This document shows, piece by piece, positions 1 through 64,000 of a DNA stretch of 64,000 nt. Made by a program: the position numbers and the translations under genes. The stretch lies in contig BCJJ01000023.1 of NCBI GenBank assembly GCA_039545355.1, positions 497,362-561,361 on the forward strand. Reading direction: 5' to 3'. This DNA comes from Trichosporon coremiiforme. Lineage: Eukaryota; Basidiomycota; Tremellomycetes; Trichosporonales; Trichosporonaceae. Each line of letters starts with the position of its first letter. The first letter of the stretch is position 1. A model generated the notes under the pieces. It worked only from the letters and a program-made list of their open reading frames with translations. It ran no database searches and was not told where the DNA came from.

Positions 1-596
1 CGGCGGTGAAGGCGGTGAACGGGGACGCGCAGCCGGCCGGCACTGCCGCTGACGAGGAGGAGGACGGACCTCTGCCCGAAGCCAAGCCCCTCCAGCCGAC
101 GGAGAGTTGGCTCACAATCGACGCCTCGCACCACCACCCCCGCGGGTCCAAGTCGTTCAGCAACACGTGGGAATCCGGCCAGGCCGCGCTGTACATGTAC
201 GCGGGGCTGATGCCCTATGTGGCGAGGGATCTGAACCAGTGGCCCGTGATCCGTCTAGGCAGCGGGGTCATGGACGTTGTCGTGCAGCGTGTCGTCGCCC
301 GAAGCACCTTGATCAACGGAATCAGCGGTGCCGAAGTCGGGAAACCGTTCTACCAACCCTCCCAACTCTACCTCAAGGTCAGGGGGTACACGTGCAAGAA
401 TCTAGATCGGAAGCACCAGCCCCAGTTCACGATTGACGGCGAGGCCTTTGACTGGGACGAGTTCCACGTCGAGGTCCTCCCGAGGGCAGGCACGGTCGCA
501 TCCCTCGACGGCCGTTTGTACGTGAGCGACTTTTTCAAGTCCCCGGCACCGGCACCCAAGTCCAAATCCAAGGCGCACAGCGTCAACGGGTCATGA
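1..596 (+). CDS. Sphingosine/long-chain-base kinase-like lipid kinase, C-terminal part (cut by window edge)
   Basis: The frame is open from the left edge to a TGA at 594-596, about 197 codons, so this is the 3' end of a longer gene. The visible part matches the C-terminal lobe of sphingosine kinases. It has YAGLMPYVARDLNQWPV, like the family's segment before the DG(x)DL strand, then a VMDVVV strand, and near the end FTIDGEAFDWDEFHVEV, the family's IDGE motif followed by a hydrophobic strand and a VHP-like end. In this family the enzyme phosphorylates sphingoid bases with ATP at ER/Golgi membranes. The catalytic N-terminal lobe with the GGDG loop lies outside the window and cannot be checked. 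A DAG or ceramide kinase relative is possible. The tail is Lys/Ser/Pro-rich. The gene converges on the transporter at 1063-3042. Confidence 0.75.
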   Translation, partial: AVKAVNGDAQPAGTAADEEEDGPLPEAKPLQPTESWLTIDASHHHPRGSKSFSNTWESGQAALYMYAGLMPYVARDLNQWPVIRLGSGVMDVVVQRVVARSTLINGISGAEVGKPFYQPSQLYLKVRGYTCKNLDRKHQPQFTIDGEAFDWDEFHVEVLPRAGTVASLDGRLYVSDFFKSPAPAPKSKSKAHSVNGS

Positions 597-1062
597 CACG
601 TGAGGCCTGGAGAGCCCTACGAAACAGATGGAGGAAACGGAGGAAGAGAGAGAAAGGGCTCCTTGAGACCGGGCCTCATTCCGAAACCGTATACCTGGCG
701 CAGCGAAAACCTCGTCGAGTACGCCCGCCCCCTCGCCATCATGCTCACGAGCGCATTTGCGACTTTCATCATGCTGTATTTTTAGTCGATCAGGCTGTTT
801 ATGTGCGTCGAGGCTGGGGGTAGGGACAGGGCCGTCTGTCTGCGTCACAGTAGCAGGCCGACTACCGACTACCCTGCCGGCTGGCCGAGACGGTTGTTTA
901 TCTTCTCATGTTCAGAGACAATGAATGTTTATCTTGGAGTTGACCTTGGAGAATGTGGAGGGTATTCATGCAAGAGGGTAGTCTAAGTGGCAAGATAGAA
1001 ATACAGTGAAGCCGAACTGAAGTTTTCAGGCTTTTTGAATGCGATCAGGCGGACTAAGAGGA
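597..1062. other. Convergent intergenic region
   Basis: This lies between two 3' ends, the kinase-like gene on + and the transporter on -. Short open frames exist but have no recognisable domain. I see no tRNA-like arm pattern and no repeat. Confidence 0.6.
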
Positions 1063-3042
1063 CTAAGAGCACACCTTATGGGACACCTCGCCCTTGAACG
1101 TCTTGACGACTGTGAGGCCGGTCGACAGCAACAGCACAATAGTCCCAAACGTCGCGCACAGCACGGCGGGGAGTTTCTGGCGCGACGTCCAGCTGCCGTT
1201 CGTCAGGGAGTAGTAGGCGATGGCGGGGAACTGCTGTCAGCTTGCTTCACACTCAACACACGTGAGCAACGAGAGCACGATGCAACTCACGATGAAAGCG
1301 AGGGCCGTGGCACTAAGTCCGCCGGCAATCTCAAGCACGACGCCGAGGTCGCACGTCATGAGACTGATGAGCATGGCGCCGAACACAATCCCGCTCGTCA
1401 CGGCGACATGACGCGTTTGGCTGAACGGACGGCCCTTGTAAAACGTGTCCTCGATGACTTCGCGGCAGACGTAGTTTTCCAACGGAATCGTGGTGCTCAT
1501 GTTGGCACCGAAACAGAAACGCGCAATGTTGATGACCCAGTCGTCGGCTGCGAAATTGTTCAGAATGTTGCCTTCCGTCTTATCCGTGAACACGAGGTAG
1601 CCGGTAATGCTCAGGAGCAGGCAGCAGATCAGAGACATGGATGTCGATGCGTGCGTCACTTGGTTGAAACGGTCCAATGTCGGCACGTCGATCGACTGGT
1701 AGATGAACATTGTGTTGTGGTGGCAGACGAACTGGGGTTAGCTTTGGACCAAGGCCGAATCTCAGTTGAGAGAAACAAGGGAGGGAGAGAACTCACTGCA
1801 AAGGAGATGACACCGATGGCTTCAAAGACGCCAGGGCGCACGACGGAGAAGGCATGCGTCGGGTCACCGCGCAGGGAGCGGTCGACGCCGACACTCCGGA
1901 ACACCACGGAGAACACGATCACGCCCATGCTGATCAGGGCGAAGGAGCTGCTCTTGGACAGCTTCACGATGTCCCTATGCAGAGACAGCGGGAATGCGAC
2001 CGCCACGGTGCACAGGACAATGATAAAGTTGCGGTTCACGAGCCAGGAGAGCCAGGTGCTGTCGGCGAGAAAGGGGAACACGAAACGCAAGACTGCCGGA
2101 ATCGTGTCCCCGATGATAACGTTGAAGGCGCACATGCCTCCGAACGCGAAGGCGAACTGGAAGAACGACACCGCGTTCGCACCCCAACGACCGAAGCAGT
2201 GGTACATCATCTGGGGTTAGCTCAAGGTCTGAGAGACGTAGCTGGAATATGGCTCACGTCAATGTACGAGTCCCGCCCGCTCAATTTCGCGTTCACGACG
2301 ACCAAGCGAATCGTCCAGTCCGTCACCGCCGCCAGCACTACCAGCAGCGTGATGCCTGTCACGAAGCCAGCCTGCTTGATCGCGTACGGCAGACCGATGA
2401 TGCCCGCGCCGAGGATCGAGTTGGCCATCTGCTTGTCAGCTGCATCCATCTCCAAGGACAGCTTACATTGGCTATTCCGTCCATGAGTGTTCCGCGGGCT
2501 GACGCCGGGCCGTCCGCGAACACGGCGTCCTCCTCTTCCCTCGTTATCCGGTCCTCGATCGAGAGCAGGGGAATGTCCGGTCCATGGTGGTCCTCGTCGT
2601 CTAGCCTGTGGTGCTCGTCGGGAGCTTTGAACACTGCTGTCAGCCGACGTGGACGGCGGGCACCGATGTTGGGTGCTGTGCAGGTACTGTGCCTGGAGTT
2701 TCGGTGCTGCGTCGGCTGGACACCTGGTATCCCGGTTTCAAACTTACGGATGTGGTCGTGGCCGTTTACGCCCGGCGTAGAGGCCGACGATCCAGCGCCA
2801 GACTCGAGGTCGACGTCCGCCGACTGCGTCGAGTGTGTCCGTGACAGGGCTATCGCGCCGAGCCGCGGACTCTCGCGCCGCGATCCGGCGCGGCTTGAAC
2901 GGCCCGACCCAGGCCTGGAAGGCTTCTTCGGATACGCGGCGGCGGGGCGGACGCCGGGGCTGATGGTGCTGAGGTGCGGGGGCAGGGGGTCGGAGGAGAG
3001 GTAGGCTGCCCCCCGTGTCGGGGGTGTGGTGTCTGACGACAT
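1063..3042 (-). CDS. AVT-type vacuolar amino-acid transporter (AAAP/SLC38 family)
   Basis: Six exons (2748-3042, 2467-2633, 2258-2428, 1797-2210, 1258-1731, 1063-1230) join in phase into about 562 aa. Residues 1-150 are a Ser/Pro/Arg-rich cytosolic tail. From residue 155 the sequence MANSILGAGIIGLPYAIKQA is the hallmark first membrane segment of the AAAP family (GxGIIGLPYA). About ten further hydrophobic segments follow, ending KTFKGEVSHKVCS. The family exchanges or exports neutral and acidic amino acids across the vacuolar membrane, and this one is closest in style to the yeast Avt5/6/7 group. The start is the ATG at 3042-3040. The donor after exon 5 is read as GTTGAG, a weak site, because it is the only one that keeps the frame into the last two membrane segments. 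Its promoter is shared with the AFI1-like gene. Confidence 0.85.
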
Positions 3043-3598
3043 GTTGGAAGGAGTGGCGGCGGTCGGAGATGGAAAGATGAGGTAGAGTCACGAGCCAAGT
3101 TCGGGTGCATCGATAACCTCGACTATCATGCTGGCATGGTCCTGATGCGCAGGCAGGGGTTGGACCCAAACGCGGGGCCTCACCTCTGCCAGGGGCACGG
3201 GATGCGTGGCGTCTGTCCACTGTATGCACTGTGTGCACTCTGTCCACTCACCCAGCCGCGTGAAGCGCCTGAGCGCGCGGGTTCATACAATTGACTGATC
3301 TCTCCCGCGCGTCCAACTTTCATTGTCCGTCGCTCTCCATCCTCCCCATCCTCCCCATCCTCTTTGATCCGTCACAACCTTACGACCTCGTCATCCATTC
3401 CGATCCTTCCACCTCTTCGTCTCTCTTTTCACGACCGACAGCTCACTCACCGTCCTTTTTTCGCCTGTTCATTCTTGTATATTACCACCTTCACCTCTTT
3501 GATAACCCCATCTCGATCACGCACCTCGACAACACGACCCCACGACGCTCTCGCCTATCATCACCACCACCGACCGACCGACCTCACGCTTGCCTGAC
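3043..3598. promoter_or_regulatory. Divergent promoter region (transporter / AFI1-like)
   Basis: This 556-bp spacer separates two ATGs facing away from each other. The side next to the AFI1-like gene (about 3310-3590) is strongly C/T-rich on the + strand, as fungal 5' leaders often are. I see no TATA box or other site that can be named with confidence. Confidence 0.5.
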
Positions 3599-6002
3599 AT
3601 GTCTCAGCCTCCCACGATAGAGACGTCGGGCGTCAAGAACGACCGCTTCGAGGCTGAGCTCAGCCGCCTCGATGCCCCGGAACCGCCCAAAGAGGACAAC
3701 GTGCACTTCTGTCTGCTCGCCGAGTTCGACATTGATGCGGGTGCGACGCTGTCCCATCAGTACCCCTACCCGACCGGGACGGATGAGCAGTGAGTGGAAA
3801 GGAGCTAAGCTTGGGGCTTGCGTTCGGGTTACGTACGACGCTAACGTGTGCAGTGCGTTGGCTGAGCTCATGCTTCCCGATGGCGCGCACATGCGAGGAG
3901 AGGACTGGACCGTGTTCTACCTGGGCCAGTCGCCGCAGATCTCTGTCGCACCGATGTTAACGCACGAGTCGGACACGGTGGACAAGGCGCGGCTGGCGAA
4001 CAAGCGGGCGAGCATGTTCCCGTCAAACGAGCGGCCACGGAGAGGGGCACCCGGCGGAGGGCTGCTGTACGTCCTGAACTGTGTGCGCATGAAGGAAGAC
4101 AAGACGGTGCGCCGTGGTGCGATGGTGAAGGCGCTCGCGATTGCGACACCACACCCGTACATCGGCATCTTCAAGCCGCTCCTCCTACTCGCCCTGGAGG
4201 AGTACTTCAAGAACCCTAGCTTTGACATTCTGGCGCGGCTATACGACTCGGCCAATAACATCTCCCTGGTCGGCATGCCCAAACTCACTCGCTCCGAGCT
4301 GATCCTACTCCGCCAAACGGACCGCAAGGACTTGCTCGAGACGCGCTTCGTCGAGGCGAAGGAGGCGGTGAACGCGTACTCAGCGATCGACGACGCCTCC
4401 ACGCACGAAGGCTCGACTGGCGACCATGAGCGGAAAGGAAGCGTCAGCAGCTCTGTCCGGCCACCGATCGGCCGCAAGGGCTCGTCAGCCTCGAGCTCGT
4501 ACCCGGGCGGCGGCAGTGATCTCCTGCCGGCGGACAAGCGCCGCGGGCTGCCGCGGGACACGCACTTTTTCGAAACGGAGGCGCGTTTCAGGCAGATCAC
4601 GGTGCCAATCCGCGTCCCGATGACCGTGTTCGACGAGGACGTCGGCGACTACACGATCATCGAGCTCGTGCAGACGTTTGGGCAGAATTTCACGACGTTC
4701 CCGGGCCCGTACTTCCCGTGGCTGCACACGAACGGCGCGCACACGCATCCGATCATGCTCATCTTCAACGCGATCCTGTGCCACAAGCGCGTCATGTTCC
4801 TCGGCCACGGCCTGCCGGCGAACCACGTCGCGCGCATGGTCCTCGCGGCCTGCGCCATGGTGACGGGCAGCGGGCAGATCCTGCGTGGCGTCACTGAAAC
4901 GGCGTTCCCCTATACGAATCTGGCGAGTCTCGAAGTTTTGGAGCAGTTTGACGGGTTCGTCGCGGGCACATGCAACCCGCGGTTTGAGGAGCTGCCGCAG
5001 ACGTGGGACGTCCTGTGCAACCTCGAGACGGGCAAGGTGACTGTGTCGAAGGAGCTGCGCGGCCTGGGCGGGGACGACAGCATCCCGTCTACGCTATCGC
5101 GGGGCGAGACGCAGGATGTCATGAACAGCAAGCAGCTGCAGAGCCTGACGAAGGACTGCATCGACAACCAGTTCATGGAGGAGATCATGTCGGCGACGAC
5201 GCAGCACTACGGCGAGGGGCACATCCGCACGCGCTTCACCGACTACATCTCGCGCTTCGTCCGTCTCGCCGCGTACCAAGAGTACGTGATTTTCGGAAGC
5301 ACCAACATTGGCTGGATCTATCAGCCGTTCCGGGAGGGCCAGCTGGGGAGCGGCATCGTCTATATCGACGACGCACTGCGGCAGCGCGAGCTGAAGGAGA
5401 ACCACTACCGGATCGACGCGTGGCGGCGGACGAAATCGTACCGTCTCGCGCAGAAGGACTGGGTGCGCGAGGAACAGACGGCGGCGATCAGGGGCTTTGA
5501 CGCTCTGCACAATGTGAAGCGTTTGCGCATGACGCGCACAATGACGTCTCAGGAGGCCAGCCTCATCTTCTCCACCTTCGTTCGGAGCATCAGGACATAC
5601 GACCAGGTCGTCGAGCTCCTAACCTATCTGCCAATGCACTTCGGCGGTCTGATCCCGATCGCGAACGGGCTCTTCCACCCTATCAGCAAGATTCGCGCCG
5701 ACGCGCTAGAGCTCCTCTGCATCATCCAGCAGTACCCCGTCGGCGTGCAGGCGCTCCAAGGCCTCAACTACTTCCACCGCAAGACCTTCATCGAGCTCCT
5801 CGAGCGGCGCGAGGCGCAGCGCGTCCTGAACTTTCGCTTGACGGAGGAGCGCAAGGTCCAGGAGGAGGTGAGGGACAATGCGGCCGTGACGGCTCCGGCA
5901 GCAAACAGGCTCGAGATCCGCACAGATGACAACGGCACTGTACGCAGGGGCGAGCTGCAGGCCGCGCTTAACAAGGCGGCGGCGGCGGCGCAGGCGGCGT
6001 AA
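3599..6002 (+). CDS. AFI1: AFI1/MesA-type DENN-related polarity protein
   Basis: Two exons, 3599-3789 and 3854-6002, give about 779 aa. The intron is confirmed by GTGAGT, CTAAC and CAG with phase kept. The N-terminal region (about 35-200) fits the Afi1 docking domain (VHFCLLAEFDIDAGATLSHQ, LYVLNCVRMKEDKTVRRGA). A Ser-rich linker (about 235-290) follows, then a SPA (stabilisation of polarity axis) segment at about 320-520 with HPIMLIFNAILCHKRVMFLG. Known members bind the Arf3 GTPase and anchor polarity at the bud tip or hyphal apex; that role is inferred by family. The C-terminus is helical and Ala-rich. An in-frame TTG lies nine bases upstream; the ATG at 3599 is the chosen start. Confidence 0.85.
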
Positions 6003-6726
6003 GCGCAGCGAGCAGCGCGGATGCCGATGGCCGTAGCGCATGGCGAGCGAACGTGGCTTCCCAGATCACCTGCCGTCCTCTCTTACGTGCGGCGAGCTTT
6101 GCAGGTGGACAGCCCGCCGTCCCCAACGACATATCCAGTCCCACGATAGAGTGAATCTGTACACTCCCACCCCCTACACAGATAGCACAGATACTACGAA
6201 CTCATACATGGTTTTTTACACATCTTCTCAACATACACAATGGTCGATAAATAGATTGTAGTCTTGGCTTTATAATGATGGCTCCTACTGTTTTTGGTTT
6301 CTTATGAATTACGCCTAGCTGATAGCTTGTTTGATGGGTTGCGATGATGGGTTGCGAGAGTGTAGATGAGGAGGATGGTCGCCTGAGAGAGAACGATTGA
6401 CAGGTGTAGCAGCTGGAGAGCCAGAGCCTCGTCCTGCCACATGCGTTCCTGACGCGTACGCGCTGGTAAATTTGGCAGGCAGAGAAAGCGTCAGTCCACT
6501 GAATCAATGGCCGTGTGCAACTCGCAGCCCATACTCGTACAAAGCATTCATAGGACGGCTATCTAGGATACACAACATCGTCAGTGACCTGTGGGTTAGA
6601 AAACGCACATAGCGACCGAGGCATGGGGGCTACTCGGCGCCGTCCTGAACGGTCCAGCAGCGCCGGAACCGCCAGATTGGGTTGGTGTATATCCAGATAC
6701 ATGCGTGCCGGTCCTAGTTGAGGTGC
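6003..6726. other. Convergent intergenic region
   Basis: This 3'-3' spacer between the AFI1-like gene and RPS13 is AT-richer than the genes around it. An open frame of about 100 codons on the minus strand (6202-6507) has no domain and no splice support. No RNA gene is recognised. Confidence 0.5.
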
Positions 6727-7296
6727 TTAGGCGACGAGGGTCGAGGCAGTGGCGGCCTCGTACTTGAAGGTAGGAGGGAGCTGCTGCTTCTTGATGTAGT
6801 AGCGGGCAAGACGGTGGATACGCGACTCAATGAGAATCATGCGGAACTTGGCGTCCTTGTCACCGCGGTTGCGCTCGAGGTGCTTGCGAACCGAGACGGC
6901 CTTCTTGACGAGGTGGTAAAGGTCCTCAGGGATGGTGGGGGCAAGGCCTGGATCGTCAGCTGGGATCTAGTCGTCTTAGCTGCAGGGAAGGCAATTTTTG
7001 CGCCAAGTCTTTCTCGACGTTTCAGGTCGCAAAAGTTCACCTTCCCTCACACTCTACTCACCGTTGCTCTTGAGGATACGGAGGATCTTGTTGCCGGTGA
7101 CGGTCTTGACCTGGGGGATACCCTGCGAGTCACGGAGGACAACACCGATCTGCGAGGGCGAGAGACCGCGACGGGCGAGCTTGAAGATCTGGTCGGCGAC
7201 CTCCTCGGGGGTGGTCTTGAGCCACGAGGGAGGAGCGCGCGAGTAGGGGAGCGCGGAGGCAGAGATGCCCTTGCCCTTCGAGTACATGCGGCCCAT
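6727..7296 (-). CDS. RPS13: 40S ribosomal protein S13 (uS15)
   Basis: Two exons (7062-7296 and 6727-6947) make exactly 151 aa, the usual length of eukaryotic S13. The N-terminus [20 protein letters not shown], the [20 protein letters not shown] segment and the C-terminal [20 protein letters not shown] are diagnostic. The protein binds 18S rRNA in the body of the small subunit. The 114-nt intron has donor GTGAGT, branch CTGAC and acceptor CAG, and splits a Gly codon. It lies head-to-head with RPS6, so the two small-subunit genes probably share control elements. Confidence 0.97.
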
Positions 7297-7432
7297 TTTT
7301 GCTGGTCTTTTGGGGGTTTTGGTGGAGAAGAGTTGAAGGATGGAAGAGAAGAACAACACCAAGTCCAACGTAAAGACCTACCAGTGGTGCGCGTCACAGA
7401 GGAGCGAGGAAGGCACGACTACACTAGTGGGT

Positions 7433-7438
7433 CACGTG
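7433..7438. promoter_or_regulatory. CACGTG E-box-like hexamer
   Basis: Perfect palindrome CACGTG in the RPS13/RPS6 spacer. Cbf1/bHLH-type factors bind such sites in fungi; binding here is not shown. Confidence 0.45.
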
Positions 7439-7538
7439 CATTTGGCCGACTGCCAGCGACTTATCACCGAAAATACCGAACGTGGCACTAAGACGTCAGC
7501 ATCGATAGGACACAGTGAGACGGTTGGACTATTTGAAT

Positions 7539-7544
7539 CACGTG
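7539..7544. promoter_or_regulatory. CACGTG E-box-like hexamer
   Basis: Second perfect CACGTG in the same spacer, within the 10-bp palindrome ATCACGTGAT. Confidence 0.45.
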
Positions 7545-7699
7545 ATACGGCAAATTTCGCGGCGTTATAGAACCAAATTGTGGCGGGAATCCGGCCCTCC
7601 CCTACGGGCTACGGATTGAGCGCTGCCAGACCTCGTAACATCTAACCATCAAAACTCGACAGCGACCGACGTAGGAGATCGCCCGAGCACTCTAACACC

Positions 7700-8840
7700 A
7701 TGGTGGGTATCTCGAGACGACAGCGACGACGCCTGCGACCCGCGATAACGGAACACACACATCGAAGTACGGCTGGAAGGACGAGTAAATGGAGGCCGAG
7801 GACGGAGGGTAGAATTTTGAAGAAAGAGCGTCGACCGCGACAGGTATCGGCCAGCGCTCTGTCGAAGCGTTGTGCAACGCTCTGGAGGTGTTGAAGAGAG
7901 TCCAGACGAACGCTGGAGCGTGTCGCGTGCAAGACATGACGACAGCAGGTCAAACTGGAGCTTGTCCCAGACTTGCGACCGGCTTAGCCTGTTGTCTCCA
8001 GCTCCTGTGTGTGCAGTGAGGATCGTCTCGATCAACTCGACATCTGTGTGTTCCGCCGGCATTTCGCGAGGGAAGGGATCGTTGTGATGTCGTCTGAGCA
8101 ATGAAGTTTGGGTTCGTATGCTGACTCTGTCATAGAAGCTTAACGTCGCCAACCCGGCCACTGGTGCCCAGAAGTCTTTCGAGATTGAGGATGAGCGCAA
8201 GGCTCGTATCTTCTACGACCTCCGCATGTCCCAGGAGGTCGCCGCCGACAACCTCGGCGACGAGTGGAAGGGCTACGTCCTCCGCATCACCGGCGGAAAC
8301 GACAAGCAGGGTTTCCCCATGAAGCAGGGTGTCCTCCTTAACCACCGTACCCGCCTCCTCCTCTCGGACGGCCACTCGTGCTACCGCCCCCGCCGCACCG
8401 GTGAGCGCAAGCGCAAGTCGGTTCGTGGCTGCATCGTCGGCTCCGACATCCAGGCCCTTTCGGTTGTTGTCGTCAAGCAGGGCGAGAACGACATCCCTGG
8501 CCTCACCGACGTCGTTGTCCCCAAGCGTCTCGGCCCCAAGCGTGCTACCCGCATCCGCCGCTTCTTCAACCTCTCCAAGGAGGACGACGTCCGCCAGTAC
8601 GTTGTTCGCCGTGAGGTTACCACCAAGGCCGGCAAGACCTACACCAAGGCCCCCAAGATCCAGCGCCTTGTCACCCCCCAGCGCCTCCAGCGCAAGCGTC
8701 ACCTCCGCTCGCTCAAGAAGCGCCGCGCCGAGGCCCAGAAGGAGGTCAAGGCCGAGTACGACCAGGCCCTCGCCAAGTTCCACGCCGAGAAGTCTGCCTC
8801 CAAGGCTGCCCACAAGGCCGCCCACTCTACCAAGGCCTAA
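7700..8840 (+). CDS. RPS6: 40S ribosomal protein S6 (eS6)
   Basis: Exon 1 is only the ATG (7700-7702). A 433-nt intron (GTGGGT to ATAG, branch GCTGAC at 8120-8125) leads to exon 2 at 8136-8840, giving 235 aa. The protein opens [17 protein letters not shown] and carries the family core [35 protein letters not shown] and [12 protein letters not shown]. It is a small-subunit protein and in other eukaryotes the target of S6 kinase. The C-terminus here ends in an Ala/Lys/His-rich run ([12 protein letters not shown]) with no RRxSS cluster. The intron is long for this window, so it could host a snoRNA, but I could not assign C/D or H/ACA boxes with confidence. Confidence 0.96.
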
Positions 8841-10004
8841 TTTCGTGTTGGTCATGGCAGGGTTTCGGTAGGGTTGTTGTGCTCAGGTATCTTCCACCCA
8901 TGTATAGCATGCGATTTAAGGCTCGAAAACAACGTCGTACGACTGATGCAGCGGGCAGCTTATATACGACCTGCGTAATTGACTTGTACTGATCCTACGC
9001 CTGTAAACACAGCTGCATTCTGCGGGCGAAGCATTGATCCACGCGCCGCGCCGATCGAACGGCCAGCGATTCTGTGCCTCCGCGATCGCCTGACGGTCCA
9101 AAGTTTGGGCGGAGGTAAATTTGAATCACAGTCCAGGGACCGAAGAACGGAGTCCACGTGACAGTCCGCGCCTCGCATCGTGCCGTTATCGCCAGATCTA
9201 ATCTACGCGAGCTCTGCGAGCTCTTCTGATGGCTCGGGCTGCACATTCGAGGAAAGGACGAGGAGTAGCGAATTCCGGTTTCCAGACATACAGTTACAGG
9301 ATTGCTGCTGTGCGCCAGCACTGTCCTTGCTTCCACCGTCAGTTTGTGGGGTCCAGTAACAGAGTGCATTGTGCAGCGTGCCCGTGGGCGGGGCCACATC
9401 CTCCTGGAAACTGAGCACAGATGTCCTGGGCATCACGTATCTCGCATGCCAAGGGGGTCCCAGAGCAACTCTGGAATGGGGCGAGGTCGAATGGCGAGAC
9501 TGTCAGCTGGCGATTGGCTGGTTGACAGCATCGCGCCGAGCAGCCCGGAGACGTACCCAACCTCCACCTCTGCCGGCGGTTGTGGCAAGATATGACGTCG
9601 TTGAGCCCCCCACACGCGCTTCGGACAACATTACCCCCAGATCTTATAACATGCCGCAACCCATGCATCCATCCGTCCCCCAGTTCTCTCCACATCGCAG
9701 TGCGATTCGCAAACGTTTCAGACATACGCTCAGTCCCTTCACCCTTGCGGCGAGCACACACCGCCTTGTTCAGCAACCCAGAGCATAGATGAGCTTTGGG
9801 CTATTTTGGACATTTCAGAAAAGTCTGAGTGTGCGTAGCCCCACCCTTAGAGAGCCTAGCCGCCGGGTCCTGTCCAGCCAGACGTACCGGGCGATCCTCA
9901 AACGCGGGTCACGCTATATATACACACAGGCGCGTCAACAGCCTTCCCCCTCTTCTCCCCTCCTTCCTGCATCACACCCACCTGTCCGACAGCACATACG
10001 AACG
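8841..10004. other. Intergenic region without recognised gene
   Basis: This 1.16-kb spacer lies between the RPS6 stop and the aminotransferase start. Several open frames of 60-145 codons overlap on both strands, a GC-rich background pattern, and none shows a domain. A CACGTG occurs at 9155-9160. A TATATATA-like stretch at about 9913-9922 lies roughly 90 bp before the aminotransferase ATG and may be its TATA element. Confidence 0.5.
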
Positions 10005-11998
10005 ATGAGCGACGACGGCCAGCGAACCCCGGTCGAGAACGACCCCGAAGTCGCCGCTGAGGAGATCGAGCTCGAGTTTGACGACCCGGAGCTTTACCAC
10101 GATATCGCCCACGCGCACAGCGAGGATGCGTCCGAGGCGCACAAGCTGCTCCGTTCTTACATCGGACAGAAGCATCAGGAGCAGGAGGAGACTGTGTAAG
10201 TGCGCGCCGCCTTTCGCCCGACAACGAGAGGCAATGTCATCGGTTGCGGTTGACAAAGCTACGCCGTTTACTTCAAGCTGACGCCAGCCCCGGTGTTCTC
10301 CACCCTGGAGCGACCGGTGTCATCTACTGCACCGACCGCGCGATGGCGAACGGCTTTTCGTACGCGTCCAAGACGGACTGGAGCAACATGGGCCAGGGCG
10401 CACCGGAGACTGGCCCCCTGCCTGGAGCCTCTCCGCGACCGGAAGGCATCGACTTCAATGACTACGACTGCGACATCCACGAGTACGCGCCCACGGTGGG
10501 GATCAAGGCTCTGCGCGCGGCCGTTGCGGTAAGTGTCTTCCAGAAGCCCAATCAGCCATCGCTGTCTTATCTGGAGGCTCGTGATCTGTGGCTCGTGATC
10601 CGCCCCCGGCGAGGCTCGTGACATTAAGGTGTTGCGCTCCGCATCCGTGACCGCACGGTTGCGTGCGTTGATCCGCGCAAAGCTGGGCAATGGAGTACCT
10701 GTAGCTGACCCCAGAACCTGTACAACGTCGAGTACCGTCAGGGCAAGGACTCGAAGTACACGTACGAGAACGTGTGCATCGTGCCCGGTGGCCGTGCCGG
10801 AATGTCTCGTGTGGCGGCGGGTGAGTCTGAACTGAAGAACGGAGGTCTCCCTCGCACTTGTTCCTCCGTTCCTGTCCCAGCGACAAACGTGTTGCCCAAA
10901 TACCAAACGACGCTAACCCGCACAGTCATCGGCGACGTTTACTGTGGCTACCAGATCCCCGAGTACACGACCTACTCCGAGGTGCTGTCGGTGTTCAAGC
11001 GTCTGCTTCCCATCCCGACCGCGCTCGAGGCACAGGATGACTACAAGCTTAACATCACCGAGCTGAAGAAGGCGGCCAAGATCCTGTCGCTCAGTGTTAT
11101 CGTCGCCTCCAACCCCCGCAACCCGACTGGCCAGGTCATTCAAGGCGACGATCTTAAGGAGCTCGTCCGCATGGGAGACGGCAACACTACGTGGGTTACA
11201 TGCTGCTCTCTGGTGTGCTAACCCTCAGCATCGTTCTCGACGAGTTCTACAGCTGGTACTGCTACCATGACGACCCGAATATGCTGGGCAAGTCGATCTC
11301 TGGTGCCGAGCACGTGAACAATGTAAATGAGGACGCGGTCGTGATCATCGACGGACTGACGAAGGGTTTCCGTCTCCCCGGCTGGCGCGTGTGCTGGGTG
11401 CTCGGACCGAAGAACCTGATCTCGGCCATCTCCCAGTCCGGTTCCTTCCTGGACGGCGGCGCGTCGCACCCGATGCAGATAATGGCGCTGCCGCTCGTCG
11501 ACCCGAAGCGTGTCATGCAGGACAAGATTGCGCTGCAGACGCACTTCCGCGAGAAGCGCGACCACGTCCTCGCCCGTCTCGATGCTATGGGACTGCCCGT
11601 CCGCGTCCCGCCCCACGCGACGTTCTACATTTGGCTCGACCTCTCGCCGCTCCCCGCACCCCTCAACAACGGCCTCACCTTCTTCGAGGAGCTGCTCAAG
11701 GAGAAGGTCATCTGTGTCCCTGGCCTGTTCTTCGACATCAACCCGGCCAAGCGAGTGAGTCGTGCTCCCAGCTGATCGAGGTTGCAGAGCTAACGTACAG
11801 CGCAACCTGTTCGAGTCGCCGTGCCACCACTTTATCCGCCTCTCGTTCGGCCCGCCGATGGAGGTCCTCGACCGCGGCCTCGACGGCATGGAGCGCCTCG
11901 TCAAGCGCCACCTGGACAAGGAGCACCGCGCGGGCGAGTACGCCCAGTCGCCCACGACCTCCCGTTTCCCCGGTATCGACCACGGTGACCACCTCTAA
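10005..11998 (+). CDS. PLP-dependent aminotransferase, class I/II
   Basis: Six exons (10005-10195, 10288-10528, 10716-10820, 10926-11190, 11229-11754, 11801-11998) keep phase throughout and give about 508 aa. Fold-type I motifs appear in order: the VCIVPGGRAGM loop that contacts the cofactor phosphate, NPRNPTG, DEFYSWY with the Asp and Tyr that hold the PLP ring, and GLTKGFRLPGWRVCW with the Schiff-base Lys. Near the end, HHFIRLSFG supplies the substrate-carboxylate Arg. The N-terminal 60 residues are acidic and have no targeting signal that I recognise. The substrate cannot be told from sequence alone; aromatic or branched-chain transaminase and ACC-synthase-like roles are all possible. Confidence 0.85.
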
Positions 11999-13401
11999 AG
12001 CACCCTTTCTCTTCATCCAATTTCAAGACTGACCTCAGCGATAGAAGCGAAACGAACTCGACGTATTTGTTTGTGGGAAACAGACAGGCCGCGAAACGAG
12101 CCGATCCCATCACTTTCGTAGCTTTCCTATCTTTCACATCTACCAGTAGCATGCAGTTTATTCCGAATTACGCACCCGGTGCCTCTGATCACTGAAGCTT
12201 CAGGCTTGTTCTCTTCCAGTGCGCACGAAGCTCTGCTGCCGCTCGGAGCTCGGCGCTCGGACCCGTTCCGGCAAGTCGGTCCAGGCGTCATGTGTCACTG
12301 GCCGTCTTCGAGGTGACTGCGCGCTCACGAGGCGTCGTTTCGTCCATTTTCGTCCATCTTGCGTGAGTCGAGGGAGTCGAGGCCTGGAGTGTACTCTCCG
12401 CTCGCTGCGATGGCGCCTGAACGTCATGGCGTACTCGACATTGCCAGTGCACGTAAAACTCGGGCTCTCAGGACTTCTGTGCCACACCTCTGGGCTCTCC
12501 CCTCCCTTCCCTCACTGACCCCATGTCACCTGACTGCAATGAAGTCTACGCAGTGTCGTATGTTAATCTGCCCGAATCGTTGAACAAGAAGACGATCGCA
12601 CAGCTGACGACGAAGCTCTACGATCGCAGTCTCATTACAGGTCCAGAAGAAGGAATCGGACCGTTGTACCTAAGGCACAGCGATCATGCTCCCGACGTTT
12701 AATATGGGAGCGCTGGGACGTGCCTGAGTCTGTCCGTACGTCTTGCGTTGCGTCGACGCCTCCCAGTCCGGCTCGCACAGTTCAGAGCGGAGGACGAGGG
12801 GTCCGGGGCGGCTTGCGGAATGTGACTGCCTCGTAGCAGGTAGCTCGAAATGACAAACGTTGCTCTCGACGTTCATTCTGTGATGAGATGATGTAATGGG
12901 TGGTGGGTGTACGGTAAGACTGGATCTGGTGTGTATCCGCTGCTGCTCGAGACGCTCACGTTCCACGACGGGTATCGTTGCTATGTCTTGTTGCTCGTCG
13001 GTCCGGGTGATGGCCCGGTGGCCCTGTTGAATAGAGTGTCCGGTGTGCCCGGTGTGCCCGGTCAGGTTTCAGAGTTCAGGATTACGACACAGGCCACTCC
13101 GTGTTCTCCCTGTACACTCCCGGGCCACACTCGTTCGTACCTCGTTCTCTCTCCTCTCTCGTCTCTCTCTCAGCATCGACCATCTGCTTCACCCAGACGC
13201 CAATACCTGACCAACTTGACGCCACCCCACGCCACCCCACGCTATCTTTCTCTTTCATCTCATTCATTCATTCATCATCATCATCATCTACTACTCCGAG
13301 CGGATCTACCGCTATCCCACCGACCCACCGAGCCCGACGCCCTCTCTGCCCTGATCCACTTAACTTGACCGACTGACCGACCGACACCACCGCGAGACGT
13401 C
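11999..13401. other. Intergenic region, with CATT/CAT microsatellite in the downstream leader
   Basis: This 1.4-kb spacer holds no supportable gene. The last 250 bp before the ATG at 13402 are C/T-rich, and at about 13261-13289 they contain a CATT repeat that runs into a CAT repeat. A short GGTGTGCCC duplication sits at about 13039-13058. Confidence 0.5.
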
Positions 13402-14488
13402 ATGCCGCCCAAGCGTCCCCCTCCCCTCCCCCGAAGCCTGTTCACGGGCGAGGGTCCGCTTTCTCCTGGTAAGCTGTCTGTTTGGCCGTCCGAGCTAACG
13501 CCAGGTATGGCGCCGCAGCCGCCGAGTCCGTCAACGGTGCACCCGGACCGCCTAGTCGACGCGCATAACTCGGGCTCCTTCCTCCAGCTCCAGAAGGGCG
13601 ACCCCAAGGTCGTCCCCCCGCTGACTGCGAGTGTGGCCGTTGCAGTCGACAGAAGGCCGATCGCGCTCGTCGGCCTGGCCGCGCCTGACGGGTGAGTCTG
13701 GCCACCACACGTTCTACCATCACGAACGTTGCCTGCTCGAAAAGGACAAGCTGACGCCAGGTCCGCGAAAATGGGCAAGCAGGTCGTGTCCCCGGCGCTC
13801 CTGTTCTCTGAGACTGCGGCCGAGGCACCGACACCCCAGAGCTCTCTGCCCGCCATCGACGTCGTCATTCCGCAGACGAAGCCCCTGACTGATGCGCTGT
13901 GGGACAAGCTCGACGACGTCGTGAACCGTATCGACGGAGGGTGGGGAAAGGTCGAGAAGGAGGCTGCGGAGGGGACTGATGGACGCAAGATCCTCGTTGG
14001 TGCGTAACTATGCGCGAGCTGTCGACGGTTGGAAAGAAAGCTGACGTACAGCCGGTCTCCTGCCCCCGCCGCTGACGCTCAACTCGAGCAAGCTGCAGAA
14101 CGACGCCGCATACGTGACGCACATGACGCGGTTGACGCAGCTGTCCCTCCACTCGGACGTGGTGCTGAAGGCCCTCCCGCCCGTGATCGACACGACGGTA
14201 GCCAGTGAGCCGTGGTGGGAGGACGAGCGCGAGCTCGCGCGCGTCGTGAAGATGTACGTCGCGCCTGCCATCGAGACCTTCGGCACGCACCGGATCGTCT
14301 TTGGCTCGATTCCCGCGGCGGCGTCAGCCGGCGACGTCAGTAAGGAGGACGGCGTGATTGTGCCCATTTCGGGAGAGAAGTGGTACGCGCTGTTCCGCCA
14401 GTGTGTCGCCGAGCTCGGCGAGGACAGGCACGCCATGACGGACATCATGGCCGCGAACGCGGAGCGGCTCTACGCGCTGCAGCAGTAG
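13402..14488 (+). CDS. Amidohydrolase-2-like protein with altered catalytic motif
   Basis: Four exons (13402-13468, 13505-13691, 13761-13999, 14052-14488) join in phase into 309 aa. The C-terminal half resembles the last strands of the metal-dependent TIM-barrel hydrolases (amidohydrolase 2). FGTHRIVFGS aligns with the family's FGxxRxxFGSDWP, and MAANAERLYAL with the terminal GNAxRLYxL helix. The Asp of GSDWP, a metal and proton-transfer residue, is absent here (GSIPAA). The N-terminal half is Pro-rich and shows no HxH metal site. It is therefore probably a non-catalytic relative or a strongly diverged enzyme. The family call rests mainly on the C-terminal 60 residues. Confidence 0.5.
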
Positions 14489-14819
14489 TTGTATGTTTTC
14501 TCATCTTTATGTATAGACTACTTTGGACCTTCGGACGCTGTGAATGTGACTTGCTTTTGCTTGCTGCTGCCCATTGCATTGCATGCAACTCTCCGTCATG
14601 ATCGAGGTCGTGGTGACTCCCAGCGCAGCCTTAGTCACAGCGAGACCACGTGACAATGACGCAAGTGCCTGTGCCACGTCAAGCCAACTTTGAGCGCACC
14701 GCTACATGCCGTGGCAGTGCGGAGTCGACGCGTCGAGCGGGCTGCTGGCTGTTGGCCAGTGGTTGAGTCATGACAAGCCGTCAACATTTGTTGACACCTT
14801 ACACTCCCTATACCCAACC
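14489..14819. promoter_or_regulatory. Short spacer upstream of STE24
   Basis: This 331-bp spacer lies between an upstream stop and the STE24 ATG. It contains a CACGTG at 14647-14652. Nothing else is recognised. Confidence 0.4.
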
Positions 14820-16439
14820 ATGACGATCATCGGCGCCATTGACAGCGTCATCACGCGCCTCGCGGATGCGGCCGACAACGTCCTGATTCCTTACAAGAGC
14901 ATCGCCGTCGGGCTGCTCGTCGCCCAGACCGCTTTCGAGCTGTACATTATGTGAGTGGCCTCAATGGCGAAGCGGCGGGCAGCTTCAGCAAGGTGTCAGC
15001 ACACAGCTGTCGGCTCCAGCAACCTGTCGTCCTCTTCAGCCCGTCCCCCAAAGCTCGTCAAGTTGACAACCCAGCCGCCGCCAGCTGCCATGCTACTCCC
15101 GCCCGCTCCCTCCCCCCGAGCTCAAGAACCACATGACACCGGAAAAGTACAAGAAGGCGCAAGCGTACTCGCGCGACAAGACGTACTACTCGATTGCGCA
15201 GCACATCTTCTCCTTCTTCCAGTCACTCATCTTCATCAAAGGCGGGTACCTCTGGACGTGGAACTTTGCGGGGCGTATCATGGACGCGTTCGGCATCAGC
15301 CATGACCGCATGGTGAGTTGCACCGAGCTACGATCGTCGCCAAGTCGCAAGCTGATGTACAGATCACCTACACACTCATTTGGACCGTTGTGACGACGCT
15401 CATTTCTGGCGCTCTCAGCCTGCCCTGGTCGTACTACTACACTTTCGTGCTTGAGGAGAAGCACGGGTTCAACAAGCAGACGCCCAAGCTCTTCTTCATG
15501 GACACGGTCAAGACGTACTCGCTCATCGCCGTGCTTGGCCTTCCCGTGCTCGCAGGCTTCCTCAAGATCTTCGACTGGGCCGGCAAGGCGTTCATTCCGT
15601 GGCTGATGCTGTTCGTGATCGCGGTGCAGCTCGTGCTGCAGGTCATCTTCCCGCTCTGGATCCAGCCGCTGTTCAACAAGTTCACGCCCCTCCCAGACGG
15701 AGAGGTACGCTCCCGTGTCGAGGCGCTCGCGACCAAGCTGCACTTCCCGCTGAAGCACCTGTTCATGATTGACGGGTCGAAGCGCTCGTCCCACTCGAAC
15801 GCGTACTTCTACGGCCTGCCGTGGTCGAAGCAGATTGTCATCTACGACACGCTGATGGACAAGTCTTCGCCGGCCGAGGTCGAGGCCGTCCTCGCCCACG
15901 AGCTCGGACACTGGTACTACAGCCACCCGATGCGGCTCATGCTCATCGCGCAGGCGCATCTGCTGTTCACCTTGGCCGTGTTCTCCGTGTTCATCGGGAA
16001 CAAGGCGCTGTTCGCCAGCTTCGGGTTCGACCCTGCGCTCGCTGTCGGACCCCCTCGCGCAGTCTGCATCGGGTTCACGCTGTACCAGCTCCTGTTCGGT
16101 CCGATCGACACGTTCGTCCAGTTCGCCATGAACAGCCGCACGCGCAAGTACGAGTACCAGGCCGATGCGTTTGCGGTGCAGCTCGGCACCAAGTCTGACC
16201 TCAAGACGGCCCTCATCAAGCTCCACGTCGAGAACCTCTCGAGCCCCCACAGCGACAAGCTCTACTCCATGTACCACCACTCGCACCCGACCCTGCCGGA
16301 GCGCCTCCGCGCCATGGACGAGTACACGGGTGGCACTTGGCTCGAGCCCAAGGCGCAGCACCCCGCTCGTCTCGCGACGACCGAGCAGAAGAAAGGGGAG
16401 GACCGCGAGCGCGAGATCGAAGAGAAGAAGGAGCTCTAG
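14820..16439 (+). CDS. STE24: CAAX prenyl endopeptidase Ste24 (M48 zinc protease)
   Basis: Exons 14820-14950, 15075-15312 and 15363-16439 give about 481 aa, near the fungal norm of roughly 450. The zinc-binding motif is HELGH (in VLAHELGHWYYSHP), the third ligand Glu is in the later KYEYQADAF segment, and several long membrane helices surround them. The enzyme cleaves prenylated CAAX proteins such as mating pheromone precursors at the ER/nuclear envelope. The first intron is set by reading through to the PPPELKNHM segment that the family has after the first membrane helix. The C-terminal tail is highly charged (KK/RERE...KKEL). Confidence 0.95.
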
Positions 16440-16546
16440 TGTACCCCTTCGGAACAGTGTAGCAATAGTTTCAGTATGCAACACATGAACATTGCAGGTT
16501 AGAGAGGCATAGGTCTAGTCTAGGTCGCATCGATACACGACTCATT

Positions 16547-16987
16547 TTACACGTAAACGCCAACAGTGCAGAACAGGGCGACTGCTCCGGCACCGGCGAG
16601 GAATGCGGCGAGGAGCGCGACGCCGAGCTCCTGGGCGGGGGCCTTGGACAGACTGATGTCAGCTTAGCGTCCCGTGTCAGAAAGCTGGTGGCCATGAAGT
16701 AGAGAAGGCGGTCGAACTTGCCAGAGTTGATTGGCTGGCGCGCGAGTTCCCGAATTTCAAGCAGCCGCAGATGCAAAAGCCCAGGCGGCAGCCCTGCTAA
16801 TGCTTCAGCGCACTCACGTAGTAAGGAAGAAGGTGAGCGAGAACGCAGCGAGCAGCGCAACGAGGGCAATGGTCGGGAGCGCCTCGACTGAGATGAGCGG
16901 GGAGAACGCCGGGAGCGTCTTGAACGACTCCTTTCTGTCAGCTCATCTGGACACCGACAAGCTCACCTTGACCTCGACGTATGTCAT
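16547..16987 (-). CDS. OST5: Oligosaccharyltransferase subunit Ost5/TMEM258
   Basis: Three exons (16967-16987, 16818-16930, 16547-16652) give 79 aa, the size of TMEM258. It has the family pattern of MTY at the start, SFKTLPAFSPLIS before the first membrane helix, a short loop, a second helix, and a final VGVYV. The protein is a small stabilising subunit of the ER N-glycosylation complex. The first intron acceptor is read as AAAG rather than CAG, because only that keeps the frame. The second intron is 165 nt. The gene is too short and broken to appear as a continuous frame. The 5' end faces PAN2. Confidence 0.85.
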
Positions 16988-17440
16988 GGTAGTTGCGGAT
17001 GAAGCAGCTTGCTGTCAGGGGGACGGACGCCTCAAGTGATGGCGACGACGTAACGTGGCAACAACATGAGCGGTGGACGCGTCGGAATGCCTCCGCTAAT
17101 GCCTGGCGGTGGGCCGATTAGGTGGACGTCATAATCGGGAGGGTAACGTCGGCTCAAATGGGGGATGCGGAATCCTTGGACCGTGTGACGCGCGCGTCTC
17201 TTGTGTCTGTCTTGACTTTATCTTTTTGTCCCTTATCCCTCTGCTACGAGCCATCGACATCTCTTGCCGGCAGCAGCGACAATCCGACACTCACGGCTAC
17301 ACGGCCCTTCCCCCCGACCCCTTCACCCGACCCCTTCGCCCCCTCAACGGCTCCCCTCCTCCCTCGCCTCCCGACTCCCCGCCTCCCCTCACTCCCGCCC
17401 CGCTCGCTCCCCTCCACCAACGCGACCCGGTCATGCCACG
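16988..17440. promoter_or_regulatory. Divergent promoter region OST5 / PAN2
   Basis: This 453-bp spacer lies between facing-away start codons. The last 150 bp before PAN2 are C-rich on the + strand, like the leaders of other genes here. No specific site is identified. Confidence 0.5.
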
Positions 17441-20400
17441 ATGAGCAGCTACAACCCCTTATCCTTGTTCCCTCTGCCTCCGCAGGTCAGCGACCCGAAG
17501 CCGGTCCCGAGTGCGCTCGCCGTCGATGCGTTCTCGGACATGCTGTGGGTCGGCTCGTCTGGCGGGATCGTGTCTGCGTTCGTGAACCCATTAACCTTGA
17601 CGCGCAACGTGCAGTTCCCGGCTCACGGGGGCACCGCAGCGTCAGGCAAGAAGTTCACGGGCAACCTGCACGGCCTGCAGAGCGGTGTTCGCCAGATCCG
17701 GCTCACGGACCGGGAGATCTGGACGCTGACTGACGGCGGTATGAGCGGGCGGAAACGCGGGGGCGCACCGCGCTGGAGCGTCTCGGACCCGACGCGGAGC
17801 TTGCGCGCCATGGCGCCGAGCCCGACGAACTCCCACGAGGTCCTCGCCGGCGGGACGGGGCAGATGATCCTCGTGAACAACGCGAGGGGAGAGATCGTCC
17901 GGCACTTCGAGAGCCCCGGCACCGTCGTGCACCTCGGCACGAACCAGGAGCGTATGGTTGTGAGCGCCTCGGGCTCGGGGCAGGTCAGCCTCCTCGATCC
18001 CCGGCTCGGGTTCCGCCAGGCGACCAAGGTGACCCCGGTGCAGGCGCACACGGGCGGAATGAGCGGGGCAGACTGCCAGAACAACCTCGTCGCGACCTGG
18101 GGATGGACGCACATGCAGGGCCATCCTGTGCCGGACCCGTTAGTCCGGCTGTACGACATCAGGACGCTCCGCGCCCTCCCGCCGATCAGCTTTGCGAGCG
18201 GGCCCTCGTTCGTGCTCCTGAATCCCAGCGACTCAAGCAAGATGGTCATCGCGGGACAGCAGGGCATGATCCAGAGCCATGACATGAGCACGGGGCAGAA
18301 CGAGTTCCAGCAGCTCGACATCAACTCCTTCATCACGTCCATGGCGCTGTCGCCTCATGGTGACTATCTTGTCTTCGGCGACGGGGACGGGCAGCTGCAC
18401 CTCTGGACGACGCACGACGTGGGCGAGGGCGCCGAGCTCGACGCAAACGGCAACCTCGTCCTCCCCACTTTCAACGGGTACGACGGGGTCAAGCCCGAGT
18501 GGCCGGATGCGGTCGAGCCCCCGCCCCCGATTCGCTGGGACGACACAACTCCGCTCAACCTCCTCGGCATGCCGTACTACGAGGATCCGCTGCTGTCCAA
18601 CTTTCCGACGATCGATTACGCGACGGTGTACTCGCCCTTCTTCAACCCGCCCGAACCTATCCCGAACACGGTCCTCAATTCGCTCAACTACCAGGACTTT
18701 ATCGGGTACGGCCAGCTACCCAAGGATCACAAGGGGAAGCGGTACCAGCTCACGGCGCGGACCGGCGCCGGCAAACTCGCGCTCGGCAAGGGTGCACTCG
18801 GCTCGCGGCGCGAGAGCGAGCCCCGCTTCCGCTCCGATAAGGACAGGAAGAGACATCCCCCGCCCGAGATTGAGGAGGAGGCGACGATAGGCGGAACTCC
18901 CAAGTACTATCGCAAGGTGGAGATCAAGTACAGTCGCTTCGGTGTTGAGGATTTCGACTTTGCGTTCTACAACCGGACAACCTACAGCGGTCTTGAGACG
19001 GACATCGTGAACAGCTACACGAACGCTTTGCTGCAGGCTTTGCACTACTCTGCGCCTGTGCGCGCAGTCGCCAAGGCGCACATCTGCGTCGAGTGCCAGA
19101 AGGAGAACTGCCTGCTGTGCGAGGCCGGCTTCCTGTTTAGGATGCTGGAAGACGCGAAGGGGACCAACTGCCAGGCGTCCAACTTCAGCCGCGCGTTCAG
19201 CGCGACGCCGCAGGCCTCCGCCCTCGGCCTCATGGACAGCGACAAGGCGCCGCACACCCCGAGCACGCTGATCCAGAACTTCAACCGCTGGCTCCTGTCG
19301 ACGTTCACAACCGAGGCCGTCGTCGACGGGCAGTCGTTCCAGATGCGCCCGAGTCTCGACAAACTCTCCCTCGACGCGGCGAGCTCGACGAGCAGCACAA
19401 GCGCCATCAACCAGGTCCTCGGCGTCGACGTCAAGACCACCAACACGTGCCTATCTTGCAAGCACGTGTCGGTGCGCGCGTCGACGCTCCAGGCCATCGA
19501 CCTTGCGTACCCGCGTAAGCCGACGAGTGCGACGCCGTTCCCGGAATCTCTCAGGAACGCCATCATCAAGAGCTCGAGCACGAAAGCGTCTTGCAGCAAC
19601 TGCAAGGCGTTTGCCCCCCTCGACTCGAAGCGCGACCTAGCCTCGTCGCCGGAGGACAGCTTACCTCCAGTCCTGTCCGTCAACGCGATGGTGTCGACAC
19701 CCGAGCAGCTCGAAGTCTGGAAGGACCGCACCGAGGGCGGCAAAGTCAAGCACTACCTCCCGCCTCGGGTCGCGTTCCGGACCGACGAGAAGGGCGAAGT
19801 CGTCGCCTCGGCCGACGTCGAGGAGGGCCAGGGCGGCATCGTGTACGAGGTCAAGAGCGTCGTGGTGCAGGTCCAGACGGTACCCGACAAGCCGGCGCAC
19901 CTCATATCCTTTGTCAAGATGCCGCAGGAGGAGGACGAGGACGAGCCCAAGTGGATCATGTTCAACGACTTCCTCGTGCGCCCCGTGCGGGAAGACGAGG
20001 TCTTCACCTTCACCGAGAGCTGGAAGGTGCCCGCCGTTATCCTCCTGGAACGCACCGACGCCGCGAGCGTGCTGTCGTATGCGTCGCTGCCGACGCAGCT
20101 CGACCCGGGCGTGCTCTTCACGGACGCCAACATGGCGTGGCACAGGCGCAAGGACCTGATCAAGCACGAGGTGCTGTCGCGCGACGAGCAGCCCAAGCCG
20201 GGCACGCTGATTTCCATTGACGCAGAATTTGTAGCCCTGCAGAGCGAGGAGCTCGAGTTCCGCTCAGACGGGACGCGCAAGATGCTCCGCCCGTCGCACA
20301 TGTCGCTCGCTCGCGTGTCTGTGCTCCGCGGCCCCGGGTCCAAGGAGGCCGTCCCGTTCATCGACGACTACATCCGCACGACAGAGACGGTGCAGGACTA

Positions 20401-21100
20401 CCTCACCGAGTTCAGCGGTATCAAGGCCGGCGACCTGGACCCGAACCAGAGCGTGCACACGCTCGTGCCCCTCAAGGTGGCGTACAAGAAGCTCCGTCTG
20501 CTGGTCGACCTGGGGTGCGTGTTCATCGGCCACGGCCTGAGCAAGGACTTCCGCACGATCAACATCTTCGTGCCGCCCGACCAGGTCCTGGACACTGTGA
20601 ACCTGTACACGATCCCGGGGCGGAGTCGCAAGCTGTCGCTGCGATTCCTGACGTGGTTCCTGCTGAAAAAGGACATTCAGCAGAACGACCACGGCCACGA
20701 CTCGATCGAGGACGCACGCCACGCCTACCTCCTTTACAAGAAGTATGTCGAGTTCAAGGCCGAGGACCGCTTCGAGGACGTCATGGACGACATCTTCCAC
20801 GAGGGGCACAAGACGGGCTTCAAGCCCAAGAGCGAGAGCGAGAAGGCCGCTTCGGCCGCTGGATCGACCGCCGGGTCTGGGTCCGGGTCTACCGCCGTCA
20901 CGAGCCCGACCACGACGGTCGCCAGCTTCACGGCCGGCACGGGCGGGAGTTCCAGCGATGAGAGGAGTGCCACGCCGAACGCGTTCCCGCCCCTGACTGG
21001 ACGCAGAAAGGGAGGAGGACAGCACCAGCCCCCCTCGACTGCGAATCCGAGGGGCCAGTGGACGCCGTTCCAGAACACGGCCCAGCGGAGATGGCAGTAG
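17441..21100 (+). CDS. PAN2: PAN2, catalytic subunit of the PAN2-PAN3 deadenylase
   Basis: A single exon encodes 1219 aa. An N-terminal WD-type propeller (about 10-390) precedes a USP-like fold (about 500-880). In that fold the Cys-box is VNSYTNALLQAL with Ser where active USPs have Cys, so the domain is a pseudo-protease as in other PAN2 proteins. It also holds Cys pairs such as CVECQKENCLLC and CSNC. The RNase-D-type nuclease follows: Asp927 and Glu929 in ISIDAEFVAL, then FIGHGLSKDF, and HDSIEDARHAYLL with the last DEDD acid. The complex starts poly(A) shortening in the cytoplasm. The tail is Ser/Gly/Thr-rich. The ATG at 17441 is chosen over the longer open frame because the upstream part is a Pro-rich leader. 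Confidence 0.96.
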   Translation: MSSYNPLSLFPLPPQVSDPKPVPSALAVDAFSDMLWVGSSGGIVSAFVNPLTLTRNVQFPAHGGTAASGKKFTGNLHGLQSGVRQIRLTDREIWTLTDGGMSGRKRGGAPRWSVSDPTRSLRAMAPSPTNSHEVLAGGTGQMILVNNARGEIVRHFESPGTVVHLGTNQERMVVSASGSGQVSLLDPRLGFRQATKVTPVQAHTGGMSGADCQNNLVATWGWTHMQGHPVPDPLVRLYDIRTLRALPPISFASGPSFVLLNPSDSSKMVIAGQQGMIQSHDMSTGQNEFQQLDINSFITSMALSPHGDYLVFGDGDGQLHLWTTHDVGEGAELDANGNLVLPTFNGYDGVKPEWPDAVEPPPPIRWDDTTPLNLLGMPYYEDPLLSNFPTIDYATVYSPFFNPPEPIPNTVLNSLNYQDFIGYGQLPKDHKGKRYQLTARTGAGKLALGKGALGSRRESEPRFRSDKDRKRHPPPEIEEEATIGGTPKYYRKVEIKYSRFGVEDFDFAFYNRTTYSGLETDIVNSYTNALLQALHYSAPVRAVAKAHICVECQKENCLLCEAGFLFRMLEDAKGTNCQASNFSRAFSATPQASALGLMDSDKAPHTPSTLIQNFNRWLLSTFTTEAVVDGQSFQMRPSLDKLSLDAASSTSSTSAINQVLGVDVKTTNTCLSCKHVSVRASTLQAIDLAYPRKPTSATPFPESLRNAIIKSSSTKASCSNCKAFAPLDSKRDLASSPEDSLPPVLSVNAMVSTPEQLEVWKDRTEGGKVKHYLPPRVAFRTDEKGEVVASADVEEGQGGIVYEVKSVVVQVQTVPDKPAHLISFVKMPQEEDEDEPKWIMFNDFLVRPVREDEVFTFTESWKVPAVILLERTDAASVLSYASLPTQLDPGVLFTDANMAWHRRKDLIKHEVLSRDEQPKPGTLISIDAEFVALQSEELEFRSDGTRKMLRPSHMSLARVSVLRGPGSKEAVPFIDDYIRTTETVQDYLTEFSGIKAGDLDPNQSVHTLVPLKVAYKKLRLLVDLGCVFIGHGLSKDFRTINIFVPPDQVLDTVNLYTIPGRSRKLSLRFLTWFLLKKDIQQNDHGHDSIEDARHAYLLYKKYVEFKAEDRFEDVMDDIFHEGHKTGFKPKSESEKAASAAGSTAGSGSGSTAVTSPTTTVASFTAGTGGSSSDERSATPNAFPPLTGRRKGGGQHQPPSTANPRGQWTPFQNTAQRRWQ

Positions 21101-21215
21101 CCGTGAAGCGTTAAGAGATCAATATTCCTGTTGTAGTACTGCAGCCTGCATGCACCGCTTGCTGATAGCTAAACATACATAATACATCTAACATGTTGCA
21201 CCACCCGCCCGCCTA

Positions 21216-22303
21216 CTACTTCCTGGCGAACGTCACCTTCATCTTGGTCTCTCCGTCAATCTTGAAGTTGTGCAGCGCGTCCTTGGCGACGGCACTCGCC
21301 GTCTCGTCGGCATACTCGACGAACGCGATGTCCTTCTTGGCGGCGATCGTACGAATCTCGACAAGACCAGGGTACTGCTCGAAGACGTCGCGGAGGTCGT
21401 CCTGCGTCGTGCCCTCGGGCAGGTTCTGGACGAAGAGCACATTGTTCGGCGGCAGGTACTCGTCGGGCATTTGCAGCTTGGGCTTCTTGGCCGCTCCTGG
21501 ACCGGAAGGAGCGGACGACACATCGCCCGCCTTGTGCTTCGCGATGTTGCGCGCGCGGATCACGTTCGTCTTCCGCTTCGTTTCTGGGGTTAGCTGACAC
21601 GACTTCACGACTCGGGCTGGCAGCTGGCCCCGAGGCCCCGATGCGACTCACTCTTGTCAGCCAACCGCTCCTTCTTCCACGCCTCCAGTGCCTCCTCGCC
21701 GTCCTGCTTCTCGACGACAGCGTCGCTCCGCGTCTTGGCAAAGTCGATGATCTGGCTGTCAGCTTCGTACGTCCCACTCAGCTGCCCCTTTGCCCTTTCT
21801 CCCCCATCGCCGCTCTCGCAAGCTGCTCTCAATCGCAATCTCCAACCTCCGCGTCCTGCGATCAAGGGGAGGATGGGAGGACAACTGGGCGCACTGGGTG
21901 CGCCTCGACGACACTCACTATCGGCTTGCCATACAGCGGAAACTCATTCACATCCTTCTGCGCGAGCACCGCTGTCGCCTTGTCCCGGAACGAGACGAAG
22001 GCCTGTCCGCGCATGCGCACGTTGCGGTGCGCGACGATCGGTCCGAGGGGGTGGTACGGCTTAAACAGCGACGCGAGCGTCTCCTTCATGACTGTGCGTT
22101 AGCTACACTGATCACAGAAGCGTAGCTAGCATGAACGTACTGGGTATCCGGACCTTCTCGTTGAGATTGTGCAGGTACAGCGTCTCGGACGCGTTCGGCG
22201 GGAGGCCATCGTCGTTTCCGGCAATGCCGTTCTCGGCGCCCGCGCTCGGCGGCTGGTCGTGGACGGGCTCAGACGCGCGCGACGGGCCGGCTTCCGCTTC
22301 CAT
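21216..22303 (-). CDS. U1A/U2B''-type snRNP protein with two RRMs
   Basis: Four exons (22141-22303, 21919-22091, 21652-21751, 21216-21583) give 267 aa. RRM1 starts at ETLYLHNLNEKV, with RNP1 at RMRGQAFVSF, and ends in IIDFAKTRSDAV, the U1A/U2B'' form. RRM2 holds NNVLFVQNLPEGT and DIAFVEYADE. A basic linker lies between. Such proteins bind a stem-loop of U1 or U2 snRNA in the spliceosome. Fungi often have one protein of this type, and I cannot tell U1A (Mud1) from U2B'' (Msl1) here. Its 3' end is 115 bp from that of PAN2. Confidence 0.9.
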
Positions 22304-22529
22304 ATTGTTGTCGATGATGCAACAGCACTCGACGGGTTAGTGGCAGATCACTCCTCGAACTCGCCCGGTGGAGGGAATATCTTGACGCGACTTTTTCGCT
22401 TTTTATCCCGTGTGATCGAGCTACTCCATTTCGGTTAGCCGCTGATAAGATTGGAATTGGTCGATTAGCAACCAGCCTAATCCGAGTTATGAAGAAGCCA
22501 AGATGCATACCCAAAGCCCAAAAATCATG

Positions 22530-24413
22530 CTACAACAAACAGTACTGCTCCTCCAGAAGAGGCTTGTCCTTAACGCGCCACTTTGCAGCCGCCTCCTCGA
22601 TCTCGTCCTGAGTGATGACGATCTCGACGTTCGTCCACTCGCCCGGATCCTCGCCGTCGTCTTCCTCATCCTCCTGCTTCTGCCGCGAGACTGCGCGACG
22701 GTGCCGCAGGAACCCGAGCTCCTCCAAGACCATCTGCAGGTCGTCCGTGCGCAGGTGACATGCGCGTGCGAGCGATCCAAGAGATGCAGCGACCGAGAAG
22801 TGCCCAGGCGTTGTGGGGTCCGCGCGCTTCGTCAGATCTGCTAGGTTAGCATAAACGTTGAGGTGGTACCTACCTGCACCATTTATGGTGATGGCCGCGT
22901 CCGGGATCGCAGGCGTCGTGGCTTTCCGTGTTCTCAGTGTACGACCTTCTGTAGCTGCCGGACTCTTCGGTATCGGAGGCGCGGAAGCTGGCGCTCCAAC
23001 GAGCAGCCGCCTGCACAGGCGGATCACAACCGACACCCAGTACGCCATGTACCCCTTACGACCGAGGTCTGACAACGGACGTTCCGGCGTGCCGGGTGAC
23101 TTGTTAGGCGACCGGGTCGCAGGGTGCCGCGTCAGATAGTAACTGAACTCGATGAGTAGCTTGCCGAAACCGCGGTTCTGGTGCGGAGGGAAGGTCACGA
23201 TGCACGCGAGGTTGAAGTCGTCGTATGATACCTTCTCCTTGGAGAAGAACGCCATCACCTGATCTCGCGTCGACGTCGCCGCGTCGCAGAGGACGTAGAA
23301 CAGAAAGTTCTCAACATGAAAGAAGACGGACTATTTGTCAGCTCGGTCACCGATGCGTCCAGGACAGCTCACCTTGTGATCGATGAAGAGCTTTCCGAAT
23401 AGACTCAGGTTCTGGCAGTAAAGCTGGATGTTAGTTGCCGTAACGGCACGACCCACAACTCACAGTAGCATTGGCTCCGTCCACCTCCCATATCGTGTAG
23501 CTTCCCCGCTGGTACACTTTCCTCCCAGGCGGTCGCATCTGGTTGCAAGTTGACTGGTTTGTGAGTTCAAGCCTCGGTCAGCGAACTCACAGTGTGATGT
23601 TCCCATCCCGCTCTCGTCCGCATGTACTTGAAGCATAACTGTTGGTCAGCTGGTATCAAGAGGTCCTCAACTCACGTCACACACCCACAGCCTTCCCCGC
23701 GCTCCCTCCCCGTCCTTTCCCACTCCCACGGCCATGACATCGTTCGCGCTCCTGGCTGACGCGAGCGGCGTGCGCGGCCGCGGCGTGCCGTCTCCCGGCT
23801 CCTTCCTCTTCTTCGCCTTTCTTTTGGACTGGGGTGCTGGCGTTCCGGCGTCAAGCGGCATGGGATACGGCGAGTAATACCTGACGTCAGCTTGTCAGCA
23901 ATACCCGAAGCTTACCAAGTCTTGACAAGGTACTCGCCAAACCGGACATCCTCAAAGTTGCGGACGCGCGTGACCTGTGCATGCTCGCGCTCGGGGCTGG
24001 ATGGGACCGAGTCCGCCGGTGACCCGGGTGCGAGTGCCGCCTGCTGTTAGCTGGTGGAATCTAGTGCAGCTTACGTGTCCGTTCGTCCGACTTGGTCCAG
24101 CGGCGGGGATCTCGTCTCCAAGTGCGCTCGCGGGCACCCATGTGTCGAGCCGCTTGTCCTCGCCCGCGAACGAGATGTACGCCTCGCGCTGGCCGAGTTT
24201 CAGGCGTGAGTTCAGCACAGTCGCCGGTCCTGCGTGTCAGCTCGGCTTCATCGAAAGAGCGGGGAAGGAAAGGCATTGCAGCATGGAGGAAGGCAACTCA
24301 CGGGGCGGCCCCCCGCCTCGCGCGACGAGGTACTGCGCGCCGACGGTGAATGTGCGCTCGGGCACGGCGGGCGCGGGAACAGGTATCGGAGCATGCAGCG
24401 CAGCAGCCGGCAT
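22530..24413 (-). CDS. MYST-family histone acetyltransferase with tudor-knot
   Basis: Nine exons (24302-24413, 24075-24229, 23916-24040, 23676-23880, 23591-23638, 23464-23553, 23373-23423, 22874-23330, 22530-22837) give about 516 aa. A tudor-knot comes first (about 35-90; LNSRLKLGQREAYISFAGED and KRLDTWVP). The C2HC finger (CDLC ... HTSTC) is intact only if the acceptor at 23554 is used. Next come the autoacetylated-Lys segment LFIDHK, the catalytic Cys in NLACIVTFPP, the acetyl-CoA loop HQNRGFGKLLIEFSY, and the catalytic Glu in GTPERPLSDLG. Such enzymes acetylate H4 or H3 in NuA4- or SAS-like complexes. The core is more divergent than a standard Esa1, and a Lys/Pro/Thr-rich insert follows, so paralogue identity is open. 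Confidence 0.88.
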
Positions 24414-24666
24414 GCTGCGTGTGCGTGCGTGGCTTGGGTGGAAGAGTGTGTAATGCCAAGTTCAGGAGTGAAGGCTCGTCAAAACAAATCAGCGTCACCG
24501 CGCGTGCGCGATGCGCGAGCAGGTACCACGCGCGCGAACGGGCCGCACCTGCCGAACATTTCAGGCACGGCCCCTCGCCGCTACATATCCGTACAGTCAC
24601 CCCCACCTTGTGACGTGCAAGATCCGAGTTGTTCACACCACGCATCCTTTGGCATAAAGCAACAGC

Positions 24667-26301
24667 ATGTGCGGGCGCTACGCTCTCGGACAGCAGCACG
24701 TCGACTTTCTCGAGGCGCTCGACGCGCAGTACCCGCGTATCTTCAGGCGACAGCCGGGCGGACGCGCACCACAGCGCCTCCGCGGTGGAGGTCCCGAGGA
24801 CGACGAGAAGCCGGACACCAAACCGGGCGTGAAGCTCGAGGAGGCCGAGACCAAGCCGTCCACGGACGACGCCCAAGTTAAGGAGGAGAAGCCGCAGGCC
24901 GAGGATCTCGAGAGCAGCAACGCGGCGGGGGGTGAGAACAACGCACCGAACGACCAGGAGGAGGCCGAGGCGGACGATGAGGTCAAGCCCAAGGGCGAGG
25001 ACGACATGTCGAAGCCCTCCAAGGGCTCCGAGGACCTGAAGTGGCACGCCGCGCCCGCGCTCGGCTTCAAGTGGAAGCGTGAACAGGATTTCTGGCCCAG
25101 GTGAGCTTTGGTCACCCTGCTCCCTAGCTCACATCAGCTACAACATTGCACCGCGGCAGCGCTCGCCTGTGATCCGGCGCGACTCGAACGGCGAAGCCAT
25201 GATCGAGACGATGCAGTGGGGCCTGATCCCGCATTGGACGAAGCATCCGCCGACCGGGCCGCTGAACACGATCAACGCGCGCAGCGAGGCTGTCATGTAA
25301 GCTTTATTTCCCTCTGCCAGCTAACATCAGTGACCCCTCGTCCGGCGGGCTGTGGCACGCGCTGAAGGGGCGCAAGCGCTGCGTCGTCCCCGCGCAGGGC
25401 TACTACGAGTGGCAGAAGAAAGGCTCCACGAAGGTCGCGCACTTTGCGCGTTTGCCTTTGCTGAAGAATCCCGATGTGCCTCCTGGCGAGTCAGAGCACG
25501 GCGCGAAAGCCGAGGATCCCCCGATCGTCATGTTCGCCGGCTTCTGGGACGAGGTCGTGTACGAGTCGCCCGTCGCCAGTAAATGGCAGCCAGAGCCCGG
25601 GGATGACCGCGAGCCGTATCCCACGGGCAACCCCGTGCCGCTCGCGACGTTTACGATCCTGACGACGGTGCCCGCCCCGGACATTGCGTGGCTGCACGAC
25701 CGCATGCCATGTGTTCTTCGTTCTGAGGAGGACATCGCACGCTGGCTCGACCTCGGCGAGACGCCCCAGGGATGGGTTGACGGGAAGGGCGGTACGGCCG
25801 ATGTGCTTCAGAGCGAGCCGGGCCTGGATGTGTGAGTGAGACCAGCCGACAGCTGGTCAATGCGAGCTTCGGTGAAGTCGGACAGCTGACCCCAGATACC
25901 CCGTCCTCCCCGAAGTCGGCAAGATCGGACAGAGCAAGCACGCATACATCCTTCCCGTCGCCGAGCGCAGGGACGGCATCAAGTCCTTCTTCGCGAAGCA
26001 GAACAGCCCCGTGAAGCCTAAGACGGAGGTCAAAGAGGCCAAGGCGGAGCCGGTGACCCCGACGAAGCCGAAGCCTAAGGCTGAGCCGAAGATTTCGCAG
26101 GAGCCTAGACCACCGTCACAGGAGCCCAAGCCGGCCGCATCACAAGAAGTGACAGAAGTGCCCGACTCGGAAGACGAGAAACCCTCCAAGCGAAAAGCAG
26201 AGCGCCAAGGCGGGCGACGGACCAAGGTCTCCCGCCCCGCGCCAGAGGCGAAGAAGGACCAGAAGTCAATCACGAGTTTCTTCAAGTCCCCCCGAAAGTA
26301 A
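24667..26301 (+). CDS. SRAP/HMCES-type abasic-site shield protein with C-terminal PIP box
   Basis: Exons 24667-25100, 25138-25296, 25331-25831 and 25896-26301 give 499 aa. It opens MCGRYAL with the catalytic Cys2 that crosslinks abasic DNA. NIAPRQ, MQWGLIPHW and NARSE follow, and HDRMP carries the family His. Human and bacterial relatives form a thiazolidine link with abasic sites in single-stranded DNA at replication forks. Two features stand out. About 90 acidic, Lys-rich residues are inserted (residues about 40-130) between the first helix and NIAPRQ. The C-terminus ends QKSITSFFKSPRK, a textbook PCNA-interacting box (QxxIxxFF), and a similar IKSFF lies near residue 385. The promoter is shared with the MYST gene (253 bp). 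Confidence 0.93.
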
Positions 26302-26465
26302 ATCTGCCATATGTTCGTATTCCGTTGTTTTGCTGTATTACTATGCCTTATCACTACGAACTCTCCACCTGGGCAATCAAGCGTCACGTCCGTCACGTCA
26401 TGGACACGCGGCGGCCCCGAAGGTGACCCCTTGGCGGGCACTGCTGGCTCTCGAACTCATTGAAC

Positions 26466-27547
26466 TCATTGCTGATCCTGGAACATGCCCTCAGCCCCCG
26501 AGCCCTCGTGGGTGACGAGCGTCTTGCCGTGGGCCGGGTACGAGATGACGTCGAGGTTCAGCCGGCTCCCACCGAGAAGGTACTCGACGGGAGAGTTGGA
26601 GTCGTTGCGGAGCGTGTGTGCCCAGCGTTCGTTCGGGTTGCCGGCGGCTGGGGGGTCAGCATGCGGCGAGCGAAGCGAGCGTGCTGTGGCTCCTCTCTCC
26701 TCTCTCTTCTCTACCTCTCCGTCTCCCCTCAACACCACTCGACCTTACCCGCCCTCTTTCCCTCCAACGATACCCCTATCAACCCCGTTCCTCTCCCTCC
26801 GACTCTACCTCTCTAACCCGCGTCTCGTGCTATCCAGCACTTCTTCCTCTTTGCCTTTGTACTCACGGAACCCAACAAAGTCGCCCGCGCTAACCTCCCT
26901 CTGCTCCTCAACAAGCTCGGCACCGAAGGGCGGCCGAATGTCGCCCTCGTCGGCAACTACCGGTCGCGCGAGCCTCAGCGTAGCGCTTCCCTGCAGAATA
27001 TAGAGCCACTCGCTCTCTGCCAAATGACTGTGCAAAACGGTCGACTCGCGCCCCGGCTCGAGGCGGACTTTGTGTACGGCTAGGCCGGATTCGGACATTC
27101 CCGCTGTCGTTAGCTCTCTCTCACTGCCTTCTTTTCCTCGAGCATAGGTAGACGAAGTGCGTGGGACGGTAGGATAGAAGAGGGGTCGGGTTGGGTGGGA
27201 AAGGGAAGTGGAAATGGAAATGGAAGTGGAAGTGGAAGGGGCGACGAACTGGCACAGGAGTAATCGGCTCGCTCGCTGCGCTCGTTCCAGTACTCACCCA
27301 TATCACTGACACAGCACTGGACGCGCTGCACTTGCTCGTCCATGAAATGCTGCCTCCTCTCCATCGCCGCCTCAATCTGAGTCGCGGTGACAACGGGGTC
27401 CTGGATCTCCTCGCTGCTTTCAAATTCCGCGTAGTCCTCCTCCTGGTCGTGCGAGTGAGAGTGAGAATGGGAACAGTTCGGACCGTGCACGTGCTCCTCC
27501 TCTACCGTCACCGCCTTGCCCTTTCCTTTCGAGCTGCTTGCGGACAT
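26466..27547 (-). CDS. Cupin-domain protein 1 with His-rich N-terminus
   Basis: Exons 27298-27547, 26867-27103 and 26466-26647 give 222 aa. Residues about 20-40 hold a His/Ser repeat (HVHGPNCSHSHSHSH) that looks metal-binding. The cupin motif 1 is HSHLAESEWLYILQG and motif 2 is GDFVGFPAGNPNERWAHTLRN, so the usual two His and one Glu ligands are present. The closest sequence in this window is the second cupin at 36353-37384. The substrate is unknown. Introns 1 (194 nt) and 2 (219 nt) are longer than typical here and carry simple-sequence or GC-palindrome elements. Confidence 0.8.
26666..26681. repeat. GCGAGCGAAGCGAGCG element, copy in cupin 1 intron 2
   Basis: Sixteen exact bases with a GCGAAGC core that can fold into a very stable mini-hairpin. 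The same 16-mer is found at 53809-53824 (reverse complement) and 59247-59262. Confidence 0.7.
27201..27240. repeat. GGAARTG simple repeat in cupin 1 intron 1
   Basis: About 40 bp of near-tandem hexamers GGAAGT/GGAAAT, giving a purine-rich + strand (pyrimidine-rich in the transcript sense). Confidence 0.8.
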
Positions 27548-28066
27548 CTCTTCTTGTTGTTGTTGTTGGGGGAGTGTGTAATGTGAGGACAAGTTGGGAC
27601 TGGGTGGAAATTTCTGCTGACGCTAGGACGTTACGTCATTGGCGACTGGGCAGATCTCTGGCGCGCGCTGCCACGGCGTCCTTCGCTGTTCGCATTGCTC
27701 TCTCTCACTTGACTCATTCTGTTCGCAGAGTCTCACTGATTATGCGCGTTGCTCACGACTATCGCTTCACTCCTGTGTTCACTGCTGACACGATGCTCCG
27801 CATCCGCTCGCTTCGCTGGTTCGTGCCTTGTCGCTCGCAATACTGCGTTATTCACCAGACTACATGCGCAGAGAACTAATGCTAATTGGGGAAGAATGTA
27901 ATTGTCCTTATGATTACTATACGAGTACGATATAGAGTGTCCTTGTTCAAGCGATATCAGCTTGGAGCAGTAGTAGTAGTAGTAGTGTCCTTGTTGTTTA
28001 TAAGGTGGTTGCGGTGCGTAATTGTAATGCCGTTAAAGGGTTAGTAGAGACGGAAAGGCGAGGCGA
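27548..28066. other. Spacer with AGT microsatellite
   Basis: This 519-bp spacer lies between the cupin 1 start and the 3' end of the chitin deacetylase gene. A run of five to six AGT units lies at about 27968-27987. A partial CGCTCGCTTCGCT element lies at about 27805-27817. No gene is recognised. Confidence 0.5.
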
Positions 28067-29289
28067 TTAACACTTCCAGCTGCTGTCACGCTGGCCGGGG
28101 TTGCCGACCCACTGGTAGGGCCACTCGCCCTCGTCGCCCATGCACGTGTCGACGGCGACCATCTTGTAGCCGCGGCCGGTGAGCTGGTCGAGGCCCCAGG
28201 GGACGACCTGCGAGTGGGCTGGGTGTCAGCGGTGTTTTTATGGGGAGCTCGTGCACTGGAGGCGGGGCAGATATAAGATCGAGATCGATCTGAGATCTCG
28301 GACATCCCAAACGCCAGCAGCCACGGCACAGAATCATCTTTTGTACTCACTGACGTCCTGAGTCGAGTGGGAGAGGATGAGAGCAGGCTTGGGGCTCTGG
28401 TCACGGACCTTGGCGATAACGTTGCGGCCAAAGTCGGCGCCCTTGCCGTTGGCGTCCTCAGTGTCGTCGGTCCACATGAAGAGCTTCTTGTAGCCGCGGT
28501 CTGAGAGGACCTTGAGGACCGTGTCGTCGTATTCGCCGTAAGGAGGACGGAAGTACAGGGGCTTGACGCCGAGGATCTTGATGAAGGCCGTCTCGACCTT
28601 CTCGAGCTCGTTGGAGATGTAGTCGTAAGACTTGCCCTTGAGGTGGGCGTGCGACCAGGTGTGCGAGCCGATCGTGTGGCCGCGGTTGAAGATCTCCTTG
28701 ACCTGGTCGGCGCGGTCGTAGATGCATCCGTAGTTGTCGCCGTTCAGGAAGAAGGTCGCCTTGCCGCCCTTGCTCTCAAACTTGTTCATGATGTCGCTCT
28801 CCCACAGATAGGGGCCGTCTGGATGTCAGCGTGGCTCCATGGCCATGGTTGTCGTCGTGCCGCATCTGCCGCGATCGTGATGATCGCATTGTTGCCATGC
28901 ACAGCTGCTGTACATGGGAGTCGCGATGGAACAGATGCGGCAGGCTAGCCCGAAATAGACGGATGTGTTCGGTTCGGATCGTCATCCCAAATTCAGGCAC
29001 CGCGCGGAGCGAACCAGCCTTGGCTATGGGAGCCCGTGCGCCAGTGGCCGTGTGCCTCCGCCTCGCGCCCTGGCCGCTGGGCACCGTCTGGGCCCGAGCA
29101 CTCCAGACAGCTCCGTGCTCTGTTTGTGTGGTCTTACGCGCTCTGCACCAAAGCAACACTGCACTCACCGTCAAAGGTCCAGGCAATCTGGCCAGACTGC
29201 TTGCAGTTCTCGACGACCTGCACACCCTCGGGGCAGGGCGCGGCCGCGGTCAGAGTCGCGAGGACAGCGAGAGCGAGCTTGACGAGCAT
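28067..29289 (-). CDS. Secreted chitin/polysaccharide deacetylase (NodB fold)
   Basis: Exons 29169-29289, 28351-28818 and 28067-28218 give 246 aa. It starts with a signal peptide (MLVKLALAVLATLTAAA) followed by mature CPEGVQ. NodB motif 1 is TFDDGP, split by the first intron (350 nt). Motif 2 is SHTWSH with the two metal His, motif 3 is RPPYGEYDD, and ALILSHST holds the final motif. Fungal members remove acetyl groups from chitin or chitooligomers in the wall. No GPI or chitin-binding module is seen, so it is probably freely secreted. The upstream side is a very long gene-poor region, which may hold its control elements. Confidence 0.92.
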
Positions 29290-30763
29290 TATGTGAAGTG
29301 AAGGTAGTGTTAGGGTCGTTGGATTAGGGGGGGAGCGCGTAGCAATTGAACAGTCGGGGGGTCTGGGTCGTCGACAGTTCTTGTCGAGCGTCGAAGTGGT
29401 GTCGAAGTGGTGGTCGAAGTAGGAACGGGGGGGTCAGTTGAAGGATAGAGAAGGGGCGGCGGGGGGGCAGACTGGTGGTTCTTATAAACACAGCGAGGGA
29501 AGAGGACGTAGGTTCCGAACACGGCGAGTAGGCAGCAGGATGGCAGAAGCCACTATACGCCCACGGCCAGTGCACGACCAGTACACGGCCAGTTGAGCTG
29601 AGCCGAGAACCAAGCGCGATCAGGCTAGGACGTAGAGGAGGATCGAGTAATTCAAGGAAGTCTGCCGATGACAGTGACGGCAGGGCGTGCAGGGAGTGCA
29701 AGGCGCGCAGGGAGCCGTTCCTTTACGTCTCTCAGGCCCTGCGCAGGGTTCAGGGCACGCGTGCACTGGCACCAGTCTCTTGTCTCTGATGCGACTGGCA
29801 TGCATCTGCGACCTGCGACCGTCCGTCCTCATTCCCTCATTGCCTTGGTCTACATACCTCCCCAGCGCCTGATGCAAGCGGCGAAAAGCACCGAGGCAAC
29901 TGACATTTCGCAGGAGGAGTACGCAGCTAATCCATCCGTACGATCTGGATATACCCGGAGAACTACTCATTGTCAGTTACATCGCAGTAGCTCCGATCTC
30001 CCCACTTCTCTCTCCGAACGACGAACAAGGTGACACAGCGCAACGACTGGCGTACAAGCGGCGTAACAGGCGTAACAGGCGTCGAAAGCCATCACACCGC
30101 AGCGCAGAATCGGAGCACATGCTCGAACAGGGCAACGAGCGAAGGCATGAGGCTAGACGACGCGTGCAGATCCATCAGCCAGATGCTAGTGCACTAGTTC
30201 TTAGCGGTGATTACGAACGCCGCGACGTCTGTGCTGTGCTGCGCTTCAGCTCCAGCTCCAGCTTCGGACCGACGCAGCGGCGCCCCGTACGCCCGGCGTA
30301 GCCAAGACCAAGCGATCGTTGACGACGAGGGTGTCGAGATCGCTGTGAACCTCGGCTGCTGTTTGACTGTCCGTCTCTCACTGCCTCGACTTTGGCGCGA
30401 AGCTTGTCGCTCGCGCGCTCGCGCGCTCGCACCTTGGCGAGATCGACGCCTCCCTCAGTAGCATCGGTTCTAAGCGTAGACTCGGGACCGGAAGTGCTCA
30501 GAGGACAGAGGCGCGAACCGACGCTGCTCGTTGGCCGCTTCCGCGTTCGCACCCCGGCGCGAACGCCCTCGGCCAGTCTCGCTGTCTGGGGCGCAGTCTA
30601 CCAGGGAACTTGAACCCGGAGGGGCGCGCAAACACGGACGTTCCGGCGCACTAGCGGGGGATCAGCACAGAGTAACAGGATCCTCGGTATGCGTACCGTG
30701 GGTTCGGAGTGCAGGGGATCCTGCGGAGCCGAGCGACGACCCTCAGCACAGCCATGAGATTCT

Positions 30764-30807
30764 GAGTTGAGCCTGAGTTGCGCCTGGGTTGCGCCTGGGT
30801 TGCGCCG
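30764..30807. repeat. Four tandem 11-bp units (GRGTTGMGCCT)
   Basis: Units GAGTTGAGCCT, GAGTTGCGCCT, GGGTTGCGCCT and GGGTTGCGCCG stand head to tail, differing at one or two bases from one to the next. Confidence 0.85.
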
Positions 30808-31822
30808 CTTGCGTCAAGTAACCTGGATCAAGGTAATCGCATTACACTCTCACATTGACATTCTCACAGCGCATTACAGGTTCACACAAACACTACTTTC
30901 CACATGTTGAACAGTGTGAAGCGTGTGATGTAAACAACCCGTCTCCGCAGGCTTCGCAGGCAGTGACGACAACTAACGAGTAGTCGAAACTCTACCCAGA
31001 CGTCTCAATTCAATCAAGATCCAAAGTCTTTGAGCAGTTAGGGCCCGTAGGGTCGTGAGGATGAATGAATGGCAGAGCCGTTGGGCCTGAATTTTCGACG
31101 GACGAGGGTACGAGGGCTATTGGCGCCCACTCACCTCTCCTGCCCTCACCCTCCTCTCCGTCCTCGCTCCTGCCTCTCGGAAGTGTAGGGCAGACGATAG
31201 GAATCAGGAGGAATGCAAGCGAGCGGTAGCGACCACTGGCGAGGACGGAGCGAGGGCAGTGAAGGACCAGTGACGGCCCGGATCCGTACACGGCTTAATC
31301 GGGTACCTGGCGGCTCTGATGCCATACTCCCCACATACATCTGCATCACCGACGATACGAGCCGTGAGACGTCGCCCGCAAGTTCATTACCACTCTGCAT
31401 CCGAACTCTACTGCGAAACTCTGCATGTTCTATTTTCGGGCTCTGCTTACTCGGACACGATCTCCCACAGAGATGGACGGATCGTATCGAGATCGCTGTG
31501 TGAACTGGGTGTAGGGAGATGAGATACCGGAAACCGGAACAGGTGGGTTGCAAGCAAGGTCGTTCGCTTGAGCTTGCCCAGCTTGTGGGAGCAGTGGGTG
31601 CGGACATCGCCTACGCCTGGGAGGTGTCCCACGCTCTCACTCGAGATTTCTGAACGAGTAACGATGTGTGAACCGTTGCCGGCGCTCCGTTAGACCATAA
31701 ACCCCAGAGCAGAGTTCAGTGCACACCGAAGATGTCACCCCTCCGCCGGAGCGGTCCGGCCAGGCCCTGCCTGCTCCATTCGATGAGGACCGACGGTACT
31801 CATGTCACTCCATTTGCGTATT

Positions 31823-31844
31823 CAAAAGGTGTCGTAACCTTTTG
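31823..31844. repeat. Perfect 8-bp inverted repeat, 6-nt loop
   Basis: CAAAAGGT, loop GTCGTA, ACCTTTTG. It is isolated in the gene-poor block with no gene beside it. Confidence 0.7.
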
Positions 31845-34106
31845 GTCGTCGTTATTCTGACAATATTTGGTTCCCTTACCCAGTCAGTGCCCAGTCAGTT
31901 CCCATCATGCCCACCCGTCTGAGCAAGTCCTTGAGCTTGGATATTCCTGGTGTAATGGAGACAGGGAAGGCTCGAGCCTAATCGTAAATCGTAACGGTTC
32001 AAGGCAGATGGGTTCACCACCTGGGCACAGCTTATAGTTTAATAAGGTTAGGATTGGCTTCCAGTAATGTCTTCGGAATTGCGGGCCTGGGGCCCAGGTC
32101 GGGGCCTGGAGTGACTCCGCAGTTGTGCCGGTTCATTTGCCGACCTCTTTGACTTCAGCCCGGTTTTCTACGTTCTTCCGTGCGTCAGTAACTCTTGAAG
32201 GTGCATGATGGGATGTGGGGGTGGGAGTGGGAGGAAAGCGCAGACGAATGCCTCAAAGACATGACGCCGAGGCACTTCCGACACAAGCCCAGGTACTAGG
32301 AACGAGGCACGGTGGAATCCGTTCCTGACCTGTCCCCCAGGCTCTCGTCAGAGCAGGCTGCAAGACACATGTTCGCACTTGCGCACTCCATGCTCTTCTT
32401 GAGTGAGCCCCACTGGAGGGGGCACACCGTTACCAGGTCACGAGTGCGAGTAGCAGAACCCTCGACCCTCAGCGAGACTTCATAAAGGCGGTGCTCTGAG
32501 TACGGGTCTGGAGAAAGTGCGGGGCACACTCGAGTGTGGGGGAAGGACTGTCTGCGTAGGTCTTGCAGGGCGGAGACTCGTGATCGCGCTTGGCACCCCC
32601 CTCTGGGCTCGATACGGAGGAAAAAGAGAAAGAGAGGAAGAGGAAGGACATGGGGAGGGCAGTCACCAGAGCCACATGTGCCCAGTGGGAACCCAGTCGG
32701 AACTCCCCGCAGCGTAGTTGGAAACCGCTCGGCGTTCCTCGTCTCCGGCGCGGACGCGAGGTACTGCACTGTAAACTGTGCAGGTCCGAAACTTGGCCGT
32801 CGTCAGCCTCTCGGTCGGTATCCTCGGCGTGCTCGGACCGTTCGGCCGTCTTGGCCCCATCTCTCGACATTTGACACCACCAATTCCTCAGAGATAGAGA
32901 GCAAGACAGATCCAATCCACGGGGCTGTGCTCAATCGGCCAAAACTCTGGCCAAACTATGATCCGAGGCCCAGACGCAAGCCCACTCGCAAGACCAGTGC
33001 GGCGTACTCGGCACCTTCTCCTCTGAGGAACGCAGGCACGCTACATGAGAGGAACATGAGAGAGGCATGAGAAGTCGTTACATGTGACCTCCCGCTGATT
33101 CACATTCTCGTACTCCCAGACAGCCCTCATGGGCTCCGAAACTTAACAAGGATCTCGTTACTCTTCTCCCTCACTCGCTTCCGACTCTCAGACCTCGTTG
33201 GGCGTCGTTAGTCGGAGCCGACGCAACCGACGGATGTGGCTCTTGCGTGGAGGTTTTTGTGTTCAGACAGCTTGGCGCGCTTGAACGAAGCTCCATTCCC
33301 AGGAGCTCAGTGCGTGATTCCTCGATATTACTGTGGCGGTCGCACAGTTCGTGTTGCTGGGGTCCGTGGGTCGGGCGGGCAGGAGCAGGACGGGCAGTAA
33401 CGCTCGGTCTCTCGGCGGCGTGGCGGTGGTGCTGTCTCTCCGTGTGGCTTGGACAGTTCCGCCGGGCGGTTGTTCTCCGCGTTCTGTTCAGACCCCTTGG
33501 CGTCGGTTTCTCCCCCATAGATTGGGTAGTTGAGGAAGTTGTCCGCCCTGGGGACGCTCGTGCAGCGCTCAGCGGACAGAAGCGCACGGACGATCCTTCA
33601 TTTGCCGGAGTAACGCTCTGTTCCCTGCGTACCTCGTTTTTGCTCGTGCCACCCCGTCTGTGTTCGTGCCATCCCGCTCGTCCGCGTGCACATCGCGCAC
33701 ACCGCGCACGCTGTCGTCGCACCACGCCGTGCCACGCCGTGCCATGCATGCCGGACGTGTGCCCGAAGCATATCACGGTAGCGCCTAACGTTATCTCTGC
33801 ATGTGCGACGTGCTGACTCATGTCCGGCAGTACGACACTCCACGGCACCGTCGTCAAGGACGGCGTGGACTTACCGGCGGCATGTGTGCGGGCCGGTCCA
33901 TTCCGGTCGTCAAGCTGGAGAGAGATGATGCATTGCGGGTCTGGTCTATTTCTGGCCATGCTCGGCCGTGCATGTATGTTGTTGCTTGCCAGCTTGAGCG
34001 AGCTGGAGTGCTCAACTGGAGCGATCTCGAGCGGACTCGCTCTCAATGACCGCTCGCTGGGCGGGACAGGACACTGGCCTGCGCGCGCTTCGCGCGGCGC
34101 AGCCAC

Positions 34107-36117
34107 TTATCCCTCGAGCTCCTCCTTGGAGAGACCCTCGAGGGCGGCGTCCTCGTCGTCGCTGTCGAGGGCCTTCTCGGCCGCCTCCATCTCGGCGTCG
34201 GCGTCCCCGTCGGCGGGCGCGGGCTCGTCCCCAGGCAGAATGTACTTCTTGCTCGTCAAAGTCTGAAGAGCCGTCTCAGGAATGATACCTTCGGTACTAG
34301 TTTTTGTCAGCTCGATTAGCTGTGTAATGTTGCTAGTACTTACTTCAGGTACGTGAAGTCCTTGCTGCCGCTGCAGTCGATCTGGCGCACCCACTTGTGG
34401 AACCTGAAGGTCAGCCAGGGCGAGAAAGGGGCAGCTTACGTGTTCTGCTCGAGCTCGAGTTCGCGGAGACGCTCGTAAATCCACTCGACCTTGAACTTGT
34501 GCATGACGTCTTCGTACTTGGAGAAGTCGACGAGCTCGCGCGGCTCGGCGCCGTGGTTCGGGAGCTTCTGCGCCTTGTCGTTATACGTCTTGAACTGCGG
34601 CTGCTCGAGCAGCAGGCCGAGGGGCGGGGCCTTGGGGATGTGGACGCGCTTGTTCTCAAACGTCGCCGGGATGATCTTGGGCGGCGTGCCAGTACGCGTG
34701 GCGAGGATAGCGAGGGACATCATCTTGCGCTGGCTGTGTCAGCTTCACGCAATCTCAAACAGCTGTTGGGTCACAACTCACGATCTGGTGGAGCATGAAG
34801 CTCTGGCCGTGAATGCGGACCGAGATCCACTCAATGTCGCCGTAGACGGCGGGATCGCGAACATCGAGCGTCTTCATGTATCGCTTGACGGTGGCGTCCT
34901 TGAAGGGCTTGCCGACGGTGTAGTTGTGGAAGTTGTGCGTGCCCTGATACTCGGCAATCATGTTGCGGAAGCGCTGCAGCGTGTCGGGGTCGATACGCCA
35001 TCCGCGGCGGCGCTCAAACTCGCCGCGCGACTTGGGGTCGGCCGGATCGCCCTCCTTAGGCTCGGGGATGGCGGGGGCGGCGTCGACAAACTCGGCAGGA
35101 ACCTTGACGACCTCGCGCCATCCGGGCGAGACCTTATCGAGCTGCTCGGCGAGGGGGTCCGTCTTCGCCGGCGGGAGGAGACAGTACGATGGGAGAAGGT
35201 ACTCGTACACGCGCGAGTCGCACGCGGTACGCGCCTGGAACGACTTCATGGCACGCACGAAACCCCACATCCGGATCTGCGCGGGGAGGAACGAGTTGAC
35301 GTACTCCGTTAAGCTCGAGAATCCCTCGGGGAGGGGCGGGTCGAGGATCATCTTGAGCGAGATACTGCGCGTCAGTTGGAACAAGAGTCAACACAACTTA
35401 CCAGTTACCAGCGGCGTGCACGCCGGCGTCTGTCCTAGCAGCACGCTGGATGTCGACCTTCTTGTGGTCAGTCGCGTTCTCGGCGCTGATAGCGCCAGCC
35501 TTGGTGAGCGCCTCGAACAGGTCTCCCTCGATCGTCTTGGAGCCGTGAGTCTGGCTGTTCTTGTCAGCTGCCTTCCTCCCTTCGCAGCTTTCCCGGGACA
35601 CTCACATCTGCATTCCGCTGTATCCCGTTCCGCAGTATCCGAGAAGCACAGCCGCGCGCTTCTTCGGAAGACGCTTCTCCTTCTCCTCTCCGTCATCGCC
35701 CTCCTTCTTCGCGGGGGTTGTCGATCCGCCGGCCGCGGCGGCGTTCATGGCAGCCTCCTCGTCGACCTCGGCGCGCGCCTTCCATCCGCCCTGGCGCTGG
35801 CCCCTCGCGCGGCCCTTCTCCTTGTTCTTCTCGCGCTTCTCGCGCTGCTGCTGCTGGAACTTGCCCTTGCTCTCCTTGCCGCCCTTGCCGCCCCGCGAGT
35901 CGAAGAACTTGCCGCGCTTGTTGTCCGGCTTGCCATCGGCGTCGGCGTTCATGGCGGCTTCCTCGTCGTCGGCGGGGCGCTTCATGGCCCTGTTGGAGGC
36001 ATCGGCGGCATCCCCGGCCGGCGCAGCAGCCGCAGGTGCAGACATCGGCTCCGAAGCAACCTCCGGCTTGACGTCGAGGACAGGCTTGGTGTCGGTGGCC
36101 ACTTTCTCCTCGGACAT
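34107..36117 (-). CDS. PUS1: tRNA pseudouridine synthase Pus1 (TruA family)
   Basis: Six exons (35606-36117, 35402-35554, 34782-35364, 34440-34729, 34344-34403, 34107-34296) give 595 aa. After an Ala/Lys-rich nuclear-type tail (1-150) come [14 protein letters not shown] and then [13 protein letters not shown], with the catalytic Asp. Next are [31 protein letters not shown] and FMLHQIRKMM, the classic TruA/Pus1 set. The enzyme makes pseudouridine at several tRNA positions, and in yeast also in U2 snRNA. The C-terminal 60 residues are acidic. Intron acceptors were fixed by the QIRKMM and WVRQID junctions. It is divergent from cupin 2, with 235 bp between ATGs. Confidence 0.94.
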
Positions 36118-36352
36118 GACTGGATGCGTGAGTGGTTGGACGACAAGCCGCAGGGAAGAGCAACTTTTCCGACTGGCGCAGGCGGGGCGTGACCCTCCCA
36201 AAAACATGAGGGCTGTGGAGTCCCCGCGCGGGTGGAGATCGGGCACTGTCCGTTGCTGGGTGTCCAGTCACCCGAGCGTCACCTCGTGCACATGCATGTC
36301 CTTCCTCGCAACGGACCCGGGCTTTTGGCAACGCAACCTCCACGACTGTAGC

Positions 36353-37384
36353 ATGCCCGCCAACCCGCTTATCAAGAAGGACAACTTTCAGTTCGAAGAC
36401 CGCACGCACTGGCTCAACAAGAGCGTCGCGTTCAAGCAGGCTCGCCTCGCTCACCAGGCCGGCATGTCCAAGAGCGCCGTGAACTTGAACGTCCTGGGCC
36501 CTGACATGGAATCGACAGTGAGTACGCCACGGGCGCTGCTTGACGAACGCCTTTCTCTTCTCCTCTCCCTTCCTCGTCTTGCCTGGCTCCAGAGCTGGGT
36601 AAAGACGGGAGGAGACAGTCTGATGGGGCCAATTGGCGGACCACACAGAAGGCAAAAATGAAGCCTCGTATGGGGCTCGAACCCATGACTGTGTGATCAA
36701 TCGGCTCTAAGCGTAAGAGTCACACTATCTACCGACTGATATAACGAGGCTATTTGAAATTGTTGTTTGCCACGGGGCGCAGCGCCCCGAGTGCGCACCC
36801 CACCGTTCGTCAGCTTGTAGCGCCCTTTCCTCTTCCTTCTCCCTTGCCCCTTCCCCGCCCCACGCCTCTCTTCCCCCTCCCATGCTGCGCCCAGCTGCTT
36901 TCTGAGTGTTTTCAGCTGACGTTCCAGGAGATGCACGCCCACTCCTCTGCCGAGGAATGGCTGTACATCGTCCGCGGAAGCGGCACGTTGTACCTCATTC
37001 CGCCCGGCCCTTCTCCTCTCTCGGTTAAGGATGACCGCGACGCAGCAGCTAAGGTTGAGGAACACACCCTCGAGCCCGGGGATTTCGTTGGCCTCCCCGT
37101 GCCGCAGCAGTGGGCGCACACGTTGAAGGCAGGCAAGGACGGGATCGAGTACCTCGTCGGTGCTAACTGTTATGACGCGGACGTGTGCCAGTATCCTCTG
37201 TAAGTGATCAGTGACTGCCAGGGGAAGGAAGGGATGGTCGAGAGGGAGGAACGAGAAAGGGGAGAAAGCAGTAAGGAGGGCAATGCTGACGAATATTTGT
37301 AGGAAAAACAAGACCCTCGTTATCGCAAACGGGCAGAGGGTTACTTGTGACACGAGCTCGCTCGAAGGCGGGTGTTGCAAGTGA
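36353..37384 (+). CDS. Cupin-domain protein 2, host of a nested tRNA
   Basis: Exons 36353-36517, 36928-37199 and 37303-37384 give 172 aa. Motif 1 is HAHSSAEEWLYIVRG and motif 2 is GDFVGLPVPQQWAHTLKAG, so the metal ligands are kept. The pre-motif segment AGMSKSAVNLNVLGPDMEST parallels AGMSESGLAVHKVRLEPGREST of cupin 1, and both end with a YP..KTLV strand. Intron 1 (410 nt) is several times the usual length because it holds a tRNA-Lys gene on the opposite strand. None of its introns sits at a cupin 1 intron position. The N-terminus lacks the His-rich run of cupin 1. The substrate is unknown. Confidence 0.8.
36654..36658 (-). terminator. Pol III T-run terminator of the tRNA-Lys gene
   Basis: Five T in the minus-strand sense, three bases after the tRNA discriminator base. 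Confidence 0.8.
36662..36750 (-). tRNA. tRNA-Lys(CTT) with 16-nt intron, antisense in a protein-gene intron
   Basis: The gene is 89 nt, with a 73-nt mature body. The acceptor stem GCCTCGT/ACGAGGC is perfect. The D-stem TATC/GATA has four pairs, the anticodon stem is TGTGA/TCACA, and the loop is CTCTTA + A with anticodon CTT. A 16-nt intron sits between positions 37 and 38, the standard eukaryotic place. The T-stem ATGGG/CCCAT encloses TTCGAGC. The discriminator is T and a T-run follows. Box B (GGTTCGAGCCC) is normal. Box A is slightly off consensus because positions 10-11 are T-A instead of G-Y, but the D-stem compensates. Confidence 0.95.
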
Positions 37385-37973
37385 TGCCGGGACAGTTGCC
37401 AGCTAAACGGTGCACACGCGCTAGCCCCCGCGTAACTGGGCGCTTTCTGGGGTTAGAGACAAGCTGTGTGTGCAGTCACGGAAATTCAGAAGTCGATCAA
37501 GTAAGAAGATCGTGTAGTGTTGACTGTCGATGCGAGTGTGATGTTACCGCTGTTACAAGTGCCACCTCAACCCCCCCCCCCGAACCTGCGCAATCGGCCG
37601 CGTCTCGACTCCCATGCACCGCAACCAGCTGGGAATTCCCTACCGCAGCCTCCATCTTCCTCACGCTGCGTGCACTGCTCTGCGGGCGGAGTTGTCACAT
37701 CGTCGCTTGTTACCCGCAGAGACAGGACGGTGGAGGCGGAGCCACATCCCGGGCGTCAGACCAGGCAGCCCTGCGACTGTCAGCCACTTCGCTCGCTGCT
37801 GACCTCTGACTGGTTCGCCTCTCGTTCCAACTTCCCTGACACCTGCAGTCCAGACCACCCTCCAGCGCACGCAATCACCATCTTGACTAATGCAGATGCA
37901 TGCATACAATACTTCACAACAGATACAACCTAGATGTTTCGTCTCTTCGTCTCCCTCCCCTTGTCCCATGTAT
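37385..37973. other. Convergent intergenic region
   Basis: This 589-bp 3'-3' spacer contains a C-run of about ten bases at 37571-37580. No gene is recognised. Confidence 0.5.
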
Positions 37974-39761
37974 TTAGATATCGTCAAAGTCGAGGAAGCG
38001 CTCCTCGTCGAGATCGAGGTGCATGCTCTGCGTGACGCGCGCGCGGCGCACCTTCCACGCCGGCCCGCGGCTGTTCCGCCTCGTACTGATGGCCGTGAGC
38101 TTGAGCTGCGCCTCTTCGCGTGCGCGTTCGCGCTCCCTCTCCCGCATCATCGCGGGACCGATTGAGAGACTCTCGATCGACGTAGGCGACAGCGACCCGC
38201 TGTCGCTGACAAGACTGCCTGGGCTGGACTGCTCGCTACTCGTCGGTGTTGGTGTCTCGACCATGCTTAATGTGCTGCCGCGGCGGGGCGGACGGGGCGG
38301 GCGCACGGTGAACATGTCCCCTGGAGCGTCGCGCGGCGCACTTCGGTACGGGAGCAGGATCTCGGGTGGCTCTTCGCCGGAAACGCTGGGAGCGGCGGAC
38401 GGCCGCCGGGAAAGGGGCGGAGGTGGTGGGGGCATCTCGAGAGAGAAGCGGTTCGAGGTGCGCGAGTCGCGGCTCGAGTCACGCTGGGAGGAGCGGCGCT
38501 CCAGGCCACGGCTGGACTCGCGAGCCGAGGACCGCCGCTCCAGCGTGCGGTTCGGCTCCCACAGGGGCTCCTTCGCTCCGCCCATCCTGAGCTGCGCGGG
38601 CTGGCGGAGGCACGACGTCGTCGGCAGGTCCTGGAACAGGAGCGTCGCGTCCGGCATCGAGTGCCGATGGCTGTGCGACCGCATGAGCCTGCGGCTCGTC
38701 GGCGTCGGCGACGGTGGAGCGAGGTGGTGGTGGTTCTTCGAGGACGTCGGGGTCGAGCTGCCCGGCGTCCCCCTTGCGGAGTTGGAATGACCCGGCGTGC
38801 CCCGATTACTACGCGGGGTCGCAGGTGACAGCAGGCGAGGCGGCGTACCTGGTTCAGGTGCCTTGCCCTCGAGCTGGGAGAGGGTGCGTAACCGTGCCCG
38901 TAACGCGTCGGAGCGGTTGGCCGTGCTGTTTCGACGAGAAGGCGTTGTGGGTTCCTGAGACATGGTCGCCATAGCCGCTACATCCGAGACCGACACTGAC
39001 GCTGGAACAGGGAACGGTGTTGGCTCGCCGTGCAGACTCGCGAACGATCCTCGCCGCGACAGACCAGGTGACGCCGGCGTTCCAAATGAAATGGTGGCTC
39101 GGTGTCGTAAGGAACTAGAAGTCGTCTGCGACACAAATTGACCAGCAATCGTCGCATTGGACCCCCGCCTTGAGTGCGTGTATGTGGTAGGCGGCTCGAC
39201 GGCCCATGTCCTGCCCCGCTGCAGCTTGGGTCGCTCGGGTGGGTCGTTGTCGTTGTCCTCTGCCAACGTCGGAAGAGACAGAGCACTGGCCGAGGTCGTC
39301 ATCGAGTCTCGGCGAAGTTCAATCGGGCGCTCGAGCCCCCTCGACGCCGAGGAATGGTAGTCACTGCGGTACTCCCTGGATGTCGCCAAGGTCGCCGTAC
39401 TCTGGGAACGTCTGTGCGTCGAGCGTCTCCGCGTACTACCGCTCGGCGTGTCGAGTGTGAGTGCGCCAAATTCCCATAGGGGCTCCTGCTGGGGTTCGAA
39501 TGCGGCTGCGGTAGAGTTCGTCGTGGCCTCAAGGGGCGAGGCTGTCCGCGGGTGTGCGAAGTGCGGGAACGGCGGAAGTGGGAGGGCGAGCTGCTGCACT
39601 CGGCCGTCAATGCTCTGCGGTCGGGGACGCCCTCTCGACGGGGACGCAGGGCCGTTCGATGCACGGGACGATGGCCGGCTCGGTGGGTAGAAAACTTGGG
39701 GCGATGTGTCTGGCAGTAAATCCAGGACGCTCGGAAGCGTCGGAAACGAGAAGCGCCCCAT
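37974..39761 (-). CDS. Intrinsically disordered Ser/Pro-rich protein with repeated RRxS sites
   Basis: One long exon encodes 595 aa. No known domain is recognised. The composition (Ser, Pro, Arg, Thr) predicts disorder throughout. About ten RRxS motifs, the PKA/AGC-kinase consensus, are spread along it (for example HSRRGSNA, LSRRGSFAS, PSRRNSTA, PPRRGSTLS). A PLWE motif occurs twice (QEPLWEFG near 95, KEPLWEPN near 405), and a Glu/Arg helix near the C-terminus (MRERERERAREEAQLK) precedes an acidic end, DLDEERFLDFDDI. This end looks like a short conserved docking peptide. It could be a kinase-regulated scaffold or transcription co-factor; that is inference only. Confidence 0.7.
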   Translation of the reverse strand: MGRFSFPTLPSVLDLLPDTSPQVFYPPSRPSSRASNGPASPSRGRPRPQSIDGRVQQLALPLPPFPHFAHPRTASPLEATTNSTAAAFEPQQEPLWEFGALTLDTPSGSTRRRSTHRRSQSTATLATSREYRSDYHSSASRGLERPIELRRDSMTTSASALSLPTLAEDNDNDPPERPKLQRGRTWAVEPPTTYTHSRRGSNATIAGQFVSQTTSSSLRHRATISFGTPASPGLSRRGSFASLHGEPTPFPVPASVSVSDVAAMATMSQEPTTPSRRNSTANRSDALRARLRTLSQLEGKAPEPGTPPRLLSPATPRSNRGTPGHSNSARGTPGSSTPTSSKNHHHLAPPSPTPTSRRLMRSHSHRHSMPDATLLFQDLPTTSCLRQPAQLRMGGAKEPLWEPNRTLERRSSARESSRGLERRSSQRDSSRDSRTSNRFSLEMPPPPPPLSRRPSAAPSVSGEEPPEILLPYRSAPRDAPGDMFTVRPPRPPRRGSTLSMVETPTPTSSEQSSPGSLVSDSGSLSPTSIESLSIGPAMMRERERERAREEAQLKLTAISTRRNSRGPAWKVRRARVTQSMHLDLDEERFLDFDDI

Positions 39762-42700
39762 GGCTAGGCGGGACGGATAGTCTGCTTTTTGTCGCTAGCT
39801 TGGTCCAGTGTCAGCTGTCCGTTCCGAGTTTCGGTGGGTGGAGAACAATGGACGAGGTGGACCCGGACGTACCTTGTGTTGACAACGGTGATGGTGGTGA
39901 GAAGAGCAAAATTGTCGGAGGGGATGACGGGCTGATGCGGATGAAGCTTCGTAATGCGTGCCGAGTGCTGCGATCAAAACAAGTCGACGGTCTGTGCGGC
40001 AATTGATAGCCAGGAGAGGTGTTTGGTGTATTGTGTGGCTGCACGATCCTCCGGCGTCGTTACAGTCGTATTGTCCAGAGCAGTATGTATGCGATGCGGA
40101 GATGCCGGTGCTAGTCGGAGAGAGCAAATGCAATGCAATGCTTGATATGCTGGTACCTATGGAGATTGTGTTGATGCGGTCGGTCGCTCTGTCGACTGTG
40201 TGGCCGGTGCTGGTGCTGGGTTGTTTTGAACGGGGGCGGGTATCAAATTGAGATTTGATGGAGGCGATCGGAGTTTTGGCGACTTCTTCTTTTGTGCAAG
40301 TGAGGTGGACCGAGGTTGTTTGGTGCGGGGGAGAGAGAGTGCGAGGTGTGTGAGGTGGGGAGTGAGATGGCGAGGAGGCGAGAAGAGTCGACGATCAACA
40401 AGGGAGCGCCATGGCGTTTTGTTGGTAGGGAGGGAGATGAGGAATTGCTGTGCTGGGGACAAGGATGTTGTGGTTAAGTGGAGTGACTGGCCTGCGTAGG
40501 TGGGTTGGTGGGTAGGGAGGAAGAGGGAGACGCCCGCATATCGACATCCCGTCGAGCTCGAGTACCGACCGTATGCCGTAGCGCTGTTGGTTTGCCGGCA
40601 ACGCCCGCAGAGCGCAGAAGAGCGCAGGCGCAAGAGGACTGCAGTGCAGGGCCAAACCGCAAGGGTCCGAGTCAGCCAACCCGGGCAACGCGAAAAGAAG
40701 ACAGGCGCGTCAGGCCAAGACGCACCCACCATACACTGCGGCCGACTCGTGACTGATTTTGACTTTGCAGCCCTGAACTTCCCCGCCCGACGTGTCATGT
40801 CTGCGGGTCGTCTGCCCTGCAACAGCCCTGGGTGGTGACTTTGCTCGATCTGCCTTCCAGCGGCAAGTGCACTGCAGTATTTGGTTCCAGGATCCAGCAT
40901 CGGTTCGTCCATTGGGACGTCCGGCTCGCCCAGAACAGCAATATTCTGCTCACAACGGCACACGCATCTGCTCTCCTTCTTCTGCCAGCTCTGATGTCGC
41001 GCCGCCGCGCGTGGCAGCATGCTGTCACTCTGTCAGGCCTATGGCCCTAGTCCCTCTTCGCCACTGCCGAACCCTCAGTGCCCTCCCTCCGATCCTCATG
41101 AGACTCTCCGACGGGCCAACAAGACCGCCGTTTCTCGGCTTTCGAAACGTGCTACTGCCGTTCGTGCCCCTCAAGAACCGTGCGCTACGGCTCTGCGCTC
41201 AGGTTTCATGGCCCATAAGTGAAGCTGCGGGAGCGCCTCGAAACACCTCGGTTTGTAAAGCTCTCATGTCGGTGTTTCTTTGGACGGGCCTCTGGCGCAG
41301 TCGAAAGCGCAGCGAAAGCAGAACCCCAGAAGATCGCAGCACGTTTCTAATGAGCAGACGAGGGCCCTTACGCTTCAACATGACTTTTGTCCTGAGTTTG
41401 AGCTGTTGATATTATAAGCGCCTGTTCCTTGAGCCTCCAGATCCATGAACCTTTCCTCCCGGATGGACGGGGTGTCGTCGTACGTCGTCAAGTTTCTGTC
41501 GGCCGAGAGTGCCTCGAGGGTGTGCCCCAACTCTGTTCAGTACACGACAGCACCCCCTTTCTGTCACCCAGTACCTTCCAGCGTGTCGGCGTGTCACAGA
41601 TCCGGGTGTTCTGTGCTCCTGTAACTCAATTGTCACCGGCCGATTGAATTGGAGCATGCCATCTCGGACGCACCATGCGTACATTATGCAGATTAATGTC
41701 TGGCAGACTACATGGTTTCATGACTCAATGCAATGCGGCCAAAACTGCAGGCTGACAGCGATAGAACATGAAAAGCCCACTCCATGTGAGGCATGACACT
41801 TGACGTGGCAGTGATCTGCGACCCAGCTGTACGTGGGCTGCATTGGAATCGCGGCTATGAGACTTCCCTTGGCGCCGGTGATCCGCTACACTTCCGCGCT
41901 CGTCGTGTGTGCCAAGATCGCTTAGGCTGCAGACCGACAGCAGTTACTACCTCGTCTCGGTCCATTCGTAAGATTTGAGTACCGGCTCGGTTGGAAAGTC
42001 AGTCGCATCCGCACTTGCGCTAGCCTATAGACATCCCTTTCTCGCTTGTCTGCACCCGGTAGTACGTCTTAGGCTCATCCTGAGAGGAAGAGTTGAGGGG
42101 GACGCAATGTCCGGAGGCTGGTCGTCGGCTTTGGGCCAGGAACACTTCATGTTTACAGTACATATTGCCGTGGCGCAGGTTCGTTCTGCTAGACGAGATG
42201 CGGACAAGGTTCCGAGATACTGATTGGGTCGATGGTACGGCATTATCCTCTGTTCCTCGTCGCTCGCTTCGCGGAGCACGCGGAGCAGAGTGTAACACGT
42301 GAAGCCGCGTAGCCAAGCAAAGCGAAGCGATGAGTACTCCGATCGGGCAAGGCACGCATTGCTGCAATTGATGGATGATTGCGAGATCGGCCCAAGGTTG
42401 CCATTGAATCGTCAGGTTGCCGGGATGTGGCTCGCGTAAAGTCGTTAGATGTGTGTTGGTCACGAAATCAGTCGCGCATGGGCTAACCTCAGGGTCAGCC
42501 CAATTGACCACGAGACATTCGCGTGCGTTGTTTGATCGTCGACTTGACGGAAGAAATGCCCGATGCCCGAGGTCTGGCTGACATAGAACTGGGTGCGGAT
42601 TGCGGAACATGCTAGTGCGGAGGACGCCGAGGTACCTGCAGTCGCTCTGCAGCTCTCAGTCAGCAATGGACGCATGCTCGATCAGACCTGCTTGCAGATG

Positions 42701-43065
42701 GATTTGTGTATGTAAGCTGTCGAATACCGAGCCTGTTATCTGATCGGTGCCGGTCAGGAACACCCCGCGGCCATCACCGGGCTTACTAAATCCGTAGCAG
42801 TGGTGCAGCAATGGAACAACGTCTGAAGGCACTCGATGGAGCCCGACGCTGCTGATGACAAAGGTGCCCGTAGCACCGGGCGGTATATAGTGCTTCATCC
42901 GTCGATCTTGCAATCGTTCCCACCACGAACGCCACCATCATTACAGACCCCGTCGTCACCCGATCGCGACCACACCACCAGCACGAAAGCGTTCCCGCGA
43001 AACGCACACTAGTGACACTACTCCTCTATACTCTCCTCATCATACTCTTCACGAAAGCGCTCAGA
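39762..43065. other. 3.3-kb gene-poor block between divergent genes
   Basis: This lies upstream of both the disordered-protein gene (-) and the DsbA-like gene (+). Open frames up to 287 codons (40157-41020, minus) exist but have no domain and look like GC-rich background. A partial GC element, CGCTCGCTTCGC, lies at 42261-42272. No RNA gene or mobile-element signature was seen. Confidence 0.5.
42261..42272. repeat. Partial copy of the GCGAGCGAAGCGAGCG element
   Basis: Twelve bases (CGCTCGCTTCGC) match the reverse complement of the 16-mer. It lies in an intergenic block. Confidence 0.5.
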
Positions 43066-43776
43066 ATGTCCGCCTCCGCTGCTGCGAATGGCGCCGCGAA
43101 CGGCGCGCGCAAGCTCCGCGTCGACATCACGTCCGACACGATCTGCCCCTTCTGTATCCTGGGCGTGCGGCAGCTGCAAGTAGCCGCCGAGAACTACAAG
43201 AAGACGCATCCTTCGGCGCCCGAGCTCGACATGCACTTCCACCCGTTCCAGCTCGGCGGCGAGGGCAAGTTCACCGAGAAGCCAGTCAACCGGCTCGAGT
43301 ACATGGCGAACAATTACGGGGCGGAGCGGTCCCGGGCCTTCGCCCAGAACTTCGACAGACAGTACAAGGCTCTCGGCCTGAATGGTTTCGCCTCAAATGC
43401 GCAGCTCGCATCCTCCCACCTCGGACACCGCCTGACTGCCTATGCCCAGGACAAGAGGCCCGAGGAGGCCGCCGGTGTCGCCTTCGACCTTATGAAGAAC
43501 TACCAGGTCGACGGACACTCACCGTCCGACCGCGATCGCCTCGCCCAGATTGCCGTCAACCGCGACCTCTTTCCCAACGAGCAGGCGGCCAAGGACTGGC
43601 TCAACGGAAACGAGAAGGACGCAGAGGTCCGGAAACAGTACAAGGACGCCATCGACAGTGGCATCACCGGCGTGCCGTTCTTCGTCTTTGACAAGAAGTA
43701 CGCCACGAGCGGAGCCGTCGGAGAGGACCAGTTCGAGAACATCATCGACCAGGTCGTCAAGAAGGAGAACTTGTAG
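43066..43776 (+). CDS. DsbA/FrnE-like thioredoxin-fold oxidoreductase
   Basis: A single exon encodes 236 aa. After a short Ala-rich lead comes RVDITSDTICPFCILGVRQL, a DsbA-like strand with a CPFC active site. A helical insertion follows, then GITGVPFFVFDKKYATSGAV, where the VP pair is the expected cis-Pro loop and the last part is the family's final strand-helix. FrnE-type members of this family act as thiol-disulphide oxidoreductases or 2-hydroxychromene-carboxylate-isomerase relatives. There is no signal peptide, so it is cytosolic or organellar. Confidence 0.88.
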   Translation: MSASAAANGAANGARKLRVDITSDTICPFCILGVRQLQVAAENYKKTHPSAPELDMHFHPFQLGGEGKFTEKPVNRLEYMANNYGAERSRAFAQNFDRQYKALGLNGFASNAQLASSHLGHRLTAYAQDKRPEEAAGVAFDLMKNYQVDGHSPSDRDRLAQIAVNRDLFPNEQAAKDWLNGNEKDAEVRKQYKDAIDSGITGVPFFVFDKKYATSGAVGEDQFENIIDQVVKKENL

Positions 43777-44145
43777 TTCTTAAGACAATGTATCTGAAGC
43801 CCCGAGCGGCGACCATCTAGAATCAACTGAAGCAGCAGATGCAGGGACGCGGGCCGTTGCGGACTGAAAGACTGGCGGACCATGCCTACGCCGAGAAATG
43901 ACGAGCCGGTCCCTGCGCCGTTGCGGTAATCTGATAGCACAGGCCCGGATGCCAAGGCACGTTTCGGCCGGCTTCGGCAACCTGGGCCATCTCGTTCCAG
44001 CAGCGCGGCCTGCAACTAACGCATCGTTCGCGTCTTATCTCTTCACACTACAGCTTAGCTTCCTCCACGTCGCCCTCCCAGCACCCACGCTCTGACCGGC
44101 ACACACTCTCCATCCTCGTCTCGTCCCCAACCGCCAACCAGCGCT
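43777..44145. promoter_or_regulatory. Spacer upstream of the DUF2470 gene
   Basis: 369 bp, becoming C/T-rich before the ATG at 44146. No named site. Confidence 0.4.
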
Positions 44146-44454
44146 ATGACCTTCTCCCCCGAGATCGTGTCCCACGCGACGACTCACATGAACGAGGACC
44201 ACGCCGACGGCAACCTGTACATCGTCCGCGCGTTCGCCGACGAGGGCGCCAAGTCAGCAACCATGACCTCTCTCGACGGTACCTCGGGCACTTGGTCGTA
44301 CGTCGGAGCCGATGGGTCGACGAAGGAGGCGACCGTACCCTGGCCCGCTGGCCCGATCTCCGAGCGCATGCAGATCCGCGTCCAGGTCGTGTCGCTGTAC
44401 AAGACGGCTTGTGCCAAGCTCGGGGTGAACGTGAAGACTCACCCGGAAAACTAA
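44146..44454 (+). CDS. DUF2470 domain protein
   Basis: A single exon encodes 102 aa that are almost entirely one DUF2470 domain. It begins IVSHATTHMNEDHADGNLYI, the conserved H-MN-DH pattern, and ends in a helix with RMQIRVQVVSLYKTACAK. In haem-binding HugZ-type and plant proteins the same domain sits at the C-terminus of a flavin-split-barrel. Here it stands alone. The His residues suggest a ligand or haem role; function is unknown. Confidence 0.85.
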   Translation: MTFSPEIVSHATTHMNEDHADGNLYIVRAFADEGAKSATMTSLDGTSGTWSYVGADGSTKEATVPWPAGPISERMQIRVQVVSLYKTACAKLGVNVKTHPEN

Positions 44455-44778
44455 GTTGTCTCTCCCGACAACGACTCCAGCGAGGGAAGGAGCATGCGAG
44501 ACAACGGTTCAGCCAGGACCTCCCAACTCACCGGGCGCGAGACATTCCGAGGACTCGGAACCCGACGCCGAGCATCCGAGGACGACACGATTCGGAAAGC
44601 AAACACTTTTGGAACACAGGTATATAGCATATAGTAGCACGTCATGCGAAGCAAACATAAACTAAGCACACTGATCGTCTTACACAGCAGTCTACGTCTG
44701 CACAGCACAGACCTCGCCGATGATTGCTGATCTCCCTCCTCTTCTCCCGGCCGCGGGCCGGACACAGAGCCCAGTCGT
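44455..44778. other. Convergent intergenic region
   Basis: 324 bp between two 3' ends. Nothing recognised. Confidence 0.4.
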
Positions 44779-47168
44779 TCAGTCCATACTGTCCAAGCTA
44801 TCGTCAGACTCAGACCGCTCGTCCTCGTTGACGTTGGGCTGCGGCTCGTCTCCGCTCTCCTCTCTCTCCTGCTGCTCCTCCACTCTCGCGCGCGTCTCCC
44901 GCTCATTCTGCCTCGCAATAACACCCCGTTGCGTCTTCACGTTCCCTGCGACTTTAACGGGTCGGCCGTCAGGCGTCTTCTCTGGCGCGAGATCGATACG
45001 GATCCGCTCGATCGCGGCCCAGATGCGTTTGTCCCATTCGAGCCATTCTGCGAGTGCCTTGATGTTAGCTAGAGTCTCACAATGGGAAAACGGCAGGTGC
45101 GCTTGAGCTCTTCGGAGCACTCTCGTTACGCTCGAGACTGGAACGCTCTCGCTGCGCTTGAGCCAACTCACCTCCTCCGCGCCGTCTCGTAATGTCGCCT
45201 CGGTCTCCCACGTATCCTGCTCTGGTGGCCATCCCTTCCACCGAACTCTGAACATCTTGCCCCGTTTCGCAACCACACGCTCAATCTCGTAGACGTCCTC
45301 GCCCTGCTCGCTGATCGCGCCATCGAGCGTGTCCTCCTCGGCGGTGGCCCACGGCGCCTCGCTCGAGTTGCCGACGTGCTTCTCCTCGGCGGCCCAGGCG
45401 GCATGGCTGCAGGTCTCCGTAACTTCCGGATCGTAGCGAGGCATCGGCAGGTCCGCAAACGACTTGAGTTTTGGTTTGCCTTTCCGCCGCCCCTCGCCCA
45501 GGTACGCGTTGACGTACCTGTGCGCCCAGCAGAGTGCGTTCTCGACGTCGAGGACGCGCATACCAGGGCGCAGGCCGTTCTCCCACTCGTGCGGCGGGTC
45601 CTGCCCCAGACGCGCGTAGTACTTGAACTGCTGCTCCGTGAGCCATTTCAGGCCTGCGTCCTCCATTTCCGCGTTCTCGATGCAGGGGCCAAAGATGCGC
45701 CTCAAGTAATTCCTGGACCCAGGACCGCAAGTCGCAAAGTCGCGATACAGCCAGGTGAAATTCGACGTGTCGTTCAGGAAGCAGAGAATGTTGAGGGACA
45801 GAAACCCGCCCAGTGTCGGGATCGTTTGGAGGACGTTGGACGCGTCGACGGCGAACCGGCACGACTTCAGCTGCGAAGGCAGGCCGCACTCCATCATTGC
45901 CATCACGAGCCGGAGCGACGCGGCAAAGTTGTATATGTTCTTGTCCCGGTTCCGGTTCAACGCTGGGTCGAAGTAGATTGTCGGCGGCACTAATTGGAAT
46001 CCGCCGAGGTAGATCTTCTTCTTCTGCTTGATACAGAGGTCGTGTAAAGCCTTCTCCATCGCGGGCAAGTCCTGTTCAAACGTCTTCCAAGACGGCACGC
46101 CGCCCGTGGCTGCATCGCAGACCGCAGCCCACGAGTCGGCGTTGTAAAACTGGCAGTAGAGAAATACGCGGATTGCCGTCAGCTCCTGGTCGACAGCCCA
46201 CAGCTACACGAGGCAAACTCACAGCACACCTCATCCACGGTCTGGTCGCCGTCGGCGATGATTTTGTCCCGCATCATGAGACTGCTCGGGTCCAGCTGCC
46301 GAAACACATTCCCGATGTGCACAGCGCTCATGGTCGGGTCCGTCGTGAGCTGGTCGCGCCGCACGCCAGCCTGACGGCGGTAGTACATCTCGTGCCGCTC
46401 CGCGCAGAAGCGGTAGAAGAGGTACACCCAGTGGTTGTCCACGACTACTGGGAGAGGCTTCTCGAACCCCTGCACATGCAGTTGCGAGTTCTCGTACTTG
46501 CGCGAATCGACTAGGCCGTCGGCGTGCGGCTCGGGCGTCGGCTCGCCGACGATGGTGGCTTCGGCTTCGGCTTCGTCACCCGAGTCGACGACTATGGCGG
46601 CGGACCCGGCGGGCTCCTCGTACGCCGACTCCGAATCGACTGTGACGGGAGCAACCTTGCGCTTCTTGGACGAAGAGGGAGTCGCGTTACTCTTTGAGGA
46701 CTTTGGTGTCACCTTTGGTGTCTGGGACGATCGCGACGTCCTCACTGCTCTCGTGGGACGCGGGGTCGTCTGCGGCGTAGACTGCACGGGTGTCCGCGTC
46801 GTTCGTGTCCGTTTCGGCGGCAGAGGGCTCTCGGGCTCACTCTCAGCTCCAAGACCTGCCTCGACGTCGACGTCGTCCTCGTCCATCGCCTCTTCCAGAC
46901 CTTCTTTGTTCTCCTCCTCATCCGACTCGTCGTCGTCATCTGCGGACTCATCGGTGATCTCGACCATGAGGGCATAGTTGACGGCCGGCCGGTGTCTTCC
47001 ACTCGTCCGCCTCGGTTCCTGATTCACTTCCACTGCGGCTTGTAGACTGCTCCGTCGCCTGTCCGTGTACTTGCGCTTCACCTCGGGCGAAGCGACCTTC
47101 CGGCGGGGCAGCTCAACCTCGAGCTTGAGCTTGACGGGGCTCTGCTCTGCTCTCCGTTTTGTGCGCAT
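44779..47168 (-). CDS. Chromodomain protein with 5-hmdU-DNA-kinase-type helical domain (HMUDK_hel / thymine pyrophosphorylase-like)
   Basis: Exons 46230-47168, 45172-46185 and 44779-45057 give 743 aa. Residues 1-235 are a disordered acidic/basic tail. Residues about 241-530 match the helical domain named for phage 5-hydroxymethyl-dU DNA kinases and the alpha-glutamyl/putrescinyl-thymine pyrophosphorylases. The family pattern runs in order: FYRFCAERHEMYYRRQAG, HIGNVFRQLD, IRVFLYCQFYN, TLGGFLSLNILCFLNDTSNF, GPGSRNYLRRIF, LKWLTEQQFKYYARLG. A chromodomain follows (about 608-651: DVYEIERVVAKRGKMFRVRW, then KGWPPEQDTWE), with Tyr, Trp and Trp at methyl-lysine cage positions. The family is predicted to act on modified bases in DNA; the fusion points to a chromatin-directed base modification or repair role. 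The second intron (114 nt) is in-frame and open, so a retained form is possible. Substrate unknown. Confidence 0.85.
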
Positions 47169-47642
47169 TGCAAGAACACGCAGCGGGTTATGCGTATGAT
47201 CCTAACGGCTAGGTGGTTAGCGGGTTAGTTTGGTGAAGTGATCAATGAGCAAGGGGAAACGCGAAAGTGCGAAGTCTGAACGGACGCACTTACCCCGCGA
47301 GCATCTGCTGGGCGTAGAGCCGATCTTATCTTGAAACGGAAGCCAGGCACGTCTCGTGACCAGCTGCGGGCTGGCCCTCCTTTTGCCTTTGTGCGCTGAA
47401 GAACGTGTACGTCTGCAGTGGTAACGGAATGCGTGTGTCTTTGTAGACTGTTACTTATCCGTGACTGTTGCTGCATGCATGATCTGTCAGGGCCGGTTTG
47501 ATGTGAGGGACGACAGCAGACGGCAAGTCACCGCAACCAGACGAAGTGCGGGGCACCGAAGACGGTCAGCCTCGGACACTGACGCAAGTTCACGTTCGAG
47601 TTGGCCCTCGGCACATCTCCGCATTACACTCCACCAGCAACC
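47169..47642. promoter_or_regulatory. Divergent promoter region
   Basis: 474 bp between the chromodomain gene (-) and the AGTRAP-like gene (+). No named site recognised. Confidence 0.4.
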
Positions 47643-48370
47643 ATGTCGTCGCCCATCATCCAGAGACTCGGGGGCCAGGACCCCGTCATGCTCGTGCGGA
47701 TTGCTGCGGTGAGTATGAACCCCGCGTGGGAACAGGGATGAACGCCGCGGGCTCCAAAGCTAACAGTAGGTAATCTCGCTCATGGCCGCGGGGACGAGGG
47801 ACTATGGCTACAACTTTGCTCTCTTCGTGAGTGTCTGCTCATCTCACTTATCTCTCCTCCGCCCTTTCCCTCCATTATCCTCATAGACCAATCCCCTGTA
47901 GTCGCTGCTACAGTCGCCGACCAGCTATTGCAAGCTGACGCCAGCTCTTCGGCCTCGTCTCCTTCGAGCTCCCCTCTACTGCATGCCTGCAGTTCTTCCT
48001 CTCAATCGTCCTCTTCAGCGGCGTGTTCGACATCATATTCATAATCGGCGGCATGCGGGGTGCCGACATCATTCTCGGCGTCATTCTCGCGCTGCTCAAG
48101 GCGCCGATCTACTTCTCCGGCCTGGCCGCCTTGCGCGACCGGGGCGGCGACCTGGCGTGGGCCAACCGCGGGTTCATGGGCAGCTTTGGCGGGTTCGCCG
48201 GCGGGCAGTCGCTTCCGACTACCCAGCCGGGACAGACGGGACCGCAGAACCGCCCGGCCAACGCGCCGTCGCCGCCCGGCTCGTTCCCCTCTGGCGGATA
48301 CCGCCTCGGCGGAGATGATGGACCCAGCCAGCAGCCCAAGGGCCGCGACGGGTACGAGGCCATCGCCTAA
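47643..48370 (+). CDS. AGTRAP-like four-helix membrane protein
   Basis: Exons 47643-47708, 47770-47826 and 47945-48370 give 182 aa. About four hydrophobic helices precede a cytosolic Gly/Pro-rich tail. The order matches angiotensin-II-receptor-associated protein (AGTRAP). There is FDII after the third helix, then a LLKAP helix start, LRDRGGDLAWANRGFMGSF in place of the animal YRERGGEL...GFLG, and a final DGYEAIA like its SAYQTI. Animal AGTRAP regulates a receptor absent from fungi, so a general membrane-trafficking role is likely (inference). Confidence 0.72.
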
Positions 48371-48448
48371 GCTTGGTAGATATTGTTACATGCAGAATGT
48401 GGGGTGCTCTACAATCGCCGGAGCCTAGAGGGCCGTCCGACGTCTATG

Positions 48449-49113
48449 TTACATGCCGCGGCTGCGCTCCATGGCCGCGCTCGCGTCGAGGACCTCGCGC
48501 ACGTCGCTCGAGCCCATGAAGTCGGCGTGGTCGAGCGTCTCGTCCTTGCCCTGCAGAACCTCGAGGGCAACGTTGTGCGACCCGCCGAGCGGGAGACCGT
48601 ACGGCGTCGCGTCCAGGAGGACGGGGTGGTGAGCCGTCTGATGTCAGCTTATCCTGCAGCGGTTAGCTTACCTCAGCAGCGAGCTTGACCTCCATCGTCT
48701 GCCGGAGGGGCACGGCGAGACCAAAGTTCTCGCGCTGCATCGTCGCGCGGCGCTGCGCCTGTGTCTCCTCCCACTGCTGTTAGCTGTAAGGAACAACAGG
48801 GAGCTCCCCATTGCGGCTGACTCCCGGTTGCCCCCAGGCTTCTACCGATTCCAGGTGCCAGACGCTGTTCCTAGCTCTCAATGCGACTGACTCACCTTCT
48901 CCAGACGCGCTTGGAGCGCGCTGACGTTTCCAGCGGCAACCTTCTGCGCCGCCGAGGAAGGTCCGTGGCGGAAAGCGTCGTGGACGCCGAGGACGGGGTG
49001 GTTGGTCGTCTGGGTCGACACCTCGTAGGTGTCGGCGGACGCGTTCACAGTCGGAGGCACAATGCGGTGAGACTGTTTATCAGCTTACGCCTTGCAGTGC
49101 GGGAGCTCACCAT
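48449..49113 (-). CDS. UMP1: Proteasome maturation factor Ump1/POMP
   Basis: Four exons (49111-49113, 48896-49072, 48672-48773, 48449-48637) give 156 aa; the first exon is the ATG alone. The protein begins MSHRIVPPTVN. HGPSSAAQKV and ALQARLEKWEETQ precede FGLAVPLRQTMEVKLA, the family's PL..ME segment. ALEVLQGKDETLDHADFM matches the LDVLRGNDETI...D motif near the C-terminus of POMP. Ump1 is a chaperone that is enclosed in and degraded by the newly made 20S proteasome. The call depends on exon joining; no single exon holds all motifs. Confidence 0.9.
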
Positions 49114-51138
49114 GGTCGTGTGTAGACTTGTTGTTGTTGCAACTGGACGCAGATACCGGCAACTACAGTCTGCATCAGCGGTTGCACCATGACGCGCCAG
49201 CGTCAGTGAGCGGACAGTGAGCGACAGCGTACGGTGGAGGCAGCCACGTGGCGGTTATAACGGCGTTAGTTGAGTGGCATCTGGGCTGAGTGAGAGTTAG
49301 AGTTGGCTGAGCAGGTTGGATCAGGGAGGGGGCGTGACCTTGCCCTTGGAGGGCTAGGGAAGAATGGGCCAGAGTGCAGTCAAGATTGGTCCGTGCGACC
49401 CAAGCCCTGTGCCCAGTCTATGCCAGCGTGCTCCAGCGAGCAGCGCACACCTGCCAGGCGGGGAAGGTACCGTGCATCTAATCCCACACGCCCATACGTT
49501 CCAGACACGCGCCCCCTGGCCCTTTGATTCCAGCCAGCCAGGAGCCACCATGCACCCATCAGCCAGCCGCCAGACTCCAGTCACCCAGCGTACGCAGCCT
49601 GCACTACCCAGCCAAGCTCACCCGCTATAGGTCAGCCAAGTCCGGCCAGCCCAGCCAGCCCGGCCAGCGTACGATCACATCCACCCACCGTCCCACCGTA
49701 CGCACCATACGCACCACACCACCCACCACCTGGCAACGTTCACTACACTGCATCCATTTCCCATCCACTCTTCCTCACTCTCCATCTTATCATCCCCGCC
49801 CCGATCCGCGCACCCCGCAGCTCACCAGCCCTCACGAAGCAAGCGGTGTCGCACAGGTGAGTCAGAGGGAAGGCCGCGACAGTGCAGCCGACGGGGGATG
49901 TGCCGGAACGCGAGTGCGTCTGTGTAGCCCCGCCCAGGCGCAGAGCGCAGGAGTGCATGCGGCGTGCGCAGGCGGGTGCTGGGTGCAGGAATTCAGTGGG
50001 CCAGCCAGGCTAGCCAGGCTACGCTCCGACTCCACTCCCACCGCCCCGTTCTATCTCCCAAGCGTGCCCGTACGCCCGTGGTACCGTCGACGGTTCACTG
50101 TACGCACGCACCGTATGCACCATAGGGCCAAAGGAACGGCACCGCACCAGCGACCACTGTCCCTCACCCTCCGGCCATCGTATCCACTCTTCCGGCCACT
50201 CCGCTGACGCTCAATCTTTCTTCCCTCTTTGCACATCGTCCATCCCGCACACTTCTTCCCCTTCCGTCGACTCCGCCGCCAACCCTCGTTCCGTCTGTGA
50301 CCCCCGCATCCATCGGCAGCAGTCTTCCTCCATTCATCTCTCCTTCATCCCGGGATTCGACTACGACGCACCTGTTACGCTGCAATTAGCGGATCCATTC
50401 GTTCCAATCTACTGAAGACCGACCCTTTCGAGTTTCAACCGTAGTGCATTGTCACCGCACGAGCTCGATCTCTCCGTCCTACACGCACGCGTCTAGCTCC
50501 TTGTACCACTGCTGGATCCGAGACCTCCCTTCAAGGTAAGTGCGAGTGTGCCCTACTCATGTCCCCGTTTGCAGCCGAGTGTGCAGGGACGCGACCGTGC
50601 ATCTTTCACTGCCTCGCAGCGCAGACCCAAGGATCGCCCCTGCACACACGAGGCGCAAGCGACATGGGGCCACTGGGGCCATAGGGGCCATACGGCGCAG
50701 CCATCAGTGTCCACTGGCGCCAGCGTACTGCTTTGCGTTCGCTGCGCACACTGGCCTGCCCGTGACTCGATTCTCCCTCTCCTGCTTTAAATTTGGAGGC
50801 TGACACACACCGCTCCCTCGACCCGTCCTCACTTGCACCATCAACCCGTTTCGACACTTTGTTCCTCCCCATCGCTCCAACACAACGCTCGCTTTCTGCA
50901 TATCCGGGATACTTGACGCCTCTTATCCCTGCACTTCCACCACTGCATCATCATCGACGACCGCTCCATCTGTGGCGACTACTCGACACCTGACATCCGA
51001 CTCACCTGCGTGACCGTTATTCGACCACGCCTTTACCGGGCGGTGCATAACACTTTCTGTCATCGTCGCTCCCCATATACGTCACCGGACCACGACCACG
51101 ACCTCTACCCCGACCGCATCTACCTGCAATTCGCTAAC
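49114..51138. other. 2-kb spacer, probably long leader/promoter of the casein kinase gene
   Basis: No gene is supported. The palindrome GCCACGTGGC lies at 49243-49252, near UMP1. CAGCC/GGCC-type short repeats run from about 49625 to 49672. The part 50,200-51,100 is C/T-rich like other leaders here, and AAGGTAAGT at about 50533-50541 could be the donor of a 5'-UTR intron. Confidence 0.45.
49243..49252. promoter_or_regulatory. GCCACGTGGC palindrome upstream of UMP1
   Basis: Perfect 10-bp palindrome with a CACGTG core, 130 bp before the UMP1 start codon. Confidence 0.4.
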
Positions 51139-52368
51139 ATGGCTTCCTCACATCAGTTTGCGTCCAGAATGACTTCCATGGACCTCCGTGTTGGCGGCAA
51201 GTACCGCATCGGCAAGAAGATTGGTAGTGGTTCTTTCGGTATGTCTCAAAGCGGGAAGAGGAGGAAGGGGGCGCGGAGACTCGTACCGTCAGCTGACACA
51301 CCCTCAGGTGACATCTACCTTGGTGTCAACATCGTTTCCGGTGAGGAGGTTGCCATCAAGCTCGAGTCCGTCAAGGCCAAGCACCCCCAGCTCGAGTACG
51401 AGTCCAAGGTCTACAAGTCTCTTGCCGGAGGTGTCGGCGTTCCCTTTGTCCGTTGGTACGGAACTGAGTGCGACTACAATGCCATGGTCCTCGATCTTCT
51501 GTGAGTGATTGGCGTATATCCTTGTTGGCGCATTGTTCGCTAACCCATGCGCAGTGGTCCTTCCCTCGAGGACCTGTTCAACTTCTGCAACCGCAAGTTC
51601 TCGCTCAAGACGGTCCTCCTTCTCGCCGACCAGCTGATCTCGCGTGTCGAGTACATTCACTCGCGCAACTTTATCCACCGTGACATCAAGCCCGACAACT
51701 TCCTGATGGGCATTGGCAAGCGCGGAAACCAGGTCAACGTTATTGACTTTGGTCTCGCCAAGAAGTACCGCGACCCCAAAACGCACCTCCACATCCCCTA
51801 CCGTGAGAACAAGAACCTCACCGGAACTGCCCGTTACACCTCGATCAACACCCACCTTGGTGTCGAGCAGTCCCGTCGTGACGACCTCGAGTCGCTCGGT
51901 TACGTCCTCATGTACTTCCTCCGTGGCCAGCTCCCTTGGCAGGGACTGAAGGCTGCCACCAAGAAGCAGAAGTACGACCGCATCATGGAGAAGAAGATGA
52001 CCACTCCCACCGACATCCTCTGCCGTGGATTCCCCAACGAGTTCGCCATCTACCTCAACTACTGCCGTTCGCTTCGCTTCGATGACAAGCCCGACTACTC
52101 GTACCTCCGCAAGCTCTTCCGCGACCTTTTCGTTCGCGAGGGTTTCCAGTACGACTACGTCTTCGACTGGTCCGTTCAGCCCCCCCAGAAGTCCTCGGAC
52201 AACTCTGCTGGCATGAACGACACGGACGCGCTCATGCAGGCCCAGCAGAAGCGCCGCATCGCCGCCGAGGCTCAGATGCCCGTGTCGCAGGACCCCAAGC
52301 TCGAGAGCCAGCGCCAGCTCCGCTCGCAGACGCGCAACATTGCCCGTGAGCAGTCTGGCTGGAACTAA
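51139..52368 (+). CDS. Casein kinase 1, Hrr25/CK1-delta type
   Basis: Exons 51139-51238, 51308-51500 and 51555-52368 give 368 aa. It has [13 protein letters not shown] (P-loop), VAIKLE (ATP Lys), [12 protein letters not shown] (catalytic loop), [11 protein letters not shown] (DFG) and [20 protein letters not shown], the CK1-specific activation segment, then the CK1 [22 protein letters not shown]1 phosphorylates primed substrates in DNA repair, ribosome biogenesis, meiosis and vesicle transport. The tail after the kinase core is short and Gln/Arg-rich ([11 protein letters not shown]) with no prenylation CC, so it is the soluble Hrr25/Hhp type and not the membrane Yck type. Confidence 0.95.
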
Positions 52369-53608
52369 GCGCTCGTTGTTCGTGCGATCCCGCCTTCCCG
52401 CAGCGGGTAGCGCGATTCCTGTTCCGTTCTTTCTTTGTTCGTTCTGAGAAGTGAGAAGGCGAAGGGTGACTGAAGATGGTGGATGGCAGCGGTTGTGGAT
52501 GTGTTAGGAGTCTTTCAGTTCGGCTCGCCATGGAATCTAGCAACTCAGTGGGGTTCGCTGCACCACTAGTGACGATTCCCCGGCATTGAAGCCCCGGTTA
52601 TGGCTCTCAACACACACTCCACGTACGACCCCTCCTCCTACTTTAACCATGTCTATGCGGTTTTCAATCGCACCGCTCTAGCTCGTCTTTCTATCTTACA
52701 ATTTTCCTCACATATCTCTTACGTTTTTCCGACCCCATCATCGCTCGTTTTAACACGACCTTCCCGATCCCCCCATCTCCGATAATCCCCCAACGCTATA
52801 CCCCCCATCATTCCCACACTGCAACTACCTCGAACAGTGTGCCGCACATTCCGTCGCTACGAAGCGGAGCCTCAACGCCCGCTCTCTACCACCGGCTGCC
52901 ATTCCTACCGCGCAGCTTAATCGCTCTCTCCGGATCGATCGACTTTGTCAGCGGCCAACCACGTCTGGCAATCTCGCACGACACGATCCTCCTACCTAAT
53001 TGTTTATAGTCCACATCACACCCCACACTCACCCTCACCTCATCCCCCCATCACGACATCACACCACACACACACATCAATTCTGAATCCCAACTTACGT
53101 CCTCCCGCCCGGCGCGCAAGCCAGGGCTACAAGATCCCCGCAAGCCCCCCTCGAATCAGGTATTAACACTGAACGGCCTCCAGAGCCATGTTCGTGTCGA
53201 TTCGAGTTTGGGCGCGGGAGGGCGCCACGTCCCACGCTGCTTCCACCACTTAACGATATGGCGACGTTTCCACGGAGTCGTTCGAATGGACTTCGACGTA
53301 GCCAGTTGACTTAGTTAATGTGATGCAAAGTTGGTGTAAAAACGAGTCGCTGCGGGCCAAAGAGAACCGCGTCGAGAGCCCATGTGTGTGTTGCATATTG
53401 TGACATGCAGATATTACCACGACTAGCTAGAGTAGTAGGAACAGGGCTCAGATCACAGTGTGCACAGGTCAGATTTCTTGGACGAACGAAGGGACGGAAG
53501 AGGGAAGCAGGCGTGTCTAGAGTAAGGAGGTAACGGCACGATAAGAGATGTGCACCGGGCTGGTTTCCGGCTAGAAGCCAGCCGGGAGCGAGCCGAAGCG
53601 TCATTCGT
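52369..53608. other. Convergent 1.2-kb spacer
   Basis: This lies between the 3' ends of the CK1 and BAP31-like genes. The middle (52,600-53,110) is strongly C/A/T-rich on the + strand, with CACACACA-like stretches near 53063-53078. A 61-codon frame at 52600-52785 has no support. Confidence 0.45.
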
Positions 53609-54955
53609 TTAGTCAAACTTCTTGTCCGAGACGGAGCCGGTGGAGGCGTTGTGCTCGTCGGCGAGGCGGTTGTACTCGGCCGCCTGCTGGTTGGCCTGCT
53701 TCTTGAGCGTCGCTGGGTGTCAGTTAAATTCTCCACAAGTTGGCTAAGTGTCACGAGGGCGAGATGGGTCCGATCCTCTCGGTCCGCACGATCTGCTTGT
53801 CCCACTCGCGCTCGCTTCGCTCGCACTCGAAGTACCCACAAAGGTCACGGTCCGCGTCGCTCTGGACCGTCTCAAGCTCGGCCTGGAGGGTCTTGATCTT
53901 CTTGCGGAGCTCGGCGTTCTCACCCGCGTTGGTCGAGCCCTTGGCCGTGCTGCCCTTGAGCGCGGTCAGCTCCTCCTGCGTCTGGATGAAGTCGAGGAGG
54001 ATGTAGAACACGCGGCTCAGGACCAGAGACAGGAAGAGCGTCGTGCCCGTCAGGTAGACTGGATGTCAGTTCCTTGACTCAAAAGTAGCCGCCGAAGTTG
54101 GTATGACGCCGACGCAAGCCTGGACTAGCGCGGGGCTTGGAACAGACTTTCGCGTCATCACCTCGCGTGGGAGACTGTATCATCGCGCCCCTCTGTTGCG
54201 TCTCAAGGAGAACAGCACTGACGGCCGACAGGCGCAGGGCGCTCAGAATCAGAGGTGGTCCTTTGGCCACGGACAGATCAGATCCCCGCCTCACGCCACT
54301 CACGGTTACGCTGGGCGTAGAAGCGACGGGCGGCGCTGGGAATGGTTAGCACAGATAAAGGTAAGGTTAACCCACTAGGTCGTCTCGGTGCGGACGTCGG
54401 CGGCAACCTCGGGGTTGCGCTTGGCGACAGCCCCCTCCTGCGCGATGCGCACCATACGCTGCAGCGCGTCGATGAAGAGGACAGCGACGAAGCTGGGGTC
54501 AGTTACACAATCCTCGATGGGTAACTGTAGACGTACATGAATGTGATTTTTAACTGAGAACGTTAGCTAGATCCAGAGGGGCGATGGGGAGTTGGTGCTT
54601 GGTGGACTCTGAAAAGCGCTTCGCAAACGTCTGCAGAAACGCAAGTTCGCAAGCGCACCAAAGGAGGGAGGGGTCATGAAACTCACGGCGTACTGGACCT
54701 TGGCCACGGCCGGGTTCTCAGCGAGGAAGTGGAACATCCTGTTTGTCAGCTGCGCTCCGCCTTCTGGGTAGCTCACTTCCTGCGAAGGCCGAAGGGCATG
54801 GGGCTGAGGATGGTCGTGAGGAACGACGCCTCGGCGACGAGGAGCACGAAGCAAACTGGCATCAGCTGTGTTCGCGATAGCAGGCTTCTCAAAGCTCACG
54901 AGAGTAGTAAAGCTGTAATGTTAGTTGCGGAACTCATTGGCAAGCTTACAGTCAT
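53609..54955 (-). CDS. BAP31/Yet3-like ER membrane protein
   Basis: Nine exons (54950-54955, 54900-54912, 54855 down to 54777, 54687-54738, 54537-54553, 54376-54492, 54304-54335, 53840-54058, 53609-53712) give 212 aa. It starts MTLYYSLCFVLLVAEASFLT and continues PFGLRRKMFHFLAENPAVAK, the BAP31 loop, with three membrane helices in all. A coiled coil follows (ENAELRKKIKTLQAELETVQ). The C-terminus is KKFD, a dilysine (KKxx) ER-retrieval signal as in BAP31. The family acts in ER export and quality control of membrane proteins. Exons of 6, 13 and 17 nt make this gene easy to miss. Intron 8 holds a GC palindrome element. Confidence 0.9.
53809..53824. repeat. GCGAGCGAAGCGAGCG element, copy in BAP31-like intron 8
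   Basis: Exact reverse complement (CGCTCGCTTCGCTCGC) of the 16-mer at 26666 and 59247. Flanks CGAGTG/CACTCG extend the symmetry. Confidence 0.7.
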
Positions 54956-55389
54956 GGCTGGTGGTTGTACTCTGGTCGATGTGTAGAGAAAGGATCGAAA
55001 GGGGGACGCGAGATGGATGGGCTGGATGCGATGGTGAAAGGATGAAACGCGGTGGTCGCTCGCGCGGCGGTCAGTCGCTCGTTCGCGGATGCAAGACTCA
55101 GGAGAGCACTGCACGCTTTGCAGGCTGACGTGCCGCTGATCGAACGCGAATACGTCATTCCCATCACGGGAGACGAGGCGAACCCTTACCGCCAGCCAGG
55201 TCAGGATGCCAGCCAGGCAAGCCAGGCATGCCAGCTGGCCAGTTCTGGACCGGTTGCGCAACTGTCACAGCGCGAGCGGAATCAAACGCCACATCACGGC
55301 GTTATGATCTCAACCTCAGCATCCTAGGTCGTCAGGTCCCAAGATCCACCGAGCTGGACCACAATAACATCCTCCTCACACTCGCGGTC
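54956..55389. promoter_or_regulatory. Divergent promoter region
   Basis: 434 bp between the BAP31-like (-) and CID (+) start codons. A CAGCCAGG-type short repeat lies at about 55208-55235. Confidence 0.4.
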
Positions 55390-58067
55390 ATGGTCGACTT
55401 GAAGGTATGTACACACACGAGACCTCCGATGCAGATTCCTTCCCGATGCTGTCTCAGCTGCGATATTCCTCCCTGTACCAAGCTGACATCCCAGGCCTTC
55501 GATGACCTGCTCGACAGGACGGTGCGCGCGCCGCGCCTGTCGGGAACCAAAGTTGGAGAACTGAGGGACATGGCAAAGTCGCTGGCTGCGCAGCACAGCG
55601 ACGACATTGTTGACATTCTGACAAAGACGAACGCAAGTCTCCAGCCCGCCAGCACGAGCCGCATCTCGTCGCTGTACGTCTTTGACGCCATTGCGCGTGC
55701 CGCCAAGTCGGACGCGGCGCTGCTGGGCAAGATGGGGGCGGCGGTTGGAGGGTTCGTCGACAGCATCATTGACAACGGCAAGGGCGGAGTCTGGAGCGAG
55801 GGAAGGGTGAGTCGCTCCCTTGCGGTGCACGGCGGCTTTGCGCAGCTGCTGGGGAACTAGGCAAGCTGACCATCAGGACAAGACGCGCAAGATTGTGGAC
55901 ATCTGGCGCAAGTCGCAGACGTTCTCGGACGCGTGCATCGCAGACCTGCAGAGCAAGATTGTTGGCGGAGACGACCGGACATTAAATGGTAAGATACCCC
56001 ACCCCCTCACCCCCTCATCATTACCCTTCACACACGCTGTTCGTGGGAACGACGGCTCTGACGCGGTTCCCGCCGCACTGACCTCCTCCGCCCGGTTGTA
56101 TCGTCGCGTAGCCTCAACCGCGCATGCATCACATTATCGACTACGTGAGCCATCAGGCCTGCACCGACAGCAAACGCCAGGCTGATCGGCCAAAGCTGGA
56201 CGGCCGGCCCTGGCCGATGGGCGCTGGCTCGGACTGGTGATCGGCATAGACATTGTTATTAGGCTCCCCGGCTGGTCGGCCAGCGGGCTGCTGGACTGGC
56301 TGGCTACGGAAAGAAGGAAGGACAGGATCTGGTCGCACAAGCAAACACATGGAAGACTGATCACCGCTGGATAGAAGGAGCGGCCGTGTGCTTGGGCCGA
56401 GGGTCTGTCAAAGGAGACCTCGGTTCTGAGCCGCGACACATGAGCGCTCTGTTCTTCCAGTCTGGATCAGTCGTGTGCAGTTAAATGTACGATCGATCGG
56501 TCCTCCTTTGATCGCAGCCAGAACATCCACCACAGAGGCAGAGCCACGCGAGCTTCGGAGCCACAATCCTACCCACACTCTCCCCTCTATTACCCGTGTT
56601 GCACAATGCTGAGAGTCAGTTCGCTCGACGACACCCCCCGGTGCTCCGCCACCACACATCCTGGCGCGCTACAAGGGCCTGAGCTCGGGATCCGGGACGC
56701 AATCGCCCGCGGGCAGCCGTTCGCCGCCCCCCGCGCCCGGCCAGCTCCCGCCAGAGATCATGGCAATGCTCGGCGTCAAGTCCAAGGCGGATGAGAAGTG
56801 AGTCGCATACAGCGAGAGCTGTCAAACCGGTCGTAGTCTACTGAAGCTAACACCCAGAGCCGAGACAGCCAGCGCCATCGACGCCGTGCTCGCGAACGTC
56901 CGCGGCAGTTCTACTGCCACACCTCCCTCCGGCGCGCCTGCGCCCGTATCGGCCCCCGTTCCGAGCTTCGATCCCGCCCAGCTCGCCGCACTCGCTAACA
57001 TCGCCGCTATCACGAACACGCCGACGCCGCCGCCCGCTGCGCCGCCTGCATCTGCACCCCCGCCGCCGGCTCAGCACCAGTCGTACCAGCCCCATGGCCA
57101 GGGGCAGGGACAGTACAGACGAGGACGATCGCGCAGCCCCGAGCGCCGTGACGACCGGGACAGGGACCGCGGGCGCTGGCGCGACGGGAACGAGAGGGAC
57201 GACAGAGATCACAGGGGATACTCGCGCGAAGACTCGCGGGATCGGTATAGGGACTCTTATCGCGATGACAGGCGTGATTCGAGGGACTACCGCGACGACA
57301 GGCGAGATGGCAGCGACGGACGCGACGGGCGCGACGGGTACAGGGACGACCGCCGCGACGACCGCCGAGACTCGAGGGATGACCGCGGTCGCGACCGTGA
57401 CAGCAGAGATAGGAGAGACAGCAGGGATACTCGGGCTGGTGATCGGGGCGCCTCTCGGCTGCCGCCGAAACCGGCCGGCCTTCCTCCGAACCCGACGCTC
57501 CCATCACGACCGGACGGCCTTCCGTCGCGTCCGGCCGATTCGCCGCCGACGTCAAGGCGGAGGGACTGGTCCCAGGATGGCCACTCTCACTCCAACTACG
57601 ATCGTCGCGATCGCAGCCACTCTCACGGCGACCGTGCTTCTCACAGTGACCGCGATCGTAGCCACAGTCACGGCGCCGGTGGTGGCCACAGCGGAGGCAG
57701 CGGGGGGGCCACACTGCAGACCTTCGACCTGCAGAGCTTCAACCCCGCGACGCCCGAGAGTTGGTCTGCCCTCGCGCAGGCGTGGCAGAACACGACGGGC
57801 CGCCAGCCGAACCAGTTTGAGCTCATGCAGTTCCTTGCCACTGGGCAGCAACCTGGCGCCGCTGGGGAGTCTTCTGGCGAGGGTGAGGGTTCTGGCGGGA
57901 ACACGATGGGAGGAGGCATGTTCGGTATGCCTGGGATGGGTATGATGGGCATGGGAGGCATGGGTATGGGAGGAGGTATGGGAGGAGGTATGGGCATGGG
58001 AGGTATGGGAGGAGGTATGGGCATGGGAGGTATGGGTATGGGAGGAGGGAGCATGAATGGAGAGTAA
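55390..58067 (+). CDS. CID-domain RNA-processing protein with RD-rich and GGM-rich tails
   Basis: Five exons (55390-55404, 55495-55806, 55877-55988, 56620-56797, 56858-58067) give about 608 aa. Residues 1-145 form an RNA polymerase II CTD-interacting domain (AFDDLLDRTVRAPRLSGTKV, SRISSLYVFDAIARAAKSDA, KIVDIWRKSQTFSDACI). The middle is Pro/Ala-rich. Residues about 280-380 are RD/RS-type repeats and the last 55 are Gly/Met repeats. No RRM is seen, unlike Nrd1/Seb1, so it is closer in layout to SCAF-type CID proteins. It probably links the CTD to splicing or 3'-end factors. Intron 3 is 631 nt, the longest here. Confidence 0.85.
57907..58053 (+). repeat. Gly-Met coding repeat (GGMGM units)
   Basis: About 145 bp of imperfect GGWATGGGHATGGGA repeats encode the MGMGGMGMGGG-type C-terminus of the CID protein. 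It is likely length-variable between strains. Confidence 0.85.
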
Positions 58068-58286
58068 GCTTAGATCGTAGACTTGTTGTGTATGTATTAG
58101 CATCATCTGTTCGTGTCTGCACTGTCCAGAATGCATTGCCTCTACGGGAGGACGACAGTGCAGCTCGTAGCCGTGCTGCAGAAATGTTGAGGCCTCTAAG
58201 TACTACGTCCCGCATTCCTACTGGTAGTACATGTATGCTGATTAGTGGCATCCTCGGTGACGCCTGTGATCCGTCTATGCGTCTTC

Positions 58287-59233
58287 CTACTTCTGTATTG
58301 TGTTCACGAGCCTGTGGTGTCAGCTAAAGTTTCTGCCTCAGACAGCTGTCTCTTCATCCTAGATTCCCGGACACACTCTGCACACTCCGAAGGTACAAGG
58401 TCGTCCCCGAGTCTGGTGGGCGCGGAGCAACGCAGCCTCTCCGCACTCGGCGTTGCGCGCCTCGTGCTCGTACTCACCAGTCCAGCCCATCTTCGAGCCC
58501 GTCACCCTTCGTCGCACAGCTTCCACGTACGCTCCACTCCCGTCCCTTCTCCTGGCCTGCGAGGCCGAGCTTGTCGCTGATCTCAGCCGGAGACAGGGCG
58601 CCCTCGACGTCCTGTTTGTTCGCGAACACGAGCACGGGCACGTTCTTCAGCTCCTCCTCGGCCAGCATTGTCAGCAGCTCCGAGCGCGACGTCGCTAGGC
58701 GTGCTGTGTCGGCGGAGTCGATGACATAGATAATAGCCTGCGTGTTCGCATAGTAGCATCGCCAGTATGGCCGGATACTCGACTGTCCTGGCTGTCAGCT
58801 GGCACACCCGTTCAAGCTCACCTCCAAGATCCCACACCTGGAAGTTGATGTTCTTGTACGTGACTGTTTCGACGTTGAACCCGATTGCTTCATTGTCAGC
58901 TGAGAGAAGAACGCTGCTAGCTCACTCGGAATGGTCGAGACAACCTCGCCGATCTGCAACCGGTACAGAATCGTGGTCTGATGTTAGCTAACGAGACCCA
59001 AGACGTAGCTCAGAGCGGAGCGAGGAGCGCCTCATGCCTGGTACTAGCAAAGTATTGGGGGCCTCGCACTCTCGCTCCGCGCAGCTATGCCGTCAGGCAA
59101 GCCAGGCATAGCTGCGCCAACGCACCTTTCCCGCACTGTCCAGTCCGACCATGAGGATGCGGACCTCCTTGTCCTTGCTCCAGAACGCGAGGCTCGAGAG
59201 CGACCCGTAGATCCGGGAGAGGGCGAGACCCAT
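58287..59233 (-). CDS. ARL1: ADP-ribosylation-factor-like GTPase Arl1
   Basis: Five exons (59126-59233, 58926-58977, 58822-58887, 58478-58787, 58287-58311) give 186 aa. MGLALSR has the myristoylated Gly2. The G motifs are [30 protein letters not shown] and [11 protein letters not shown]-terminal WLVNTIQK closes the fold. The sequence is closer to Arl1 than to Arf1 ([31 protein letters not shown]). It acts at the trans-Golgi to recruit GRIP golgins. The promoter is shared with the WKF gene. Confidence 0.9.
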
Positions 59234-59830
59234 GATGCACGAGTGAGCGAGCGAAGCGAGCGAGTGAGTGCTACTGCGGTGTACGGCTGAGTCTCCGTCG
59301 AGGTTGGGCTAATGAGCTGTTGGGGTGGAGAGTCGTGATGAGTCAGACAATGTGATGGTCGGCGGTGGCGTCTAGCAAGTTCGGTTTCCGGCGTTCAGAA
59401 GTCGTATCGAGCGGGTCGTGAGATTGTCGGTGCCGAGAAGGTGTTCGGAGGTGTTCGGAGGTGTTGTTGTGCGTTGTGCAGTTGTGCAATGTCAGCGATG
59501 TGCGGATAGGAGGGGGCAAAGGTCTGTTGTTGCACCGACGACATGGTGCCAGCACTTCGAGTTCTGCCCTTTGGCTCCGTCGTCCCACTCGGCTGGCAGA
59601 GGTCTGACGCGCCGCCCTGGTCCCGCAAGGGTAATAGGCTATTAGGTTTCCCGAGGTGTGCGGTTGTATTCCCCGCATTTCACTTTCCTTAATGCTCGAT
59701 GGCGCCACGTGGGGACAGCCAAGCTTGGAGTCCCCACATTGGCCCTCCACCAGAAATTTCGACCCTCCATGTCCACAGCAGGGGGTGCTGCTCACGTCAC
59801 AACAACAACACATCCATTGACATTTGCACT
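59234..59830. promoter_or_regulatory. Divergent promoter region ARL1 / WKF gene
   Basis: 597 bp. The ARL1-proximal end carries the GCGAGCGAAGCGAGCG element 14 bp upstream of the ARL1 start codon. GGAGGTGTTC is tandemly duplicated at about 59444-59464. Confidence 0.5.
59247..59262. repeat. GCGAGCGAAGCGAGCG element, copy in ARL1 leader
   Basis: Exact 16-mer as at 26666. Flanking GAGTGA/GAGTGAGTG makes a longer GAGYG-rich stretch. It probably lies within the ARL1 5' UTR. Confidence 0.7.
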
Positions 59831-60777
59831 ATGGCAAGGGAAGGCGAAACCAAGGAAGAGCGGAAAGCGCGCAAGGCTGAGAAGAAGGTATGTCTGGTAT
59901 GAGTCAAAGCTGGTAGCTGACATCCAGGCGCACAAGGCTGCCGAGGCCGCTGAGGAGAAGGACGTCGAGATGAAGGAGGACGCCGAGAAGGAGAGCAAGG
60001 AAGAGCGCAAGCTCCGAAAGGCCGAGAAGAAGGTGAGCATATCGTTGAAGTGTTTCAGCTGACAATAAGGCGAAGAAGGAGGCCGAGGCTGCCGCTGCGA
60101 CCGAAACTCCCGCTGTCGAGACGACGGAGACGACTGAGACGAAGGAGAGCAAGAAGGAGAAGAAGGACAAGAAGCGTAAGGCCGACGACTCTTCCTCCTC
60201 CAAACCCGCCTCCGTTACTGCCGAGGGTCCGGCTGAGACGCCCGCCGAGTCCGCCCCCGCTGAGACCGCCGAGCCCATCCCGAAACGCAAAAAGGCGAAG
60301 AAGTCGAAGACCGGATCCGTTGACTCGTCCGTGTTCCAAGAATCGGGTCTGTCGGAACCGGCCAAAAAGGCCATCTTCTATGCGCAGCTCTACGCGGCTC
60401 AGCAGGCTGGACAGGGGGACGTGTGGAAGTTCAACAAGGCGAGGCAAGGCTGGCTCCTCAGGAATTACTTTGACGCGATGCCGGAGAAGTATGTTGAGGT
60501 TGTTGCAGGATATCTGAAGACGGTTGTTGGAGGCGTGCGCAAGACGCTCGAGGATAAGGCGAGGGAGTATGTCGATGCGCCTGTGCCTAAGAATGAGGAG
60601 GAGAAGGAGGAGGGCAAGGAGGGTGAGGGTGAAGGAGAGGAGAAGAAGGAAGGGGAGGAGGGGGAGAAGAAGGACGGAGAGGAGAAGAAGGAGGACGACG
60701 AGAAGGAACAGGTCGACCCAGAGGTCATCGAAACGCGGCGGACGCGCGCCCGTCTGCTCCTGGACGCGATGGCGTGA
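59831..60777 (+). CDS. WKF-domain (C7orf50-like) nucleolar-type protein
   Basis: Exons 59831-59887, 59928-60032 and 60070-60777 give 289 aa. Two similar Lys/Glu exons (ending KAEKK and RKAEKK) open it, and a Lys-rich Ala/Thr/Glu linker follows. The WKF domain lies at about 150-215 (DVWKFNKARQGWLLRNYFD, then AGYLKTVVGGVRKTL). The end is a strongly acidic E/K/G run. The family is linked to ribosome assembly in yeast and to rRNA processing in humans. The charged flanks would fit RNA or pre-ribosome binding (inference). Confidence 0.85.
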
Positions 60778-60819
60778 GCCGCATAATCTAGAACAATACA
60801 TATAGACAACAATGTATTC

Positions 60820-63800
60820 TTACTCCTTCGGCCACTCGATGTATGCCTTGTACAGTTTATCTAGTTTCAGCTTGGCGCTTTCCACCTTGGTCGTCAGCTC
60901 GCTGAGCTTGTGTGCCACTACAGCGAGTCCCCTCTGTGCAGCATGGGACGTGTCCTGCGCGAGTCTTCTCTTCTCCTTCGCGAGGTCTTCCTCTTCCTTC
61001 GCCAACCTCTCCGAGGTCGCTTCAAGCGTGCGGATCTTGTGCTTCAGCAGCTTCCTTGACCCATTCTTCTCGGCGCATTCTCGGACCGTGAGTCCGCACA
61101 CTCTGTCGCAGAACACGCAGCTCTGGACCTTGCTGGGATCCACGCCTGTTTCCTGTGCGTGCAGGAGGCGCGTCAGGATCTCGTGGAACCTGTCACTTGA
61201 CGGGAATCGCTTGAGAGCTTCGCGAATGCTATCTGGCCCAGCACGGACGACGGGGCAATGCGCAGCAGAGTGCTCCACGTTCTGTCCGCAGATTGCGCAT
61301 CCAGAAGTGCCAGAGTAGCGCTGCCGCGCCCGCTTCGCCTCGTTCTCCTCCTCGGGCGCACGCCGGCGTTTCCGGTCCTTCCGTGCGTGGGCTTGGCGCA
61401 TCTTCGTGATGGCCGTCAGGCCGACGTCCTGTCTGTTAGCTAGATGTCCCGGTCAATCAAACTAGTGAAATGGGTATGCACCTTGTCCTCGCTCGGCTCC
61501 ATCGCCTCAATCTCCTTCGCCATCTCGCCCAACTGCTCCTTTGACAAAAGACCGGGACACTCGTCGAGAACGTGCTGCCCGCCGCACCAGAAACATACCG
61601 CATCGGCGGCATCGATCGCGTCCGTGGCGCCATCGACGGCATTCGGCTGGAAACGCGACGAGTCCCCCAGCTGCAGTGCGTTTGGCGTCGTTGATGGCTG
61701 TGCACCCGACGGACGGGATGTGTCCGAGAGCGAAATGCGCTGCTTCCGCACACTGCTTGCGCTGCTTGGATCCGGCGTACTGTCCGCGACCGAGATCGGC
61801 GTGCTGGTGACAAGCGACTGCGGTTGGGGTGTGGCCCGTTGTGGGGGGGCAAGGGGGGCTGCGGTGAAGAGGGGTGGCCGCGAGGGCGGAGTATCGTTCA
61901 CGGCGGGGCGTCCTGCAGGTGGTGGAAGACGCGGCTGCACTTGCGGCTGGGCGACTGGTGGAGGAGCCGCTCGTTGTTGCTGTTGCAGTGGTGGTGGTGG
62001 TGGCGGTCGCTGTGCTGGGTGGTACTGAGGCACCTGTGGCGGGACTGAAACGTGTGCCTGGCCCTGATACGGTGGCCATGCATTCCTCCGCGGCTGCATC
62101 TGCTGCTGTTGGTGCATGTGCTGGTGCTCGATGGCGTACTGTTGTAGGGGACGTCCGCGGAAGGGGTCGATCGCCGCCGGCGGTGGCCTGTACTTGGGCA
62201 CACAAGGCAGGGGGGCGGGGTACGGCAGCTGTCCGGGTTGTTGCGGCGGACAGGGCCGGTACACGACGTTCTGGCTCGGGTTTTGGTGTGGCGCGTGCTG
62301 CGTAAGAGGCGCGAGCGGGTGGACCGGCTGCTGGACCTGCTGAGTCTGCTGCATCATGCCCTCGTCGATGAACGCGTTACTTCTGATGAACTCCCACACG
62401 AGAAGCCCAGTGTCCCTGATCATATAGCGTTTCGGCATGGCTGAACGGCGGCGCGCATAGTCCGCCAATGTTGCCAGCTTGCGATACTGGTTGAACCTGG
62501 CTTCGGGGGGGACATGCATGTTGCACAGCGCGTCCCACATTGCGTGCAATTCGGGTTTCGACGCAATGTTGAGCTCGGTGTACAGTGAGCCCAGGACCAG
62601 ACGCGCACGGCCGATGAATTGTTCGGCGACGGTGGCGTCGTACGCTGGCGAATGCCGCTGGTCGGGCATCTGTGGCGGCGGACGCACTGCCGGCTGGGCG
62701 GGCTGGGATGGCTGGGACGTCTGTGGTTGGGACTGGGGCTGAGAAGCCGACGATGGCGGCGGCTGTAGTGACAGCTCGCGTGCTCGCTGCTCCCGCAGCG
62801 CTCGCTTCTCCGATTTGGTCAAGTGCGGCGCGCCGTTCACTATTCCGGCATAGTGCCTCTCGAGTTCGTAGCTGAGATCCTCCGTATTGTCGGGGAGGAG
62901 GTCGAATTCGTCCTCGTCATCAGGCGGCGGGCCAGTGGGCGCGACGTAGTCCGTGTCGCTCGGGTTGTCCCCCCCGTGATCCGCGCGTTCGTAGCCGTCC
63001 GAGTTGACGAATTTGTTCCCCTTAACCTTCGTCTTGCCTTTCCTAGGGGACTCGTCGAAGAGGGAGTAGTTGATTCCGAGCTTGGCCGCGCGCCGCCGCC
63101 GCCCGGCTTCGGCCGCTTGCGCATTCTCCTTTTCGGCCTCGGCAGCCTCGCGCTCCGCCACGAAGGCGGCCCACATGTTGTCGTCGAGCTCGACGTCATC
63201 GTCGCCCTCCTCGACATCCTTCAGGCCGCTGTCCTTCGTCTCCCACACGCGGGCGAAGGAGAAGCCCATCGTCTCTCCGGGTTTCTTCGGTTTCTCGCCG
63301 CCCTCTTCAGCCTCCTTCTCAGCCTCGGCCGCGGCTTTGGTCATCTCCTCAGCCTCCTTCTCCGCCCCGTCGATGAGGTCCTCGATCTTCTGCTGCGTCC
63401 ACTTCTGCGCCATCTCGTCCATGGCCTCCTCCTTCCGAATCTCCTGCACGCCATACAGGATCAGATTGTCGACCTCGCCCTCCTCCGTCTCCTTGCCCAT
63501 CTGCTGCACGACGAGGTGGTCCAGCACCATCTTCCTCTTGCCCTTGTTGATGATCTGTTCCTCGATCCCCGTCATAAGCTTGAACACGAGCACACGCTTC
63601 GTCTGCCCGTATCGATGGGCGCGCGAGATGGCCTGCAGGTCCATGTGCGGGTTGAAGTCGGGGTCGAAGATGATCACGGTATCGGCCGTCGCGAGGTTGA
63701 TGCCGACTCCGCCCGCGCGTGTCGTGAGCAAGTAGATGAAATCGTCGCTGTTCTCGTCGTTGAACCGGTCCATGTCCTTCTGCCGCTTCAGCTGGGAGAC

Positions 63801-64000
63801 GTCGCCGTCGAGGCGCAGGTACTTGTACCCCTCGGCCCAGAGGAAGTCCTCGACTGCATATTAGCCAGGTGCGGATTCCGGATAGCTCGACTCACTTCTG
63901 TCTAAAACGATCTTGAACTGATAACGTCAGCTGTGTACTGATACATGAGCGGGCGCAGGGAATCGGAGCCCTTGACGTACCTGTGAGAAGAGGAGGACGC
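60820..64000 (-). CDS. CHD/Mi-2-type chromatin remodeller, C-terminal part (runs off right edge)
   Basis: Exons 63981-64000+, 63896-63917, 61482-63853 and 60820-61428 encode about 1006 aa, the C-terminal part of a longer protein. The helicase lobe 2 is clear: VLLFSQFKIVLDRIEDFL, YLRLDGD, LLTTRAGGVGINLATADTV and ISRAHRYGQ. A CHD-type segment (IEDLIDG ... MGFSFARVWE) follows, then a Pro/Gln-rich stretch and three Cys/His clusters (CFWCGGQHVLDECP, CAICGQNVEHSAAHCP, CVFCDRVCGLTVRECA). A C-terminal coiled coil ends in WPKE. The layout suggests a Mit1/Mi-2-like remodeller of a silencing complex (inference). Chromodomain or PHD regions would lie outside the window. Confidence 0.9.

Follow-up and report, generated by a model that had tools for sequence, protein, structure and literature searches.

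A chromodomain joined to a PF18723 domain with replaced family-invariant acids in Trichosporon coremiiforme

Introduction

One gene in the stretch of DNA analysed here (64,000 nucleotides, called the window throughout) raises the question of what a domain named after a DNA kinase does on the same chain as a chromodomain. The domain, HMUDK_hel (PF18723), carries the Pfam label "5-hmdU DNA kinase, helical domain", and an earlier note on this DNA had read the protein as such an enzyme. The gene model, the distribution of the domain in phages and bacteria, its conserved residues, its predicted fold and the surrounding genome are described below, and the possible functions are weighed against them.

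Gene model and domain detection

The gene is located on the minus strand, with its ATG at 47168 and its stop codon at 44779, and in the best model comprises three exons that encode 742 aa (743 codons including the stop); the earlier note had the coordinates and the strand right. Splice sites were chosen by comparing donors and acceptors with those of the homeolog, the other copy of the gene in this genome. For intron 1, the 3' splice site was picked by this comparison; further in-frame joins are possible there, one of which, with an intron of 44 nt, adds one Glu. The elements of the gene are as follows.

46230..47168, minus strand: exon 1, residues 1-313, with a charged low-complexity N-terminal tail (about 1-224) and the start of HMUDK_hel, from ORF and splice comparison
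46183..46229, minus strand: intron 1, 47 nt (44 nt possible), with a GTGTGC donor common to the homeolog, whose intron is 45 nt
45172..46182, minus strand: exon 2, residues 314-650, with the remaining HMUDK_hel, a linker and the chromodomain in a single open frame (Pfam)
45058..45171, minus strand: intron 2, 114 nt (61 nt in the homeolog)
44779..45057, minus strand: exon 3, residues 651-742, with a conserved beginning after the chromodomain and then a divergent charged tail
46230..46433, minus strand: HMUDK_hel, exon-1 part, Pfam positions 2-68 of 281, residues 246-313
45505..46170, minus strand: HMUDK_hel, exon-2 part, Pfam positions 72-274 of 281 with exon 2 scanned alone
45175..45282, minus strand: Pfam core of the chromodomain, residues 614-649
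45229..45291, minus strand: aromatic cage residues Y611, W628 and W631, from alignment to MPP8

No Pfam family was found in exon 3 at E<=10. A small gene on the plus strand (44146-44454; MTFSPEIVSHATTHMNEDHADG...) adjoins the target, and the homeolog has the same neighbour.

In the Pfam scans of the ORFs, HMUDK_hel was matched at E=1.6e-13 (51.1 bits) in the exon-1 ORF and at E=2.6e-43 (148.9 bits) in the exon-2 ORF, against a cut-off of 25 and with profile positions 2-68 and 70-274 of 281 covered, while Chromo was matched at E=3.4e-9 (36.9 bits, cut-off 25.1); the chain is therefore a member of both families. Scanned by itself, exon 2 again gave HMUDK_hel (1.6e-43) and Chromo (4.3e-9), and it carries about three quarters of the helical domain plus the chromodomain, so the two domains do not belong to separate genes. 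Two genes or transcripts were rejected on this ground and on the same layout in the homeolog. The claim of the earlier note that an HMUDK_hel pattern and a chromodomain lie on one chain is thus borne out, with both domains over the Pfam cut-offs and both inside exon 2.

Furthermore, an HMM built from 78 prokaryote and phage relatives only matched the spliced chain at E=7.5e-35 (116.7 bits, residues 248-540), and the reversed chain and 1000 shuffles were absent from that search at E<=10. With the Pfam scores over the cut-off as well, a chance match was rejected. Profile-profile comparison of the fungal pair with the prokaryotes gave a probability of 99.9% and E=4e-34 over 325 columns. The Pfam model outscores the prokaryote-only model (51.1 and 148.9 bits for the fungal pieces against 116.7 bits for the whole chain), which suggests that sequences of fungal type already went into it; that fungi have PF18723 proteins is therefore probably not new.

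The homeologous copy and selection

In the genome, which spans 42.0 Mb on 134 contigs, one other PF18723 gene was found, on contig C11. Within the window, 54.2 of the 64 kb align collinearly with C11 at 80.4% identity (window 5500-64000 against C11:671000-734314; the comparison spans C11:671000-740999 only, with the first 5.5 kb of the window outside), so the gene sits in a duplicated, hybrid-like genome. PMC7026411 describes four hybrid genomes in the Trichosporonaceae, 40.5 Mb on average, and puts the largest genome of the family at 42.4 Mb.

The exon layout is identical in both copies. Compared copy against copy, the helical domain (residues 225-570) showed 91.6% identity, with dS 0.83 and omega 0.065, and the chromodomain (residues 606-660) showed 92.7% identity, with dS 0.75 and omega 0.042; change in the tails is more rapid (omega 0.28 and 0.25). 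The values for the two domains show strong purifying selection, and a decaying gene was rejected on the omega results; both copies appear to be functional.

PF18723 in phages

In Salmonella phage Vi01, the P-loop kinase family PF18748 was located in Vi01_061c (annotation note orf00067) and PF18723 in a separate gene, Vi01_130c (annotation note orf00160). In Sphaerotilus phage SN1, which is close to phage M6 (PMC9476957), PF18723 corresponds to SN1_020, annotated as aGPT-Pplase clade 1; the adjoining SN1_021 is annotated as a P-loop nucleotide kinase and matches PF18748, and the ADDT (aGPT-Pplase clade 2) is SN1_024. The PF18723 gene of phage LuckyBarnes (gp38) adjoins a thymidylate synthase and two glycosyltransferases. 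PhiW-14, whose DNA carries putrescinyl-thymine (PMC5977210), has PF18723 as gp72, and PMC9599517 likewise places a pelagiphage aGPT-Pplase1 near a thymidylate synthase. Among the four phage records searched, PF18748 was present in two, Vi01 and SN1, and was not found in PhiW-14 or Vibrio phage D506. A gene annotated as guanylate kinase lies near PF18723 in D506 and could serve as another kinase there.

These gene contexts indicate that PF18723 accompanies thymine hypermodification but is not the P-loop kinase itself, and that the Pfam name misleads, since the PF18748 kinase is a different gene in Vi01 and SN1; PF18723 is possibly the partner of a kinase. No P-loop family was listed by Pfam for any of five PF18723 members, one from a bacterium and four from phages, and none was listed at E<=1 for the chain encoded in the window. 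With the separate PF18748 genes of Vi01 and SN1, these results leave the kinase reading of the earlier note unsupported. In the fungal genome itself, no match to PF18748, ADDT or Tet_JBP was found; no control genome gave a match either, and PF18748 did match in phages.

Bacterial relatives and their neighbourhoods

With the fungal domain as tblastn query, 14 plasmid records were matched at 21-28% identity, 13 of them with coverage of at least 80%; phage matches to the exon-2/3 ORF query were weaker (61 records, none covering 80%). No relative was found when genome contigs were searched with the fungal ORF as query. The bacterial PF18723 proteins, from actinobacteria, cyanobacteria and rhizobia, gave the best local alignments to the fungal domain in the compared set (about 25-29% identity). 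No chromodomain match was obtained in the one bacterial member scanned by Pfam. In the tree, the fungal pair sits on a long stem of 6.91 changes per column and the bootstrap had not settled, so the exact place of the fungal branch is unsure. The bacterial proteins in the plasmid records bear the name "nucleotide kinase domain-containing protein", which probably goes back to the Pfam label, and on Acinetobacter plasmid NZ_CP113934 (5968-6920 of the extracted region) a PF18723-type gene is annotated as two adjacent ORFs.

A scan of genome contigs yielded at least 556 relatives, and the best 80 loci, about 61 of them actinobacteria by record title, were taken for neighbourhood analysis with 6-kb flanks where available; 24 of the 80 are shorter than 11 kb, with flanks therefore incomplete, and, given the relatedness of the loci, the counts are not independent of one another. 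Near PF18723 in these best 80 of at least 556 loci, we observed thymidylate-synthase-like genes in 65, MazG-type pyrophosphohydrolases in 62 and ImmA/IrrE genes in 57, with at least one of the three in 72. Other queries against the same 80 gave one match each for dCTP deaminase and dTMP kinase and none for dnaE or dnaQ, and neither the P-loop kinase of SN1 or Vi01 nor ADDT was matched. The thymidylate-synthase-like count rests mostly (62 of 80) on a Nostoc protein query that PGAP names thymidylate synthase, which is without a Pfam match at E<=0.01 and reaches the NCBIfam thymidylate synthase model only below its cut-off; 8 of 80 loci are matched by the synthase query from Sinorhizobium (PF00303), and 8 by that from SN1. 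The recurrent set of PF18723, thymidylate-synthase-like, MazG-type and ImmA/IrrE genes looks like an uncharacterised nucleotide- or DNA-modification island. A 5-hydroxymethyluracil kinase domain and thymidylate synthase are among the domains validated in anti-phage defence in a 2026 paper (PMC13092281).

Replacement of family-invariant residues

Conservation was assessed in an alignment of the fungal pair with 78 prokaryote and phage sequences, obtained by thinning 128 at 75% identity; left out beforehand were two fragments (L128, L129), 10 of the 16 loci in one set, and the split Acinetobacter gene, one of 12 plasmid regions. Thirteen columns, a signature defined in this analysis, are identical in all 78 relatives. 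The fungal pair retains eight of them (R258, N287, R290, D293, F440, G466, G468 and C531) and both copies depart from the prokaryotic signature in the other five (F285I, A374G, D448F, E532W and K535R), with D448F and E532W affecting two of the three invariant acids. The bacterial members keep the D, E and K that are replaced here. Additionally, a Lys found in 73 of 78 relatives is N398 in the fungal pair, and C-E-x-x-K-[YFW] was present in all 114 ORFs extracted from the loci. The positions concerned are listed below.

46290..46310, minus strand: N287-x-x-R290-x-x-D293 motif, kept, invariant in 78 of 78 relatives
45778..45780, minus strand: F448 codon, replacing the Asp (of D-x-x-Y) invariant in 78 of 78
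45517..45528, minus strand: W532...R535 codons, in place of the invariant Glu and Lys of C-E-x-x-K-Y

The earlier note had suspected that acids were missing from LDVENALCWAHRYV, and rightly so, as the residue after the Cys is Glu in 78 of 78 relatives and Trp here. It had also linked the family to thymine. This link holds for the relatives, which occur in phage and bacterial thymine-modification gene sets, but the statement that they work on 5-hmdU is not transferable to this protein, because both copies have other residues in place of two invariant acids and the Lys. Relative to the phage aGPT-Pplase clade 1/PF18723 proteins (Vi01_130c, SN1_020, LuckyBarnes gp38 and PhiW-14 gp72), the fungal copies are homologous along the domain and share the N-x-x-R-x-x-D motif, GPG and the Cys, but they lack the invariant D and the E and K of CExxKY, lie on a long branch, and have an additional chromodomain and charged N-terminal tail.

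E527 aligns with a Glu invariant in ADDTs (30 of 30), a Glu that is also present in 16 of 78 PF18723 relatives. The position of E527 speaks against a simple pseudoenzyme, as does the change Y451D, which might stand in for D448; the pair D448F and Y451D resembles an i/i+3 swap. At residues 526-536 (45514-45546), the fungal V-E-N-x-x-C-W is nearer to the phage ADDT V-E-T-x-x-C(-W) than to the PF18723 consensus, and this likeness of VENALCW to the VETxxC motifs may be due to chance.

Predicted fold and comparison with ADDT

Structure models predict a fold similar to that of DNA glycosylases and of a phage glycinyltransferase. Both the fungal and the bacterial model pointed to a glycosylase-like fold with matches to AlkA and OGG1, the bacterial model also matched ROS1, and the nearest solved fold for the bacterial PF18723 member is a DNA glycinyltransferase.

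At the sequence level, no profile similarity was detectable between ADDT (PF18724), for instance the 5-PmdU glycinyltransferase 8z2m, and either PF18723 or the fungal pair. The ADDT profile was absent at E<=10 for exons 2 and 3, which are thus not assigned to that family, and hhalign of the fungal pair with 30 ADDT sequences, one a phage protein and the others from 29 of 46 loci, gave a probability of 0.03%. Comparison with an ADDT alignment of two sequences likewise gave no match, and a link between PF18723 and ADDT by sequence profile was rejected.

The chromodomain and the heterochromatin machinery

With E=1.5e-8, MPP8 is the closest PDB relative of the chromodomain; CDYL and CBX7 come next, and HP1 ranks lower. 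Y611, W628 and W631 line up with F, W and Y of MPP8, positions that we take to be the chromodomain cage, and the three cage aromatics reported in the earlier note are therefore present. The chromodomain would bind methylated H3, most likely H3K9, and targeting to heterochromatin is plausible.

Elsewhere in the genome, at C9:1188262-1189632 and at C10:1136396-1137760, a Chromo match lies about 0.7 kb before a DNA_methylase match; these genes with a chromodomain and a C-5 cytosine methylase are presumably DNMT5-like. A Pre-SET gene pair was also identified, which we take to be of the Clr4 type. Together, the two sets are consistent with H3K9 methylation and chromodomain-linked cytosine methylation. 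The chromodomain-guided DNA methyltransferases (DNMT5/CMT) likewise combine a chromodomain with a DNA-acting domain, but in the protein described here that domain comes from another family. As further observations, a DNA_methylase match at C1:61157-62119 contains three in-frame TGA codons, which represent introns or decay, and chromodomain-like matches at C5:888300-888452 and C17:832133-832285 lie beside ABC-transporter ATPase domains, an arrangement that we assume to be ordinary and eEF3-like.

Discussion

The reading that we favour, and to which we give about an even chance of being correct, is that of a module in heterochromatin, tethered by its chromodomain, that binds DNA or modified bases or carries out a much altered chemistry. 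The HP1/MPP8-type chromodomain would tether the PF18723 domain to nucleosomes, presumably in the nucleus and most likely at methylated H3K9. So recruited, the glycosylase-like domain, derived in this proposal from the thymine-hypermodification world of phages and bacteria, would contact or inspect bases and would have lost the usual chemistry of its clade. Since D448, E532 and K535 are replaced in both copies and the rest is strongly conserved, a binding or base-inspecting role, or an altered chemistry, is the most likely for this domain.

A lesser but credible possibility is that the domain is active as a DNA base-modifying or base-transfer enzyme, its active site rearranged, and that the chromodomain guides it to heterochromatin in the manner of chromodomain-bearing DNA methyltransferases. 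Strong purifying selection would suit such an enzyme, as would the retained N-R-D motif, GPG and Cys, the location of E527 at the place of the invariant ADDT Glu and a C-W as in some ADDTs; the DNA glycinyltransferase as nearest solved fold of the bacterial member and the thymidylate gene sets of the relatives also point in this direction. The change of two invariant acids and a Lys argues against it, as do the lack of profile similarity between PF18723 and ADDT and the failure to find an ADDT or PF18748 partner in the genome, in a search where no control genome matched either. We consider it improbable that the protein acts in heterochromatin as a DNA glycosylase excising altered or methylated bases, a role that would agree with the glycosylase-like fold of both models (AlkA and OGG1, with ROS1 for the bacterial one) and with the cytosine-methylase domains encoded beside a chromodomain in this genome.

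The idea of the earlier note, that the protein works on modified thymine in heterochromatin as a 5-hmdU DNA kinase or thymine-pyrophosphorylase, is very improbable: the Pfam name, homology, the phosphorylation of 5-hmdU by a phage kinase documented in PMC6457204 and PMC6449724, and the 5-hydroxymethyluracil kinase domain of a validated defence system (PMC13092281), possibly PF18723, stand for it, and against it stand a P-loop family encoded separately in Vi01 and SN1 and unmatched around the best 80 of at least 556 bacterial PF18723 loci, the lack of a listed P-loop family in the protein itself, a genome with no Tet_JBP, PF18748 or ADDT match (no control genome matched either) and the loss of family-invariant acids. 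The protein is thus unlikely to be a 5-hmdU DNA kinase, and the name should be regarded as misleading, as PF18723 and its bacterial members are labelled kinase and the P-loop hmdU kinase is separate in both phages that have one.

A literature search whose reach did not extend to the key papers found no paper on the chromodomain–PF18723 fusion, and in that same literature no precedent was found for the loss of invariant acids in a chromodomain-bearing member. Iyer et al. 2013 reportedly mention such systems in basidiomycetes already in their abstract, and their paper may include a description of the fusion.

Links between a histone mark and a DNA base are known mainly for cytosine methylation. 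More tentatively, and on balance doubtfully, the protein could represent a hypermodification domain captured from phages or bacteria, in which the chromodomain would read methylated H3 and the glycosylase-fold domain would read, write or remove a non-canonical base or 5-methylcytosine. If this were true, it would give heterochromatin a second DNA-level layer in addition to the cytosine methylase that this genome links to a chromodomain. With the fusion present in both halves of a hybrid-like genome and under strong selection, such a second layer becomes testable in fungi.
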